Both the position numbers and the translations under genes were made by a program. Of a stretch of DNA of 64,000 bases, positions 1 to 64,000 are shown piece by piece. The DNA is from Arenibacter arenosicollis (lineage in GTDB: Bacteria; Bacteroidota; Bacteroidia; Flavobacteriales; Flavobacteriaceae), in NCBI RefSeq assembly GCF_014397245.1, contig NZ_JACLHY010000004.1, positions 62,001-126,000 of the forward strand, in the 5' to 3' direction. Numbering within the stretch: position 1 is the stretch's first letter; each line of letters begins with the position of its first letter. The notes beneath the pieces were generated by a model, which ran no database searches, was not told the DNA's origin, and saw only the letters and a list, made by a program, of their open reading frames with translations.

Positions 1-653
1 TATGGTCTTTCCGCAGAAGTTCCCAACCAAAGGTTCCAATCCAAATTATCGGGAACCGGATCGGACCCTTTTGGTTCCGGACCATCAAATCCCCAATTCT
101 TGGGACTCCAGGCCCTAACGGTACTTACTTTTCCTATAATTCCGGATTGGATCAATAAGGTGGCCAATTTATAATCATAGAAAGAATGTACTTGAATTCC
201 CATTTGGGTCACCAAGTTTTTTTCCTTGGCCATCTTCCTCATCGCCCTAGCTTCCGCTACGTGGTGGGTAAGGGGCTTTTGACAATATACAGGTTTTCCA
301 ATTTCCATGGCCATCATTGATGCGGGCGCATGGGTATGATCTGGTGTAGAGACTATTACCGCATCTATATCGTTCTTCATTTCCTTAAGCATCACCCTGT
401 AATCCTTAAAGACCACAGCATTGGGGTGCAATTTTTTGGCTTCTGCCAATGCTTTGGAATCAACATCACATAGGGCCACCACATCTACCAATTCATGAGA
501 TGATATGGACGCAAGGTCAGCACCGCCCATATTACTGACGCCGATATGGGCCGTCCTCAGGCGTCCATTCTTGGACAATGCCCAAACAGAGGATGGCAGC
601 AGCGCCGTTAAACCTAAAGCAGCGGTACTTTTTAGAAAGTCTCTTTTTTTCAT
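1..653 (-). CDS. Gfo/Idh/MocA family oxidoreductase, 3' end cut by window edge
   Basis: The gene runs off the left edge; 217 codons of the N-terminal part are present. The start is ATG at 653. The N-terminus (KKRDFLK, then a hydrophobic stretch to about residue 25) resembles a Tat-type signal with Lys-Arg in place of the twin Arg, so export is likely. A Rossmann segment follows (AHIGVSNMGG, residues 35-44), then STPDHTHA (102-109) and CQKPLTH (124-130), the last matching the EKP-type loop of this family. Exported members in Bacteroidota usually act on sugars or sugar derivatives with NAD(P); the substrate cannot be told. It lies downstream of a DUF1080 gene on the same strand, a common pairing in glycan catabolism. 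Confidence 0.9.
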   Translation of the reverse strand, partial: MKKRDFLKSTAALGLTALLPSSVWALSKNGRLRTAHIGVSNMGGADLASISSHELVDVVALCDVDSKALAEAKKLHPNAVVFKDYRVMLKEMKNDIDAVIVSTPDHTHAPASMMAMEIGKPVYCQKPLTHHVAEARAMRKMAKEKNLVTQMGIQVHSFYDYKLATLLIQSGIIGKVSTVRAWSPKNWGFDGPEPKGSDPVPDNLDWNLWLGTSAERP

Positions 654-749
654 ATGTATATTTTAATGTTTTATAACGGTTATAGGTAAGCCTTGATGAT
701 TAAAATAATCATTCTCCTCTGTGTTAAGAATTATTTTTATCAGTTAAGA

Positions 750-1544
750 TTATAATTTTCTAATTTTTATATTTCTAAACCAAATGGGACTTGAATGATC
801 CTGAAAGCCAATATACCCAGACTTGAACTTACCATAATATTCCTCATCCTTCCATTTTCCAGAATTCTTTCTTTCATACCAATCTTTGGACCAAGGCACA
901 AAAGATAGTACTTTTTTCCCATTGAGCCAGTGCTCCACTTGCTCAGGAGTAAAAACTATTTTTGAGGAGTTCCATTCCCCAACAGGATTCAATATTTTTT
1001 GATCGGGATCGGCTACATGCATGGCATAGTCAGAAGCAGTCTGTTGTAAGGGTTGAAGTGCCGATGGATTTTCTGTATGCCCAAGACTAAGGTTATAAGC
1101 TGTAAGATCGTGGATTTTAGCATAATTCTCATCATCGATCAGCTGGTATTCCGGGGAAATATTTGGTGGCCCGGCATTGGGTATACCTTCCTTAAGGTGG
1201 TAGAAAATTCCACTATTGCCCCCTTCTGGCAATTTCCATTCTACATACAACTCAAAGTTATCAAACTCTTCCAACCCATAAATTATATCCTTTCCGCCTG
1301 TATAATCCTGCTCCAGCCCCAATTCGGTATCAAATGTCAATACACTGTCCTTTACCACCCAACCAGGAGGCAAGGTGTCTCCATTGTAAGCTCTCCATCC
1401 GTTGGTAGTTACTCCATCAAAAAGGTATGTCCAATTTTCGGTTTCAACTGCAGTTTCAGCTTTAACTTCAGCCTCGGATTTGGTCTTAGTTTTGCATGAA
1501 GTCAGTACTAAAGCCACAGAAAAGAAGGTCAACAATAATTTCAT
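750..1544 (-). CDS. DUF1080 (3-keto-disaccharide hydrolase-like) lipoprotein
   Basis: 264 residues. A lipoprotein signal is visible (LVLTSC, Cys17), so the mature protein is probably anchored to a membrane. The body has the concanavalin-like fold features of DUF1080: WTYLFDGVTTNGWRAYNGD near residue 38, then GGNSGIFYHL, PEYQLIDDEN and GYIGFQDHSSPIWFRNIKI at the C-terminus. Characterised members cleave 3-keto-glycosides; the exact substrate here is unknown. It is probably co-transcribed with the downstream Gfo/Idh/MocA oxidoreductase (96-base gap), and that enzyme type can make or consume 3-keto sugars, which supports a joint role. Family call firm, substrate inferred. Confidence 0.88.
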   Translation of the reverse strand: MKLLLTFFSVALVLTSCKTKTKSEAEVKAETAVETENWTYLFDGVTTNGWRAYNGDTLPPGWVVKDSVLTFDTELGLEQDYTGGKDIIYGLEEFDNFELYVEWKLPEGGNSGIFYHLKEGIPNAGPPNISPEYQLIDDENYAKIHDLTAYNLSLGHTENPSALQPLQQTASDYAMHVADPDQKILNPVGEWNSSKIVFTPEQVEHWLNGKKVLSFVPWSKDWYERKNSGKWKDEEYYGKFKSGYIGFQDHSSPIWFRNIKIRKL

Positions 1545-1623
1545 TCGATTATTTTATTTGTAGTATTTATAAAAACGGGAAGATAAAAATTTTTCACAAA
1601 AGACTCAAGATATGAAAGCCAAA

Positions 1624-2121
1624 TTATTCTGATTCCAATTCCTGCAGCAAACTGGCCAAATTCAGTGGTTTGGTAAACATTACCAAGGACCCGTCCGGCT
1701 CATAGGCCCACAGGTTTTTTGGTCGATCCCAATACAGTTCAACCCCATTCCCATCTGGGTCATCCAAATAAAGTGCTTCCGAAACACCATGATCACTGGC
1801 CCCTGTTAAAGGATACTCCGCCTTCCTTAAACGATTCAATATTTCTGCTAGGTCTTTTCTTGTTGGATATAAAATTGCCGTATGAAACAAGCCCACGCTA
1901 TTGGTTGGCGCAGAAGGAAGCCCTCTACTATGCCAGGTATTTAAACCAATATGATGGTGGTATCCACCGGCTGAAATAAAGGCCGCTTGGTTCCCGTACA
2001 TTGTAGTGACTTCAAAACCCAAAAGATTACAATAGAAATTTAACGACCGTTCCAGGTCGCCCACTTTTAAATGCACATGCCCAATTCGTGTCTGGGAAGG
2101 TATAGTATATTCGTTATCCAT
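1624..2121 (-). CDS. VOC family protein (glyoxalase/extradiol dioxygenase fold)
   Basis: 165 residues with no signal peptide, so cytoplasmic. Two beta-alpha-beta-beta-beta modules of the vicinal oxygen chelate fold are seen: GHVHLKVGDLERSLNFY near residue 14 and GLFHTAILYPTRKDLAEIL in the second half. Probable metal ligands are His17, the His of LFHTAI and the Glu of NGVELYWD. The sequence resembles the single-chain halves of CatE-type catechol-2,3-dioxygenases, but it is only one domain pair, so the reaction cannot be assigned. It stands alone with short gaps to unrelated neighbours. Confidence 0.85.
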   Translation of the reverse strand: MDNEYTIPSQTRIGHVHLKVGDLERSLNFYCNLLGFEVTTMYGNQAAFISAGGYHHHIGLNTWHSRGLPSAPTNSVGLFHTAILYPTRKDLAEILNRLRKAEYPLTGASDHGVSEALYLDDPDGNGVELYWDRPKNLWAYEPDGSLVMFTKPLNLASLLQELESE

Positions 2122-2202
2122 AAAAGGTAGGGTTTTTAACCTTAATGTAAATCTTTTTATTCAAGACCCTTGGTCGAGACCTACCAGGAACCGCAAATTT
2201 TA

Positions 2203-2565
2203 TTAGTACTTATAAATTCTTGCAGCGTATGTTGTGGTAGTATCAATGTGATAAATGTTCATGGGATAATTTCCCCTAGGCTTAATATTTGGCATTTCCA
2301 CAGCCTTGACCTTAGGTGAAATTGGTTTTGACCGCTGATTATCCATCAAATTACTTAGATCGTCCTTATAATTGAAGTCAAAAACAATGGTATCTTTTAA
2401 GGTACACTTACGCTTTTTAAAAGCATTGGCCTCATGATCGCTCCAATCCTTTTCTAAAAAACCCCTATTCTCATCTTCGGCATTTGCCAAATTTGGGTAT
2501 TGTTGTGCATTTAAACAAGTGCCAATTAAAAATAATACTGAACAAAAAAAGATGAACTGATTCAT
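2203..2565 (-). CDS. Small secreted protein of unknown function
   Basis: 120 residues if translation begins at the ATG at 2565; a longer reading would need a TTG at 2589. The first 20 residues (MNQFIFFCSVLFLIGTC...) form a signal peptide ending near LNAQQ. The rest is polar, with no domain I recognise. The C-terminus (AARIYKY) is short and ends without a sorting domain. Nothing in the context gives a role. A lipoprotein gene lies just upstream on the same strand, with a gap of about 40 bases. Confidence 0.6.
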   Translation of the reverse strand: MNQFIFFCSVLFLIGTCLNAQQYPNLANAEDENRGFLEKDWSDHEANAFKKRKCTLKDTIVFDFNYKDDLSNLMDNQRSKPISPKVKAVEMPNIKPRGNYPMNIYHIDTTTTYAARIYKY

Positions 2566-2604
2566 GTTATATTTTTTTTGTAGGCACAACTTAGGTGGCT
2601 GTCT

Positions 2605-3069
2605 TTAAGATTCCCCACAGTGAATCCCCTTTTCGTATTGCTCCCTCAAAGCAGCTACAGCATTCTTTAATTCCTCCGGAGCGTTTCCATACTCAAAGGT
2701 CACCTTGTATTTTTTGCCAGAAAATTCTTCAATTTCCAACCATTCTGCCCCGCCATCCGCACAATCAGGGCATCCAATGATTTCGGGCAGTGAAAAAAAT
2801 TTACTTAAATCTACTGTTTTTTTAAAGGAATCCCAACTAATCTGAGTCAAGTTTTCGGTACATTTAATGGGTGTCACTTGATCGTTCCATCCTGAACGGG
2901 AATAGATTACCGAACCCGATTTAAGCAACATGGCATTTGTACAATAGCCTACACATATTCCAAACGAAGTCCCATACCCCAGCTGTTTGATCTCTGAGGG
3001 GTTACCCTCATTTTTTTCACAGGAGACCAACAGACCCATCATCATAAGAAGAAATAAATAATTTTTCAT
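2605..3069 (-). CDS. Hypothetical lipoprotein with paired cysteines
   Basis: 154 residues. MKNYLFLLMMMGLLVSC is a lipoprotein signal with Cys17 as the modified residue. The mature part has CVGYC and CPDC cysteine pairs (the latter in GCPDCADGGAEWLEI), which could form disulfides outside the cytoplasm or bind metal. The pattern GTSFGICVGYC recurs in small Bacteroidota lipoproteins of unknown function. It is likely co-transcribed with the small secreted protein gene downstream. No function assigned. Confidence 0.65.
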   Translation of the reverse strand: MKNYLFLLMMMGLLVSCEKNEGNPSEIKQLGYGTSFGICVGYCTNAMLLKSGSVIYSRSGWNDQVTPIKCTENLTQISWDSFKKTVDLSKFFSLPEIIGCPDCADGGAEWLEIEEFSGKKYKVTFEYGNAPEELKNAVAALREQYEKGIHCGES

Positions 3070-3296
3070 CAGCTGTTTTGTGTTTTAAAATCGGCCATAT
3101 CTTAAGTAATTCCCCAAAGTTATCCCTGACCGGCTAATTTGTTTACCCATAGATGTTTATGTTCTATTTAGGTTGCGTAGAAAGCAATAGCCATAGCACT
3201 ATTAACTATCATTTTCAAAACCCTCGCAATCTTAAAATCTCACATCCCACGCTAACAGAAAACAAAATAACACTATACAACAGAATTGGGGAATAT

Positions 3297-4373
3297 TTAG
3301 ACCTCAACGTCTCCGATCAGAAGCCCTATCACCTCTTCCAAAGTATCCAATACTCCAGGATTGGTACAGTTGATCAGAATAGAGAAAACCATATCCTGTT
3401 CCGGATACACATAAAATACCGCATAACCACCTACTCCATTACCCACATGTCCATAATAGGTCCTACCCAACTTATCTTGGGTAACCTGCCAACCTAGACC
3501 ATAGTAGGTAGGAGTCCCGTTAATAATCCCAGAAGTGAGGAATTGGGATTGAATTTTGTTCTCCCTAAACTTGGTATCCAAATACACCTGTCCAAAAAGT
3601 GCAATATCCCTAGATGTGGACAAATAGCCTCCTCCTGCCAATTTGTATGTATTATTTACTGGGATGGCCATCCTGAATCCCAGCTTGCCCCTTGAATAAA
3701 AAGTGGTACAGTTAGGGGGTAATTCCCCAGGAATTTCGGGGAGTGTATTTTTTAAACCATAAGGCCCTAAGATTTTTTCCTGAACATAATCGGCAAAGGG
3801 GATACCACTAACCTCCTGCATGGCCATGGAAATCAATACCCAATCAAAACTGGTATACTGGAAGCCCTTTCCTGGTTCAAAAAGTAAATCATCTTCCTGG
3901 AACAGAGCAAGAGCCTCCTTATTGGTCATAGGCCTATTTAACCCATATTCACCACCACGATAACCTCTCATTCCAGCGGTATGTCCAGCCAACTGACGGA
4001 CTGTGATGTCGAACTTCTTTTTTGGAAAATAGGGAAGGTATTTATAAATAGATGCATCCAAATCCATTTGTCCGTCCTCCACCATGGTGGCCAAAGCAGC
4101 TGCAGCAATGGGTTTAGACACACTGGCTATTCTGAAAATTGTGTTTTGGGGGTCTATGGGAATTTGTTGTTCAACATTTGCATATCCATAGCCTTTCTCA
4201 AAGAACACTGCATTGTTTTTACGTACGGTAATGGCCAGGCCTGGAACCCGCTGGTCATCTATAAGCTTTTGTAAGATTTGATCCGCCTGGATTTTACCCA
4301 TTAATTGCTTGTCCCCACCAATTACCCTTTGGGAAGCTAATAAATCTTTAAGATATTTCAATATAGGATTCAT
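3297..4373 (-). CDS. Serine hydrolase of the beta-lactamase/class C-like family
   Basis: 358 residues. The S-x-x-K catalytic motif is SVSK at residues 84-87. The second motif region (QYTSFDWV) has Ser where the usual Tyr-x-Asn has Asn, and the third is HVGNG in the place of the KTG/HTG box. These match the broad class of penicillin-binding-protein-like esterases and peptidases rather than true beta-lactamases. No clear signal peptide is present, so it may be cytoplasmic or the true start may differ. Substrate unknown. Confidence 0.85.
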   Translation of the reverse strand: MNPILKYLKDLLASQRVIGGDKQLMGKIQADQILQKLIDDQRVPGLAITVRKNNAVFFEKGYGYANVEQQIPIDPQNTIFRIASVSKPIAAAALATMVEDGQMDLDASIYKYLPYFPKKKFDITVRQLAGHTAGMRGYRGGEYGLNRPMTNKEALALFQEDDLLFEPGKGFQYTSFDWVLISMAMQEVSGIPFADYVQEKILGPYGLKNTLPEIPGELPPNCTTFYSRGKLGFRMAIPVNNTYKLAGGGYLSTSRDIALFGQVYLDTKFRENKIQSQFLTSGIINGTPTYYGLGWQVTQDKLGRTYYGHVGNGVGGYAVFYVYPEQDMVFSILINCTNPGVLDTLEEVIGLLIGDVEV

Positions 4374-4443
4374 CGGCCAAATACTAAGCTACTTTTATGT
4401 TATGGAAAATAGGGAATGGACCTTCGACTATGAACTTTGGGCC

Positions 4444-5208
4444 TTAATTACTAAAAATTAGTTCCCCCTTATACAATTGCTCCACCTCCACTAAGGCCGG
4501 TCTAGTAAAACTTACCACATCCCCGGTACCGCGCAAGGTTCCCTTCAGGGATTCTTGTGGGCTTATACGTATATCGTTGGAACCCCTATGATTGAAACTA
4601 ATATTTTCCGCAATTAAAGCCTTGGCTTCCAAACGGGAATCGCCTGCCGCAAATACAATATTAAAATTAAGCGTTTTGCCTCTTAAATTATAATATGAAA
4701 TTCCATTGGAAACTATGGATAAATTTTGGGTGTCCAATTCCAAATTAAACTCCCCACTGGTATAGCCGGCGTCAGGGTCATTGAAGCTTTCGGAAATAAG
4801 ATTTAAACTAGTAAAGGCCAATACACCCTCACTTAAGATATCCAGCCCAGTACTACTTCTGATTTCCGTAATATTCGGAGCCGTAACATATACTTTTGTA
4901 AGTCCATATTTTCGCGTAAAATTACAATCATTGGTATCGCGTAACAACAAGCGGCCATCCTCCACAGTTACCTCAACCTCGTTGCGCAAATATTCCCCTG
5001 TTTCCACTTCTACTTTCAAAGCACTTCCCTGTTTAAGTGTCAGTTGCACATTTTCGTAGACCGTAATCTTGGTAAAATCGGGCACTTCCACCAACTCCCT
5101 GGTAATGTCCCCTGCGTTTTGAAAGCAATCAGGGGCATTTTCACTGTTACAATTCCAAATCAATGTCATTACAACCATAAGCACGCACCATCTAGAAACA
5201 ATTTTCAT
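4444..5208 (-). CDS. Head-GIN / DUF2807 domain lipoprotein
   Basis: 254 residues from the ATG at 5208, chosen because it is preceded by an AGGA box and gives a good lipoprotein signal (VMTLIWNC); an ATG at 5253 would put 15 odd residues before it. The rest is a right-handed beta-helix-like domain: [20 protein letters not shown], then alternating strands through [14 protein letters not shown] and [15 protein letters not shown]. This domain is common in Bacteroidota surface or periplasmic lipoproteins; its role is unknown. It follows the lipid A deacylase-like gene on the same strand. Confidence 0.82.
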
Positions 5209-5306
5209 GCTGTTCCTACACCCAAATTTTATCATCAAAATAAAATAGTTCATCTTATTAAATCATTAATGCAGACTAATCCGCATTTAAGTCAACTTCT
5301 GCTAGC

Positions 5307-6404
5307 TTATAGCCGTACCCCTACCCCAAATTCCACAGCTTCGGCCTTTGCTCCATGGGATTTTAAGGTTATAGCCCCGTAGACCTTGTCCGAAAAATAT
5401 CGCTTAAGGCCAATTCTATTGTATACCTTGCCTTCAAAATCAAATGGATAATACACATAATACCCCAACTGTGCTATAATAGACATTTTATTGACAAAAA
5501 GTTCATGGCCCAAAAATAAGCCTACACGCTTATAGTCGTCATCCGGTTGCACTCCATATTCCGGAAATGCCACCGACTGATAGCGTATAAGTTCCTTTAA
5601 AAAGTTGGAAAAATACACATCTGCACCAAACTGCAGGGCACTTCTTCTGGTAAAGCGTTTATCTACATAAGCCGAAAAAATATAAAAAGCATATTGACCG
5701 GAATCCACCACATCACTTTCATTAATACCTGACCTAAAGGCCAGATTATACCGAATTGGCTCTGTAACCTTTAATTTTTCCGTCCGTATATATTGCCTTT
5801 CCGTACCACCATCCAAATCGTAGGTTAAACCCACATTTAAGGCCATAGTATTGGTAGAGGTATTTGGTGCCGTAACATTGGCATTGGAATAATGTATTAG
5901 GGAGATTCCGGCCTTTAGGCCCAAGCCTTTAAAAATATTCTCTTTTTGGTAGTTCAACATTAAATAGGTAGAACTCAAAAAATGTGAACCATAAGCGTTG
6001 TTCCTGAAATTCTCATTCTTGTCAAATGGGTTGGTGTTATAAGCCACCCCCTGTCCTAATCTGAATTGAAGATTCCTTTTAAAAAAATAGAAGTTGTAAT
6101 GTGCGTAGAGCCCAAAATTCTCCCCCAAAGTACTACTGTTCATATTCTGATAAACGAATGAAAAACCGGTATCGGGGTAATTATACAACTGTTGCCATTC
6201 CTCGTCCCCATAGGTTTTCCTATTATATCCCAAAATAAATCCCCCGGGATGATTGGTAATCAAATGGGAAATATCAGGATTGTGCAAAAGCACGGAACCA
6301 TAGTATTGGCTAATATCCAAGGTATATCTCTTGGTTTCTTGCGAGTTTTGTGAAAAGCAAAAAGCTGTCGACAGACAGCCTATAAGAAATAGCCTTAGTT
6401 TCAT
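5307..6404 (-). CDS. Acyloxyacyl hydrolase / PagL-like lipid A deacylase
   Basis: 365 residues from the ATG at 6404 (a TTG at 6413 is the only longer option). It has a signal peptide ending at CFSQ and then a beta-barrel pattern. The motif SLIHYSNANV carries the His-x-Ser pair that is catalytic in PagL, and the barrel ends in an aromatic-rich strand. PagL removes the 3-O acyl chain from lipid A in the outer membrane. It is longer than Proteobacterial PagL (about 170 residues), as is usual for Bacteroidota relatives with extra strands. Family call good, activity inferred. Confidence 0.78.
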   Translation of the reverse strand: MKLRLFLIGCLSTAFCFSQNSQETKRYTLDISQYYGSVLLHNPDISHLITNHPGGFILGYNRKTYGDEEWQQLYNYPDTGFSFVYQNMNSSTLGENFGLYAHYNFYFFKRNLQFRLGQGVAYNTNPFDKNENFRNNAYGSHFLSSTYLMLNYQKENIFKGLGLKAGISLIHYSNANVTAPNTSTNTMALNVGLTYDLDGGTERQYIRTEKLKVTEPIRYNLAFRSGINESDVVDSGQYAFYIFSAYVDKRFTRRSALQFGADVYFSNFLKELIRYQSVAFPEYGVQPDDDYKRVGLFLGHELFVNKMSIIAQLGYYVYYPFDFEGKVYNRIGLKRYFSDKVYGAITLKSHGAKAEAVEFGVGVRL

Positions 6405-6546
6405 GGGGAGCAAATGTAATGAAAAATTAAAAATAGGGGTTTCTAAAACTTGGCAATACTTTATGGCAACACATGAACTCCTGAAATTAATTCAGAGTTG
6501 AACCTTGTCCTATCAATTTCCTAACCAATTTAACTGGAAGCAACCG

Positions 6547-7500
6547 TTAAAACAACTCTTTGGCAATAGCCTCAATATTATCGGATTTACCCATGGAGTA
6601 ATAATGAAGCACGGGTACACCTGCCGCCTTCAGTTCCTTTGATTGTTGAATGGCCCACTCAATTCCCACCTGACGCACATCTGTGTTAGTATTGCAATCG
6701 TCTACAGCATCAATTAAATCTTGTGGTAGGTCAATCTTAAAAACCTGAGGCAATAATTGCAAATGCCGTTTTACGGCAATAGGCTTAATCCCCGGAATAA
6801 TAGGTACATTGATACCCATATCCTTGGCTGCTTTTACAAATTCAAAATACTTCTGATTATCAAAAAACATTTGAGTTACCACATAATCGGCTCCCGCATC
6901 CACCTTTTCCTTTAATCGCTTCAAGTCTGTCATCAAGGAAGGGGCCTCTAGATGCTTTTCAGGATACCCCGCTACCCCAATACAAAAATCGGCACTATGC
7001 ACCGTCTCCACCTTATCATGCAGATAATTTCCGTGATTTAAGGCGTAGATCTGTTTCACCAAATCCGTGGCATAAGCATGTCCTCCTTTGGTAGGGTTAA
7101 AATACTGCTCCTCTTTCCGGGCATCTCCACGAAGTGCCATCACATTTTCGATACCCAAATAATGACAATCAACAAGAACATACTCGGTTTCTTCCTTGGT
7201 AAATCCGCCACAAAGAACATGGGGAACGGTATCTACCCCGTATTTATGTTGAATGGAAGCGCAAATTCCTACCGTTCCCGGTCTCATACGCGTCAACTTT
7301 TTGTCCAGCAAGCCATCCCTGTCTATGTACACATATTCTTCCCTAGAAGTTGTAACATCAATGAATGGTGGTTTAAACTCCATTAAGGGATCTATATTGT
7401 CATACAATTCCTGAATGCTCCTACCCTTGACTGGCGGTATAATTTCGAAGGAGAATAAGGTCTTCCCCTCAGCTTTTTTTATGTGTTCTGTTACTTTCAT
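6547..7500 (-). CDS. metF: Methylenetetrahydrofolate reductase
   Basis: 317 residues, the normal bacterial length. FSFEIIPPVKG near the N-terminus holds the catalytic Glu region; MALRGD and DYVVTQMFFD are the FAD and folate binding segments, and GIKPI lies near the C-terminal third. The enzyme reduces 5,10-methylene-THF to 5-methyl-THF, the methyl donor for MetH. It is the last gene of the metH block, but 582 bases with several hairpins separate it from metH, so it may be read only partly with metH or from its own promoter. Confidence 0.97.
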   Translation of the reverse strand: MKVTEHIKKAEGKTLFSFEIIPPVKGRSIQELYDNIDPLMEFKPPFIDVTTSREEYVYIDRDGLLDKKLTRMRPGTVGICASIQHKYGVDTVPHVLCGGFTKEETEYVLVDCHYLGIENVMALRGDARKEEQYFNPTKGGHAYATDLVKQIYALNHGNYLHDKVETVHSADFCIGVAGYPEKHLEAPSLMTDLKRLKEKVDAGADYVVTQMFFDNQKYFEFVKAAKDMGINVPIIPGIKPIAVKRHLQLLPQVFKIDLPQDLIDAVDDCNTNTDVRQVGIEWAIQQSKELKAAGVPVLHYYSMGKSDNIEAIAKELF

Positions 7501-7591
7501 GATTTCTCCCCCTACCTTTCCCTAATGAAAAGGACCTTTGTCAATTATTATATTTAATACCGTGCACAAATGTGCTATTCTTAATTCTATT

Positions 7592-7735
7592 CTTATATGG
7601 CAGCTCCCAATCACTCCTTTCAGTCGCTTTGGGACCGGGCTATCCACTTAATTTTATTATGTTTTTATGTTTAAAAACATAATAAAGATATCGATCCTAT
7701 CCCTGCTGCAAAGGCTGTCGGTCTGGATAGCAATC
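7592..7735 (-). ncRNA. Structured intergenic RNA, Flavo-1-like (tentative)
   Basis: The minus strand holds a perfect 15-bp hairpin (7653-7686, four-base loop) set between two conserved-looking blocks: GCAGCAGGGATAG upstream (revcomp of 7698-7710) and GGATAGCCCGGTCCC downstream (revcomp of 7632-7646). GGATAG-type segments on both sides of a variable hairpin, ending in a GGGAGCTGCC-like tail (near 7602), recall a repeated flavobacterial non-coding element; my recollection fits the Flavo-1 motif, but I could not check it. It lies upstream of metF in the metF direction. It is not an intrinsic terminator for metH, since it comes after the tandem hairpins and has no T-run. Confidence 0.45.
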
Positions 7736-7780
7736 AATGTTCCATTTCAATTCTGCATTTCATTTCGAAACCGAGACCGA

Positions 7781-8054
7781 GACCTACAAGGTTAAAAAAA
7801 CCTTGTAGGTCCAAATGGCAAAATTAATCATCCGCAATATTATGCATCAAACCTCAGTAAGACCTACAAGGTTAAAAAAAACCTTGCAGGTCCAAATGGC
7901 AAAATTAATCATCCGCAATATTATGCATCAAACCTCAGCAAGACCTTCAAGGTTAAAAAAAAAACCTTGTAGGTCCAAAGGCAAAATTAATCATCCACAA
8001 TATTATGCATCAAACCTTGGCAACACCTACAAGGTTAAAAAAACCGTGCAGGTC
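7781..8054. repeat. Four tandem 80-82-bp repeats, each with a hairpin and a copy of the metH end
   Basis: Hairpins begin at 7781, 7861, 7942 and 8024. Each has an 11-bp stem (GACCTACAAGG ... CCTTGTAGGTC, small changes) around a TT-A-rich loop. Between them lies a block that on the minus strand reads AATATTGCGGATGATTAA, that is Asn-Ile-Ala-Asp-Asp-stop, the same last five residues as MetH (8083-8100), at 7824-7841, 7905-7922 and 7987-8004. The third copy has Val for Ala. The array is therefore a tandem amplification of the metH 3' end plus its terminator-like hairpin. A fifth, degenerate half-hairpin lies at 8063-8075. Confidence 0.9.
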
Positions 8055-8082
8055 AAATTAACAACCTAGCAGGTCCCAGACC

Positions 8083-10797
8083 CTAATCATCTGCAATATT
8101 GGGCGACAACCATCTCGTGGCTTCCTCCACAGGCATCCCTTTCCGAGCTGCAAAGTCGGCCACCTGATCCTCCTTTATTTTGCCTACTCCAAAATACCGG
8201 GCTTCCTCGTTGCCAAAATAATATCCACTTACACTGGCTGCTGGCCACATGGCCAAGCTATCTGTCAATTCTACCCCGATCTTTTCCTTCACTTCCAATA
8301 ATTCCCAAATGGTCAATTTCTCCAAATGGTCCGGACAGGCCGGGTATCCCGGTGCTGGCCTTATTCCTTTGTACGACTCTTTGATCAGCTCTTCATTGCT
8401 AAGCCCTTCATCGGCGGCATATCCCCAATGGTTGATCCGTACTTCCCTATGCAAATATTCTGCAAAAGCCTCTGCAAAACGATCTGCCAATGCCTTTACC
8501 ATAATACTGTTGTAGTCGTCCAGATCTTTACGGTAACCCTCTGCCAATTCATCTGTTCCAAAGCCCGTGGATACGCAGAAACAACCTATATAATCTTGTA
8601 AACCGCTTTCTTTAGGGGCAATAAAATCTGACAAAGCAAAATTAGGTTTCCCCACATATTTTTTGGCCTGTTGCCTTAAAGTCCTAAAGGTAAATTCCTT
8701 TCCATTGTGTGTCAACAAAATATCATCGTCGTTTACCGAATTGGCAGGAAACAATCCAAATATAGCCTTTGCTTGGAAAAGCTTGCCATCCAAAATCTTT
8801 TTCAGCATTGCCTTGGCGTCATCAAAAAGCTCGGTCGCCTGTTTACCAACGACCTCATCTGACAAAATATCCGGGTACTTGCCATGTAATTCCCAACTTC
8901 TAAAGAAAGGGGACCAATCTATATACGGCTCCAATTCCCGAAAATCAAAATCTTCTATCATTTGAATTCCCAAGGTCTTAGGCTTCACTATTTCGGCCTT
9001 TGACCAATCCAATTGATATTTATTTTTTCTAGCCGCCTCAAGGGTCAAATATTCTTTATGTTTTCCCCTGTTCAGGAATTTTTGTCTAAAATCTGCATAG
9101 TCCAACTTAATGCTCTCCTTGTACTTTTGGGAAGCCTCCTTTTGCAATAGATCCCCTACTACGGTAACTGCCCTAGAAGCGTCGTTAACGTGTACCACGG
9201 CACTATTGTACTGCGGATCTATCTTAACGGCCGTATGGGCCTTACTGGTAGTAGCACCACCGATAAGCAAAGGAACCGTAAAATTTTGTCGCTCCATTTC
9301 TTTGGCCAAAAAGACCATCTCATCCAAGGAAGGGGTAATAAGTCCGCTAAGACCTATAATATCCACTTTTTCCTCCTTGGCAGCATTAATAATTTTCTCG
9401 GGAGGTACCATAACCCCCAAATCTATGATCTCGTAGTTGTTACAGGCAAGGACTACACTAACAATATTTTTTCCTATATCGTGCACGTCGCCTTTTACGG
9501 TGGCCATTAGAATTTTTCCGGCAGACGAGCTGCTTCCTTCCGGCTGGGGATTTTTAAGCTTCTCCTCCTCTATAAACGGTAACAGATAAGCCACTGCTTT
9601 TTTCATGACCCTGGCAGATTTTACCACTTGGGGCAAGAACATCTTACCACTTTGAAAAAGGTCACCCACCACGTTCATTCCGGTCATTAAATGTCCTTCA
9701 ATTACCTCTATTGGGGCTTTTACACTTAAGCGTGCAGCTTCCACATCCTCTACCACGTATTGATCAATTCCCTTGACCAAGGCCCGGGTAATCCTATTTT
9801 GCAAAGGTTCCTCCCTCCAAGAAAGATCTACCTTATTTTCCTTCTCCTTCCCAATTACGGTTTCTGCAAATTCCAATAAGCGTTCAGTGGCGTCTTCCCT
9901 TCGGTTAAGGATTACATCCTCTACGCGCTCCAAAAGGTCTTTTGGAATATCATCATAGACTTCCAACATACTTGGGTTAACAATTCCAATATTCATACCC
10001 GCTTTTATGGCGTGATACAGAAATACCGAATGCATGGCCTCCCTTACCGGGTTATTGCCCCTGAAGCTAAAGGATACATTACTAACCCCTCCACTTACAC
10101 TACAAAAAGGTAAATTTTCCTTCACCCAAGCAGTGGCCTTTATAAAATCGAGCGCATTTAACTTATGCTCGTCCATTCCCGTGGCTACGGGAAAGATGTT
10201 TAAATCAAAAATAATATCCTCTGGTGGAAACCCTACTTTATTTACCAAAATATCATAGGAACGTTTGGTGATTTCCAGTCGCCTCTCATAATTATCGGCC
10301 TGCCCTACCTCATCAAAAGCCATAACAATTACCGCAGCACCGTATCGCCTAATTAATTTGGCGTGCTTAATAAACTCTTCTTCCCCTTCTTTGAGACTTA
10401 TTGAATTTACTACACATTTTCCTTGCACTACCTGCAGACCTGCCTCTATAATATCCCATTTGGAGCTATCGATCATGATAGGGACCCGAGCAATATCCGG
10501 TTCGGCCACAATAAGGTTCAAGAACTTTACCATTACCTCTTTGCCATCGATAAGGCCATCATCCATGTTAACATCAATGATCTGAGCTCCACCCTCTACC
10601 TGTTCGCGGGCAATATCCAAAGCTTCTTCAAACTTCTCCTCCTTGATCAGTCGCAGGAACTTTTTGGAACCCGCCACATTGGTGCGTTCTCCCACATTTA
10701 CGAAATTGCTTTCTGGGGTTATCACCAAAGGTTCCAATCCGGAAAGTTTTAAAAACCGTTTTGTACTATGTTGTTCCTTATCCTTAGTATTGCTCAT
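8083..10797 (-). CDS. metH: Cobalamin-dependent methionine synthase, C-terminal part (pterin, B12 and activation domains)
   Basis: 904 residues. It has the pterin-binding domain ([10 protein letters not shown], residues 31-40, to about 290), the cobalamin cap (about 330-415), the B12-binding domain with DVHDIG at 437-442 (His439 is the lower axial ligand) and the S-adenosylmethionine-dependent activation domain with [12 protein letters not shown] near residue 820. The homocysteine-binding domain is absent and is encoded separately at 11780-12793, so the enzyme is split. It transfers methyl from methyl-THF through cobalamin to homocysteine. The start ATG is 44 bases after the PLP enzyme gene. 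Confidence 0.97.
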
Positions 10798-10841
10798 TAT
10801 TTATGTATTGACCTCAAAATTAAAAACACGATCTCGCGTCC

Positions 10842-11783
10842 TTAAAATGGCAAATTTGATAGTTCCACATTACCTCCAGAGAGGATGATTCCTATTTTTT
10901 TATTCCTAAACTTTTCTTTTTCTTTCAACAAGGCCGCAAACGGCACTGCACTGGATGGTTCTATTACCAGTTTCATCCGCTCCCAAATTAATTTCATGGC
11001 ATCGATGATCTCCTTTTCCTCCACCCTAATAATATCAGAAACCAATGCGATGATAATTGGGAAATTTTTATCCCCCAAGTTTGTCTTTAGTCCGTCCGCG
11101 ATAGTATCTGACGATATATTATACTTTATTTTTCCACTCTTCAAAGCTCTATAGGCGTCATCCACTTCCATTGGCTCACCCCCGACAACTGCGCAATTGG
11201 TCCCAAAATAGTGGGCCGCCAAGGCCGTACCAGCTATGAGTCCGCCACCACCTACTGGAGTCATAATGAACTCCAAATCGGGCTGGTCCTTTAATAATTC
11301 CAAGGCCGCGGTACCTTGACCTAAAATTACATTGAGGTCATTGGACGGGTGTAAAAAAACCGCTCCCTTTTCCTCAACAATGGTTGCCGCAGATTTTTCC
11401 CTGGCTTCCAATGTAGGTTCCGAGATCGTAACCACTCCACCATAGGCCTTCACTGCTTCAATCTTTACAGATGGGGCACTGGATGGCATTACTATATATG
11501 CCTTTACCCCCAAATTCTTTGCTGCCAAGGCCAAGGCCTGACCAAAATTTCCAGAGGAATGGGTTACCACTCCTGCCTTTTTCTGAGCCTCACTTAATTG
11601 CTGAATGGCGTTGATAGCTCCCCGCATTTTAAAAGCACCCATTTTTTGAAGATTCTCACATTTAAAGAAAACCTCCGCTCCAGATAATTCGTTCAATAAA
11701 CGGGAGGAGAGCACCGGTGTTCTATGAACAAAGGGGGCTACTCTATTTCCTGCTTCAAGAACAATTTGTCTAGAAGGTATCAT
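10842..11783 (-). CDS. PLP-dependent threonine/serine dehydratase-like enzyme (fold type II)
   Basis: 313 residues, without the C-terminal regulatory domain of biosynthetic IlvA. The PLP lysine is Lys52 in GAFKMRGA, the phosphate-binding loops are SSGNFGQA (about 76-83) and VGGGGLIAG (about 177). The family includes catabolic threonine ammonia-lyase, serine dehydratase and serine racemase, and I cannot choose among them. Its ATG overlaps the stop of the homocysteine-binding MetH part by four bases (ATGA), so it is translationally coupled inside the split metH operon. That position hints at a link with serine or threonine as one-carbon or homoserine-pathway metabolites, but this is inference. 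Confidence 0.85.
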
Positions 11784-12793
11784 ATGTTATGCGTTTCCAG
11801 GGTATTTAGGGTTCTAGGGGAATAGTTCTTAACAATATCGGCCATTGCTTTTATATGTTCAGGAGTGGTCCCGCAACATCCACCCACAATATTCACTAAA
11901 CTCTTTTCCGCATATTCCTTGATCTGCATTGCCATCTCCTCCGGAGTTTCATCATATTCCCCAAAGGCATTTGGTAATCCCGCATTTGGATGCGCAGATA
12001 CGGCATGCTCGGTCTTGGCTGATAGCACCTCTAAATGAGGCACCAACTGACTAGCTCCAAGGGCGCAGTTGAATCCTACTGACAAAATGGGTATATGGCT
12101 TATGGATATTAGGAATGCCTCGGCCGTTTGCCCCGATAGGGTTCTACCGGAAGCATCCGTTATAGTACCACTTATCATAATTGGTACGTCTATATTTCGT
12201 TCTTCCTTTACCTCTTCAATAGCAAATAAGGCGGCCTTTGCATTTAAAGTATCAAAAACCGTCTCTACCAATAAAATATCCGCTCCTCCGTCCAAAAGTG
12301 CCTCCACCTGTTGTTTGTAGGCTACGCGCAGTTCATCAAAAGAAACCCCTCTAAAGCCGGGATCATTCACATCTGGCGACATACTGGCAGTTTTATTCGT
12401 AGGCCCAATACTCCCAGCCACAAACCGTGGCTTATCAGGTTCGCGGGCCGTAAACTCTTCCGCTACTGCCTTGGCTATTTTGGCCGATTCATAATTTAGT
12501 TCGTAAACCAAATCTTCCATATGGTAGTCCGCCATTGCAATGGTGGTACTGGAAAATGTATTTGTTTCAACAATATCCGCACCAGCAGCAAAATACAGGC
12601 GGTGTACTTCAGCAATAGCCTCGGGCTGGGTGAGGGATAAAAGATCGTTATTTCCCTGTAAAGGGTGTTCCCATTCCTTAAATCGTTCTCCCCTAAAGTC
12701 CTCTTCAGTGTATTTATGTCGCTGTAACATGGTGCCCATAGCGCCATCCAACACCAAAATTCTTTCCTTTAGTACGTCTTGAATCTTCTTCAT
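11780..12793 (-). CDS. Methionine synthase, homocysteine-binding part
   Basis: 337 residues from the ATG at 12793 (a TTG four codons upstream is less likely). [13 protein letters not shown] near residue 12 and the zinc-binding cysteines (GFNCALG and VGGCCGT) mark a homocysteine S-methyltransferase domain with the three Cys ligands kept. It works with the separate C-terminal MetH at 8083-10797. It is the first gene after a SAM-I riboswitch, so the whole set is probably turned down by high SAM. The split arrangement is common in Bacteroidota; the gene lying between the two halves is less usual. Confidence 0.95.
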
Positions 12794-12986
12794 ATTACTT
12801 TTCAAAAATGTTTGCTCCCTTATGGGTCAAAACCAAGATGCTATTATATGATGTCCCAAATTACTTGGGAAACACAAAATTATAAAAATGACACCCGAAA
12901 ACAATGGATTACCCCCTAGTTATCGGTATCAAAAAAAATAAATAAAATCAAGTAAGGAAAAGTTTTAGACCAGCGTCTTTCTTTAT

Positions 12987-13140
12987 GTTATCTATTCCCA
13001 TATAAAATTCCATGTAAATAGAATAAAAACAGGATTAGAATGTAGCACCTTCTTTATTCTTCCCGATAGTTGTCGAAAATGAAAAAAGGGTTGCTAAGGC
13101 TTCACCGGGTCTAGTCCCTCCGCCTTTCTTGATAACGTTT
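12987..13140 (-). promoter_or_regulatory. SAM-I (S-box) riboswitch in the metH leader
   Basis: On the minus strand the core reads TTATCAAGAAAGGCGGAGGG, then a GACTAGACCC...GAAGCCTTAGCAACC segment (13088-13137) and AAGGTGCTACATTC (about 13030-13045), the conserved S-box blocks in order. P1 can form between GTTATC (13131-13136 region) and GATAAC (12987-12992), and a P4 hairpin lies in between. It is about 200 bases before the MetH start, with a CCCAA/TTGGG hairpin between. Binding of SAM should lower expression of the metH operon. Confidence 0.93.
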
Positions 13141-13162
13141 CAATGTATTAATGAACGGGTTG

Positions 13163-13193
13163 CAAAGTAACGCAACAGTGCCTTTAAAAGCAA
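13163..13193 (-). promoter_or_regulatory. Probable promoter of the metH riboswitch transcript
   Basis: The minus strand has TTACTTTG (13163-13170), one change from the Bacteroidota -7 consensus TAnnTTTG, with a TTG (13191-13193) 20 bases upstream as the -33 element. Transcription would begin just before the SAM-I aptamer. Confidence 0.5.
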
Positions 13194-13216
13194 GGAATCA
13201 ACTCTTTATTTTAATT

Positions 13217-13248
13217 AAACCTGTCAGGCTTAACCACCTGACAGGTTT
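13217..13248 (-). terminator. Hairpin after the ferredoxin reductase gene
   Basis: A perfect 12-bp stem (AAACCTGTCAGG ... CCTGACAGGTTT) with an eight-base loop begins 10 bases past the stop at 13258 and is followed by an AT-rich stretch. It probably ends the sulfite reductase operon. Palindromes of this CCTGTCAGG type are common between flavobacterial genes. Confidence 0.6.
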
Positions 13249-13257
13249 CAATGGCGG

Positions 13258-14322
13258 TTATGCCAAAATACTTTGAACTACTTCTTTTTTAGCTTCCTTC
13301 TTGCTACCGTCAAATCCTTCTACCCCACCTACAGTGGTATATTTCATTACATAACGCTTTCCAGGATTGATCAACTGGTAAGCACTCTGACACATAACGG
13401 CCGCTTCATGGAAGCCGGACAATATTAATTTAAGCTTTCCAGGATAAGTGTTTACATCGCCGATGGCATAAACTCCTGGAATATTGGTTTGATAATCGTA
13501 GGCGTTGTTCACCTTGATGGCATTTTTTTCAATTTCAAACCCCCAATCACCAATAGGTCCCAATTTTGGAGAAAGTCCGAAAAGTGGAATAAAATTATCC
13601 GCTTCCACATAGGTTTCACCTTTTGCTTCATCATTATGTTTTACCACAACGGCTTCCAAATTATCGTCTCCGTATAATTTAACCACCTCAGCTTCGGTAT
13701 ATAATTTAATTTTACCAAGTTTGGCCAAGTCAGCTGCTTTTTCTACAGAATCCAAAGCACCCCTAAATTCATTTCTTCTGTGTACCAAAGACACTTCCGC
13801 AGCTACATCCGAAAGGAATATTGCCCAATCCAACGCAGAATCCCCACCTCCGGAGATAACCACCTTTTTATCCCTATACACTTCAGGGTCTTTAATGATA
13901 TATGCTACACCCTTATCCTCAAAATCCACCAAATTGGGAATCAAGGGTTTTCTTGGTTCAAAAGACCCCAATCCGCCAGCAATAACCACCACAGGCGCCT
14001 GATGTTTTGTTCCTTTATTTGTGGTTACCACAAATGAACCGTCATCCAACTTATCCAGTGTCTGTGCTCTTTCACCCAAAGTAAACCCAGGCTCAAATGG
14101 TTGAATTTGTTGCATCAGATTTTTTACCAAATCACCGGCAAGAATTTCCGGGAATGCTGGAATATCATAAATAGGTTTCTTAGGATAAATTTCAGAACAC
14201 TGACCCCCAGGTTGAGGCAATGCATCTATAAGATGCGTCTTCAATTTCAATAATCCCGCTTCAAAAACCGTGAACAACCCTGTTGGACCTGCTCCAATTA
14301 TAAGTATATCTGTCTTTATCAT
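13258..14322 (-). CDS. NAD(P)/FAD oxidoreductase, ferredoxin-NADP reductase (thioredoxin reductase-like type)
   Basis: 354 residues. The FAD site GAGPTGLF is at residues 7-14 and the NAD(P) site GGGDSALDWA is near residue 158; no redox CxxC pair is present in the place used by thioredoxin reductase. GVYAIGDVNTYPG is the second FAD contact. This is the pattern of the homodimeric TrxR-like ferredoxin-NADP reductases. As the last gene after sulfite reductase and cobA it could supply reduced ferredoxin for sulfite reduction. Family call good; the partner is inferred from gene order. Confidence 0.88.
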   Translation of the reverse strand: MIKTDILIIGAGPTGLFTVFEAGLLKLKTHLIDALPQPGGQCSEIYPKKPIYDIPAFPEILAGDLVKNLMQQIQPFEPGFTLGERAQTLDKLDDGSFVVTTNKGTKHQAPVVVIAGGLGSFEPRKPLIPNLVDFEDKGVAYIIKDPEVYRDKKVVISGGGDSALDWAIFLSDVAAEVSLVHRRNEFRGALDSVEKAADLAKLGKIKLYTEAEVVKLYGDDNLEAVVVKHNDEAKGETYVEADNFIPLFGLSPKLGPIGDWGFEIEKNAIKVNNAYDYQTNIPGVYAIGDVNTYPGKLKLILSGFHEAAVMCQSAYQLINPGKRYVMKYTTVGGVEGFDGSKKEAKKEVVQSILA

Positions 14323-14399
14323 ACTACTTTGATTAATTCCTAATTAATTGCGACACCTATTTAGGCCTAAACCCAATTAGTTGAATGTCTCTCCTTTAT

Positions 14400-15233
14400 T
14401 TACTGTGCCACTTGGTGGCTATTTAATATTTCGGTATAATTCAATATTGCGGACCGGTGGTTTACCACCTCCCCGATAATAATAATCGCAGGGTTGCTCA
14501 ATTGCTCTTTAGCTACCAGATTCTCAATTGAACCTATAGTCCCAACACCTACCTTTTCATCTTCACGTGTGCCATTTTGAATAATGGCGATGGGTGTTTC
14601 AGATTTTCCCTCGCTCTTAAATAACCCAACAATCTCAGAAAGTTTGCTCATCCCCATCAGTATTACAATAGTAGCATTTGATTTTGCTGCCAAAGCTACA
14701 TCCGTGGATAATTTATGATCCTTTGTTGTACCCGTAATTACCCAAAAACTTTCGGCAGCACCCCTTTTGGTGACGGGAATGTTTTGGGAAGCAGGTACGG
14801 CCACCGATGAGGATATCCCTGGTACCATGGCTACTTTTATGCCTTTACTGGCGGCGAATTCCATTTCTTCCGCCCCTCTACCAAAAACAAAGGGATCACC
14901 TCCTTTTAATCTTACAACGTGGCCGTGGGTTTTGGCCCTACTAACTATAAGATCATTTATCTGTTCCTGCTGATAGGCATAGCATCCTTTCCTTTTTCCC
15001 ACAAATATATGTTCGGCATTAGGAGCATAATTCAATAGGGAAACATCCACAAGGGCATCGTACAATACCACGTCGGCCGCCTGTAAGGCCTTTACTGCCT
15101 TTAGCGTTATTAATTCCACATCGCCAGGTCCAGCACCCACAACGGTCAACTGTCCAAGCTTATCAGCTTCCCCATTTGACCTAAGGTCCGCCAGCGTGGT
15201 ATTAACATGAATATTATCTTCCTTGCCGATCAT
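14400..15233 (-). CDS. cobA: Uroporphyrinogen-III C-methyltransferase
   Basis: 277 residues of the single-domain SUMT type: VGAGPGDVELITLKA near residue 30, LKGGDPFVFGRG near the middle, then MVPGISSSVAVPA. It methylates uroporphyrinogen III to precorrin-2 using SAM, the branch to siroheme and cobalamin. It begins two bases after the sulfite reductase stop, so the two are co-translated. That makes sense because sulfite reductase needs siroheme. No dehydrogenase/chelatase gene for the later siroheme steps is in the window. Confidence 0.95.
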   Translation of the reverse strand: MIGKEDNIHVNTTLADLRSNGEADKLGQLTVVGAGPGDVELITLKAVKALQAADVVLYDALVDVSLLNYAPNAEHIFVGKRKGCYAYQQEQINDLIVSRAKTHGHVVRLKGGDPFVFGRGAEEMEFAASKGIKVAMVPGISSSVAVPASQNIPVTKRGAAESFWVITGTTKDHKLSTDVALAAKSNATIVILMGMSKLSEIVGLFKSEGKSETPIAIIQNGTREDEKVGVGTIGSIENLVAKEQLSNPAIIIIGEVVNHRSAILNYTEILNSHQVAQ

Positions 15234-15235
15234 TA

Positions 15236-17326
15236 CTATGCGTTTGTCAATTCTAATTTCCTATAAGCTTCCACATTGCCCAAAAATTCTTCGGCATCTT
15301 TCAAATACGCTTTTGCAAAGGCTTCTGTTGGTGCATTCTGATTTAATTGAAGTACCATTTTCTCAAATCCTTGCTCCAATTTGAATTTCCCCGTGGCCAC
15401 AAACAACTTATCAAAATCCTTAATGATACTGATATGTGTATTTACCTTGGTATTTTCAGCTGTCAATAAAGCCTTGGCCGTATTAACCATTGATGAATAG
15501 GAATGATAGATACTGGCTGCCCATTTTTCTTCTTCCAAATTCAATTTTGCAGTTTCAATCTTTTCCTCACTGTCAAACAACAAAGTGGCTATCAAATCTA
15601 TTACTACCCCTGCACATTCTCCAATACCAATGGCTTGTTCATATTTTTCAGAAGTACCCCAATCAATAAAATCGGATGCTTCCAAGTTATCCACATCTGA
15701 CAAGGGCTTTAGAAAGTCATAAAAGTACATTTGACCTTTTTCCTCATAATAGTCCACAAAGGATTTCCCGTTGCCGTTGGCATCATAATCGTTTAAAATA
15801 AACCTTAATGCCTCAGGACCCCTTTTACTAGGTATCTTAATTACCTTATCTGCAAATCGGCCGTTTCCATTTCCTAAATTACCACCTCCCAAAAGCACTT
15901 GAAGCGCTGGAGCCACCAATTTATTCTTTGTTCTAACAGACATACCCTGGAAACCAATATTGGCCATATTGTGCTGGCCACAGGCATTCATACATCCACT
16001 AATCTTAATAACCACGTCCGTATTATTGATATAATGGGGGTATTCCGCCTTAATTACCCTTTCCAATTCATCCGCTATCCCAGTACTACTGGCAATTCCC
16101 AAATTACAGGTATCGGTTCCTGGACAAGCGGTAATATCCAAGGCAGTATTGTATCCAATCTCTGCGAAGCCCAATTTTTCCAATTCTTGATAGAAAAAAG
16201 GTACCAGCGATTCCTTAACATAAGGAATCAAGATATTCTGACGCAGACTCAATCTAATTTCACCTGCAGCATATTTTTCTACTAGATCTGCCAATTGTCT
16301 GGCTTTTTCTATATAAAAATCACCCAATAAAACCTTTACCCCAATAGCAACATATCCCTGTTGTTTTTGAGGAACCAAGTTGGTAGCCTTCCATTTATCA
16401 AAGGCTTTCTGGTCTTTAATAGTTACTTCAGGAGCAATATTCTCTGCAATATTCACACTTGGATAGGCATCCGCATCTATTTCGTAAGTCTGGACAGGTA
16501 TTGCCAATTGCTCTTCTTCCAACAATTGCTTAAATCCGTCCAAGCCAATATCCTTCAACAAGAATTTCATTCTTGCTTTTGCCCTACTTTTTCTTTCCCC
16601 AAAACGGTCAAAAACACGAACTACTCCTTCCATTAAAGGGATGATCTTGTCTGTAGGTAAAAAAGAATAAATTTCATCTGCATGTCTAGGCTGTGAGCCC
16701 AATCCACCACCCAAAAGCACTTTAAATCCTCTTACACCATTCTCTATCTTAGCAATAAAGCCAAGATCGTGCATGTATGAAAGACCCGTATCCTCATCTG
16801 AGGAAGAAAAGGAAACTTTAAACTTCCTCCCCATTTCCTGACTTATTGGGTTTCTTAAAAAATATTGAAACAAGGCATGTGCATAAGGGGAAACATCGAA
16901 TGGTTCGTTTACATCTATTCCAGCAGTTTCGCTGGCCGTTACGTTCCTCACTGTATTTCCACAGGCTTCCCTGATCGTAATATCATCCTGCTCCAACTGT
17001 GCCCATAATTCAGGTGTACGGTTAATATCCACATAATGAATCTGAATATCCTGACGGGTAGTAATATGAAGTCGACCCGTAGAGTATTCTTCGGAAACGT
17101 CACATATCCTTCTTAACTGCTGAGAGCTAACTTTCCCATAGGGCAATTTTATACGAATCATTTGGACACCAGGTTGTCTTTGACCATAAATTCCCCTAGC
17201 CAATCTTAGACTACGGAATTTCTCCTCATCCAAACTACCGCCTTGAAATTCACGGATCTTAGCTTCCAATGCTATGATATCCTGTTCTACAACCGGGTTT
17301 TCCACTTCTGTTCTGAAAGTCCGCAT
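15236..17326 (-). CDS. Ferredoxin-type sulfite (or nitrite) reductase, siroheme/4Fe-4S
   Basis: 696 residues. Two pairs of cysteines that hold the siroheme-4Fe-4S centre are seen: CPGTDTC (Cys401, Cys407) and CMNAC (Cys445, Cys449). The N-terminal half (GRLHITTRQDIQIHYVD) is the other ferredoxin-like half of the duplicated reductase. About 130 extra C-terminal residues, mostly helical, follow the core; the family is normally near 550-600. Context (cysHDN upstream, cobA downstream) favours sulfite over nitrite. A likely Rrf2 operator lies 48 bases upstream. Confidence 0.9.
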   Translation of the reverse strand: MRTFRTEVENPVVEQDIIALEAKIREFQGGSLDEEKFRSLRLARGIYGQRQPGVQMIRIKLPYGKVSSQQLRRICDVSEEYSTGRLHITTRQDIQIHYVDINRTPELWAQLEQDDITIREACGNTVRNVTASETAGIDVNEPFDVSPYAHALFQYFLRNPISQEMGRKFKVSFSSSDEDTGLSYMHDLGFIAKIENGVRGFKVLLGGGLGSQPRHADEIYSFLPTDKIIPLMEGVVRVFDRFGERKSRAKARMKFLLKDIGLDGFKQLLEEEQLAIPVQTYEIDADAYPSVNIAENIAPEVTIKDQKAFDKWKATNLVPQKQQGYVAIGVKVLLGDFYIEKARQLADLVEKYAAGEIRLSLRQNILIPYVKESLVPFFYQELEKLGFAEIGYNTALDITACPGTDTCNLGIASSTGIADELERVIKAEYPHYINNTDVVIKISGCMNACGQHNMANIGFQGMSVRTKNKLVAPALQVLLGGGNLGNGNGRFADKVIKIPSKRGPEALRFILNDYDANGNGKSFVDYYEEKGQMYFYDFLKPLSDVDNLEASDFIDWGTSEKYEQAIGIGECAGVVIDLIATLLFDSEEKIETAKLNLEEEKWAASIYHSYSSMVNTAKALLTAENTKVNTHISIIKDFDKLFVATGKFKLEQGFEKMVLQLNQNAPTEAFAKAYLKDAEEFLGNVEAYRKLELTNA

Positions 17327-17373
17327 GCTACTTTTATTTTTTATTCAAAATGATTATTAATTTTTAAAAACCT

Positions 17374-17398
17374 TTATCCCATAGGGATAATAGATTAA
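17374..17398. promoter_or_regulatory. Candidate Rrf2-type operator before sulfite reductase
   Basis: TTATCCCAT-N7-ATAGATTAA, 25 bases, has the same 9-7-9 layout and 18 of 25 identical bases as the site at 20819-20843. It sits 48 bases before the sulfite reductase ATG, between that gene and cysN. Confidence 0.6.
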
Positions 17399-17437
17399 AC
17401 TGACAACGACACCATACCCTAGGGCACGGAAGGAGGT

Positions 17438-18685
17438 TTAGTTTATAAACCCGACCCCAGCTGTTGTATTGGACTGATTATCTATTAAGATAAAAGAGCC
17501 ATTGGTACGGTGATTCTTGAATGAATCGTAAAAAATTGGCTTATTCAATCTAAAGGTAACCTGTGCTATATCGTTCATTCCCAAGGCAGTAATAGTCGTA
17601 TCGATACCTGAGTAATCCGGATTAATTTTATGGTGAATGTTCTCCACCTTGGCCAAAACCTTATTCACTCCGTGTTGCACAACATATTTGCTTCCCACAG
17701 TTAAATTTTGTGAATCCATCCATGAAACCGTAGCTGTAAATTGCTTATCTATTGTTGGCAAGTCACCTACTTTTACCAACATATCTCCCCTGCTTACATT
17801 GATCTCATCTTCCAAGGTAATGGTTACGGAAGAACGTCTTGTTGCAGTTTTATATTTCTTGTCGTAGAAATAGATTTCCTTGATTTTGGATTTGGTCATG
17901 GATGGCAAGACCACTACTTCATCACCTACACTCAGCTCACCTCCATATACTTTTCCAGCAAATCCTCTAAAATCATGGAATTCTTCTGTTTTGGGACGTA
18001 TCACATATTGAACCGGAAATCTTGGGGTACCTACATTGTAAATATCCTTTCTATCCAATTCCTCAAAATGTTCCAAAAGAGTTTGCCCTTTGTACCACGC
18101 CATTTTCTCTGACCTGTTTACCACGTTGTCACCCTTAAGCGCACTTACGGGAATAAAGGTAATTTTCTGGTCCTGGTAATCGCGCTTACTCATCAGCTCC
18201 TCAAAATCGGCTTTGATCTCATTGTATCTTTCCTCTGAGTAATCAACCAAGTCCATTTTATTTATGGCAACAATAACATCTTTTATCCTCAATAAGTTAT
18301 TGATAAAAAAGTGTCTGTTGGTCTGCTCTATCACTCCTTTTCGAGCGTCGATCAAAATAATGGCCGCTTGCGAAGTAGACGCACCAGTAACCATGTTACG
18401 GGTATATTCCACGTGACCAGGGGTATCCGCAATGATATAACTCTTATTGGGCGTTGAGAAATAGATATGAGCTACATCTATAGTAATTCCCTGTTCCCTT
18501 TCCGCTACCAAACCATCTGTAGCCAAGGAGAAATCCAGATAATCATATCCTTTCTGCTTGCTGGTCTTTTCTATGGCCTCCAACTTATCGTCAGTCAGGG
18601 ATTTGGTATCATAAAGCAATCTTCCGATCAAGGTACTTTTACCGTCATCTACACTTCCTGCTGTTGCTATTTTTAGTACTTCCAT
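17438..18685 (-). CDS. cysN: Sulfate adenylyltransferase subunit 1 (GTPase)
   Basis: 415 residues from the ATG at 18685; a longer TTG reading at 18727 adds 14 residues not typical of the family. The GTPase motifs are GSVDDGKST (residues 10-18), DTPGH and NKMD, followed by two beta-barrel domains as in elongation factor-like CysN. No APS kinase domain is fused. With CysD it makes APS from sulfate and ATP at the cost of GTP. It is encoded right after cysD in the same operon. Confidence 0.96.
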   Translation of the reverse strand: MEVLKIATAGSVDDGKSTLIGRLLYDTKSLTDDKLEAIEKTSKQKGYDYLDFSLATDGLVAEREQGITIDVAHIYFSTPNKSYIIADTPGHVEYTRNMVTGASTSQAAIILIDARKGVIEQTNRHFFINNLLRIKDVIVAINKMDLVDYSEERYNEIKADFEELMSKRDYQDQKITFIPVSALKGDNVVNRSEKMAWYKGQTLLEHFEELDRKDIYNVGTPRFPVQYVIRPKTEEFHDFRGFAGKVYGGELSVGDEVVVLPSMTKSKIKEIYFYDKKYKTATRRSSVTITLEDEINVSRGDMLVKVGDLPTIDKQFTATVSWMDSQNLTVGSKYVVQHGVNKVLAKVENIHHKINPDYSGIDTTITALGMNDIAQVTFRLNKPIFYDSFKNHRTNGSFILIDNQSNTTAGVGFIN

Positions 18686-18762
18686 TTCTTTTGTGTTTTG
18701 TATTTGACATTGAGATTTCGTTGACAATTTTTACAAGTGCCAACACACTTCAAATGCCGACT

Positions 18763-19719
18763 TTAAAAGTATCCTTGTTGTTTTCTTTTCTCCATTGCGG
18801 CTTCGGAACGTTTATCATCTATTCTAGCTCCTCTTTCCGAAATCTTGGACTCCCTAATTTCGCCTACTACCTTTTCAATGGTATCTGCGTGGGACAATAC
18901 CGCCGAAGTACAACTCATATCTCCAACAGTTCTAAAACGAACCATGCGCTCTTCCACTTTTTCATCCTCAGCACGGAAGACAACATCATCTTCTGCCGAC
19001 CATATAAATCCGTCCCTTAGGAAAATCTTTCTTTTATGCGCAAAATAGATGGAAGGTATTTCTATGTCCTCTTTTTGGATATAGCTCCAAACATCCAATT
19101 CTGTCCAGTTACTTATTGGAAAAACCCTTACGTTCTGACCCAATTCTATCTGACCGTTCAACATATCAAACAACTCTGGGCGTTGGTTCTTCTCATCCCA
19201 CTGACCAAAATCGTCACGAACCGAAAAGATGCGTTCTTTGGCACGGGCCTTTTCTTCATCCCTTCTGGCTCCACCAATACAGGCATCGAACTTAAATTCC
19301 TCAATGGCATCCAACAAGGTTGTAGTCTGCAACATATTCCTACTGGAGTATTTACCAGTTTCCTCTACCACTTTTCCTTGGTCTATGGAATCCTGTACGT
19401 TACGAACAATCAATTCCACTCCTAATTCCTTAACCAACTTATCCCTAAAGGCGATGGTTTCCGGAAAATTATGCCCAGTATCAATATGCATTAAAGGGAA
19501 CGGTATTTTAGCAGGAAAAAAGGCTTTTTGCGCCAATCTCACCAAGGTTATGGAGTCTTTACCACCCGAAAAAAGCAACACTGGCTTTTCAAACTGTGCC
19601 GCAACTTCCCTTAAAATATAAATTGCTTCGTTCTCCAAAGCATTATTGTTCAATACTTCCAATTCATTCGATCCGCTCACGTCTACTAGTGTTTCCAATT
19701 CTGATTCTACAATGCTCAC
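18763..19719 (-). CDS. cysD: Sulfate adenylyltransferase subunit 2
   Basis: 318 residues. The PP-loop motif SGGKDS is near residue 50, and ARRDEEKARAKERIFSVRD and the C-terminal CTSAVLSHADT are typical of CysD. Translation begins with GTG at 19719; no ATG fits the N-terminus. It forms the APS-making complex with CysN, whose start is 77 bases after its stop. The leader before it (19735-19769) has a weak AATTGGT/ACCAATT hairpin. Confidence 0.96.
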   Translation of the reverse strand: MSIVESELETLVDVSGSNELEVLNNNALENEAIYILREVAAQFEKPVLLFSGGKDSITLVRLAQKAFFPAKIPFPLMHIDTGHNFPETIAFRDKLVKELGVELIVRNVQDSIDQGKVVEETGKYSSRNMLQTTTLLDAIEEFKFDACIGGARRDEEKARAKERIFSVRDDFGQWDEKNQRPELFDMLNGQIELGQNVRVFPISNWTELDVWSYIQKEDIEIPSIYFAHKRKIFLRDGFIWSAEDDVVFRAEDEKVEERMVRFRTVGDMSCTSAVLSHADTIEKVVGEIRESKISERGARIDDKRSEAAMEKRKQQGYF

Positions 19720-19784
19720 AATAATTCTTTATTTAATTGGTTTTCCTTCAAAAGAAGCATTCACCAATTGTTAATATTCTTTTC

Positions 19785-20408
19785 TTAGGTATGCAGTCCA
19801 CATTCCCGGTTTTCCAAAACCTTGGTGGGATCAAAGTACTTATGCTCATTAGGCAAATTCCTATCCTTAAGGTAAGCATCCAATTGACTATCACTATAAT
19901 GATAGAATGGACTCACCTTCAAAACCCCATCGCGACTTAAACTTAAGATATCCAAAGAATCCCTTAATGCTGTCTGCCCTTGCCTAAGATTGGTAAACCA
20001 TACATCTGGCTTATGCTCCTCCATAGCCCTTCTAAAGGGTTCCAATTTTACCTGTTCTGTAAAAAGCTGATGTCTGGGATCATCTATACCCGGAATTCCC
20101 ATGACAGCATCCCTATGAGAGGAAGTTTGTTTGGGAACATATAATTTTACATTTAAATGCAACCTCGCAATAAGCTCTTCTGCATGTTTATATGTATTGG
20201 GCGTATTATAACCCGTATCGCACCAAACCACAGGAATTTTAGGAGCAACATCGGTTACTGCATGCAAAATAGCCACTTCATAAGGCCTGAAATTTGTAGT
20301 TACCAACGGATTCTCGGCATATTGAATAGCCCAGGAAATTATTTCCTCCGGTGGTATACCCTTAAATTGTTGATTTAGTTTATGTATTTCCTGCTCTGTA
20401 AATGCCAT
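19785..20408 (-). CDS. cysH: Phosphoadenylyl-/adenylyl-sulfate reductase (CysH family), no Fe-S cysteines
   Basis: 207 residues from the ATG at 20408; a TTG at 20459 would overlap the DUF2061 gene. The PAPS reductase fold has the C-terminal ECGLH motif with the catalytic Cys. Only two cysteines are present (WCDTG and ECGLH), so the CC and CxxC pairs that hold a 4Fe-4S cluster in bacterial APS reductases are missing. By family rules this points to a PAPS-type enzyme needing CysC, or to an unusual APS reductase without the cluster. cysC is not in this window. The gene is between DUF2061 and cysD. Confidence 0.92.
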   Translation of the reverse strand: MAFTEQEIHKLNQQFKGIPPEEIISWAIQYAENPLVTTNFRPYEVAILHAVTDVAPKIPVVWCDTGYNTPNTYKHAEELIARLHLNVKLYVPKQTSSHRDAVMGIPGIDDPRHQLFTEQVKLEPFRRAMEEHKPDVWFTNLRQGQTALRDSLDILSLSRDGVLKVSPFYHYSDSQLDAYLKDRNLPNEHKYFDPTKVLENRECGLHT

Positions 20409-20446
20409 TGTCTCTGATTCTTTAAATTCTTTGGATTCTATTTCCT

Positions 20447-20716
20447 CTACCTTCCCCAATTAATCTTATTCCATATCCTTTCATGAAAGAAATACAATAT
20501 CATCTTGGTAAACAACTCTACAACCCCGATAGAAAATGCAACGGACAAAGTCCCGGTAACGATCCAAGAAATTAAGATAGTATCCAAGGTTCCAATAATT
20601 CTCCAACTAATAGATTTAGCAATACTCCTTTTAGGGTTTTCGGTACGCTTATCAGCCTTATAGCTTTTAGTTGCAGTACTTGTATTATTATTTGCAATTA
20701 ATTGTTCAGCAATCAT
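20447..20716 (-). CDS. DUF2061 small membrane protein
   Basis: 89 residues. A polar N-terminus is followed by the DUF2061 core: SISWRIIGTLDTILISWIVTG, then a second hydrophobic stretch ending in YFFHERIWNKINW. Two membrane segments are expected. The family is very often found at the head of sulfate assimilation operons in Bacteroidota and marine bacteria and its biochemical role is unknown. It is the first gene after the promoter at 20765-20793. Confidence 0.85.
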   Translation of the reverse strand: MIAEQLIANNNTSTATKSYKADKRTENPKRSIAKSISWRIIGTLDTILISWIVTGTLSVAFSIGVVELFTKMILYFFHERIWNKINWGR

Positions 20717-20738
20717 ATGACAAAAAAACTTAAATTTA

Positions 20739-20763
20739 TTACCCTATCGATTTAATAGAGTAA
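20739..20763. promoter_or_regulatory. Candidate Rrf2 operator 1, overlapping the cys operon transcription start
   Basis: A 25-base imperfect palindrome, TTACCCTAT-N7-ATAGAGTAA. It begins one base past the predicted -7 element (20765-20772), so a bound protein would block initiation. It is 23 bases before the DUF2061 ATG. Confidence 0.75.
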
Positions 20764-20764
20764 G

Positions 20765-20793
20765 CAAAAATAGAAATATTTTTTAGAACACAA
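20765..20793 (-). promoter_or_regulatory. Promoter of the DUF2061-cysH-cysD-cysN operon
   Basis: On the minus strand TATTTTTG (20765-20772) matches the Bacteroidota -7 consensus TAnnTTTG, and TTG (20791-20793) is 18 bases upstream as the -33 element. It faces the DUF2061 start and lies between two candidate operators. Confidence 0.65.
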
Positions 20794-20818
20794 TAGAAAA
20801 AGTTATATAAAATTAAAC

Positions 20819-20843
20819 TTACCCTATAAATTTAGTAGATTAA
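20819..20843. promoter_or_regulatory. Candidate Rrf2 operator 2
   Basis: TTACCCTAT-N7-GTAGATTAA, 25 bases, 21 of 25 identical to operator 1 and 80 bases away. A weaker related stretch (ACCCCTAATC then GGTAGATTTA) occurs at 20918-20938. It lies upstream of the promoter elements. Confidence 0.7.
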
Positions 20844-20940
20844 TAAAAAATACGCTTAATATTTGAAGATTATCAATGTTTTATTGCGTAATTACCATGC
20901 AAGATTTACAAATATAAACCCCTAATCTGGTAGATTTACC

Positions 20941-21351
20941 CTATGGCACAAGGTCTGCAAGCGTGTTGTTCCTAAAAACCTCCAAGGTGCTATCCCTAAC
21001 CTGTAACATTAATTTATGAACGGAACAGCTTGCCTCATCCGGGCAGTCCTCACATTTTTCATAGAAGTTTAAGCTTACACATGGCACCATGGCTATAGGA
21101 CCTTCCAAAACCCTCATGACAGTGGTCATGGGTATATCTTTTGGTTCTTTTATAAGGTAATATCCCCCGCCCTTTCCTTTTTTGGAACCTAGTAGGCCCG
21201 TTTTTCGCAAGGTGAGAAGAATACTCTCAAGAAATTTTTGGGAAATATTCTCATGCTTGGCTATTTCAGAAATTTGAACAGGAGCACGCCCTTTTTGAGA
21301 CGCCAAGAAGGTCAGTGCCTTTAATCCGTATTTGGTCTTTTTGGAAAGCAT
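20941..21351 (-). CDS. Rrf2 family transcriptional regulator
   Basis: 136 residues. An N-terminal winged helix-turn-helix (MLSKKTKYGLKALTFLA... KFLESILLTLRKTGLL) and the Rrf2 signature GKGGGYYL are clear. Cysteines at 91, 100, 103 and 109 form a cluster typical of Fe-S or redox-sensing members such as IscR. CymR, another family member, controls cysteine genes in Firmicutes. This gene is directly upstream of the cys operon on the same strand, and near-identical palindromes lie in the gap between them, so it is probably the local regulator of sulfate assimilation. The ligand is not known. Confidence 0.92.
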   Translation of the reverse strand: MLSKKTKYGLKALTFLASQKGRAPVQISEIAKHENISQKFLESILLTLRKTGLLGSKKGKGGGYYLIKEPKDIPMTTVMRVLEGPIAMVPCVSLNFYEKCEDCPDEASCSVHKLMLQVRDSTLEVFRNNTLADLVP

Positions 21352-21444
21352 GCAGCGAAGATAAGGAAAATTAACATTCCCAATTGGACCTAACCTTATT
21401 TTACAAAAACAGTTTAGTCCATTGGAAAACCTTCACAATAGAGC

Positions 21445-22614
21445 CTAGTCCAATGCTTGTGCAATATCCGCAATAATATCATCTATATGCTCCAAGCCAA
21501 CCGACACCCTGACCATCCCATCTGTAATGCCAGATGCCAATCTTTCCTCGATAGACAATTTACTATGCGTTGTAGAGGCGGGATGTGTAACTATACTTCT
21601 GGAATCCCCTAAATTAGCGGACAAGGACAACATTTTTATAGCATTGAAGAATTTTTGTCCGGCTTCAACGCCTCCCTTTACTTCAAAAGCTACCACGCAG
21701 CCCCCTGCTTTCATCTGTTTCTTGGCCACTTCATATTTAGGATGTGATTTTAAAAATGGGTATTTCACCCAATTGACCTTCGAGTGTCCTTCCAAGTATT
21801 CGGCCAATTTTAGGGCATTGTCACAATGTTTATCCACTCGTAGAGCTAAAGTTTCCAAGCTCTTGGATAGTACCCATGCATTAAAAGGCGATAGGGACGG
21901 GCCAGTAATCCTGGAAAAGCGATACACCTTGTCTATTAAGGCTTTGCTCCCCACTGTAATACCTGCCAACACCCTACCTTGCCCGTCCATTAATTTGGTT
22001 CCGGAATGGATTACCAAATCGGCCCCAAACTTGATAGGCTGCTGTAAATAAGGCGAAGCAAAACAATTATCTATGATAAATATTAAGTTATGCTTCTTGG
22101 CAAATTTGCCCAATTCTTCCAAGTCCAACACATCCACTCCCGGATTGGTAGGAGTTTCCGCATAGATAATTTTGGTGTTCGGAGTTACCAATTCTTCCAG
22201 TTTATCCAGTTCATCTATTTTAAAATAGCTGGTAGAAACATTCCATTTAGGAAAGAACTGAGTGAACAAACTATGGGTGGATCCAAAAATACTTCTAGCG
22301 GAAATAATATGATCTCCACTTTCCAATAAGGCTGCAAAAGTGGAAAACACGGCCGCCATACCCGATGCAAAGGCAAAACCATCCTCGGCACCTTCCATCT
22401 TGCATACCTTTTCAATAAACTCGGAGGAATTGGGATTGCTATACCTAGAATAAATATTACGGTCCTTTTCTTCGGCAAAAGAAGCGCGCATATCCTCTGC
22501 ATCCTCAAAAATAAAACTCGAGGTTAAATAAAGGGGTGTTGAATGCTCCAAAAATTGGGTACGTTCTGTCTGAGTGCGTATCGCTTCCGTTTCAAATTTA
22601 AAATTCTTCTTCAT
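21445..22614 (-). CDS. metZ: Trans-sulfuration PLP enzyme, probably O-succinyl/acetylhomoserine sulfhydrylase (MetZ-type)
   Basis: 389 residues from the ATG at 22614 (a TTG at 22653 is the longer option). The PLP lysine is in VIHSGTKLMDG and the whole length fits the Cys/Met metabolism PLP family, with SRYSNPN and ATHPASTTH-like (VTHPASTTH) motifs. Members make homocysteine from an acylhomoserine and sulfide or cysteine. A second sulfhydrylase (MetY, 26788-28080) is nearby, so this one may be partly redundant or act with another acyl donor. It is preceded by palindromic repeats and the broken GIY-YIG gene. No riboswitch was seen before it. Confidence 0.88.
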   Translation of the reverse strand: MKKNFKFETEAIRTQTERTQFLEHSTPLYLTSSFIFEDAEDMRASFAEEKDRNIYSRYSNPNSSEFIEKVCKMEGAEDGFAFASGMAAVFSTFAALLESGDHIISARSIFGSTHSLFTQFFPKWNVSTSYFKIDELDKLEELVTPNTKIIYAETPTNPGVDVLDLEELGKFAKKHNLIFIIDNCFASPYLQQPIKFGADLVIHSGTKLMDGQGRVLAGITVGSKALIDKVYRFSRITGPSLSPFNAWVLSKSLETLALRVDKHCDNALKLAEYLEGHSKVNWVKYPFLKSHPKYEVAKKQMKAGGCVVAFEVKGGVEAGQKFFNAIKMLSLSANLGDSRSIVTHPASTTHSKLSIEERLASGITDGMVRVSVGLEHIDDIIADIAQALD

Positions 22615-22686
22615 TATTTCTAATCTATCTAATTCTAATGGTATCCAGTGCAAAGGATAAGCTTTTATTTAATATATCGGGTACTA

Positions 22687-22727
22687 TCAATCTCCGACTA
22701 TCCCCAGTGGCTGAGCGGAGTCGAAGC
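22687..22727. repeat. Palindromic repeat copy A (partial)
   Basis: Contains TGAGCGGAGTCGAAGCC (22711-22727 region) with a shortened left arm (TCAATCTCCGACTA). It is the 3' half of the same element as copies B and C. Confidence 0.7.
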
Positions 22728-22762
22728 CTCATCCAAATTCTTTCATTCTCAAATATGACCAA

Positions 22763-22817
22763 TTTCGACTACGCTCAATCTCCGGCATTCCAAGGTGGTT
22801 GAGCGGAGCCGAAGCCA
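22763..22817. repeat. Palindromic repeat copy B
   Basis: Arms TTTCGACTACGCTCAA (22763-22778) and TTGAGCGGAGCCGAAG (22799-22814) can form a stem of about 15 pairs with a loop near 20 bases. It lies immediately 3' of the GIY-YIG gene (in its own direction). Confidence 0.85.
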
Positions 22818-22825
22818 CCAATCGA

Positions 22826-23148
22826 TTATGATTTAATCTTCTCTTCAATATAATGTTTAAAGTGGGTTTCATTTTTACATTCGGCAAGGCCATTTAATTT
22901 AGCCAAATCCCCATTTATCAACACCTCCTTTTTATTACGACTCCAACCCTGGATTTGCTTTTCTCGATAAAATGCCTTATCAATTCTATCATACTCCTCT
23001 ACATACATCAATTTAACAGGAAGCCTCTTTTTTGTATGGTTGGCCCCCTACCTTCGTTGTGCTCCATTAACCTCTTGTCCAAATCCACCGTACTACCACA
23101 ATAATAACTTCCATCAGAGCATTCCAATATATACAAGAAACCTTTCAC
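22826..23148 (-). pseudogene. GIY-YIG nuclease gene broken by a one-base frameshift
   Basis: Reading from a GTG at 23148, the product starts KGFLYILECSDGSYYCGSTVD, the GIY-YIG fold with YxL and YCGST in place of the GIY and YIG parts, and continues to LMEHNEGRG. The frame then breaks in a run of five G (about 23044-23048); one more G would give the normal GANHTKKRLPVKL junction, and the rest (VEEYDRIDKAFYREKQIQGWSRNKK...) reads in the other frame to the stop at 22826. This family is 80-100 residues and of unknown role, often in many copies in flavobacteria. Either a real loss or a homopolymer sequencing error. It is flanked by palindromic repeats. Confidence 0.85.
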
Positions 23149-23195
23149 CTTATATAAAATTAAAACCGTTATATCAGAAATACCTATAATTTCGA

Positions 23196-23249
23196 TTTCG
23201 ACTACGCTCAATCCCCGACATTACCTGATGGCAAAGCGGAGTCGAAGCC
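23196..23249. repeat. Palindromic repeat copy C
   Basis: Arms TTCGACTACGCTCAATC (left) and GCAAAGCGGAGTCGAAGCC (right, with CAAAGC instead of TGAGC). It lies between the GIY-YIG remnant and the stop of the metX-thrA fusion, only 8 bases past that stop. Confidence 0.8.
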
Positions 23250-23257
23250 ACGAGAAT

Positions 23258-26200
23258 TTATCCCTTTTCCGCTATCCTCAAAATATCCCCAAAAACACCT
23301 CTGGCCGTTACTGCTGCGCCCGCACCTGCTCCTTGTATAACAAGCGGATGTTGACCGTAGGATTCCGTATATATTTCAATAATGGAATCGGACCCTTTTA
23401 TTTGTCCAAGGGCACTCTCTTTGGGAACAGAGATTAATTTAACCTCCAATTTCCCCTTTTCTTTTTGCAGATCCCCTGATAGGTCACCCACATAACGGAG
23501 TACATGACCGGGCTTTTGAGCCTTCTTTATACTGCTAAATTTTTCATCCAAAATATTCAATTGTTCCAAAAAGCCTTTTACATCACCATCCTGAAGCGAC
23601 TCCGGAATTAAATTTTCAATTTGTATATCCGAAAACTCATTGCTAAGATCCAGTTCCCTGGCCAAAATCAATAATTTTCTTCCCACATCATTACCGGAAA
23701 GATCCTCACGCGGATCCGGTTCGGTATACCCCAGTTCCATCGCTTCCTTTAAAATCACTGAAAATAAGGCATCCTTTTCTGAAAAGGTATTGAAAATATA
23801 ACTCAAAGACCCCGAGAAAACCCCTTTTATCCTAGTAATATTCTCTCCAGAAAGATGCAACAACTTAATAGTATCTATCAAGGGTAATCCAGCGCCCACA
23901 TTGGTCTCGTACAAATATTGCTTTTGATGTTTGGCTAGTTCCTCCCTAAGTAACTGATAATAATCAAAACGCAGGGTATTGGCAATCTTATTGGATGAAA
24001 CCAAATCAAAACCGTTATCCACAAAATCAAAATACGATGCTACAAAGTCCTCATTGGCCGTATTGTCGACCGCAATAAGGTTCTCCAGATGATTATCCTT
24101 GGCAAACTTGAAAATATCGTTTAATTTATAAGGAACTGCCTTGGTATCCATGGAAGTTTTCCAATTTTTGGAAATACCATTCTTGCTCAATAAGACCTTT
24201 TTAGAATTGGCTACCGCAAAAACATTGATATTAATTCCTTTTCTTTTTTCTATAGTCTTGTTGGACTTAAGAATTTGATCAATAAGGGTACCGCCCACAT
24301 TGCCATGTCCAAAAATGGCAAGATTCACTTTTTTACTTATCCCAAAAATCTGCCCATGCACCACGTTAAGTGCCTTGTGCAGATCCGATTTTTTAACGAC
24401 CAAACTTACGTTCTTGCCCGAAATAGTATTGTTAAACAACAAGGGAACAACCTGATTCTTTATAAGGGCATTGAAGGGCTTATGGAATGTGCTAAGATCC
24501 TGGCCAACAATGGATATAACGGACACTTGATCCACCACAGTAATATTATTTATATCCTGTAGTTTAAAATCGGTTTGAAATTCCTCCTCCAATGATGTTT
24601 TTGCCAAATTGGCATTTTTGGCATCGACTACCAAACCAATCCCTCTTTCCGAAGACCCCTGGGAAATAATACTTACACTTATATTATTATTACCCATTGT
24701 CCTAAAAATACGCGCATCTACACCAACCTTGCCCAATAACCCGCGACCTTCCAAATTGATCAGTGCCATATTCTCTATGACCGATAAGGATTTTATTCCC
24801 TCTTTACTGGTTTTGGCGCTTATTAGGGTACCTTCATTATCGTTATTGAAGGTATTTAAAATACGCAGTGGAATATTCTTTTCAATTAATGGAATAATTG
24901 TCTTTGCATGCAAAATATTGGTTCCGAAATTCGCCAACTCGTTGGCTTCACTATAGGAAAGTTCAGAGATTCTTTTTGCCTCGGTCACCAAATCCGGATT
25001 AGCCGTAAAAATACCGTCTACATGGGTGTAGTTCTGCAATTCTTCGGCATTTAGGTAATTGGCCAATAAGGCAGCCGAGTAATTGCTCCCATTTCTACCC
25101 AATGTGGTGGTTTCATTAAGCTCATTGGAGGCAATAAAGCCAGTGGTAACCGCTACGGCATCCAAATCCAATTTCCCGAACTCACTTTTCACATTTTCCT
25201 TGGACAAAGTCTCCAAAACTTTTGCATCGCCAAAATTGGAATCCGTTTTAATGAGCTGTCTGGAGTCTATAAATTTTGCATTGACTCCTTTCCCTATAAG
25301 TAATTTGGTTACCAATTTTGCCGAGAGCAATTCTCCATATGCCAAAACCTGATCCTTAATTTTAGGGCTATAATCCCCTAACAAAGCCACCCCTTCGAAC
25401 AATTTCACCAATCCCCTAAATTCTTCAGAGAGATTGACATTGCCATAGGCATGCTGTTGATATTTTTCAAATTCCTCAAAATCCTTTACATAATCCAACC
25501 CCTTGGCTGCCTTGTCCAACATGGCTTCCAATTCATCGGTAGCTTTATTCCTGGCGGATACCACTACCGCAATATTTTCACCCTTCTCCACCTTATCAGT
25601 AACAATCCGCAACACTGTATCCAGTCCTTCACCATTGGCCAAAGACTTACCGCCGAATTTTAAGACCTTCACCTTTTTAGATCTTCCGTTACGGTCAAAA
25701 ACTCCCTTTAATAGCTCCTCCATTTGATTGAATTCGATCAAAAAGGCATCGTGCCCGTGAAGGGAATGAATTTCACCATAGGTTACATTACTATTGGCTT
25801 GGGCCAGTTTTTTAAAGGTATCCTTATTTTCCTGGGCCGTAAAAAAAAGATCGGAATCCACCCCAATGATATGGATATTGGTATCGCTATTTTGAAGATT
25901 AATAAATGCCTCTTCCCCTTCCCTGTTGATATCAATGGTCTTTAACAATTGATTCATTAATTTATAGGCAGACAATTGAAAACGCTCCTGTAACTTCTTT
26001 CCATGATGTGTCAACCAACTCTCTACATTGAAGACTTTCAATTCCTCATTGGTGCTTCTTTTGAAACGCTCTTTAAAGGATTCCGGTGTCCTGTAACATA
26101 GCATAGCATGCATACGCGCATCATGTACAGGCTGTTTGGAATTCACCAAAAACTGCTCCTGTATCTGACAGTTGGCAATAAGCCAATCTGTTGATTTCCA

Positions 26201-26644
26201 ATCGGATGCCACTGGAATAAGATGCTCGGTTAAATGGGGATTCAAAGCCGCCATTTCCCAAGCAATACCGCCTCCCAAGGAACCGCCGATAAGGGCATAA
26301 ACCTTACTTATTTTTAAGGCCTCCAATCCTAATAGAAAAATTTTGGCAATGTCCTTGGCTACAAAATCCTTATAATTTTCTATAACAAATCCATCATATC
26401 CATTTCCAGGAATATTAAAGGAAAGAATGGTGTATTTCTTAGTATCAATACATTTACCATCCCCGATCAATGTTGTCCACCATCCATTCTCTCCAGCCAC
26501 ATCGGAATTACCTGTAAGGGCGTGGTTCACCAGAATAATTGGTGCGGAATGCAGGGGAAGTCCAAAGACTTCGTAGGACAAATTAATATCCAAGGTTTTG
26601 CCGCTATAGGTAACGTATTTATTAACTGAAAGATGATGTAACAT
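23258..26644 (-). CDS. thrA: Three-domain fusion: homoserine O-acyltransferase, aspartate kinase, homoserine dehydrogenase
   Basis: 1128 residues. Residues 1 to about 322 are an alpha/beta hydrolase acyltransferase: NHALTGNSD for the oxyanion, Ser122 in GGSLGG, Asp265 in DSDLFF and His298 in HGHDAFL form the MetX triad. Residues from about 326 are aspartate kinase (VLKFGGKSL; SNYSAALLA) with ACT-like repeats, and from about 772 homoserine dehydrogenase (NLAIFGHGNVGG, GAGLPLIDT). One chain thus goes from aspartate to acylhomoserine except for the semialdehyde step. Acetyl versus succinyl donor cannot be read from sequence. It follows metY (143-base gap), so SAM-I control may reach it. Confidence 0.95.
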   Translation of the reverse strand: MLHHLSVNKYVTYSGKTLDINLSYEVFGLPLHSAPIILVNHALTGNSDVAGENGWWTTLIGDGKCIDTKKYTILSFNIPGNGYDGFVIENYKDFVAKDIAKIFLLGLEALKISKVYALIGGSLGGGIAWEMAALNPHLTEHLIPVASDWKSTDWLIANCQIQEQFLVNSKQPVHDARMHAMLCYRTPESFKERFKRSTNEELKVFNVESWLTHHGKKLQERFQLSAYKLMNQLLKTIDINREGEEAFINLQNSDTNIHIIGVDSDLFFTAQENKDTFKKLAQANSNVTYGEIHSLHGHDAFLIEFNQMEELLKGVFDRNGRSKKVKVLKFGGKSLANGEGLDTVLRIVTDKVEKGENIAVVVSARNKATDELEAMLDKAAKGLDYVKDFEEFEKYQQHAYGNVNLSEEFRGLVKLFEGVALLGDYSPKIKDQVLAYGELLSAKLVTKLLIGKGVNAKFIDSRQLIKTDSNFGDAKVLETLSKENVKSEFGKLDLDAVAVTTGFIASNELNETTTLGRNGSNYSAALLANYLNAEELQNYTHVDGIFTANPDLVTEAKRISELSYSEANELANFGTNILHAKTIIPLIEKNIPLRILNTFNNDNEGTLISAKTSKEGIKSLSVIENMALINLEGRGLLGKVGVDARIFRTMGNNNISVSIISQGSSERGIGLVVDAKNANLAKTSLEEEFQTDFKLQDINNITVVDQVSVISIVGQDLSTFHKPFNALIKNQVVPLLFNNTISGKNVSLVVKKSDLHKALNVVHGQIFGISKKVNLAIFGHGNVGGTLIDQILKSNKTIEKRKGININVFAVANSKKVLLSKNGISKNWKTSMDTKAVPYKLNDIFKFAKDNHLENLIAVDNTANEDFVASYFDFVDNGFDLVSSNKIANTLRFDYYQLLREELAKHQKQYLYETNVGAGLPLIDTIKLLHLSGENITRIKGVFSGSLSYIFNTFSEKDALFSVILKEAMELGYTEPDPREDLSGNDVGRKLLILARELDLSNEFSDIQIENLIPESLQDGDVKGFLEQLNILDEKFSSIKKAQKPGHVLRYVGDLSGDLQKEKGKLEVKLISVPKESALGQIKGSDSIIEIYTESYGQHPLVIQGAGAGAAVTARGVFGDILRIAEKG

Positions 26645-26683
26645 AAGTTGTTTGAACTAATAATTATTCTTGAAAGAACACGG

Positions 26684-26763
26684 TCATTGATTTTATAATA
26701 ATATGGGAGTGGAGAAATTAGTATCTAATATTTCAAGGCACTCCCACATCACTTTATCAATGA
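26684..26763. other. Long imperfect hairpin between metY and the metX-thrA fusion
   Basis: TCATTGAT (26684-26691) pairs with ATCAATGA (26756-26763), GGGAGTG (26705-26711) with CACTCCC (26739-26745), and GAAATTAG (26714-26721) with CTAATATTTC (26725-26734) apart from a two-base bulge. No U-run follows, so it is not a standard terminator. It may set the ratio of the two genes or protect an mRNA end; no function is shown. Confidence 0.6.
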
Positions 26764-26787
26764 TTATAAAAGGAAATAAAATATTTT

Positions 26788-28080
26788 TTATGCTAAAACA
26801 GATTTATCAATGGTTGAAAATGCCTGCACCAAATCTGCCTTTATATCCTCGATATCCTCCAAACCTACACAAAGGCGTATCAAATCTTTTGTAACTCCAG
26901 TTGTTTGTTGGGCATTATCATCCAATTGTTGGTGGGTGGTACTTGCTGGATGGATAATTAAAGATTTGGTATCCCCTATGTTGGCCAACAAAGAAAATAA
27001 CTTGGTTTCGTCAACAACTTTTTTAGCCGACTCGTATCCTCCTTTAACACCAAAGGTCACAATTCCACTTTGACCGTTTGGAAGGTATTTTTTGGCCAAG
27101 GCATAGTAAGGACTTGTTTGTAGGCCAGGGTAATTTACCCATGCCACTTCTTTTCTATCCTGTAACCATTTTGCCAATTCCAATGCATTTTCACTGTGCT
27201 TCTTGATACGCAGTTCCAATGTTTCCAAACCTTGGATAATCTGAAAGGCATTAAACGGACTCAAGGCTGCACCAAGATCTCGTAAACCTTCTATTCTAAC
27301 TTTTGCAATAAAGGCTGCAGCTCCCAAGGCATCGTGATAAACCAATCCGTGATATCCGGCGGATGGCTCGGTAAATTCCGGAAATTTCCCACTACTCCAA
27401 TCAAATGTACCGGCATCTACAATAACACCTCCCATGGAAGTACCATTTCCGTTTATATATTTTGTAAGCGAATGGATTACAATATTTGCTCCGTGTTCAA
27501 TAGGTTTTACCAAGGCACTTGTAGCCACCGTATTATCCACAATGAAAGGAATTTTTGCCTTTTTCGCTACTCCGGATATCGCTTTTAGGTCAAGTACATC
27601 CAATTTTGGATTCCCTAAAGATTCCACAAAAATGGCTCTTGTATTTTCCTGAATGGCATTGGTAAAATTATCTTCGTCCCCTGGCTCAACAAAAGTGGTC
27701 GTAATACCCAATCTAGGTAAAGTCACTGCCAACAAATTATAAGTACCTCCGTAAAGACTACTGGAAGCTACAATATGATCCCCAGTTTTCAACAAAACCA
27801 ATAAGGCTGTTGAAATGGCCGCCGTACCAGAAGCTGTAACTACACTGGCAAGACCACCTTCCAAAGCTGCCAAACGCTGCTCTAGAATATCATTTGTTGG
27901 GTTGTTAAGCCTGGTATAAATAAATCCAGGTTCTGATAAATTAAAAAGATTGGCCGCATGGTCAGAATTATTGAAGACGTAGGCGGTATTCTGATAAATG
28001 GGCACAGCCCTGGTTCCTGCCGTTGATTTTGTGTCATGTCCTGCATGCAAAGCATTTGTTGAAAATTTTTGAGTACTCAT
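26788..28080 (-). CDS. metY: O-acetylhomoserine aminocarboxypropyltransferase / sulfhydrylase
   Basis: 430 residues, the length of MetY-type enzymes. PLP-lysine motif VIHSLTKYING, N-terminal TRAVPIYQNTAYVF, and IIHPASTTHQQLD near the C-terminus. It makes homocysteine from O-acetylhomoserine and sulfide. A SAM-I riboswitch precedes it, and the gene encoding its likely acyl donor supplier (metX fused to thrA) follows on the same strand. High SAM should lower it. Confidence 0.96.
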   Translation of the reverse strand: MSTQKFSTNALHAGHDTKSTAGTRAVPIYQNTAYVFNNSDHAANLFNLSEPGFIYTRLNNPTNDILEQRLAALEGGLASVVTASGTAAISTALLVLLKTGDHIVASSSLYGGTYNLLAVTLPRLGITTTFVEPGDEDNFTNAIQENTRAIFVESLGNPKLDVLDLKAISGVAKKAKIPFIVDNTVATSALVKPIEHGANIVIHSLTKYINGNGTSMGGVIVDAGTFDWSSGKFPEFTEPSAGYHGLVYHDALGAAAFIAKVRIEGLRDLGAALSPFNAFQIIQGLETLELRIKKHSENALELAKWLQDRKEVAWVNYPGLQTSPYYALAKKYLPNGQSGIVTFGVKGGYESAKKVVDETKLFSLLANIGDTKSLIIHPASTTHQQLDDNAQQTTGVTKDLIRLCVGLEDIEDIKADLVQAFSTIDKSVLA

Positions 28081-28206
28081 GATTTCTTGTTTTTTTTATA
28101 TTATTAAAATAGATAAAATAAAAAGCCAAAACAAATAATGCGGACAATGCAATATTATAAAATCAAAAAGTTAAAAAGAAAATCAATTACAGAAGTAACC
28201 GTTAGC

Positions 28207-28346
28207 GTTATCTGCCATGGATACTGCAAAAAAATCCAATTTTCATTGGAGCAGTATTTAGGTAGAATTTAGCACCTTCTTTAATAAATGATCAAAGGGT
28301 TGCTAAGGCTTCAAAGGGTCTATTCCCTCCACCTTTCTTGATAACA
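28207..28346 (-). promoter_or_regulatory. SAM-I (S-box) riboswitch in the metY leader
   Basis: The minus strand has TTATCAAGAAAGGTGGAGGG, then AATAGACCC, GAAGCCTTAGCAACC and AAGGTGCTAAATTC, the conserved S-box blocks. P1 pairs GTTATC (28340-28345) with GATAAC (28207-28212). A P4 hairpin ATACTGC...GCAGTAT with an inner TCCAAT/ATTGGA lies between. It is about 130 bases before the MetY start. Confidence 0.95.
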
Positions 28347-28375
28347 ATTCAATAAGTGTTTGAACTTTAGGTTTG

Positions 28376-28383
28376 CAAATATA
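28376..28383 (-). promoter_or_regulatory. -7 promoter element for metY
   Basis: TATATTTG on the minus strand is a full match to TAnnTTTG. It lies 30 bases upstream of the SAM-I aptamer. No clear -33 TTG is seen at the normal distance. Confidence 0.55.
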
Positions 28384-28422
28384 GGTATGGAAAATTCTTT
28401 TTTCCTAATCTTTTCAAAAAAA

Positions 28423-29679
28423 TTATAAATCGAAAGCTTGTTTCACCAAATCAACGGCATCCAATTTCTCCCAAGTAAATAATTCCACTTCTTTTTCTAC
28501 ACGTCCATTATAAGGTGATTCGAAAATCTTGACCTTGGTTATTGGCTCCTTGCCCATATGTCCGTAGGCTGCAGTTTCCAAATAAATTGGATTTCTGAGT
28601 TTTAATCTTTCCTCGATGGCAAATGGACGCATATCAAACAATTGCGCAACTTTTTTTGCGATCTCACCGTCACTTAAACCAACTTTGGAAGTCCCGTAAG
28701 TATCCACAAATATTGAGGTTGGTTCCACAACACCAATGGCGTAACTTACCTGCACCAACATTTCATCGGCAACACCGGCAGCCACAAGATTCTTGGCGGC
28801 ATGTCTTGCCGCATAAGCTGCACTGCGATCCACTTTACTGGGGTCTTTTCCACTGAAGGCACCGCCACCATGGGCTCCTTTACCCCCGTAGGTATCCACG
28901 ATAATCTTCCTTCCGGTTAAACCTGTATCGCCATGGGGACCACCAATTACAAATTTCCCTGTGGGGTTTATATGATATTTTATAGTATCGTTGAATAGCT
29001 TTTGTATATTCTCCGGTAATTGCTCCTTCACCCTAGGGATTAGAATAGAGATAATATCCTTTTTAATTTTTGCCAACATTAATTCATCGTCCTTATCAAA
29101 CTCATCATGTTGGGTAGAGACTACAATGGTGTCTATACGTTGTGGCACATTATCATCGGAATATTCTATAGTCACCTGTGCCTTGGCATCCGGTCTAAGA
29201 TAGGATATAGCATCGCCTACCCTTCTCAAATCTGCCAAAACCTGTAATATTTTGTGGGAAATATCCAGCGCCAACGGCATATAATTGTCCGTCTCCTTAG
29301 TTGCATAGCCAAACATCATACCTTGATCACCCGCACCTTGTTCTTCCTTTGAACCACGATCTACCCCTTGGTTGATCTCTTTGGACTGCTCATGGATCAA
29401 CGAAATTACACCGCAAGAATCTCCACTAAATTTATAATCTCCATTGGTATAACCTATCTTGTTGATGACGTCGCGCGCTATTTGCTGAACGTCAAGATAG
29501 GTGTGGCTCTTAACCTCACCGGCCAAAACCACTTGACCCGTGGTCACCAAAGTTTCACAAGCCACCTTACTTTCCGAGTCAAATGCTAAAAAATTATCCA
29601 ATAACGCGTCACTAATTTGATCCGCTATCTTATCTGGATGCCCTTCACTAACCGATTCCGAAGTAAATAAATATGCCAT
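28423..29679 (-). CDS. metK: S-adenosylmethionine synthase
   Basis: 418 residues. The start [17 protein letters not shown] is typical; [12 protein letters not shown] and [16 protein letters not shown] are the ATP/P-loop and active-site signatures. It makes SAM from methionine and ATP in the cytoplasm. It has its own leader with a SAM-II-type aptamer. About 340 bases separate it from metY. Confidence 0.98.
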
Positions 29680-29772
29680 AAATCCTTTCTAAATAAAAAA
29701 TTAATAAGAATTTGACGAAGCATACTAAAGAAGAGTGGATGTTATTGCTCGTATAGAGCATAAACACCATAA

Positions 29773-29843
29773 ACTGCTTTAGCATTTTGTTATGCCGAAC
29801 CTATTTCAGCACTTGAGGTTGCAATCAGTCAAATCTTTCCTCG
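29773..29843 (-). promoter_or_regulatory. SAM-II-type riboswitch in the metK leader
   Basis: On the minus strand the order is CGAGG (29839-29843), GATTTGACTGATTGCAA, CCTC (29815-29818), an extra hairpin TGCTG...CGGCA, then AAAATGCTAAAGCAGT (29773-29788). These match the SAM-II pattern: P1 by GAGG/CCTC, a U-rich first loop with GATTT...ATTGCAA, and a 3' segment GCTAAAG. The ACTG of the loop can pair with CAGT of the 3' segment for the pseudoknot. A further GCTC/GAGC hairpin (29744-29760 region) stands between the aptamer and metK and may be the output. Call made from memory of the family; not run against a model. Confidence 0.75.
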
Positions 29844-29856
29844 ATATTTTCGGCTA

Positions 29857-29864
29857 CAAAAGTA
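29857..29864 (-). promoter_or_regulatory. -7 promoter element for metK
   Basis: TACTTTTG on the minus strand matches TAnnTTTG and lies 14 bases upstream of the SAM-II P1 strand, so transcription would begin at about the aptamer. No -33 TTG at the usual spacing. Confidence 0.55.
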
Positions 29865-29926
29865 CAAGAATTCTTGACGTATCTAAAAATGTTTAACAAC
29901 TATTTTAAAATTGAGGCTGATTCAAC

Positions 29927-32614
29927 CTATAAATCATACTTTACAGTAAACAAGACATACCTTGGTTGAATAAAATAAGACGAAGTGGTGAAATACAACT
30001 CATTGGTACTATCCCTATTCAGCGTTGACGTATCCAAAAGATTAGTGCCCTTAATTCCAAATTCCCATGGACTATCTTTTTTCTGATAGGATAGATTGCC
30101 TTCCAAAAAACTATAGGTATTATCAATGGTATTTTCCTTGTCCCTATAATTATAGTAATCATAATCCAAGGTAAATATGAAACTTTTAAGAAAGGAGGCA
30201 TCAAACTTGGCGAAAGGTCGGTCAGTGTAATAAGTGGTTTCCCGGCCTCCGTTATCATAATTATTTACAGAATACCTATACCCCAACTCCAAATTAGGGG
30301 CATTTCTAAAATTGGTTGCTAAGGAAGACGTATAGTTTTGTGTAAAGGATTCCGATTTTCTTGGTTCCAGATCAACAATATTATTAGTGGTAGACCATGA
30401 AACATTTGCCCCCACAGACGCCTTTATTTTTCCAAAAGTTCGTTGATACCTACCATTGCCACTTAGGGATTCATCTTCCAGATTTGAATTTATGGTGGTA
30501 CCTATCCTATTTATTCCAATAATTTCCGAGGAACTTTTAAGGGCATCTATCCGCTTCGTATAAGTAACATTACCGAATATGTTGGTAAAATTAAACATAT
30601 TGAAACTAAAGAAATTCAAGGATAAATTATGGTTTAAAGCGCTTTCCAAGTCCCTATTTCCGGAATAAACCGAATTATAGTTGTTGAGGACATATGCTTC
30701 GGCGAAATTATTGATATCCGTAAAAGATCTTGAAACCCTATAATTAAATCGAATGTTTTCCGATTTTTTTAGTTGTGCGTTGATGTAAAGATCGGGCAAT
30801 AAGGCCGTTAGATTATCCTTCACCGTAGTTCCCAACTGAGTGTTCTTAGCTCCATACTGATGTAATGTAGCCCCCGGATTAAAGGTGAAAATCCCTGCAA
30901 TTACCTTGTAATGAAAACCCAAATACAGATCAGAAATAGTATAGGTTACATCGTTGTTATATTCGCTATCTACAAAATTCAATGGCGTCCCTCCATCCAA
31001 TATTTGAAAAATACCGGAATTGAAATTCTGATGACTCTGTGTAGTTCCCAGAGTAAAATTTAAATTACTCTTTTGGCCCGTAACCCAATAATAATCCAAC
31101 TTCGCATCCACTTTATTGGTTATTGTATTTTTGTCTTGATTAAGGTTATAGATACTCTGATCTTCATCTACCGGGAAAATATCGGTAAAGGCAAAATTAT
31201 CCCTTATAGCATTGTAAAATGGATCTTCATCCTGATAAATATGTTGGGCCTCAAAAGCAATAATATTTTTTGAATTTAAAGAAGTGTAATAAATATTGGC
31301 ATTTTGATTTACAGAAATAGGCTTTTGCCTCTTAGTTTCCGTAATTTCATCTGTAATGGTAGAAATAGAAATAACATTCTCAATCTCATCATCGTTAGAC
31401 TGTTTCAAGAGTATGTCGTAATCAAATTGAAACCTATCATTAGGCTTGTACATTGAACTAAATTTTGCCAATCCCAAATGAGCGGTTTGATCTGTTGATG
31501 TTGGGGCATCTTCCGTTTCGTTGGAGGAGATATAAACCCTTCTTGTTTGGTTTTCCATTAGGGTCCCGGTATAGGAATAAATACCAAAGCCGCTCAAGTC
31601 CCAATTTTCTTTTGGGGAATAACTAAAATTTACAGCGGCAAACTTGGTGTTTATGTTTTTTGCCCTATTGTTCTGAAGGCTGGAAAGTCCTAAGCCATCT
31701 CCACCAATATCTATAGAACTTCCACTTGAGCTACCTAAATTTCTAAATCCACCGGTAAAACTCTGGTAATCCCTTCTATTAAAAGGAGCTTCCCCAATAT
31801 TATTGAGATCCGTAATAATATTTATACTGTAATCGGGACTGTAATAAAACAGTTTTGGATGTGCCAAATAACTATCATTGGTACCATAGCCTGCCGTTAT
31901 TTCCCCGAACCAAAATCTCTTCTTTCCTTCCTTGAGTTTAATATTTAGGGCCACATTGTCCGTATCATTGGTAAGGCCCTTCATTTGGGTTACCTCATTA
32001 AAGTTTCTCAGTACCTCTATTTTATCCAGTGCATTGGCCGGAATATTCTCTGCCGCCAACTTGGAATCCCCGTCAAAAAAATCTTTGCCCTCTACCATTA
32101 CCTTGGTAACTCTTTTACCTTCCACCTCTATTTGCCCATCATCATTAATTTCGACCCCGGGCAAATTGGCCAGCACATCCTTTAGCTTCTTTTCGGTACC
32201 GGTCACAAAAGAATCCGTGTCATACACTATGGTATCGCCCTTGACCGATATAGGCATCTCATACGTTACCTCAACCTCGTCCAATTGATTGGTTTGCTCG
32301 TAAAGAACAATGTCTTTGTTAACATCGCTTGTAGGTGCCGTAAAGGAGAATTCCTCCGCCTTGAAGCCCAAATAGCTTACGCGAACATTAAAATTTGCAC
32401 CCGCTTTTAAACTTAATTTATAGAGTCCACTATGGTTTGTTATACCGTAAGATTCCAGCGCCTTGGTTTCCGTATTTATGGCAATAACATTAGCCATATC
32501 AATTCCCACACCTATTGAATCCTTAACTGTTCCCGTTAGTGTAATTTCTTGACCAAAAGCTGTTGTAAAAGCAAAAATAGCTACTAGTACGGAATAAACA
32601 TTCTTATTGTACAT
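29927..32614 (-). CDS. TonB-dependent receptor-like outer membrane beta-barrel protein
   Basis: 895 residues. Signal peptide, then a carboxypeptidase-regulatory-like domain (ITLTGTVKDSIGVGIDMANVIAINTE), a plug-like domain (VTYEMPISVKGDTIVYD, LKDVLANLPGVEINDDGQIEVEGKRVTKVMVEG) and a long beta-barrel ending in Leu (YVLFTVKYDL). This is the 'outer membrane beta-barrel' subfamily that pairs with GLPGLI proteins in Bacteroidota. The GLPGLI gene lies 55 bases upstream on the same strand. Cargo unknown; metal or peptide uptake is only a guess for the family. Confidence 0.9.
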   Translation of the reverse strand: MYNKNVYSVLVAIFAFTTAFGQEITLTGTVKDSIGVGIDMANVIAINTETKALESYGITNHSGLYKLSLKAGANFNVRVSYLGFKAEEFSFTAPTSDVNKDIVLYEQTNQLDEVEVTYEMPISVKGDTIVYDTDSFVTGTEKKLKDVLANLPGVEINDDGQIEVEGKRVTKVMVEGKDFFDGDSKLAAENIPANALDKIEVLRNFNEVTQMKGLTNDTDNVALNIKLKEGKKRFWFGEITAGYGTNDSYLAHPKLFYYSPDYSINIITDLNNIGEAPFNRRDYQSFTGGFRNLGSSSGSSIDIGGDGLGLSSLQNNRAKNINTKFAAVNFSYSPKENWDLSGFGIYSYTGTLMENQTRRVYISSNETEDAPTSTDQTAHLGLAKFSSMYKPNDRFQFDYDILLKQSNDDEIENVISISTITDEITETKRQKPISVNQNANIYYTSLNSKNIIAFEAQHIYQDEDPFYNAIRDNFAFTDIFPVDEDQSIYNLNQDKNTITNKVDAKLDYYWVTGQKSNLNFTLGTTQSHQNFNSGIFQILDGGTPLNFVDSEYNNDVTYTISDLYLGFHYKVIAGIFTFNPGATLHQYGAKNTQLGTTVKDNLTALLPDLYINAQLKKSENIRFNYRVSRSFTDINNFAEAYVLNNYNSVYSGNRDLESALNHNLSLNFFSFNMFNFTNIFGNVTYTKRIDALKSSSEIIGINRIGTTINSNLEDESLSGNGRYQRTFGKIKASVGANVSWSTTNNIVDLEPRKSESFTQNYTSSLATNFRNAPNLELGYRYSVNNYDNGGRETTYYTDRPFAKFDASFLKSFIFTLDYDYYNYRDKENTIDNTYSFLEGNLSYQKKDSPWEFGIKGTNLLDTSTLNRDSTNELYFTTSSYFIQPRYVLFTVKYDL

Positions 32615-32669
32615 CTATAAAAAAAATTAAAATATCCAAATTATTGACTATAACTAAAAGCAGTTAAAA

Positions 32670-33518
32670 CTATGGCCTGCCACCTCCGCCACCTCTATTA
32701 CCTCCGCCTCCGCCACCACGACGAAAATTCTCCCTCATTTCGGCCATCTTATCTTTGGAAATTTTATCATATTCCTCCTGGGTAACCGTCTTGCCCTTAT
32801 TTGGTGCCTTTATCTCTTTCTTCTCTGTTGGGTTGAGCACCAGTTTTGTACAAAGTATAACCGTAACATCATCACTAACCTCCAAAATTAGGCCCGGTAG
32901 CCCCCAATATTCCCCAGGACCTTGATTTACCGGGACATCCGGGGTATACCAAGCTGTGACCTCGATTTCCTTTTTTGTAAATTCGGATTCCTTATTTTCA
33001 TCATTCTCCCCTCCCCTACGAAAAATTGCCCGCATATTGGGCCTTTTAATAGTTTTGGTTGCAGTGGCCTTAAAGGCGGTATAATTACCGATCTGCTTTG
33101 ACTCCCCTCCAAGTTTCCATTCCAATTTTGGCAATGTATCATCGACCAGAAAAATCTTTCCGAAAAGTTCATTTTTAACCAAATATCTGCCTTCCTTCAC
33201 ATCCTTATAATAATCTCCTCCGGCTCCGCTCAACGCACCAAATCGCCTACCACCCCTGTCGTTGCCAGGCTGTTCCAATCTTTCCTCCTCCTTATAGATC
33301 GATGCGGATTTATCAAAGGTTAAAATATAGGTCCGCTCATTGGCCTCCTTCATTCTTTGCATTATTTCCTTTTTTCTATCCTCTGGTATTTGCCTTCCGC
33401 CAAAATCCATATTGACAGTAGTCTTACTAAAATAGGTAGCCTCGCCCTGAAAATCCTGGGCATAAATTCCGAATTGGGATGCCATTAGCATCAAGGCGAA
33501 TAAATAGAAACTTTTCAT
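32670..33518 (-). CDS. GLPGLI family protein
   Basis: 282 residues with a signal peptide ending at YAQD. The defining GLPGLI sequence occurs exactly in EYWGLPGLILEVSDD (about residue 205). The C-terminus is a Gly/Arg-rich tail (RRGGGGGGNRGGGGG) of about 20 residues that is not part of the family core. The family is nearly always found before a TonB-dependent receptor, as here, and its function is unknown. Confidence 0.92.
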   Translation of the reverse strand: MKSFYLFALMLMASQFGIYAQDFQGEATYFSKTTVNMDFGGRQIPEDRKKEIMQRMKEANERTYILTFDKSASIYKEEERLEQPGNDRGGRRFGALSGAGGDYYKDVKEGRYLVKNELFGKIFLVDDTLPKLEWKLGGESKQIGNYTAFKATATKTIKRPNMRAIFRRGGENDENKESEFTKKEIEVTAWYTPDVPVNQGPGEYWGLPGLILEVSDDVTVILCTKLVLNPTEKKEIKAPNKGKTVTQEEYDKISKDKMAEMRENFRRGGGGGGNRGGGGGRP

Positions 33519-33717
33519 TATTTTACATTTTGTATCACGCTTAAGACTTCAATTATATGTTTTGGTTTAATCCGAAAACCAATAAAAAAAACAATTATCC
33601 CTTCCAATAAGTTTTTTATCGGATAATCTATCAAAGATTTTAACATGCACACGATATCTTGTATATTGTACCACTTAATTATAAGTGCGCATAACACTAA
33701 CCATAATTACACAATCT

Positions 33718-34332
33718 ATGCATATCGCCGTTGCAGGAAATATTGGGGCTGGCAAAACCACCTTGACAAGATTATTATCCAAACATTACCAATGGGAAGC
33801 CCAATTTGAAGATGTAGTTGACAATCCATATCTGGACGACTTTTACAATCAAATGGAAAGATGGAGCTTTAATCTCCAGATTTACTTTTTAAATAATAGA
33901 TATAGACAAATATTACAGATCAGAAAAAGTGGCAAGGACACTATTCAAGATCGTACCATCTACGAGGATGCACATATTTTTGCGCCAAACCTCCATGCCA
34001 TGGGTTTAATGACAAATAGGGATTTTAACAATTATACCAGTCTTTTTGAATTAATGGAAACATTGGTACAACCACCAGATCTATTAATTTATTTAAGAAG
34101 TTCCATTCCCAATTTGGTAAATCAAATTCACAAACGCGGACGTGAATATGAGAATAGCATTTCCATAGACTATTTAAGTAGATTGAACGAGCGATATGAG
34201 GCATGGGCCCAAAGTTATGAGAAGGGCAATCTCTTGGTCATTGATGTTGATAAACTTAATTTTGTTGACGAACCTGAAGATTTAGGATTGGTAATCAATA
34301 AAATAGACGCCGAGATCAACGGCTTATTTTAA
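33718..34332 (+). CDS. Deoxynucleoside kinase
   Basis: 204 residues from the ATG at 33718; the longer GTG reading (33685) adds 11 residues before MHIAVAGNIG. The P-loop is GNIGAGKTT (about residues 7-15); DRTIYEDAHIF and the LID-like RGREYE follow. It phosphorylates deoxynucleosides with ATP; base preference cannot be read. It is the first plus-strand gene after a long minus-strand block and stands alone. Confidence 0.9.
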   Translation: MHIAVAGNIGAGKTTLTRLLSKHYQWEAQFEDVVDNPYLDDFYNQMERWSFNLQIYFLNNRYRQILQIRKSGKDTIQDRTIYEDAHIFAPNLHAMGLMTNRDFNNYTSLFELMETLVQPPDLLIYLRSSIPNLVNQIHKRGREYENSISIDYLSRLNERYEAWAQSYEKGNLLVIDVDKLNFVDEPEDLGLVINKIDAEINGLF

Positions 34333-34411
34333 ACCAGAACACTGTTCCTCTACATTAGGAATAAATATTTGGTGAATGTACAAGTAGGTACTTCTTAAAA
34401 AGAAAAAAAGC

Positions 34412-35431
34412 TTATTTCATAATCAATCCATTTGCCTTGGCATGTTCTATGGCTTGATCACTATCCTCGACCAACAGTACGGGAATGGCCTTATATTCCG
34501 TGAACAGCCCCCTTACCCGTAACATTTTCTTTTTATGCCTAACACTACGCAAATAAACGGCCTTGATCCTATCCGGAAACATTTTGGCGATTTCCAAATA
34601 GATATCGGCATCTTTCTCCCCACTATCTCCAATAAGCACAAAGGAAAGTGTTGGATAGGTTTTTAGAATATTTAAAATTTCATTGATTTTATGTGGACGA
34701 TCGTCCGGCCCTTTTAGTTTATTTCTTTTGAAAAATGCACTAAGGCTTCGCAGTAAAATGGGGCCTTTTGGAAAATTATTATTCCTTAAAAAAAATTCCA
34801 GATAAAGATATAAATTCCATGGACTGTTACTTACATAAAAAATAGGGTTCGATTTTTCTCCTGAAGCCCCCCTATGCAGCAAGTGATAAAATTCTGGCGC
34901 CCCGGCCAAAGGAATCCTTCTTTCGGGGGTTTTTAAGAAGGTGTTGTACAAAACCCGCCATTTTAATAAGGACACCATGCCAGTTTGCAAAATAGTATCA
35001 TCAATATCACTTATAACCCCAAAATCTGAATCCGAAGAAGGAACCAACATTTCCCCGGGAAATCGGTTTTCAAGTTGAATGGTTCTTTTAATGGATTCCT
35101 CGGCATAGGAAACTTCAAAAGCCAACCACCCTTCCTCATTACACATAGATTCCAGATCGGTTTTACCCAAGGACAGCAAAAAATAGCCTTCACCATCTGT
35201 TTTAAACTCATGAACATCACCATTGGGAAGCTTCAATTTTAAAGCACAATTCCCAATAACATCTGTCTCGAAACGTTTCCAGGAATTAATTAAAAGGTGG
35301 ATAAAATTCTTTTTTGTAAGATCTATATTTTCATCCTCAAGGGCTCGCCCCTTAACGTATAATTGTGCATTGGAGCCATAGGTTTGGAATACAATAATCT
35401 GTAAGGGGTCTCGGCGTCTAAATAATCCCAT
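34412..35431 (-). CDS. App1 / DUF2183 family phosphatase-like protein
   Basis: 339 residues. An N-terminal beta domain of about 150 residues is followed by the haloacid-dehalogenase-like catalytic region: DIDDTILQTG (DxDxT), FYVSNSPWNLY and VLIGDSGEKDADIY. The yeast homologue App1 is a phosphatidate phosphatase, so lipid phosphate is a possible substrate, unproven here. It begins 18 bases after the DUF4010 stop, so the two are probably in one operon. Confidence 0.86.
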   Translation of the reverse strand: MGLFRRRDPLQIIVFQTYGSNAQLYVKGRALEDENIDLTKKNFIHLLINSWKRFETDVIGNCALKLKLPNGDVHEFKTDGEGYFLLSLGKTDLESMCNEEGWLAFEVSYAEESIKRTIQLENRFPGEMLVPSSDSDFGVISDIDDTILQTGMVSLLKWRVLYNTFLKTPERRIPLAGAPEFYHLLHRGASGEKSNPIFYVSNSPWNLYLYLEFFLRNNNFPKGPILLRSLSAFFKRNKLKGPDDRPHKINEILNILKTYPTLSFVLIGDSGEKDADIYLEIAKMFPDRIKAVYLRSVRHKKKMLRVRGLFTEYKAIPVLLVEDSDQAIEHAKANGLIMK

Positions 35432-35449
35432 CGCTTAAAAGTATAAATT

Positions 35450-36700
35450 CTATGGCCATAACCAAATTAATAATATCCCTGCGATAATGGCAATTCCGAA
35501 AGAAATTGCAATCCATCGCCCTAATTGTTTACTTCCCAGTACCCCTGCCATAACCCCTTTAAAAGCCAAATTGGACATTGAGGCCAGAAGGATAAGCCGC
35601 CAGCCTGTGTTTGCGTTCAATGATTCGGTTTTAATAAGTTGTGATAAGGAAAGGGTAATGGCATCCACATCCGTTAATCCACTAATGATGGCCACTAGAT
35701 ATAAAGCCTCGTTGCCCAATTCCTCCTTGGCAAAAGCAACAGCTAACAAAATAGCACCATATAGCAACCCAAAGATCAATGCACTTTTAAACTGCGCAGG
35801 ATTATCGGGCTCCGGCATCCTATCATTTGAAGAATCTTTATTTATACTGTAAAACATGCCCACACAAATTAGGGCCATGACCACAAATTCGATTATTAAG
35901 GGCAGTAGCATTTCCGGAATTTTCTCAGGTACCACTACACTCACCTCCACCATTACCCTTGCCAAGGCAATTGCCGAGGCAGTTGTAATTACAAAGGCCG
36001 CCATTTTGCTAATGGACAACGTATCTGCCGTTTTTCGGGCATAACTAACAGTGGTAGCCGTACTACTGATCAAACCACCTAAAACACCATTGGAAATAAT
36101 CCCAACTTTCTTCCCTACGAACTTATATATAAAATACCCAAGGACACTCAGCCCTACTATAAGGGTTATCATTAGCCATATGTTCCGTGGATTAAGTACC
36201 TCATATGGCCCATATGTTTTATTCGGTAGAATGGGTAGCACAACCAATGAGATTCCAGCAAAGGTCATTATGGCCGCAAGATCCTTTTCCTGAAGTTTAT
36301 CTATAAATCCATGCAGTCTTTCCTTAACATAAAGAAGCACCGCCATGGAAGTACCTATTATTACCCCCAATATCCTGTCGCCCATTACCAAATAAGCTCC
36401 TATGGCAAACATCATCAAGGCGGCAACTTCCGTAGTTTGTCCAATGTCCGGGTCAGTAAATGCCTTTATTTTAATTAAATTGGCGGCAACCAAAAGGCTA
36501 GTTATAGCTAATCCAAGTACAGGTAAGATAAACGGATTTTGATAATCCCTACTCAAGAATCCGGCCAATACGCCCAAAACAGCAATTAGGGTAAATGTTC
36601 TTACCCCCGCCATTTCGCTATGGGCTTTTTGTCGTTGCAGGCCTACCAACAATCCCAATCCAAAAGCAATGCCCAATGTAGTTAAATCGTGATAATCCAT
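35450..36700 (-). CDS. DUF4010 / MgtC-SapB-like multi-spanning membrane protein
   Basis: 416 residues with around 12 hydrophobic segments. The N-terminus GIAFGLGLLVGLQRQKAHSEMAGVRTFTLIAVLG is the MgtC/SapB domain, followed by the DUF4010 core, including SSTATTVSYARKT and LSGLTDVDAITLSL. The family is a predicted membrane transporter or regulator, function unknown. A strong terminator lies upstream and the App1-like gene downstream. Confidence 0.85.
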   Translation of the reverse strand: MDYHDLTTLGIAFGLGLLVGLQRQKAHSEMAGVRTFTLIAVLGVLAGFLSRDYQNPFILPVLGLAITSLLVAANLIKIKAFTDPDIGQTTEVAALMMFAIGAYLVMGDRILGVIIGTSMAVLLYVKERLHGFIDKLQEKDLAAIMTFAGISLVVLPILPNKTYGPYEVLNPRNIWLMITLIVGLSVLGYFIYKFVGKKVGIISNGVLGGLISSTATTVSYARKTADTLSISKMAAFVITTASAIALARVMVEVSVVVPEKIPEMLLPLIIEFVVMALICVGMFYSINKDSSNDRMPEPDNPAQFKSALIFGLLYGAILLAVAFAKEELGNEALYLVAIISGLTDVDAITLSLSQLIKTESLNANTGWRLILLASMSNLAFKGVMAGVLGSKQLGRWIAISFGIAIIAGILLIWLWP

Positions 36701-36730
36701 ATGCCTTAATAAATTAACAACTAAAAAAGT

Positions 36731-36755
36731 AAAAACCCCGTTAAACGGGGTTTTT
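36731..36755. terminator. Intrinsic terminator, both directions
   Basis: AAAAACCCCGTT-AAACGGGGTTTTT: a GC-rich stem with A and T tracts on both sides. It follows the membrane pyrophosphatase gene and can work on either strand. Confidence 0.9.
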
Positions 36756-36785
36756 AAGATAATACCAAAAAATAAGTTTTACAAC

Positions 36786-39200
36786 TTACTTATTAATCTC
36801 TACTTTTTCTATTACTACTTTTCTATCATTATTATCTGATTTTACTGTAGTATTCTCAAAAGCTTCCAATTGGGCCTTTACTTCTTCGGCTGTTCCTTTA
36901 AAAGTTTTCTCTTCTTTTGTTGTCTCACCATTTACAGTTGTAGAATAGGTAATAACGGCTTGTGCCAATTCAGGAGTTTTTACAGTCATTTCAATCTGCA
37001 CTTCCTGCTCTGCCATACCTGTCTCAGCGTGACCTCCCAATATTGGGGCAATTACCAATCCAATTAAACAGGTAAGTTTAATAAGAATGTTCATTGAAGG
37101 ACCAGAAGTATCCTTAAATGGATCACCAACCGTATCTCCAGTTACCGCCGCTTTATGGGCATCCGAGCCCTTATAGGTCATTTCTCCATTAATTTCTACA
37201 CCTGCCTCAAAAGATTTCTTAGCGTTATCCCATGCACCACCAGCGTTATTTTGAAAAATAGCCCAAAGAACACCTGATACCGTAACCCCAGCCATATAAC
37301 CGCCAAGCATTTCGGCAATCAATTGATTGTCACTACCATAAACCAATTTCCCCAAAAGTACAATCGCAATAGGGAAGCCAATGGTCAGAATTCCTGGCAA
37401 CATCATTTCACGTAAGGCTGCTTTGGTTGAAATATCAACACACTTTGCATAATCTGGTTTCCCAGTGCCTTCCATAATTCCCGGAATTTCCTTGAATTGT
37501 CTACGCACTTCGTACACCATATCCATAGCCGCTTTACCAACCGAATTCATGGCCAAGGCGGAGAAAACCACCGGAATCATACCACCTACGAACAACATGG
37601 CCAAAACTGGCGCTTTAAAAATGTTAATTCCGTCGATACCTGTAAAGGTTACATAAGCTGCAAATAACGCCAAAGAAGTCAAAGCTGCGGAGGCAATGGC
37701 AAATCCTTTTCCTGTAGCCGCCGTGGTATTCCCAACGGAATCCAATATATCTGTACGCTCCCTTACAATAGGATCTTGCTCACTCATTTCTGCAATACCA
37801 CCGGCATTATCAGAAATAGGTCCAAAAGCATCAATAGCCAATTGCATGGCTGTAGTAGCCATCATCGCAGAAGCGGCCAATGCCACCCCATAAAAACCTG
37901 CCAAGGCATAGGAAGACCAAATTGCAGCTGCGAAAATTAGAACAGTAGGGAATGTAGAAATCATCCCAGTAGCCAAACCGGCAATAACATTGGTTCCGGC
38001 ACCAGTACTTGATTTTTGCACAATGGCCATAACCGGCTTTGTACCCAAACCTGTATAATATTCAGTAACCGAGGAAATAACCCCACCTACAACCAAACCA
38101 ATAACGGTTGCATAAAACACCCTTATGGAAGATATATCTTTTAAACCTTCACCAAAAAACTCCATTTGCATGGTTTCTGGCAACATGTATTTTACCAATA
38201 CAAAGCAGGCAATCAATGTTAAACCAATAGAAACCCAGTTTCCTATATTCAAAGCACCCTGCACTTCTTTTTCCTTGGCTTCGTTGTTTTTTATTTTAAC
38301 CAACATAGTACCTATAATGGAAAAAATTATTCCAAAGCCAGCAATGGCCATAGGCAATAAAATTGGTCCAATACCACCAAAGGCATCTTGAATGGCACCA
38401 CCCATATCCTTAATAACATAATTCCCAAGTACCATAGCCGCCAAAACGGTAGCTACGTACGAACCAAATAAATCCGCACCCATACCTGCAACATCCCCAA
38501 CATTGTCCCCAACGTTATCTGCAATAGTAGCCGGGTTACGTGGGTCATCCTCTGGAATACCTGCCTCAACCTTACCAACCAAATCCGCACCTACATCTGC
38601 CGCCTTGGTATAGATACCTCCACCAACTCTTGCGAACAAGGCAATAGATTCAGCACCAAGGGAAAAACCGGCCAATGTTTCAAGTACAATTGTCATGTCC
38701 TCTGTAGATGTCCAAGTACCGTTCATAAAAAATTGAAACAATAATATAAAGGCGGCAGTTAAACCCAAAACGGCCAAACCAGCAACCCCAAGTCCCATGA
38801 CAGTTCCACCACCAAAAGACACTTTTAATGCTTGTGGCAAACTGGTACGGGCAGCCTGTGTTGTTCTAACATTTGTTTTTGTAGCTATTTTCATTCCCAT
38901 ATTCCCTGCCAATGCAGAAAAGAATGCACCAAAAACAAAAGCTACTACAATAAGAATATGCGTAGTAGGTACTATAAAGGAAATTGCAGCCAATGCAACA
39001 CTGGCCCCTATAACGAAGATGGTCAATAATTTATATTCTGCTTTAAGAAAAGCCAAGGCCCCTTCATAGATATAATCTGAAATTTCTTTCATTTTTCCAT
39101 CCCCGGCATTTTGTTTTAATACCCAAGACCTTTTTACCGCCATAAAAGCAAGACCTACCAATGCCATAATTATTGGCAAGTAAATAATTATTGATTCCAT
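36786..39200 (-). CDS. hppA: Membrane-bound ion-pumping pyrophosphatase
   Basis: 804 residues with many membrane segments. The substrate site motifs are [33 protein letters not shown] and [15 protein letters not shown]. In [11 protein letters not shown] the Ala at the key position fits the K+-dependent class, so either Na+ or H+ could be the pumped ion. After the last conserved helix there is a polar extension of about 80 residues ([13 protein letters not shown]...) not needed for the family. A soluble pyrophosphatase gene lies next to it. Confidence 0.95.
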
Positions 39201-39227
39201 TTGTTTGATTATTTGTTTGATTATTTG
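39200..39227. repeat. Direct repeat in the hppA leader
   Basis: TTTGTTTGATTA occurs twice in a row (39200-39211, 39212-39223) plus TTTG. It touches the hppA start codon. Confidence 0.7.
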
Positions 39228-39232
39228 AGGGG

Positions 39233-39240
39233 CAAAAGTA
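39233..39240 (-). promoter_or_regulatory. -7 promoter element for hppA
   Basis: TACTTTTG on the minus strand matches TAnnTTTG, 33 bases before the hppA ATG. No clear -33 TTG at the normal distance. Confidence 0.5.
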
Positions 39241-39258
39241 GTAAAATATGGGAGAATA

Positions 39259-39293
39259 AAAAAAGCAATATTACTTCCATAATATTGCTTTTT
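39259..39293. terminator. Intrinsic terminator after soluble pyrophosphatase
   Basis: AAAAAGCAATATTA pairs with TAATATTGCTTTTT; a six-base loop and a T-tract on both strands make it a good bidirectional terminator. Confidence 0.85.
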
Positions 39294-39314
39294 AACTTTT
39301 TAAAAAATTAAGGA

Positions 39315-39845
39315 TTAATACTTTATACTCACATCCTGTTTTGGCACATCGCTATCCTTAAACCTTTGGATACATTTAGCGACAATTTCCTTCGCTTCTT
39401 TTTGCTCTCCCCATCCACCAACATCAACTTTTTTCTTCTCCAAATCCTTATAAACCTTAAAGAAATGTTCTATTTCCTTTATTAAATGCGGATTTAATTC
39501 ATTTAAATCATTGATCTTGTTCCAGACTGGATCTGATACGGGCACGCATATCACCTTTTCATCCGGACCTTTTTCATCGGTCATATGAAAGACACCAATT
39601 GGCTTAACTTCCATGACACACCCAGGAAATGTTGCTTCCGTCACCAAAACAAGCACATCCAATGGATCCCCATCCAGGGCGAGAGTTTCCGGAACAAAGC
39701 CATAGTCTGCGGGATACATCATGGACGAAAAAATCATCCTATCGTATCTTATCTTCTTTAAGGCAAAATCGTATTCATACTTATTTCTACTCCCTTTTGG
39801 TATTTCGATCAATACATCGAACGACGTAAATTCTTCACTGCTCAT
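39315..39845 (-). CDS. ppa: Inorganic pyrophosphatase (soluble, family I)
   Basis: 176 residues, the usual length. The motifs DGDPLDVLVL and the Lys/Asp metal-binding positions (EIPKGSRNKYEYD, PADYGFVPET) are kept. It hydrolyses cytosolic PPi to phosphate. It is next to the ion-pumping pyrophosphatase but is cut off from it by a terminator and has its own start region. Confidence 0.97.
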   Translation of the reverse strand: MSSEEFTSFDVLIEIPKGSRNKYEYDFALKKIRYDRMIFSSMMYPADYGFVPETLALDGDPLDVLVLVTEATFPGCVMEVKPIGVFHMTDEKGPDEKVICVPVSDPVWNKINDLNELNPHLIKEIEHFFKVYKDLEKKKVDVGGWGEQKEAKEIVAKCIQRFKDSDVPKQDVSIKY

Positions 39846-39914
39846 ATGGTTATCTTTAATCTTATAATTTTCTAAAATAACAAATTAATGTCAGGTAACG
39901 GTCAACTAAGTACA

Positions 39915-42410
39915 TTAGAAATGAAATCCGAAGGACCCGGTTACCCCAAAAGGCCTTGCTCCAGGGTTATCCAAATAATTCCCCCTAAAGTTAAAATCTA
40001 TCCTTAGAAACTTGAATATGTTGCCGACCCCAACGGAATACTCCCAATAAATCTTATCATTTGGAGCTAACAACGGAATATTTGCCGGGGCACTCAAGGC
40101 TTTATTTCCGTCCGAAAGTTCACCCCAAACGCCCCTTAATCCAACTATCTCCCTTAAATTCCAATTTCTCATAAAGGGAATCCTGGAGAGAAACCTACCG
40201 TTAAAATTGTGTTCCAAATGGGCCGATACATAGGTATCGGTTACAAATTCGTAAAAATCAAGATTTGAAAAGGTATTATATACAGAGAAAAAGGTCTGGT
40301 TTCCAGGGATGGCATTAAGCAATCCCAATGGCACCTCTCCATAAGTCTTACCAATCTCCACCGTACTTAGCAACCTTCCAAGACCTCCAACCTGCCATGG
40401 CTGGGTGTAGCTAAATTGCACCTTTTTAAAATCGAAATCACTATCCATGAAGTTTTTAATTCCATTGGTATAGGACAAAAACAAGGTACTGTAGTTATCG
40501 TTCACATCCCTTCTTTCCACCCCATTGCCTATTGTCCTCTTTCCCGGAGTGTATATCAGAACAGTAGAAAGATCAAATTGATTTATTTCAGAGGAAATAC
40601 CTGTGGGCGATGAAGGATCTATATAATCCAGATTAAAGGCATTTGGCAAGGCAGAACTAAGTGTCCTGTACGATCCTCCTACCCCAATCCTTAAATTAGT
40701 GACAGGTTCCAGCTCCAAGTTAAAAGTACTTAAATCTATGCTGGTAAGTCTATCATTGGAACCCACAGTTAACACGGATGAAGAGGCAATACTTCTGCCC
40801 AACACATCATTAGTAGCCGTTAAACTTATCCCCAGTTGCTCTATATCCCTTCGTTTGCCACCGGATATAATGAACCTGGATTTCTTATCCACCAACCATT
40901 TTCCGGAAATTCCATACTTAAATTTATCGTCCCCAAAACCATAGGCAACGTACCCTTGTAGCCGCCAAGGGTCATTTTGTCCAAAATAGGTTCTTGCCCC
41001 TGCCCTAAGACGTACTCCTTCAGCTTCATTGTAACCAAAAACACTATATACATCCCCTAGATCTAAATTCCATTTATCAATTTCTACATAACCAGAGCCC
41101 AGTATGCTCACTATATTATAATAGCTTTTAAATTTGGGAACCGTTTTTAAGGTATCCAACAATTTGTAGATTCCCTTTTCATCAGCATTTAAGGACTCCA
41201 ACCTATTGGTTGCCCAGAAGTCATCTTCCTTATTTAGGACCAGAGGGTCAAAAGGATCTGTCTTGGCCCTGTAAAACTCATTGGGTTTTGGCTGATCAAA
41301 TTTATAGTCCCCATAGACCGTAGTCCTCTTACCATATACCCCTCTTGAATTTTCTTTTTTATTAAAACTAAAATCCGATAACATATAATCCCGGGTCAAA
41401 AGAAAAACGGAATCGTTGACCACATCAAACTCTTGTTCAATATAAATCTCCTTTACCCAGTTAATATTGGCACTTTTGGTCACGGCCAAATTTATATTCT
41501 TCACCGCATAGGTAGTATCATTTACCCAAAAGTTCCCTTTAAATGTTAATTCATTCTTTCTTCGCGGATAGTAGATAATATTATAACACCATTTATTATC
41601 TATATAGGCACTATCGGCCAAGACATAATTATAGGTATCCACCCCTGTTTTGGACAAGGGACTGGTAAAACTCTTATCGAAAAATTTTAAATAATTATTA
41701 TAAATGTCATAATCGGAATACAAATCCGCTATAAATGCAATTATTGCCTGATTATTGTTAAAGCCAGAATTCTTGCTTCCAAGCACATCTTCTTTGACAG
41801 CACCCGTTTCATTATTGCCATATACCTTCGCAAAGGTTTCATTCAAAAAAATAGGTAAATAGGTCTTCCCGGTTATCCTTGAAGTATCCAAATCATTAAA
41901 AACAAATTCCAATCCCCTAAAAACCTTACTTTTCATTAAGGCACTATCTATAGTATTCAGGTCAAACTCAATTTTTTCGTATTTATCATACTGAAATTGC
42001 CTGAACATATGAACCCCGTTTTTACGCTTTTTGGCCCATATTTTTTTAAGGATATCTATGGCTGGATTATTTTTCTTATCAGTTTTCCCCACATAGACCA
42101 CCACTTCGTCCAACTGTTCACTGGACTCCACCAAAACAATATTCATATTATAAGTGACTTTGGAGGTAAGTGTAATTTCTTTGGTCTCATAACCAATAAA
42201 AGACACCAATAAGGTAGTGTAAATATTATCTGATTCCATATAGAATCTACCATTGTCATTGGTAATAGTTCCTTCTGAAGAATCTTTGAACAAAACGTTG
42301 GCAAAGGAAACAGGCTCACCAGCCTCATCCAACACTATACCACCAACCTTGGTCTGTGACAGGGAGAGTTGAGCTATAAACAAAAAAAAGATTAAGAAGA
42401 TTCTTGTCAT
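39915..42410 (-). CDS. DUF5686 family protein with a carboxypeptidase-regulatory-like domain
   Basis: 831 residues. A signal peptide ends at SLSQT and is followed by the CarboxypepD-regulatory-like domain (VGGIVLDEAGEPVSFANVLFKDS...EGTITNDNGRFYM). The remaining part is a long beta-rich barrel of the DUF5686 type, ending in FGVTGSFGFHF. It resembles surface or outer-membrane proteins of Bacteroidota with unknown function. It is in the same direction as ppa but with short AT-rich spacing. Confidence 0.85.
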   Translation of the reverse strand: MTRIFLIFFLFIAQLSLSQTKVGGIVLDEAGEPVSFANVLFKDSSEGTITNDNGRFYMESDNIYTTLLVSFIGYETKEITLTSKVTYNMNIVLVESSEQLDEVVVYVGKTDKKNNPAIDILKKIWAKKRKNGVHMFRQFQYDKYEKIEFDLNTIDSALMKSKVFRGLEFVFNDLDTSRITGKTYLPIFLNETFAKVYGNNETGAVKEDVLGSKNSGFNNNQAIIAFIADLYSDYDIYNNYLKFFDKSFTSPLSKTGVDTYNYVLADSAYIDNKWCYNIIYYPRRKNELTFKGNFWVNDTTYAVKNINLAVTKSANINWVKEIYIEQEFDVVNDSVFLLTRDYMLSDFSFNKKENSRGVYGKRTTVYGDYKFDQPKPNEFYRAKTDPFDPLVLNKEDDFWATNRLESLNADEKGIYKLLDTLKTVPKFKSYYNIVSILGSGYVEIDKWNLDLGDVYSVFGYNEAEGVRLRAGARTYFGQNDPWRLQGYVAYGFGDDKFKYGISGKWLVDKKSRFIISGGKRRDIEQLGISLTATNDVLGRSIASSSVLTVGSNDRLTSIDLSTFNLELEPVTNLRIGVGGSYRTLSSALPNAFNLDYIDPSSPTGISSEINQFDLSTVLIYTPGKRTIGNGVERRDVNDNYSTLFLSYTNGIKNFMDSDFDFKKVQFSYTQPWQVGGLGRLLSTVEIGKTYGEVPLGLLNAIPGNQTFFSVYNTFSNLDFYEFVTDTYVSAHLEHNFNGRFLSRIPFMRNWNLREIVGLRGVWGELSDGNKALSAPANIPLLAPNDKIYWEYSVGVGNIFKFLRIDFNFRGNYLDNPGARPFGVTGSFGFHF

Positions 42411-42528
42411 TTTCTAATGTAAAAGGACTTATGAAAAAATTGCACCATTCCTTTAAAGTATGGAATCAAACCTATAGACGTATCCTAAAGGTTATTCTTA
42501 CCCATATAAATCAATTTATAATATAAAA

Positions 42529-42555
42529 GCTTCGTCAACCCTAAGTCAACGAAGC
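42529..42555 (-). terminator. Intrinsic terminator after pdhB
   Basis: GCTTCGTTGAC pairs with GTTGACGAAGC (two G-U pairs) with a five-base loop, followed on the minus strand by TTTTATATT. Confidence 0.8.
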
Positions 42556-42580
42556 CAATACAATCTTTTTATGATATAAA

Positions 42581-43561
42581 TTATAATTTGTACAATACTT
42601 TCTTAACCGCCTTCACAACATCTTCATAGTTAGGCAACCATTCCGCCAAAAGTACCGGGGAATAAGGTGCTGGAGTATCAGCAGTGTTAATTTTTACAAT
42701 TGGCGCATCCAAATAATCAAATGCATTGGCCTGCACATGGTAAGTTATCTCAGTGGCTACATTGCCAAATGGCCAAGCTTCCTCCAAAATAACCAATCTA
42801 TTGGTCTTCTTTACAGATTTTAAAACAGCCTCATAGTCCAATGGCTTTACTGTCCGCAAATCAATAACCTCTACACTTATGTTTTCTTTAGCCAATTCTT
42901 CGGCAGCTTTATCCGCTTCCTTAATAATTTTACCAAAGGATACAATGGTAACATCAGTACCTTCCCTTCTAATATCGGCTACACCCAATGGAATAGTAAA
43001 CTCCCCCTCTGGAACTTCACCCTTATCGCCATACATTTGTTCCGATTCCATAAATATTACCGGATCATTGTCGCGAATAGCGGATTTCAACAATCCTTTG
43101 GCATCTTTTGGATTTGAAGGAACCACCACTTTTAACCCGGGACAGTTGGCATACCAACTTTCAAAAGCCTGTGAATGTGTTGCCGCCAATTGACCAGCAG
43201 AAGCAGTTGGACCACGAAAAACAATGGGACAATTAAACTGCCCACCTGACATTTGTCTGATCTTAGCCGCGTTATTTATGATTTGATCTATCCCGACCAA
43301 AGCAAAATTAAAGGTCATAAACTCTATAATTGGCCTATTGCCAATCATAGCAGAACCCACACCAATACCGGAAAAACCAAGCTCGGATATTGGGGTATCT
43401 ATTACCCTTTCCGGACCAAATTCATCTAACATTCCCTTAGAAGCCTTATAAGCTCCGTTATATTCAGCAACCTCCTCACCCATTAAATAAATGGTCTCGT
43501 CCCTTCTCATCTCCTCGGACATTGCTTCTTGTATAGCCTCCCTAAACTGTATTGTTTTCAT
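42581..43561 (-). CDS. pdhB: Pyruvate dehydrogenase E1 component, beta subunit
   Basis: 326 residues. MKTIQFREAIQEAMSEEMRRDETIYLMGEEVAEYNGAYK is the usual start; GPTASAGQLAATHSQAFESWYANCPGLKVVVPS is typical of the PDH E1 beta family. With an alpha subunit and E2/E3 it converts pyruvate to acetyl-CoA. The alpha gene is not in this window. It is transcribed away from etfBA with a palindrome between the two. Confidence 0.93.
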   Translation of the reverse strand: MKTIQFREAIQEAMSEEMRRDETIYLMGEEVAEYNGAYKASKGMLDEFGPERVIDTPISELGFSGIGVGSAMIGNRPIIEFMTFNFALVGIDQIINNAAKIRQMSGGQFNCPIVFRGPTASAGQLAATHSQAFESWYANCPGLKVVVPSNPKDAKGLLKSAIRDNDPVIFMESEQMYGDKGEVPEGEFTIPLGVADIRREGTDVTIVSFGKIIKEADKAAEELAKENISVEVIDLRTVKPLDYEAVLKSVKKTNRLVILEEAWPFGNVATEITYHVQANAFDYLDAPIVKINTADTPAPYSPVLLAEWLPNYEDVVKAVKKVLYKL

Positions 43562-43603
43562 CTGTAAAATGGAATCTTTATGTTAAAATGCTAAAAGCGC
43601 AAG

Positions 43604-43611
43604 CAAAAGTA
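43604..43611 (-). promoter_or_regulatory. -7 promoter element for pdhB
   Basis: TACTTTTG on the minus strand matches TAnnTTTG, 43 bases before the pdhB ATG. Confidence 0.5.
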
Positions 43612-43664
43612 GGAAATAATATATCAAAACTAAGTGGTTAATTATTAAAAATACATCAAAAATA

Positions 43665-43682
43665 TACTATGCATGCATAGTA
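43665..43682. promoter_or_regulatory. Perfect 18-bp palindrome between pdhB and etfBA
   Basis: TACTATGCATGCATAGTA is its own reverse complement. It lies in the gap between the two divergent genes, about 18 bases upstream of a weak -7-like TATATTAG (43701-43708) of etfB and 53 bases from the pdhB -7. The position and symmetry fit a repressor operator for one or both genes. Confidence 0.65.
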
Positions 43683-43747
43683 ATTTAAAAAATTATTGAG
43701 TATATTAGCCACCATTTCTTATTTAATGGTCAACAAAAAAATAACAT

Positions 43748-44494
43748 ATGAAAATTTTAGTATGCCTAAGTAATGTCCCGGACACTACTTCCAAAATAAA
43801 CTTCACTGACGGAGACACAAAATTTGACACCAATGGGGTTCAATTCGTAATTAATCCGAACGATGAATTTGGTCTTACCCGCGCCATGTGGTTCAAGGAA
43901 AAACAGGGTGCTACAGTACATGTGGCAACTGTTGGCGAGGCCAGTACGGAACCAACCATTAGAAAAGCCCTAGCTATTGGTGCCGACGAAGCCATACGTG
44001 TAAATGCCATTCCCACTGACGGATATTTTGTAGCCGAGCAGTTGGCGGAAATTGTAAAAAATGGAGAATACGACCTTGTGATTGCCGGGCGGGAATCTAT
44101 TGATTATAATGGCGGGATGGTCCCAGGAATTTTGGCTTCTTTATCGGGAATGAATTTTGTAAACACCTGTATAAGTTTGGAAATCGAGGGCAACAATGCA
44201 ACGGCCGTACGGGAGATCGACGGTGGAAAAGAAAAAATATCCACAACAATGCCTTTGGTAATAGGTGGACAAAAAGGTCTGGTTGCCGAAAGTGATCTAA
44301 GAATTCCGAACATGAGAGGAATTATGATGGCACGCCAAAAGAAATTAAATGTCGTTGAGCCTATTTCAGCCAGCAAAGCAACGGACGACGTAAAATTTGA
44401 AAAACCCGCGCCTAAGGGTCAGGTTAAATTAGTGGATGCCGATAATATTGACGAATTGATCAATTTATTGCACAATGAAGCTAAGGTAATTTAA
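43748..44494 (+). CDS. etfB: Electron transfer flavoprotein, beta subunit
   Basis: 248 residues. MKILVCLSNVPDTTSKINF and LVIAGRESIDYNGGMVPGILA match EtfB of the group I type used in fatty acid and amino acid oxidation. It forms a heterodimer with EtfA, 63 bases downstream. The start is ATG; the leader carries the palindrome at 43665. Confidence 0.95.
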   Translation: MKILVCLSNVPDTTSKINFTDGDTKFDTNGVQFVINPNDEFGLTRAMWFKEKQGATVHVATVGEASTEPTIRKALAIGADEAIRVNAIPTDGYFVAEQLAEIVKNGEYDLVIAGRESIDYNGGMVPGILASLSGMNFVNTCISLEIEGNNATAVREIDGGKEKISTTMPLVIGGQKGLVAESDLRIPNMRGIMMARQKKLNVVEPISASKATDDVKFEKPAPKGQVKLVDADNIDELINLLHNEAKVI

Positions 44495-44557
44495 TATTGA
44501 ATTCCTTTTAACAGCACATCTTTTGCCATTTGGCACTCAAATAAAACATTAAAATAT

Positions 44558-45526
44558 ATGTCAGTTTTAGTATATACAGAATCCGAAAACGGAAAATTTA
44601 AAAAGAACGCCCATGAGGTTGCCTCCTATGCTTATGAGGTTGCCAAGCAAATGGGAACCACGGCTACGGCCATATCCATTAACGCCAATGAGTCGGAAAG
44701 CCTAGGGGATTATGGAGTTGCCAAGGTCTTGAACGTCTCCAATGACCGTTTAAAAACATTTAACGCCAAAGCTTTTGCCAACGTCGTAGGACAGGCTGCA
44801 CAAAAAGAAAACGCCAAGGTGATCATTCTTAGTTCCAGTGCGGACACTAAATTTTTAGCACCAATTTTAACCGCCCAATTAAAGGCAGGTTATGTTCCCA
44901 ATGTTGTTTCAGCCCCGGAAAGCACCAGTCCATTCCAGGTTAAAAGAACTGTTTTTAGCAACAAGGGTTTCGCTTTTACGGAGATTACTTCCGAAATTAA
45001 AATTATTGGCGTTTCCAATAATGCTTTTGGAAGTTCAGAAAATAAGACAACCGCCACCGTTGAGAACTTTGAACCTAGCCTAGGGGAGGATTTATTTACC
45101 ACCAAATCTATAGAAATAGACAAGGTAGTTGGCAAGGCCACTATTGCCGATGCCGACATTGTGGTTTCTGGAGGTCGTGGACTAAAAGGTCCGGAAAATT
45201 GGGGAATGATCGAAGAATTGGCCGAAGTATTGGGAGCGGCGACCGCATGTTCCAAACCCGTATCCGATCTCGGATGGAGACCTCATGGAGAGCATGTTGG
45301 TCAAACCGGAAAACCTGTAGCCAGCAATTTATACATTGCCATTGGTATTTCTGGAGCAATTCAGCATTTGGCAGGTGTCAGCTCTTCCAAAGTAAAAGTA
45401 GTCATTAATACAGACCCAGAAGCCCCATTTTTTAAAGCCGCCGACTATGGTATTGTAGGTGATGCTTTTGAAGTTGTTCCTAAGCTAATAGAAAAATTAA
45501 AGGAATTTAAGGCACAAAACGCTTAA
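44558..45526 (+). CDS. etfA: Electron transfer flavoprotein, alpha subunit
   Basis: 322 residues. The FAD-binding C-terminal domain is plain: VVSGGRGLKGPENWGMIEELAEVLGAA, VGQTGKPVASNLYIAIGISGAIQH and INTDPEAPFFKAADYGIVGDAFEVVP. The N-terminal domain has the usual layout. It passes electrons from acyl-CoA dehydrogenases to ETF-quinone oxidoreductase. A terminator follows. Confidence 0.95.
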   Translation: MSVLVYTESENGKFKKNAHEVASYAYEVAKQMGTTATAISINANESESLGDYGVAKVLNVSNDRLKTFNAKAFANVVGQAAQKENAKVIILSSSADTKFLAPILTAQLKAGYVPNVVSAPESTSPFQVKRTVFSNKGFAFTEITSEIKIIGVSNNAFGSSENKTTATVENFEPSLGEDLFTTKSIEIDKVVGKATIADADIVVSGGRGLKGPENWGMIEELAEVLGAATACSKPVSDLGWRPHGEHVGQTGKPVASNLYIAIGISGAIQHLAGVSSSKVKVVINTDPEAPFFKAADYGIVGDAFEVVPKLIEKLKEFKAQNA

Positions 45527-45548
45527 TTTTTGTTAAATTGTGCCCCTT

Positions 45549-45602
45549 AAAGGGCTGCTCAAATTTACTTGGTCCGTCCAGTATTTTGAACAGCCTTTTT
45601 TT
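45549..45602. terminator. Terminator after etfBA
   Basis: AAAGGGCTGCTCAAA pairs with TTTGAACAGCCTTTT (one internal mismatch) over a loop of about 20 bases, followed by a T-tract on the plus strand. Confidence 0.75.
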
Positions 45603-45617
45603 AGTTGATAAATTTCT

Positions 45618-46247
45618 ATGAGCTTAGTTAGATTAAAAATAAAAGGGATATCATATAGCCAAACGCAAAATGGTGCATATGCCCTTATATTGAATGAAGT
45701 TGATGGCGACCGTAAACTACCTATCGTCATTGGTGCCTTTGAGGCCCAATCCATAGCCATTGCTCTGGAGAAGGAAATTAAGCCGCCAAGACCGCTGACA
45801 CATGATCTTTTCAAAAATTTTGCCGATCGATTTGATGTTGTCATTAAACAAGTCATCATCCATAAATTGGTCGACGGGGTCTTCTATTCCAGTATTATTT
45901 GCGAACGTGATAAAATAGAAGAAATCATAGATGCCAGGACCAGTGATGCCATAGCCTTGGCATTAAGGTTCAATGCTCCTATTTTTACCTATAAGACCAT
46001 TTTGGACAAAGCCGGTATATTCCTAAAATTTTCTTCAAAGGAAAAGGATAAAGAAGATTCTGACGACAGCATTATAGTCGATGAAATTCTTCAAGAAGGG
46101 GAAACCGTTGAAATAAATCCAGGGGCTTCAGAAGGGTACAAAGAACTTAGTATAGAGGAGTTGTACGCAGAGCTGGACAAGGCCGTTGCCAGTGAAGATT
46201 ACGAAAAAGCCGCAAAACTCAGAGACGAAATCTCCAAACGCAAATAA
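45618..46247 (+). CDS. Bifunctional nuclease family protein (DUF151) with a UVR motif
   Basis: 209 residues. The N-terminal 150 residues are the DUF151/BFN domain (LPIVIGAFEAQSIAIALEKE, ARTSDAIALALRFNAPIF). Some plant and archaeal members have DNase and RNase activity. The C-terminus (LYAELDKAVASEDYEKAAKLRDEISKRK) is a UvrB/UvrC-like coiled motif. It starts 16 bases after the etf terminator and is followed 21 bases later by the nucleoside transporter. Confidence 0.9.
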   Translation: MSLVRLKIKGISYSQTQNGAYALILNEVDGDRKLPIVIGAFEAQSIAIALEKEIKPPRPLTHDLFKNFADRFDVVIKQVIIHKLVDGVFYSSIICERDKIEEIIDARTSDAIALALRFNAPIFTYKTILDKAGIFLKFSSKEKDKEDSDDSIIVDEILQEGETVEINPGASEGYKELSIEELYAELDKAVASEDYEKAAKLRDEISKRK

Positions 46248-46268
46248 ATTACCTGTAATAATTATTGG

Positions 46269-47729
46269 ATGAGAAAAAAGCTTTGGGTTCTATTTATTTT
46301 CTGTCTTATAGCGTTTCCATCCATAGGCCAAGAAATAGGCAACCCTGACACACTTCAGAGCACCTCCGAAATCATTCCAAATCAAGGTGTAACTTTTACA
46401 AGTATCTGGAGAGGCATCTTAGGAATGTTATCCTTGGTTTTTATTGCATACCTTTTCAGTAACAACAAAAAAGCAATCAATTGGAAAACGGCAAGTATTG
46501 GAATTTTTATCCAACTTGTATTGGCCATTTGCATTCTAATTGGCGAGAAAATAGGTTTTAATGCTTTTGGTTATAGATTTGACCTCAGCTTTGTTTCCAA
46601 AATTTTCGAATTTGGAGGGAAAATTTTTGTCAGTATTTTAGATTTTACCAGAGCAGGCAGCAAATTCCTTTTTGAAGGTTTGGTAGTGGACATGGATACC
46701 TTTGGATTTATTTTTGCATTTCAGGTACTGCCCACTATTATCTTCTTTTCAGCTCTGACCTCTGTTTTGTTCTATTTGGGCATAATCCAAAAAGTGGTGC
46801 AGGCCTTGGCTTGGCTATTATCAAAAAGCCTGGGAATTTCAGGTCCAGAGAGTTTAAGCGTTACCGGTAATATTTTTTTAGGACAAACAGAAGCCCCCTT
46901 ATTAATAAAGGCATATTTGGAAAAAATGACTAAGTCCGAAATACTTTTAGTCATGATCGGAGGCATGGCCACCGTAGCTGGGGCCGTTTTAGCTGCATAT
47001 ATTGGCTTTTTAGGTGGGGACGACCCCATCCTAAGGCTGCAGTTCGCCAAACACCTATTGGCCGCATCGGTTATGGCTGCACCCGGCGCCATTGTTATCT
47101 CCAAAATTTTATATCCACAAACCGAAGAAATAAACACTGAAGTCCATGTTTCCAATGAAAAAATTGGTTCCAACATCTTGGACTCCATTTCCAATGGTAC
47201 TACTGAAGGCCTAAAATTGGCCGTAAATGTTGGTGCTATGCTTTTAGTATTTGTTGCCTTTATTGCAATGATAAACGGCATCTTAAATTGGACCGGTGAC
47301 ATCACCGAATTAAACTCATGGATTGCATCCAATTCACCGTACGAAAAGTTTTCTTTGGAAGCTATACTTGGAACCATATTTGCCCCACTTATGTGGCTTA
47401 TTGGAGTGGATTCCGTGGATATTATGTTGATGGGCCAACTTTTGGGCATTAAATTGGCTGCCAGTGAATTCATTGGCTACATACAACTGGCGGAACTAAA
47501 AAATATTGCCAGCAGTACTCATTTCACATTCAACAAATCGGTTATTATGGCAACTTATATGCTTTGTGGATTTGCCAATTTTGCATCTATAGGCATTCAG
47601 ATCGGAGGCATAGGTTCCCTAGCACCAGGACAGCGAAAAACCTTGTCCGAATTTGGGATGAAAGCAGTACTGGGAGGATCCATCGCCTCATTACTTTCCG
47701 CTACTATAGCAGGAATGATTTTGGGATAA
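46269..47729 (+). CDS. CNT family nucleoside transporter (NupC-like)
   Basis: 486 residues. An N-terminal hydrophobic segment (residues 5-20) and a longer non-conserved region are followed by the CNT core: GQTEAPLLIKAYLEKM (Gln/Glu of the substrate site), GGMATVAGAVLAAYIGFLG and KSVIMATYMLCGFANFASIGIQIGG. It should import nucleosides with Na+ or H+. The N-terminus is longer than in E. coli NupC (about 400 residues). It is next to thyA and not far from the deoxynucleoside kinase, a nucleotide salvage and synthesis set. Confidence 0.92.
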   Translation: MRKKLWVLFIFCLIAFPSIGQEIGNPDTLQSTSEIIPNQGVTFTSIWRGILGMLSLVFIAYLFSNNKKAINWKTASIGIFIQLVLAICILIGEKIGFNAFGYRFDLSFVSKIFEFGGKIFVSILDFTRAGSKFLFEGLVVDMDTFGFIFAFQVLPTIIFFSALTSVLFYLGIIQKVVQALAWLLSKSLGISGPESLSVTGNIFLGQTEAPLLIKAYLEKMTKSEILLVMIGGMATVAGAVLAAYIGFLGGDDPILRLQFAKHLLAASVMAAPGAIVISKILYPQTEEINTEVHVSNEKIGSNILDSISNGTTEGLKLAVNVGAMLLVFVAFIAMINGILNWTGDITELNSWIASNSPYEKFSLEAILGTIFAPLMWLIGVDSVDIMLMGQLLGIKLAASEFIGYIQLAELKNIASSTHFTFNKSVIMATYMLCGFANFASIGIQIGGIGSLAPGQRKTLSEFGMKAVLGGSIASLLSATIAGMILG

Positions 47730-47923
47730 ATAGTAAATAAAATCGATTCCCAAAATTGTTATCCATAGAAGTATTCGCAATAATTCCCGTTAATAAAATT
47801 TAATAACTTCAGACTATAGTCCATCAGTAACAGCTTAGATTTACCTAATTTCGCTACACAATTTTTTGACTAAAAATCTAAACTATTCTCGCTCCATTTT
47901 GGAGATCATCAAGGCAGAGGCAT

Positions 47924-48748
47924 ATGAAACAATACCACGATTTACTAGAACATGTTTTGGAAAATGGAGTCCAAAAAGGAGATAGAACCGGGACTGGCAC
48001 CAAAAGTGTGTTTGGATATCAAATGCGTTTTGACCTAGCGGAAGGCTTTCCCATGGTAACCACAAAAAAACTTCATTTAAAATCGATTGTACATGAACTC
48101 CTATGGTTCCTAAAGGGCGATACCAATATTACCTATTTACAGGAAAACGGTGTACGGATATGGAATGAGTGGGCCGACGAGAATGGCAATTTAGGTCCTG
48201 TTTATGGATATCAATGGCGTAATTGGAATGGTGATGAGATAGATCAAATAAAAGAAATAGTAAGCACCCTTAAAACCAATCCCAATAGTCGCCGTATGCT
48301 GGTTTCGGCCTGGAACCCCAGCGTACTGCCAGACACCACATTGTCTTTTTCAGAAAATGTGGCCAATGGAAAAGCGGCTTTGCCCCCATGTCATGCCTTT
48401 TTCCAATTTTACGTTGCCGACGGAAAATTATCCTGTCAATTATACCAAAGAAGTGCGGATATATTTTTAGGCGTTCCTTTCAATATTGCGTCTTACGCCT
48501 TATTTACACTTATGATTGCCCAGGTTTGCGGATTGCAACCAGGTGAATTCATTCACACCTTTGGCGACGCACATATCTACAACAATCATTTTGAACAAGT
48601 TGCCTTGCAATTAAGTCGCACACCAAGACCCCTGCCAAAAATGGTTTTAAATCCTGATGTAAAGGATATTTTCGACTTTACCTTTGAAGATTTTAGTCTG
48701 GTGGATTACGACCCGCACCCACATATCAAGGGAGCGGTAGCCATTTAG
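47924..48748 (+). CDS. thyA: Thymidylate synthase
   Basis: 274 residues. The active-site cysteine is in [12 protein letters not shown], the folate and dUMP sites in [10 protein letters not shown] and [10 protein letters not shown]. It makes dTMP from dUMP with methylene-THF. Folate-linked partner folA is at 53453-53959. Expected product near 264 residues, here slightly longer. The 195-base gap upstream holds no clear gene. Confidence 0.97.
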
Positions 48749-48906
48749 GATTTTTTTTATGTTAGAAATGTAAGGATAATTTAATTCTTAGACTAATCCC
48801 TAATAATTCCCAAAACACTGCTCCAAAATGGAACGGGTCAATTCCCTATTTTTTTGGATTGATCATCATCAGTGTATATTTCATAAATTTAGGGATAAAT
48901 ACAGAT

Positions 48907-50067
48907 ATGGTCCTTACAGGTCAGATAACTAATTTCTTTTTAGAAACAAGAAGGCATACCGAAGCCATATGCCAACCTCTAGAAATTGAGGATTATGTGG
49001 TACAGCCCATAATTGATGTTTCCCCACCAAAATGGCATTTGGGCCATACTACATGGTTTTTTGAGGAATTCGTGCTAAAGAAACACTTTGAGGACTACAA
49101 ATGTTTCGACTCCAACTTTTCTTTTGTTTTTAATAGTTATTACGAAACGGTAGGCAAACGCGTAATTCGCGCCGATCGCGGTAATCTTTCCAGGCCTTCC
49201 GTAGCCAAGGTCTATGAGTATAGGAACCATGTTACAGAAAACATGAAGGTTTTTTTAGATAAAGGACTTACCAGGGAGATTGAGGAATTGGTTGAAATAG
49301 GGATTCATCACGAAAAACAACATCAGGAATTATTACTAACGGATATTAAATATATACTTGGCAACAATCCACTTTTGCCAATCTTTTCCCCTTCATATAA
49401 GGAACATACCCCTGATAATTATAATCAAGAATGGTTGCAGATTGCCGAAGGTATTTACAGTATTGGACATAATTCAAATGATTTCTGTTATGATAATGAA
49501 CTTGGCTTACATAAGGTCTATCTCCAAGCATTCAACATTTCCAATAAGCTGGTGACCAATTTGGAATACCTTGCTTTCATAGAAGACAATGGTTATAAAA
49601 AATTTGACCTATGGCATGCCGAAGGATGGGATTGGGTTAAACAGAACCAAATCAACGCTCCGCTCTACTGGCACCTAATAGATGGTGAGTGGCGTAATTA
49701 CACCTTAAACGGACTGCAAAACGTGGATTGGGCGGCACCCGTTACCCATGTATCCTATTTTGAGGCATACGCTTATGCACAATGGAAAAACTGTCGTTTA
49801 CCAACCGAATTCGAATGGGAAATAGCGTCTCAGAATTTTAATTGGGGCAAAAGATGGGAGTGGACGGAAAGTGCTTATTTACCCTATCCAAATTATAAAA
49901 AGGCGGCCGGTGCCCTTGGCGAATACAACGGCAAATTTATGGTAAATCAGAAGGTGCTTCGCGGAAGTTCTATTGCCACACCAGCAAAACATGCCAGACA
50001 CACTTATCGCAATTTCTTTCCAACCAATTTAAGATGGCAATTTACCGGTATTAGATTGGCCAAATAG
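48907..50067 (+). CDS. egtB: Ergothioneine biosynthesis protein EgtB
   Basis: 386 residues from the ATG at 48907; an in-frame TTG at 48859 adds 16 residues. The N-terminal DinB-like part has the iron His ligands: His47 (LGHTTWFF), His134 and His138 (HEKQH). The C-terminal FGE-like part contains WAAPVTHVSYFEAYAYAQW and RLPTEFEWEIA. EgtB links a sulfur donor to N-trimethylhistidine with O2. Whether it uses cysteine or gamma-glutamylcysteine cannot be said; egtA and egtC are not seen nearby. egtD follows after 9 bases. Confidence 0.93.
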   Translation: MVLTGQITNFFLETRRHTEAICQPLEIEDYVVQPIIDVSPPKWHLGHTTWFFEEFVLKKHFEDYKCFDSNFSFVFNSYYETVGKRVIRADRGNLSRPSVAKVYEYRNHVTENMKVFLDKGLTREIEELVEIGIHHEKQHQELLLTDIKYILGNNPLLPIFSPSYKEHTPDNYNQEWLQIAEGIYSIGHNSNDFCYDNELGLHKVYLQAFNISNKLVTNLEYLAFIEDNGYKKFDLWHAEGWDWVKQNQINAPLYWHLIDGEWRNYTLNGLQNVDWAAPVTHVSYFEAYAYAQWKNCRLPTEFEWEIASQNFNWGKRWEWTESAYLPYPNYKKAAGALGEYNGKFMVNQKVLRGSSIATPAKHARHTYRNFFPTNLRWQFTGIRLAK

Positions 50068-50076
50068 CAACAATTT

Positions 50077-51048
50077 ATGGAACAGCAAACAATAACAAAA
50101 CTTGATATTAAATTTGGAAAGGATGTATATAATGGCCTGACCGATTTTCCTAAGCACTTATCCTCAAAATATTTTTACGATCATAATGGCGATAAGATTT
50201 TTCAGCAAATTATGTCCATGCCGGAGTATTATTTAACCAATTGCGAATACAATATATTGGATAGGAATAAAGCACCTATAACGGAGCTGTTCACCAAAAA
50301 TACCAATAGAATAAATTTATTGGAACTTGGGGCCGGTGATGGTATAAAAACCAAAATATTATTAGAGCAATTGTCAGGTACCGGAATAGATTTCAAATAT
50401 ATTCCTATCGATATTAGCCAAAACGCCTTGGATCAATTGGAAACATCCCTTTCCATGGAATACCCTACAATAAACGTTGAGACAAAACAAGGCACTTATA
50501 TTGAAACCTTAAAAACCATTAGAAAGGAAGGCAATTCCAAAAATATAATTCTATTCCTAGGTTCCAATATTGGAAATTTATTACATGATCAAGCTCTTCA
50601 ATTCCTCTCGGAATTAGAAAATTCCATGGATGTTGATGATATGATCTTACTTGGTTGCGATCAGAAAAAAAATCCGCAAACCATCTTGGATGCCTATAAC
50701 GATCCTACAGGAATTACGGAGGCCTTCAATAAAAATATTTTAAAAAGAATAAATTCCGAATTGCAAGGGAATTTTGACTTGGATAAATTTTTACATTGGG
50801 AAACCTATAATCCACAAACCGGTACCGCAAAAAGTTATTTGGTTTCCAAAGAAGCACAGGAAGTGCATATAAAATCCATTGACTTGGTAGTTGATTTTGA
50901 GGCATGGGAAACAATCCATACCGAAATTTCACAGAAGTATGATGATAGTGAAATTACAAATTTAGCAAGAGAGGCTGGATTAAAAGTTTTGAAGGCCTTT
51001 ACGGATTCCAAGAAGTATTTTAAGAATTATATTCTAGTAAAGGACTAG
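50077..51048 (+). CDS. egtD: L-histidine N-alpha-methyltransferase EgtD
   Basis: 323 residues. SAM-binding LLELGAGDGIKTKILLEQL is near residue 85; the motif MPEYYLTNCEYNIL is typical of EgtD. It makes N-trimethylhistidine (hercynine) from histidine with three SAM, tying this operon to the SAM block. It begins 9 bases after egtB and is followed 57 bases later by a DUF427 gene. Confidence 0.95.
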   Translation: MEQQTITKLDIKFGKDVYNGLTDFPKHLSSKYFYDHNGDKIFQQIMSMPEYYLTNCEYNILDRNKAPITELFTKNTNRINLLELGAGDGIKTKILLEQLSGTGIDFKYIPIDISQNALDQLETSLSMEYPTINVETKQGTYIETLKTIRKEGNSKNIILFLGSNIGNLLHDQALQFLSELENSMDVDDMILLGCDQKKNPQTILDAYNDPTGITEAFNKNILKRINSELQGNFDLDKFLHWETYNPQTGTAKSYLVSKEAQEVHIKSIDLVVDFEAWETIHTEISQKYDDSEITNLAREAGLKVLKAFTDSKKYFKNYILVKD

Positions 51049-51105
51049 GATTAGCATTTAAGCCTAAAAGGAAAACCAATATTAACAACATTAAAAAGTG
51101 AAGGT

Positions 51106-51387
51106 ATGAAGGCCGTCTGGAACAATAAAATAATTGCCGAAAGTGAAGATACTATTGTAATTGAAAACAACTATTATTTCCCTGCGGAAAGTATCAAGAA
51201 AGAGTATTTTTCTCCCAGTACAACCCACACAATATACCCATGGAAAGGTACTGCCTCCTATTATAATATAACGGTGGATGGTGTAAAGAATAATGATGCG
51301 GCCTGGTATTATCCGGAAATAAGTGACCTAGCGAAAGCGATTAAGGGGAGAATCGCATTTTGGAAAGGGGTTACCGTAACAGATTAA
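51106..51387 (+). CDS. DUF427 domain protein
   Basis: 93 residues, the typical size. MKAVWNNKIIAESEDTIVIENNYYFP and STTHTIYPWKGTASYYNITVDG are the DUF427 signatures. No biochemical function is assigned to the family. It is the third gene of the egtB-egtD cluster on the same strand, so a role near ergothioneine metabolism is possible but not shown. Confidence 0.88.
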   Translation: MKAVWNNKIIAESEDTIVIENNYYFPAESIKKEYFSPSTTHTIYPWKGTASYYNITVDGVKNNDAAWYYPEISDLAKAIKGRIAFWKGVTVTD

Positions 51388-51429
51388 TTATAAAATCGCG
51401 CAACACTACCAGATAAATATTCCAATTAA

Positions 51430-51467
51430 TCTGATACCACTGAGAAAGAAACCTCAATGGTATCAGA
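51430..51467. terminator. Bidirectional terminator-like hairpin between the egt operon and a CBM48-like gene
   Basis: TCTGATACCACTGAG pairs with CTCAATGGTATCAGA (one mismatch) over an eight-base loop. The two flanking genes converge here. Confidence 0.75.
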
Positions 51468-51476
51468 TAGACTTAA

Positions 51477-51773
51477 TTACAATTCCAAAACTGAATTCTC
51501 AGCACCAGCGAATTCATTCCATTGGTAACGATCAGCCTCAGCTTCGTTAACGAAATTACCATCCACTATATACTTGAATTCAAATGTTTGTTCTTTTGGT
51601 AAATCGAAAGTCCCCTTGAAGGTTCCATTTTTCAATTTCTTAAGTGCACTACCTTTTGGGCTCCAATTATTAAAATCTCCTACTACCGCAACCTTTTTGG
51701 CATCTTCTGCAGGAACTGAAAATGTCACCTTGCATACTGGCTTACTCTTTAAATATTGTTTTGTAATTCCCAT
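51477..51773 (-). CDS. Isoamylase N-terminal/CBM48-like small protein
   Basis: 98 residues. CKVTFSVPAEDAKKVAVVGDFNNWSPKGSALKKLKNGTF is the early-set glycogen-binding fold with the FNNW aromatic pair; KYIVDGNF is the second strand set. Such stand-alone domains are common in Bacteroidota and may bind glycogen or act like AMPK beta-type modules. No signal peptide, so probably cytoplasmic. Confidence 0.85.
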   Translation of the reverse strand: MGITKQYLKSKPVCKVTFSVPAEDAKKVAVVGDFNNWSPKGSALKKLKNGTFKGTFDLPKEQTFEFKYIVDGNFVNEAEADRYQWNEFAGAENSVLEL

Positions 51774-51927
51774 AACCTCAAAATTTTAGATTAAAGTGCA
51801 AAATTACATCATTAAATCCCTCATTACCAATGACCAATGTCATTTTTATCATTTTCTTAAAATAAGTTTAACAATTAACACTCTTTAATAATTTAACAGG
51901 GTAAAATTCCGAAGAAATTAACATTTA

Positions 51928-53010
51928 CTATTTTTCTTTTAGGATTCTCACAATCTTATCTATCTCATTTTCTGTATTGTAGAAATGAAAACTTAAACGA
52001 ATGCCATTTCCACGCTGTGCACAGAGCACATCCTTCTCCGATAATTTAGCATATAGATCCTTATTGGCCGAAATATTAAAAATAGAACTATGTTCTTTTC
52101 TCTTCACAACGGATTCTTCCAGTAGCCCTAAATTCCCGAACTCAATTTTTGCTTTTAAAGAAAGTCTTTTAATTTGGTCCGAAATTGTCTCCATACCAAT
52201 GCCGGATAGAAACCCCAGAGAATAATTTAAACTTCCAAAATTGAATGTATCCAAATGTCCAGGCTCAAATTGTTTTGCAAAGGACACATTTTCTTTTCCG
52301 CTCAAATCCCCATCGGCCGCGTTAAACCCAGTGGAGCGGCAAGAAAATTTAGCAGGCGTTTCATCGGCAAATAACATAAACCCGTTTCCGTAACCGCCAA
52401 GAAGCCATTTATAGGAACTTGCACCAAGTACATCTATACCGGAATCCTCAAAATTGAAAATATCGGTACCTAAAAATTGAGTGCCGTCAGCAATAATCAA
52501 GAGATCGGGGAACTCCTTTTTTAGACTCTTTAAGAACTCCAATTCAACCTTAATTCCATTTAGCCATTGTACCAGACTAAGAGCCAATACATTGATGTTT
52601 TTGGATTTTACCTGGCTATAAATATTTTCCTCCAAATCATGGGTAACTTTTAAATAGAAGGTATTGCACTCCCTATTTTCAAAAGGCCAATTTACAGAAG
52701 GATAATCCCCTTCCAATAACAATACATTCCTTTTATCCCCCATTCCTTCCAATAGCAAATTGAGTCCAATTGAAAAATTGGGCACCAATGCTACATTTTC
52801 AGCCTTGCAGCCAAAGAATTTTCCAACGGTATTTCTGGTTTCTGAAATAAGCACATTGCTTTTCATTTTCATTTTACTCCCTCCAATAAGGAAATCAAGG
52901 TCATGCTCTTGGCGCCAATCCAAAAGGCCGTCATAAAGCAAACCTGAGGTGGCCGTATTTACATAGGTATATTGACTTAAAACTGGGAATTGCTTAATAA
53001 TCTTTTGCAT
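51928..53010 (-). CDS. Class V aminotransferase fold PLP enzyme, possible EgtE-like lyase
   Basis: 360 residues from the ATG at 53010 (a TTG at 53016 is the alternative). The PLP lysine is in LGASSYKWLLGG, with DGTQFLGTDIF holding the PLP Asp. The family includes cysteine desulfurases, kynureninase-like enzymes and EgtE. It is convergent with, and only 0.5 kb from, the egtB-egtD operon. EgtE cleaves the sulfoxide made by EgtB to give ergothioneine, and this is a fitting candidate, but the sequence alone does not prove it. Confidence 0.8.
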   Translation of the reverse strand: MQKIIKQFPVLSQYTYVNTATSGLLYDGLLDWRQEHDLDFLIGGSKMKMKSNVLISETRNTVGKFFGCKAENVALVPNFSIGLNLLLEGMGDKRNVLLLEGDYPSVNWPFENRECNTFYLKVTHDLEENIYSQVKSKNINVLALSLVQWLNGIKVELEFLKSLKKEFPDLLIIADGTQFLGTDIFNFEDSGIDVLGASSYKWLLGGYGNGFMLFADETPAKFSCRSTGFNAADGDLSGKENVSFAKQFEPGHLDTFNFGSLNYSLGFLSGIGMETISDQIKRLSLKAKIEFGNLGLLEESVVKRKEHSSIFNISANKDLYAKLSEKDVLCAQRGNGIRLSFHFYNTENEIDKIVRILKEK

Positions 53011-53039
53011 ATCCAAAGATGTGAAATTTGTATTTATGG

Positions 53040-53047
53040 TATCTTTG
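53040..53047 (+). promoter_or_regulatory. -7 promoter element for the 2TM-folA pair
   Basis: TATCTTTG matches TAnnTTTG exactly and lies 20 bases before the 2TM gene's ATG. A proper -33 TTG was not found. Confidence 0.4.
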
Positions 53048-53066
53048 CCTAAAGATAGGAATTAGG

Positions 53067-53453
53067 ATGTTCACCAAGAATAAAAAAAAATCACTTATAG
53101 AATTAGAACAGCATGAACTGCTGGAACATGCCCAGACCAGAATAAAACAAAAAAAGCGACTTTATAGTCATTTTGTTGTGTTTTTGATCGGTAGTGTATT
53201 TCTGATTATCATCAATAAAATACTTAAGTATGGCGTGGAATACAACTGGTTTGTTTGGGCCATTACCTTTTGGGCCTTTTTATTCGCAATTCATGTCTTT
53301 AACGTATTTGTCACCACTAAATTCATGGGATTGGAATGGGAACGCACACAAAGGGAAAAATTAGTCCAGAAACAAAAACAAAAAATTGCCGAATTACAGA
53401 AGGAGATCGAAACCGAATTTCCCTTATCCAACATTAATAAAAAAAAAGAATAG
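53067..53453 (+). CDS. 2TM domain protein
   Basis: 128 residues from the ATG at 53067 (an AGG lies just before it). A basic N-terminus, two hydrophobic segments (VVFLIGSVFLIIINKI and WAITFWAFLFAIHVFNVF) and a charged C-terminal tail make up the 2TM domain, often found fused to or near histidine kinases and LytTR regulators. No function is known. Its stop shares one base with the folA GTG. Confidence 0.8.
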   Translation: MFTKNKKKSLIELEQHELLEHAQTRIKQKKRLYSHFVVFLIGSVFLIIINKILKYGVEYNWFVWAITFWAFLFAIHVFNVFVTTKFMGLEWERTQREKLVQKQKQKIAELQKEIETEFPLSNINKKKE

Positions 53454-53959
53454 TGAACATCCTATCTATCATAGCTGCTGCTGCAGAGAACAACGCATTA
53501 GGCAAAGACAATGACCTACTATGGCATTTACCCGATGATTTTAAACGTTTTAAAAGCCTTACCTCGGGGCATAAAATAATCATGGGACGGAAAACTTTCG
53601 AGAGCTTCATAAAACCCCTACCCAACAGAACCCATATTATTATAACCAGGGATAAGGACTATTCGGTAAATCATGCGGATTGTATTGTAGTACATTCCAT
53701 GGAGGATGCTTTACACTTGGTAAAGGGCGATTCCTTATCCTTTATTATTGGAGGTGGTGAAATCTACAATCTTGGATTGGAGCATGCCAACCAAATAGAA
53801 CTTACCAGAGTCCATGGGTCCTTTGAAGCGGACACCTTTTTCCCTGATTTTGACGAAACTAAATGGCAATTGACCAATGAGGAACACCACCCTAAGGATG
53901 AACGCCATAAATATGCTTTTACATATTTGACCTATATGAAAAAAGAAAAGGACCAATAA
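53453..53959 (+). CDS. folA: Dihydrofolate reductase
   Basis: 168 residues starting with GTG, which overlaps the 2TM stop by one base (TAGTG). Motifs AAAENNALGKDNDLLWHLPDDFKRFK, GRKTFES and IGGGEIYNL are the substrate and NADPH sites. It reduces dihydrofolate, produced by thymidylate synthase, to tetrahydrofolate, so it serves both thyA and the MetF/MetH methyl branch. Confidence 0.96.
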   Translation: MNILSIIAAAAENNALGKDNDLLWHLPDDFKRFKSLTSGHKIIMGRKTFESFIKPLPNRTHIIITRDKDYSVNHADCIVVHSMEDALHLVKGDSLSFIIGGGEIYNLGLEHANQIELTRVHGSFEADTFFPDFDETKWQLTNEEHHPKDERHKYAFTYLTYMKKEKDQ

Positions 53960-53977
53960 CCCGCGAATGGGAATTGG

Positions 53978-54769
53978 TTAAAAATCCAAATATTGCGCCC
54001 TATATGAAACCTTATCATCCCTTAAAAAGGACTTTAAAACCGAAACATCGCCATTGGTAAAAAATTGATGCTCCATATCATCGTAATGCAGGCTGTTTAA
54101 TAAATTAAATTGCTGCAATACGTTTTTGGTTTGTCTGGCAACCCCCTCCCCAGAATCAATAATTTCAATACTATTCGGTAATATTTCCCTTATCAAGGGA
54201 ATTAAATAAGGATAATGTGTGCATCCCAGAACCAATTGATCCATACCCTGACTTAACATAGGTTCCAAATAGCTTTTCAATAGCAGCTTGGTTTGGGCAG
54301 TATTAACCTCTCCTTTTTCTATAAGCTCCACCAAGCCTGTACCAACTTGATCAAGCACCTTTATGCCATTGGCATGGATTTCCGAAGTATTATTGAACAA
54401 GGCACTTGTTAATGTTCCCTTGGTAGCCAAAACTCCAACGGTTTTGGTTTTGGAATGCAAAGCAGCAGGCTTAATAGCCGGTTCTATTCCGATCATTGGT
54501 ATCTTATAAGTTGCCCTAAGCTCTTTAATGGCATTGGTGGTGGCAGTGTTACAGGCAACAACTATTAGCTTACAACCCTTTTTTATAAGCAATTCAACAT
54601 TTTTAATGCTAAGCTGAAGTATTTGTTCCTTTGACTTTTCCCCATATGGGGCATTCTTACTATCGGCCAAATAAATTGTTGATTCATGGGGAAGAATCTT
54701 ATTGATTTCCCGCCATATGGAGGTGCCTCCAATACCCGAATCAAAAATACCAATAGGGCCTTTATTCAT
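53978..54769 (-). CDS. murI: Glutamate racemase
   Basis: 263 residues. FDSGIGGTSI at the N-terminus, ACNTAT and GCTHYP hold the two catalytic cysteines. It makes D-glutamate for peptidoglycan. It is encoded 134 bases after mpl on the same strand and converges with folA. Confidence 0.97.
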   Translation of the reverse strand: MNKGPIGIFDSGIGGTSIWREINKILPHESTIYLADSKNAPYGEKSKEQILQLSIKNVELLIKKGCKLIVVACNTATTNAIKELRATYKIPMIGIEPAIKPAALHSKTKTVGVLATKGTLTSALFNNTSEIHANGIKVLDQVGTGLVELIEKGEVNTAQTKLLLKSYLEPMLSQGMDQLVLGCTHYPYLIPLIREILPNSIEIIDSGEGVARQTKNVLQQFNLLNSLHYDDMEHQFFTNGDVSVLKSFLRDDKVSYRAQYLDF

Positions 54770-54903
54770 TTAAAAAAGATTAATCAACCATAAAGTTACA
54801 TTAATATTGCTTTTTGCAGGGGTTCCTTATTTGAAATTAAAATCCTATTCCTTCAAATCATGGACAGCTTTACTTAGAATAATTACGAACAAAAATTAGT
54901 TAG

Positions 54904-56265
54904 CTAATATCCTTCCACCAAGGCTTTAACCTCTTCTAAATTTAACCCTCCATAATTCCCTGAACTCATTAAAAGCAGTACGGAATTGTCATATTCCTGA
55001 CCAAAAACAAAGTTTTTGAAAACTTCGGCATCAGTAAAAATTTGCAAATCGTCGCGAACAAAGGCTTCCGATATCTGTTCGGGAGTAACCTCCTTAAGCT
55101 TCTTTATCTTAACGGATTCGGGCAAATAGAAAACCGATGCTATATCCGCAGCCTCAAGGGCGCCTTTATACTCCTTTAAAAACTCGGGATTAAAACTGCT
55201 ATAGGTGTGTAATTCCAAGCAAGCAATTAATTTCCTGTCAGGATATTGTTCTTTTACGGCCTTGGTTGTGGCCATAACCTTGCTTGGCGAATGGGCAAAA
55301 TCCTTGTAAGCCACACAGGTCTTCCCTTCGGCAATTTTTTCCAATCTTTTGGAAGCCCCTTTAAAAGAAGCAATAGCCTCATAGAAGTCATCCTCATCCA
55401 CTCCCATATTTTGGCATATCCATTTTGCCCCGGCTAAATTGCCTAGGTTATGCTTCCCAAAAACTTCAATAGGCATAGGACCTTCAGGCGTTTCCAAAAT
55501 GGTTTGTCCATTTTCAACAGTATAGTTAGGAGTATTATAAGGTAGTTTTCTTATGGCATTCTCAGATGCCTTTACCACCTTATCCACTTCAGGATCTTCT
55601 TCATTATAGGTGATACTACCTCCTTTAACAATGCTATCCACAAAAATCCTGAATTGCTCCACATAGTTGTCATAGGTAGGAAATACATTGATATGATCCC
55701 AAGCTATACCGCTCAAAAGGGCAATATTCGGCTTGTATAAATGAAATTTTGGTCTCCTATCTATTGGGGAGGACAAATATTCGTCCCCCTCCAAAACAAT
55801 AAAATCGTTCTCCTCTGTAAGATGCACCATACGATCAAACCCGTCCAGTTGCGCACCAACCATAAAATCTACTGGTTTGTTGTGATAATTTAGAACATGA
55901 AGTATCATGGAGGTGATGGTAGTCTTACCATGACTTCCCCCAATGACCACCCTGGTTTTATTCTTAGATTGTTCGTATAAAAATTCGGGATAGGAATATA
56001 TTTTTAACCCCAATTCCTGAGCCCTTAGAAGCTCCGGATTATCTGCCTTGGCATGCATTCCCAAAATTACCGCCTCCAAATTGGAATGCAACTTTTCCGG
56101 GAACCAGCCAAAGGATTCGGGTAAAAGCCCCTTAGCTTCCAACCTAGTTTTGGAGGGTTCAAAAATTACGTCATCACTACCAGAAATAATATACCCTTTA
56201 TGATGTAAGGCCAAAGCCAAATTGTGCATTGCACTGCCTCCGATGGCAATAAAATGAATATGCAT
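54904..56265 (-). CDS. mpl: Murein tripeptide ligase (UDP-MurNAc:L-Ala-gamma-D-Glu-mDAP ligase, MurC-like)
   Basis: 453 residues. HIHFIAIGGSAMHNLALALHHKGY is the N-terminal nucleotide fold, GGSHGKTTITSMI the P-loop and SGIAWDHINVFPTYDNYVEQF a central ligase region. MurC itself starts in a different way, and the GGSAM and KLIACLELHTYSSFN motifs fit Mpl, which joins recycled tripeptide to UDP-MurNAc. Peptidoglycan recycling is thus likely, next to murI. Confidence 0.9.
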   Translation of the reverse strand: MHIHFIAIGGSAMHNLALALHHKGYIISGSDDVIFEPSKTRLEAKGLLPESFGWFPEKLHSNLEAVILGMHAKADNPELLRAQELGLKIYSYPEFLYEQSKNKTRVVIGGSHGKTTITSMILHVLNYHNKPVDFMVGAQLDGFDRMVHLTEENDFIVLEGDEYLSSPIDRRPKFHLYKPNIALLSGIAWDHINVFPTYDNYVEQFRIFVDSIVKGGSITYNEEDPEVDKVVKASENAIRKLPYNTPNYTVENGQTILETPEGPMPIEVFGKHNLGNLAGAKWICQNMGVDEDDFYEAIASFKGASKRLEKIAEGKTCVAYKDFAHSPSKVMATTKAVKEQYPDRKLIACLELHTYSSFNPEFLKEYKGALEAADIASVFYLPESVKIKKLKEVTPEQISEAFVRDDLQIFTDAEVFKNFVFGQEYDNSVLLLMSSGNYGGLNLEEVKALVEGY

Positions 56266-56563
56266 GTAAAAATCAGTTTAAGGGGTAAAGATAATCATTG
56301 TTCAAGGCTATCAAAAAAAGTTATTTTAAGGTATCATTTTTAAGGAAAATAAATAACATTGAGCTCAAGTTGCCCTGGACCCTAGAAAGAACCAATCTAG
56401 GGGTGGAGACATTAAACCAGTTAGCCCACCAAAAAAGAGGGATTCGTTCAACTATCCCATTTCAACACGCCTACGGCTTTTGAAATACGGACCTTACGAA
56501 TAAGGCCGAAAAGCATATTTAAACCCTTAATATTTTTTAATTTAGTACCAAAGAATTCAAAAA

Positions 56564-56881
56564 ATGAAAATAAAACTTGCCGAAATTGACTCCAAAGAAA
56601 TTATGCCGGGCTACCATGGAAAACTTATCCATACACAAAATATGAGTTTAGCCTTTTGGGAAGTGGAAAAAGGAGCCAAAGTTCCCGAGCATGCCCATAT
56701 CAATGAGCAGGTGATGCAGGTTTTGGAAGGGAAATTCGAATTTACCCTGGGCGGTATTACCAACACCTATGAACCAGGAGACTTGGTAATAATCCCGCCA
56801 AATGTCTCACATAGTGGACGCGCCATAACACCCTGTAAACTAATGGATGTATTTAGCCCTACCAGGGAGGAATATAGATAA
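56564..56881 (+). CDS. Cupin domain protein
   Basis: 105 residues. The cupin metal motif is PEHAHINEQVMQVLEGKFEFTLGG followed by PGDLVIIPPNVSHSG: two His and a Glu then a late His. Single-domain cupins may be isomerases or binders, and no substrate can be told. Its stop is 43 bases before the downstream SDR gene, so the two are probably co-transcribed. Confidence 0.88.
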   Translation: MKIKLAEIDSKEIMPGYHGKLIHTQNMSLAFWEVEKGAKVPEHAHINEQVMQVLEGKFEFTLGGITNTYEPGDLVIIPPNVSHSGRAITPCKLMDVFSPTREEYR

Positions 56882-56924
56882 ATGGCTTATCCCATAGGGA
56901 GAGGATTAAAAAACCAGATACAAG

Positions 56925-57710
56925 ATGAACATATCACTCAAAAATAAAAAGGCATTGATTGGGGGCAGTAGCCGAGGAATTGGAAGAGCCATTGCCCAGC
57001 AATTGGCCGCCAGCGGCGCCAGTGTAACGGTAATGGCCCGAAGTGAGGACAAATTAAAGTCCTTAATAGCGGATTTACCAACCGATAACGGGCAGCAACA
57101 CCAGTACTTGAAAGTAGATTATGCCGATTTTGCAGGATACAAGGAAAGTATTGCCGCTTTCTTTAAAACAAACACGGTAGATATCTTGGTAAATAACACC
57201 CAGGGACCTTCCGCTGGGGGTGCCTTGGATAAAAAGACAGATGATTATCAACAGGCGTTCGACCTACTTTTTAAGACTGCGATATTTACAACGGAACAGG
57301 CTCTAAAAGGTATGATTGCCCAGAAATATGGACGAATTATTAACGTTGCCTCTGTTTCGGTAAAGGAACCTTTATCCTATTTGGCCCTTTCCAATAGCAT
57401 TAGGGCGGCAGTAGTTACCTGGTCCAAAACATTGGCGTCCGATGTTGGCAAATACAACATTACCGTGAACAGTACCTTAACAGGTTATTTTAAAACGGAA
57501 AGACTAAAGGAACTTAATGGTGCCAAGGCTAAATCGTTGGGCGTTCCAATAACTGAAGTAGAAAAACAAATGCTCTCCCATGTTCCTGTAGGCCGATTTG
57601 GCGATTCGGAGGAATATGGCCATTTGGTGACTTTTTTAGCATCCGAGTACGCCTCCTTTATAACGGGGACCAATATCCCCATAGATGGTGGATTGCTAAA
57701 GTCGCTTTAA
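56925..57710 (+). CDS. SDR family protein lacking the canonical catalytic Tyr and Lys
   Basis: 261 residues. The NAD(P) motif GGSSRGIGRAIA (about 13-24) and NNTQG are normal. The usual catalytic YxxxK is replaced: the equivalent stretch reads LALSNSIRAAV, with Leu for Tyr and Asn for Lys. The Ser of the Ser-Tyr-Lys triad is in NVASVS. Known divergent SDRs share this LxLSNxxR pattern, so it may use a different mechanism or have lost activity. The C-terminal SFITGTNIPIDGG is typical. It is co-located with the cupin gene upstream. Confidence 0.88.
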   Translation: MNISLKNKKALIGGSSRGIGRAIAQQLAASGASVTVMARSEDKLKSLIADLPTDNGQQHQYLKVDYADFAGYKESIAAFFKTNTVDILVNNTQGPSAGGALDKKTDDYQQAFDLLFKTAIFTTEQALKGMIAQKYGRIINVASVSVKEPLSYLALSNSIRAAVVTWSKTLASDVGKYNITVNSTLTGYFKTERLKELNGAKAKSLGVPITEVEKQMLSHVPVGRFGDSEEYGHLVTFLASEYASFITGTNIPIDGGLLKSL

Positions 57711-57722
57711 CTTTCAGGCACA

Positions 57723-57746
57723 GGAACAAAATTCCATTTTTGTTCC
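57723..57746. terminator. Weak hairpin after the SDR gene
   Basis: GGAACAAAA pairs with TTTTGTTCC over a six-base loop, but no T-tract follows on either strand, so termination is uncertain. Confidence 0.35.
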
Positions 57747-57953
57747 ACCGATCTCAAAAGACATTAGAGGCATAATGTTTTTTAACGCTACTATGGGTTG
57801 AGGAAAAAAATCTCTACACTACGGAAGCAACGTTGGTATTCTTTTTGCATCTATGCTCTTCAAGGTCGGTTTGCTCCATTAAAAGGGCTGTTCACTCATT
57901 TACGCTTGCGATCTCTTGAAATATTGCCCAGTTTTGTTCTTTAAATTAATACC

Positions 57954-60900
57954 ATGAAAAAGATAGCAACAATATTCACCATAATTCTATTCTCTCAAAT
58001 GGGGCAATCCCAATCTACCAGCGATTCCTATACAGCGCTATGGGAAAGGGTACAAAAATTTGAAAAGGAGGCCTTGACAAAATCCGCCCTGAATATTGTA
58101 GCCTTAATTTCCAAAAAGGCCAAAAAAGAGCAGAATTCCGTTGAAATCATAAAATCTCTATTATACACCTCAAAATACGCTTTAACCTTGGAGGAAGATG
58201 CACAATTAAAAATAGTGCAGGATTTTAAATTGATAATAGCCCAAAGCCAGTTCCCTACCACCAATATTCTGGAAAGTTATTTGGCGAATTTATATTGGCA
58301 ATATTTTCAACAAAATAGATATCAATTCTACGACCGTACAGAAACAAAGGAAAAAGTTGATAGTGTGGATTTCAGAACTTGGGATCTGACCACTATTTTC
58401 CATGAAATCAATATCCATTTTGGTGCTTCATTGCAAAATCCGTCAGAATTACAAAAGCTTAAAGTAGATGCATTCAAAGAAATCTTGGAAGAACAAAAAG
58501 GTTCGGAAATCTATCGCCCTACCCTATTTGATCTCCTAGCACATTCGGCATTGGATTTTTATAAGTCAGGAGAAAATAGTATTACAAGGCCTGCTGATAA
58601 ATTTGAATTGGACGAGCCCGAAATACTATGTGAAGCGAAACAATTTGTTGAGCAGAAAATTAGCCTTATTGATGAAACTTCCCTGCAAGCCAAGGCCATA
58701 GTGGTATATCAGCAACTCTTGGATTTCCACTCACAAGACCCTTCAGGCGAGGCTTACGTGGATGTAGATATAGAGCGACTTAAATACATAAGGGAACATG
58801 CCGTATTCCAAAATAAGGACCAACAGTATCTGGAGGTTTTGCAAAATACCGCCGAAGCCTTAAAGAGCAATAAAAACTCGGCCCTATATCAATATGAAAT
58901 TGCCATGTTGTACCGCGAATGGGGCAATAGCTACCGACCTAATATCAAAGATGAACACCGATGGAGGCAAAAAGAAGCCTTGGCAGTTTGCGAATCGGTT
59001 ATAAACCAATTTCCAAATAGTAGGGGTGCAGAAAAATGCAAAGCTTTAAAATCGGAGATTCTTTCCAAAGACATTCAATTGACGGCGGAACGATATATTC
59101 CAACGAACAAGCCTTCGCGGATATTGGTAGACTATAAAAACCTGAACGCATTGGTTTTATCAGCTCGTAAGATATCCCAAAAGGAAATAAAACAGCTTAA
59201 CGAGCTATATCCCGAGGATAAGAAATTAGCGTTTATTCAAAAACTAAAGGAAGTAAAAAAATGGGATGCCAAACTCATTGATGAAAATGATTATCAATCA
59301 CATAAAATTGAAATCCTATTACCTGAATTGGCGAATGGGTCCTATATTATTTTAGGCATCCCAAATACCGATACACAAACAACTTTCTCTTACAGTCACA
59401 TTCAAGTCTCCAATTTGGCATTAGTGGAAGCCAAAACCAATACGGATCATCACTTCCAAGTAATAGATCGAAACAACGGAAAACCTATATCAAGGGCTAC
59501 CTTAAAATTTTCCTATCATCAAAACTACGAAAAACCTGAACTGACCAAGACTTTTATTTCCGATGAAAAAGGCATGGTCGTCCTCCCCCTTTCCAACGAG
59601 CGCTGGAACAATGTAGATATTCAGGTTAGCGCCAAAGATGAAGAGGCCTACTTTAAAGACTTTTATGTAAATGCAAAATATGAGGACGAAAGTGGTGACG
59701 CCAATTATTCCTGTTTTTTATTTACGGATAGAAGCATCTATAGGCCCGGACAACCCTTATATTTTAAGGGAATTGCCTTGAAGAAAAAAAATGCGGCCTC
59801 CTCTGTGCTTACCAACACCATAATAACCGCAAGCCTTCTTGATGTTAACCATCAAGAAGTTGCCAAACAAGAGTTCAAGACCAATGAATATGGTTCCTTT
59901 TCAGGAGAATTTATCCTGCCCAACAGTGGCCTTACTGGTAATTATACTCTAAAAATAGATTCTGAAGAAGTACTTATTAACGGTAGTACTTATTTCTCCG
60001 TTGAGGAATACAAGCGGCCTAAATTTAAAACCTCCTTGGAGCCCATTGAGGAGACTTACAAGGTTAATGACAGTATTTCCGTCCATGGCAAGGCTACGGC
60101 CTATTCAGGAAGCCTTATTACCGACGCCAGGGTGAGCTACACCGTACGCCGGGTAGTATATTATCCAAAATGGTATTATTGGCACCTACCCTATTTTGAT
60201 GGCACAACTCAAGAAATTGCCCATGGTGAAACACTTACGGATGCCAATGGAAAATACACCATCAGTTTTATGGCGTTACCGGACCTAAGTATTGACAAAG
60301 AAAATTTACCCACCTTTAATTTTGAGGTCACAGCAGACGTAACTGACCTCAATGGGGAGACCCACAGTACAACTACTATGATCAATGTTGGATATCATGC
60401 GCTTACCGCCGATATCCATATTGCCGATCCGCTAAATAAGGACATTAAAAATCCTTTGATCACCATTGCTACCAACAACCTGAACGGGCAGTTTGTTCCA
60501 GCTCAGGGTACCCTGAAAATGTATAAATTACAAGCTCCCAGCAATGTGTTAAGACCAAGGCCTTGGGCAGCACCCGATTATGCTGGTTTTGGAAAGTCCA
60601 AATTCAAGGAACTTTATCCTCATGAGGCCTTTGGCAAGGAAGATAATGCCGCCTTTTGGGAAAAGGGAGAATTGGTGTGGGAGTCCAGTTTTGATACAGG
60701 AAAATCCACGGAAATTGGATTGGGCAATGTTAAAAAGTGGTTGTCAGGAAAATATGTTATAGAACTTGAAACAAAAGATAAATTTGGTCAACTGGTAAAG
60801 GATATAACACAAACTACCTTTTATAGTGATAATGATAAGAAGTTAGCCGACAATCAGCTTTTTCAAATCAAGACAGACAAAGACACCTATACTATAGGGG

Positions 60901-63900
60901 ATAAAGTACAGCTTACGTTGCTTTCAAGTGCCGAGGAAATATCTATTTCTGTATTCATTGAAAAGGACCGCAAAGTTGTAGCAACCCATATAATTGAATT
61001 GCACAATAATTCCAAAACCATTGAAATTCCCGTTACTGCCGATGACTTGGGCGGATTTGCCATAAATTATAGCTACTCGGCATATAATTCTTTTCAAACG
61101 GGAAGTCTTTCCATAGCCGTCCCCTATCCCAGTTCTGATCTAAAAATAGAAACACTTACTTTTAGGGATAAGTTAATGCCCGGTACTGAAGAAACTTGGT
61201 CCTTTAAAATTAAAGGTCCCAAAGGAGATAAGGTAACGGCGGAGCTTTTGGCCAGTATGTACGATGCCTCATTGGATGCCTTTCAGGGGCATCATTGGAA
61301 TTTTTCCCCCAATTATAGAGGGCAATATTACTCTAACAGGCATTTGAACGCCTATAATAGTTATGGGATTACCTCTTTTAACACCTATTTAAATTTTGGG
61401 AACGGTTTAACCTATGACCCTCAGTACTACGACTCCTTTGATTGGTTCGGCCTCCATTTTGGATACGGCTATGCCCGTAGGGAAAGAATGATGATGAAGA
61501 GCAATGCGCCAGGTGCGATAATGGAACTATCGGATAGCGCAGCCTTGGAAGAAACGGTAGTGGCCGAAATTGGAGCAGCAGCTCCAGAAAATAGAACGGA
61601 CGGCCAACAGGTTCCGCAGGCCAACAAGGACGAAAAAGATGGATTTGATGATATTCAGATTCGAAAAAACCTTCAGGAAACTGCCTTATTCTTCCCTCAA
61701 CTATTGACAGATCAAGATGGCAATGTGTCCTTCGGTTTTACTACGCCCGAGGCTTTGACTAAATGGAAGTTGCAGTTGTTGGCACATACCAAGACCTTGG
61801 AAAGTACTACCACTACCCTCGAAACTGTTACACAAAAAGAATTAATGGTTACCCCCAATGCACCCCGTTTTTTACGTGAGGGTGATAAAATAGTTATCAG
61901 TACCAAAATTGCGAATCTTACGGAAAAATCGCTTGATGGAATAGCTAGGTTGGAATTGGTGGATGTCATTACAGGAAAAGAGATTACCGAAGAATTATTG
62001 ATTACTGACGTCTCGTCAAAAACACCTGAAACTGAAAATACATTTACCGTAGATGCCAAGGGGAATACCCAAGTGTCATGGCATTTGAAAATTCCCGAAG
62101 GAATTGAAGCAGTCCAGTATAAAGTAATGGCAAAAGCGGGCGATTTTAGTGATGGGGAACAAAACGTACTCCCGGTACTCACGAACCGAATGTTGGTTAC
62201 CGAAACCTTGCCAATGTGGGTGCGCGGCAATGAAACAAGGACCTTTACCTTGGATAAACTTAAGAACACCAACTCAACCACCTTAAGACATCATCAACTT
62301 ACTTTGGAGATAACTTCCAATCCGGCATGGTACGCGGTACAGGCCCTACCTTATTTAATGGAATATCCATATGATTGTAATGAACAAATATTCTCCAGAT
62401 ACTATGCCAACACCTTGGGAGGATACATTGCCAATTCCAATCCAAGAATACAAGAGGTTTTTAATCAATGGGCCAGCGGCGATGCGTTATTGAGCAATCT
62501 TGAAAAGAATCAAGAATTAAAATCGATCTTAATTCAGGAAACTCCATGGCTCCTTGATGCGCAATCAGAATCAGAACAAAAGAAACGTATAGCACTACTT
62601 TTCGATCTTAATAAATTGAAGAGCGACCAGGCCAATGCCTTTAATAAACTGGAACAGAATCAAATGTCATCCGGTGCCTGGGCATGGTTTAATGGTGGTC
62701 CGGAAAACCGATTTATCACACAGCACATTATCACCGGTTTAGGCCATCTGAATAAACTAACATCGACCAAAACAAGTGAAGGAAAATTAGGGTCCAATAT
62801 AATCCGTAGCCCTAAAGAACAGCAAATGATAGCAAGAGCAGTTGCTTATTTAGATGAGGAATTTGTGCAGGAATACGAGCAAATGAAAAAATATGCCAGG
62901 AGCCTGAAAGATGATCATTTAAGCCCGACCCAGCTGCATTACTTATATATGCGCAGTTTTTTTAAAGACATTAAAACCTCCAAAAAGGTTGATGAAATTA
63001 TGGATTACTACAAAACTCAGGCACAAAAATATTGGGTTAAGCGGGATTTATATTCAAAGGGACTTATTGCCTTATTTCTTTACAGGAATGACGATAAGGC
63101 GACGGCCAATAAAATAATCAAGTCCTTGGAAGAAAATAGTATTATCAGTGAGGAATTGGGCATGTATTGGAAAGAAAACACCAATTCCTGGTATTGGTAC
63201 CAAGCACCTATAGAAACACAATCACTACTGATAGAAGCTTTTTCTGAAATTAAAAATGATGTTAAAACCGTAGATAACCTTAAAATATGGTTATTAAAGA
63301 ACAAACAGACCGATCAATGGAAAACTACAAAGGCTACCACAGATGCCGTATATGCGCTACTAATACAAGGTAGTGATTGGCTATCCTTAACTGATGCTGT
63401 AGACGTAATGGTTGGGGGAGAAAAAATTGAACCTTCCAAACTGGAAAATGTAAAAGTGGAGGCTGGAACAGGATATTTTAAAACCTCTTGGGATAAAAAC
63501 GAAATAAGTCCCATAATGGCCGACGTACAACTTATTAAAAAGGGCGATGGAATTGCTTGGGGAGCTTTGTACTGGCAATATTTTGAAGATTTGGATAAAA
63601 TTACAAATGCAGAAACACCTTTGAAATTAAAAATGAAAGTGTTCCTAAAAAAGAACACGGATACAGGTGAGGTAATATCCGAAATTAATGATGAAACACA
63701 TTTAAATGTAGGCGATTTGGTTCGTATAAGAATTGAATTAAGGGTTGATAGGCCAATGGAATTTGTACATATGAAAGATATGAGAGCTGCTGGACTGGAA
63801 CCCATCAATGTGCTATCCAGCTATAAATGGCAAGACGGCCTTGGCTACTACGAAAGCACCAAAGACGCCAGTACCAATTTCTTTTTCGACTATTTACCAA

Positions 63901-64000
63901 AAGGGGGTTTTGTATTTGAATATGACCTAAGGGTTAACAATGCAGGTGATTTCAGTAATGGCATTACCACAATACAAAGTATGTATGCACCTGAATTTAG
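57954..64000 (+). CDS. Alpha-2-macroglobulin family protein, 3' end cut by window edge
   Basis: 2015 residues visible. A signal peptide (MKKIATIFTIILFSQMG) is followed by a tetratricopeptide-like helical region. FTDRSIYRPGQPLYF at about residue 591 is an MG2-type domain and ETALFFPQLLTDQDGN near 1243 begins the A2M part. The thioester motif is kept as YDCNEQ, with the Cys at residue 1475. Bacterial A2Ms guard the periplasm or cell surface by trapping proteases. The last visible residues, QSMYAPEF, are close to the usual C-terminus, so the stop is probably just past the window. Confidence 0.92.
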   Translation, partial: MKKIATIFTIILFSQMGQSQSTSDSYTALWERVQKFEKEALTKSALNIVALISKKAKKEQNSVEIIKSLLYTSKYALTLEEDAQLKIVQDFKLIIAQSQFPTTNILESYLANLYWQYFQQNRYQFYDRTETKEKVDSVDFRTWDLTTIFHEINIHFGASLQNPSELQKLKVDAFKEILEEQKGSEIYRPTLFDLLAHSALDFYKSGENSITRPADKFELDEPEILCEAKQFVEQKISLIDETSLQAKAIVVYQQLLDFHSQDPSGEAYVDVDIERLKYIREHAVFQNKDQQYLEVLQNTAEALKSNKNSALYQYEIAMLYREWGNSYRPNIKDEHRWRQKEALAVCESVINQFPNSRGAEKCKALKSEILSKDIQLTAERYIPTNKPSRILVDYKNLNALVLSARKISQKEIKQLNELYPEDKKLAFIQKLKEVKKWDAKLIDENDYQSHKIEILLPELANGSYIILGIPNTDTQTTFSYSHIQVSNLALVEAKTNTDHHFQVIDRNNGKPISRATLKFSYHQNYEKPELTKTFISDEKGMVVLPLSNERWNNVDIQVSAKDEEAYFKDFYVNAKYEDESGDANYSCFLFTDRSIYRPGQPLYFKGIALKKKNAASSVLTNTIITASLLDVNHQEVAKQEFKTNEYGSFSGEFILPNSGLTGNYTLKIDSEEVLINGSTYFSVEEYKRPKFKTSLEPIEETYKVNDSISVHGKATAYSGSLITDARVSYTVRRVVYYPKWYYWHLPYFDGTTQEIAHGETLTDANGKYTISFMALPDLSIDKENLPTFNFEVTADVTDLNGETHSTTTMINVGYHALTADIHIADPLNKDIKNPLITIATNNLNGQFVPAQGTLKMYKLQAPSNVLRPRPWAAPDYAGFGKSKFKELYPHEAFGKEDNAAFWEKGELVWESSFDTGKSTEIGLGNVKKWLSGKYVIELETKDKFGQLVKDITQTTFYSDNDKKLADNQLFQIKTDKDTYTIGDKVQLTLLSSAEEISISVFIEKDRKVVATHIIELHNNSKTIEIPVTADDLGGFAINYSYSAYNSFQTGSLSIAVPYPSSDLKIETLTFRDKLMPGTEETWSFKIKGPKGDKVTAELLASMYDASLDAFQGHHWNFSPNYRGQYYSNRHLNAYNSYGITSFNTYLNFGNGLTYDPQYYDSFDWFGLHFGYGYARRERMMMKSNAPGAIMELSDSAALEETVVAEIGAAAPENRTDGQQVPQANKDEKDGFDDIQIRKNLQETALFFPQLLTDQDGNVSFGFTTPEALTKWKLQLLAHTKTLESTTTTLETVTQKELMVTPNAPRFLREGDKIVISTKIANLTEKSLDGIARLELVDVITGKEITEELLITDVSSKTPETENTFTVDAKGNTQVSWHLKIPEGIEAVQYKVMAKAGDFSDGEQNVLPVLTNRMLVTETLPMWVRGNETRTFTLDKLKNTNSTTLRHHQLTLEITSNPAWYAVQALPYLMEYPYDCNEQIFSRYYANTLGGYIANSNPRIQEVFNQWASGDALLSNLEKNQELKSILIQETPWLLDAQSESEQKKRIALLFDLNKLKSDQANAFNKLEQNQMSSGAWAWFNGGPENRFITQHIITGLGHLNKLTSTKTSEGKLGSNIIRSPKEQQMIARAVAYLDEEFVQEYEQMKKYARSLKDDHLSPTQLHYLYMRSFFKDIKTSKKVDEIMDYYKTQAQKYWVKRDLYSKGLIALFLYRNDDKATANKIIKSLEENSIISEELGMYWKENTNSWYWYQAPIETQSLLIEAFSEIKNDVKTVDNLKIWLLKNKQTDQWKTTKATTDAVYALLIQGSDWLSLTDAVDVMVGGEKIEPSKLENVKVEAGTGYFKTSWDKNEISPIMADVQLIKKGDGIAWGALYWQYFEDLDKITNAETPLKLKMKVFLKKNTDTGEVISEINDETHLNVGDLVRIRIELRVDRPMEFVHMKDMRAAGLEPINVLSSYKWQDGLGYYESTKDASTNFFFDYLPKGGFVFEYDLRVNNAGDFSNGITTIQSMYAPEF

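Follow-up and report, generated by a model that had tools for sequence, protein, structure and literature searches.

The window, a stretch of 64,000 nucleotides from Arenibacter arenosicollis, holds genes of sulfate assimilation beside a gene for an Rrf2-family regulator, which raises the question whether this protein governs its neighbours, through which sites and in which direction. A sequence-only reading had pointed to three 25-bp near-palindromes ahead of the sulfate assimilation operons and had proposed them, together with the adjacent rrf2 gene, as a regulator-operator set for sulfur uptake. Comparison with related genomes makes it highly probable that Rrf2 represses a regulon of sulfur assimilation and redox genes via a 25-bp operator at the promoter.

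The locus, its promoter and its predicted operators

The genes of the locus are all located on the minus strand:

20941 to 21351, minus strand: rrf2, Rrf2-family regulator of 136 aa (PF02082, 127.6 bits, cut-off 30)
20447 to 20716, minus strand: DUF2061 small membrane protein, first gene of the operon (PF09834, 82.4 bits; synteny)
19785 to 20459, minus strand: cysH, PAPS reductase family (PF01507 above cut-off; NCBIfam cysH models under their cut-offs)
18763 to 19719, minus strand: cysD (TIGR02039, 425.5 bits, cut-off 396.6)
17438 to 18727, minus strand: cysN (TIGR02034, 497.9 bits, cut-off 336.1)
15236 to 17326, minus strand: sir, sulfite/nitrite reductase-type hemoprotein (PF01077, PF03460; NCBIfam models under cut-off)
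14400 to 15233, minus strand: cobA, uroporphyrinogen-III C-methyltransferase (TIGR01469, 275.5 bits, cut-off 185)
13258 to 14322, minus strand: thioredoxin-reductase-like flavoprotein (TIGR01292, 146.4 bits, under the cut-off of 343.45; synteny)

The gap of 2 nt between the two genes suggests that cobA probably shares the sir transcript. The gene for the thioredoxin-reductase-like flavoprotein is a conserved neighbour of the locus.

All three near-palindromes are present, and so is the TTG promoter that had been described as facing DUF2061-cysHDN:

20819 to 20843, minus strand: predicted distal operator, TTAATCTACTAAATTTATAGGGTAA, 24.2 bits with the matrix
20765 to 20793, minus strand: promoter-like TTG-N18-TATTTTTG ahead of DUF2061-cysHDN, read from the sequence
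20739 to 20763, minus strand: predicted proximal operator, TTACTCTATTAAATCGATAGGGTAA, 28.5 bits with the matrix
17374 to 17398, minus strand: predicted third operator, upstream of sir, TTAATCTATTATCCCTATGGGATAA, the weakest at 12.8 bits with the matrix

Promoters of the TTG / TAnnTTTG type are the usual ones in this group. The proximal operator starts 1 nt past the -7 element and so covers the expected transcription start, while the distal operator is located 25 bp upstream of the TTG. The arms of the three near-palindromes are self-complementary at 8, 6 and 6 of 9 pairs, and their joint pattern is matched exactly nowhere else in the 5.4-Mb genome, which counts for little since the pattern was derived from these very sites. 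A mismatch search with the pattern of the sequence-only reading was uninformative: with up to three mismatches the window holds five matches against a mean of 2.39, a number reached by 8 of 100 shuffles and thus not clearly above chance, and the whole genome holds 173 against 200 for the reversed pattern, with no excess.

Conservation within the genus is more telling. Across eight Arenibacter sequences (the window and seven genomes), 22 of 25 positions are invariant in both operators ahead of DUF2061, compared with 8 of 97 upstream of the distal operator and 31 of 55 between the operators; in the stretch past the proximal operator 20 of 22 positions are invariant, so that the leader is conserved as well. 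Equally, the sir operator is invariant at 21 of 25 positions against 46 of 86 in its surroundings, and it scores at least 12 bits in seven of the eight sequences, with 10.8 bits in the remaining one (L269). The comparative data, here and across the family, are strong evidence at the level of sequence and confirm the near-palindromes as real elements, with a family operator consensus of about WWAYYCTAYTAAATCGATAGGRTWA over 25 bp.

Position of the site relative to the promoter

Comparison of 83 regions places the site beside the promoter element. A TAnnTTTG element adjoins the site in 78 of these regions; the site starts 0-9 nt past the element in 72 (about 6 being expected in the upstream window) and ends 3 nt ahead of it in 6. 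Such a location beside the TAnnTTTG element is the position expected of a repressor.

Rrf2 could on the other hand bind and chiefly activate, perhaps from the distal site while the proximal one tunes the response. The distal site is indeed found 25 bp upstream of the TTG, and its spacing is fixed, as 16 of 17 two-site regions carry the second site 79-81 bp upstream. However, the second site is limited to closer relatives, the majority of the 83 regions have a single site of 12 bits, and this site stands in nearly all of them beside the -7 element, in a blocking position. Activation as the main role is therefore unlikely, even if it survives better than the other alternatives, and repression is the preferred reading.

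Company of site, ortholog and cysH across genomes

In a survey of 149 Flavobacteriaceae genomes, one per genus, an Rrf2 ortholog of at least 57% identity was identified in 101. Ten genomes with only distant Rrf2 matches (at most 52% identity) were scored as being without the ortholog in the comparison with cysH, and were excluded from the peroxiredoxin and pattern comparisons. Both cysH and the ortholog occur in 92 genomes, cysH alone in 3, the ortholog alone in 9 and neither in 45, whereby Fisher values ignore the relatedness of the genomes. Small genomes are frequent among those devoid of cysH and rrf2, so that joint absence partly reflects genome reduction.

All 92 genomes with ortholog and cysH carry a site of at least 12 bits within 450 bp of DUF2061/cysH. 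The site lies inside the stretch fetched around rrf2 in 87 of 87 genomes, with at least 14.1 bits, and it is still present, with 13.5 to 28.6 bits, in all five genomes in which rrf2 is located elsewhere. Among named loci, 77 of 80 have the site and the remaining three have no cysH after rrf2. Cys operons of close relatives devoid of the motif, which would have spoken against the proposed regulator-operator set, were thus not encountered among the genomes with ortholog and cysH, and the set is strongly supported by these sequence comparisons. Intergenic regions after rrf2 served to train the matrix, which was mostly applied to these regions again or to their counterparts in close relatives, such that only a held-out test and the loci of other families are independent of the training. 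In the held-out test, with a matrix built from the 20 closest loci and with 12 of 42 loci excluded as having no DUF2061/cysH after rrf2, a site of at least 10 bits was found in 27 of 30 regions compared with 3 of 600 shuffles. In other families, seven of eight fetched loci carrying cys genes have the site; the eighth (L414) has cys genes yet no site. In 39 genomes with the ortholog the pattern was matched 127 times and the reversed pattern 31 times, palindromic matches being scored on both strands. The 38 genomes lacking the ortholog, mostly smaller ones, gave 39 and 22 matches, respectively, so that a lesser excess persists there.

The exceptions are few. The three genomes with cysH and without the ortholog (G066, G147 and G123) are also without the site, which makes a thin case for joint loss because G066 and G147 are incomplete (80% and 73%, with 99% for G123) and their cysH, about 30 nt behind another gene, may be without a separate promoter; the one clean case is G123, where DUF2061 follows metZ at about 75 nt. 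Of nine genomes with the ortholog and without cysH, clear targets are seen only in G126 (peroxiredoxin) and G127 (TauE/SafE and cysE-cysK), and G007, G073 and G101 have zero pattern matches.

The same survey bears on the possibility that another regulator, be it a further member of the Rrf2 family or something unrelated, binds the sites while rrf2 is a mere neighbour. The genome of the window does encode one other Rrf2 protein above cut-off, and the motifs of different Rrf2 members can resemble each other, as reported for IscR and CymR (PMC3828012). However, in G044, G049 and G075 the site is present and the ortholog is the sole Rrf2 protein, whereas G123 and the incomplete G066 combine cysH with a different Rrf2 protein and are without the site; moreover, the site is retained where rrf2 is distant. 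Control by a different factor is accordingly improbable, more so than activation, and the encoded Rrf2 remains the favoured candidate.

The regulator and its putative sensor loop

The adjacent gene had been said to encode an Rrf2 protein with a four-Cys cluster, which holds: the cysteines are Cys91, Cys100, Cys103 and Cys109, of which the first is conserved in 100 of 101 aligned orthologs and the other three each in 101 of 101. The family motif Lx3Gx6Gx2GGx2L, as given in PMC9338935, can be read from the sequence at L48, G52, G59, G62-G63 and L66. In the structure model, helix 110-127 stands behind the four-Cys loop, itself of low model confidence, and C91, C100, C103 and C109 thus provide the three conserved cysteines in a loop before the dimerisation helix that are typical of Fe-S Rrf2 proteins.

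Among solved folds, CymR of Bacillus subtilis and Staphylococcus aureus comes closest (TM-score 0.81, 33% identity); it is described as a repressor of cysteine metabolism (PMC3828012, PMC3519770). The likeness lies in the fold and in targets of partly the same kinds, namely genes for cysteine and sulfur; predicted sites lie at the promoters of cysHDN and sir and, in G127, of cysE-cysK and TauE/SafE. According to PMC9338935, B. subtilis CymR is a regulator without a bound Fe-S cluster that works as a complex with O-acetylserine thiol-lyase. The window Rrf2, in contrast, has conserved candidate cluster ligands in its four near-invariant cysteines, has predicted sites also ahead of peroxiredoxin and ferredoxin-like genes, and stays under the cut-off of the CymR equivalog model NF047409 (85.6 bits, cut-off 195).

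Among solved structures, the top sequence match is IscR of Thermincola potens (E 7e-21), which outranks CymR (8e-17). Like the window Rrf2, IscR of T. potens and E. coli, RisR and RirA carry conserved cysteines in the loop that precedes the dimerisation helix. In RisR, the ligands Cys102 and Cys108 (PMC9973013) are spaced as are Cys103 and Cys109 of the window protein, but the first interval differs (10 vs 12). Unlike in the IscR group, the targets found among the promoters covered are sulfate assimilation genes; the IscR equivalog model TIGR02010 is likewise missed (73.8 bits, cut-off 207.55), and a cluster on the cysteines is putative. From the near-invariance of the four cysteines we infer a CymR-like repressor under Fe-S or thiol control. 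The titles and abstract openings of the open-access papers searched reveal no such Rrf2 regulon for Flavobacteriaceae.

The predicted wider regulon

As predicted from its sites, the regulon is wider than cysHDN and sir. Both of these targets of the sequence-only reading stand, but its set of three sites was incomplete, as a fourth is located ahead of a 1-Cys peroxiredoxin gene in the same genome; moreover, the genes belong to sulfate assimilation and redox functions, not to uptake proper. Sites of at least 12 bits precede the 1-Cys peroxiredoxin gene in 17 of 30 loci (13 without); for a ferredoxin-like gene the figure is 7 of 30 (23 without). These counts are not independent since the targets were discovered by scanning many of the genomes counted. 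Ferredoxin was, with just these seven loci, rejected as a general target. The sir gene has a site in 16 of 59 loci and none in 43. Some other genera add metK (two genera, discovered likewise in a scan of genomes later counted), TauE/SafE and cysE-cysK (G127) as predicted targets. CysE was also rejected as a general target, with only 2 of 30 scanned loci reaching 12 bits (L436, L439).

The identities of two of these proteins are thinly supported: the ferredoxin-like protein scores under the Pfam and NCBIfam model cut-offs, and the CysE-like protein, at 171.7 bits, under the cysE cut-off of 210.65. Pattern matches were inspected at 20 plus 20 loci and part of a further set; those that fell inside an open reading frame, among them L146, L148, L149, L157, L189, L190, L193 and L200, were excluded as targets. 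A FadL-like gene (G000:C14, L183) with a site of 16.1 bits was not taken as a target.

Proposed mechanism and meaning

The comparison of sequences shows the site, its position next to the promoter element, its constant association with the ortholog and its recurring targets; the course of regulation may be envisaged as follows. An Rrf2 dimer would bind the 25-bp operator over the expected transcription start, directly behind TAnnTTTG or, in a few lineages, directly ahead of it, and would block RNA polymerase; with a further dimer bound 80 bp upstream, the promoter would be bracketed in Arenibacter-like genera. Upon a drop in sulfur or Fe-S supply, sensed presumably by a cluster or thiols at the four cysteines, Rrf2 would release the DNA and DUF2061-cysHDN, sir-cobA and the 1-Cys peroxiredoxin gene would be expressed. 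That the inverted repeat instead forms an RNA hairpin in the 5' leader is scarcely credible: the proximal repeat would be transcribed at least partly and the leader past it is conserved in Arenibacter (20/22), but transcription from the promoter would miss the distal copy, which lies upstream of it, as well as the site in those 6 of 83 regions where it precedes the -7 element, and Rfam at gathering thresholds gave no match at the operator sites.

Beyond this repressor model, a broader and rather tentative proposal is that of a Bacteroidota-wide Rrf2 repressor merging the roles of CymR and IscR, which might gauge sulfur sufficiency by whether an Fe-S cluster on the four cysteines is occupied or oxidised and with this one signal set sulfate assimilation, 1-Cys peroxiredoxin and a ferredoxin, the last possibly feeding sulfite reductase.

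What emerges is a candidate regulator with an operator and a set of targets, all open to test, through which sulfate assimilation may be controlled in a large marine bacterial group; the literature searched describes no such set for it. The pairing of regulator and site across genera is, furthermore, a good case for the evolution of DNA specificity among Rrf2 proteins. If the proposed sensing holds true, a single protein would link sulfur supply, peroxide defence and Fe-S chemistry.

The operators and their genes

The three near-palindromes proposed in the sequence-only reading all lie exactly at the coordinates assigned to them, and the promoter placed between the two sites before DUF2061-cysHDN is equally present, the proximal site beginning one base past the promoter-like element.

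Predicted operators and promoter-like element
20843-20819, minus strand, cys-gene direction: distal site, reads TTAATCTACTAAATTTATAGGGTAA
20793-20765, minus strand: promoter-like TTG-N18-TATTTTTG
20763-20739, minus strand, cys-gene direction: proximal site, reads TTACTCTATTAAATCGATAGGGTAA
17398-17374, minus strand, cys-gene direction: sir site, reads TTAATCTATTATCCCTATGGGATAA

Family searches confirmed the gene names given earlier, with a set comprising rrf2, DUF2061, cysH, cysD, cysN, the sulfite reductase-type hemoprotein (sir), cobA and a thioredoxin-reductase-like flavoprotein, in a gene order largely recurrent across the family. The gene on the other flank of rrf2, here named metZ, is near O-succinylhomoserine sulfhydrylase (511.6 bits vs a cut-off of 522). 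The labels thrA/metX, metY and metH are presumptive, as are the names of two methionine-synthase-part-like genes (8083-10797 and 11780-12805, minus strand) and a threonine-dehydratase-like gene between them. The sulfite reductase-type protein (15236-17326, minus strand) matches a HEPN domain at its C-terminal residues 582-649 (26.5 bits, cut-off 22), to our knowledge an unusual addition to such an enzyme. Three riboswitches, two of the SAM and one of the SAM-II type, are found in the window (12985-13138, 28240-28347, 29769-29848 (minus strand)), so that the methionine-type neighbour genes may be under RNA control, with the predicted Rrf2 operators on the cysteine side. A Flavo-1 RNA (7629-7711, minus strand) scores 42.7, barely over the gathering score of 42.

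Among named relatives, the Rrf2 protein comes closest to proteins of Arenibacter, a member of the Flavobacteriaceae, with 97-99% identity. Within this genus, distal and proximal sites each retain 22/25 invariant positions against a diverged upstream background (8/97); the leader downstream of the proximal copy is conserved as well (20/22).

Occurrence across the family

Among 149 family genomes, one per genus, the Rrf2 protein has matches at E 1e-10 or better in 111 and an ortholog (at least 57% identity) in 101, window counted in; the surrounding regions were retrieved for the other 100. cysH is present in 95 genomes, and the two genes co-occur (both 92, cysH alone 3, ortholog alone 9, neither 45; p 2e-25, relatedness ignored).

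Starting from the three sites, a symmetric matrix of 25 columns was trained to convergence on the intergenic regions that follow rrf2. Absence of the motif before the cys operons of relatives had been named as an argument against the pair; the site precedes DUF2061 or cysH in all 92 genomes with ortholog and cysH. It scores at least 14.1 bits no more than 450 bp upstream in 87/87 loci with either gene inside the fetched stretch and is kept at the cysH locus in 5/5 further genomes with rrf2 elsewhere (13.5 to 28.6 bits). One genome (G142) has two cysH copies, one adjoining rrf2 and one elsewhere, with a site at both (15.9 and 12.7 bits). The three genomes with cysH and without ortholog have no site, the best score in that upstream stretch being below 0 (p 7e-6, relatedness ignored). 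G123, 99% complete, is the sole clean case among them: metZ-DUF2061-cysHDN-sir is kept, and the stretch from metZ to DUF2061 contains no rrf2 and no site. In G066 (80% complete) and G147 (73% complete), cysH follows another gene by ~30 nt.

When trained on 20 loci of at least 80% identity and tested on loci below 75%, the matrix recovered a site of at least 10 bits in 27/30 held-out regions vs 3/600 shuffles; the test set of 42 loci had been reduced by 12 with no DUF2061 or cysH after rrf2. Of the 80 named loci scored, which rank highest among 580 confirmed candidates, 77 have the site before DUF2061 or cysH, and the other three, L304 (Tenacibaculum), L341 and L346 (Aquimarina), have no cysH after rrf2. 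At the same threshold of 10 bits, no site was found in the 200 bp before metZ (0/55), cysD (0/57), cysN (0/55), cobA (0/57), the flavoprotein gene (0/54), metH1 (0/34) or metH2 (0/24), and one was found before rrf2 in 1/101. L341, which comes from an uncultured Aquimarina, carries the palindromic site AAAGCCTACTAATTTAGTAGGCTTT (3897-3921, 23.1 bits) ahead of rrf2 itself, which suggests autoregulation there.

Three genomes (G044, G049, G075) encode the ortholog as their single Rrf2-family protein and possess the site, G123 and G066 combine cysH and a different Rrf2 protein with no site, and G147 has no Rrf2 match. Because of the single-Rrf2 genomes, the contrast with G123 and G066 and the five unlinked cases, the assignment of the site to the ortholog is about as secure as sequence data can make it, with the reservation that G066 and G147 are incomplete. 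The sequence-only reading was correct on the regulator-operator pair and its likely role.

Other families of the class and phylum also contain Rrf2 relatives, at ~43-62% identity. Twenty such loci were retrieved, L423 alone from the same family; eight have cys genes, five of these with a site of 12 bits within ~110 bp of a cys gene. In L416 and L420 the site directly follows rrf2, ~800 bp ahead of cysD, and in L414 no site was found; the other 12 showed no recognised cys gene near rrf2.

Predicted mode of action

The element TAnnTTTG, which we take to be the -7 element of this bacterial group, ends 0-9 nt ahead of the site in 72/83 regions (~6 expected in the upstream window) and starts 3 nt past it in 6/83. 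A dimer bound beside this element would cover the transcription start or the spacer, which would make repression by blocking the natural reading. Two-site regions are spaced by 79-81 bp in 16/17 cases, all with orthologs of at least 76% identity, and by 260 bp in one.

Further predicted targets

The sir site is the weakest of the three in the window (12.8 bits) and scores 10.8 to 17.8 bits in seven other Arenibacter genomes, with 21/25 positions invariant in the genus vs 46/86 in its surroundings. Such a site precedes sir in 16/59 loci, 14 of these with orthologs of at least 77% identity; within 200 bp and at 10 bits or more, it occurs in 14/59. It is taken as a real, secondary candidate operator.

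Inspection of genome-wide pattern matches identified a 1-Cys peroxiredoxin (PF00578 with PF10417) as the second recurrent predicted target. A site of 12 bits is present in 17/30 loci, its centre lying 31-47 nt ahead of the start codon in 16 and 62 nt in one; in the window's own genome it lies at G000:C56:119546-119570 (18.9 bits) and is also among the hits of the genome search with the joint pattern of the three sites. The peroxiredoxin occurs at 60% identity or more in 31/39 genomes with ortholog vs 1/38 without. In G126, with ortholog and no cysH, this site is the one pattern match genome-wide; the reversed pattern gives two.

Sites also precede a 2Fe-2S-ferredoxin-like gene in 7/30 loci (family models below cut-off), metK in two genera (L188, by Pfam; L151, by resemblance) and two TauE/SafE permeases in G127. 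Three similar sites fall inside ~34 kb in G127:C27 (loci L425, L426, L427), one ahead of a cysE-like gene and the cysK behind it, in the vicinity of a sulfatase and a PF03601 membrane protein, and two ~0.5 kb upstream of TonB-dependent receptor-like genes (L425's by Pfam); an organosulfur-scavenging cluster under the same control is possible. An identical 25-bp match in two genera (L189, L190), inside the start of a LuxC-like gene with a divergent 4Fe-4S ferredoxin gene, might be either coding coincidence or a divergent operator.

Sensing and kinship

Cys91 is conserved in 100/101 orthologs, Cys100, Cys103 and Cys109 in 101/101 and His112 in 69/101. Apart from the cysteine loop, the fold model is of good quality (pLDDT 85.6); its nearest solved structure is CymR, whereas a ranking of solved structures by sequence is headed by IscR of Thermincola potens. 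According to PMC5863699 and PMC9973013, three cysteines of the same loop are shown or predicted as cluster ligands in IscR, NsrR, RirA and RisR, and therefore we consider an Fe-S cluster likely in the Rrf2 protein. The cysteines might instead form a plain thiol switch, or the protein might act via a partner protein as in CymR. The open-access papers searched describe no such regulator for this group, and the description that would fit the Rrf2 protein best is that of a sulfur repressor of CymR-like type whose cysteines resemble those of IscR.
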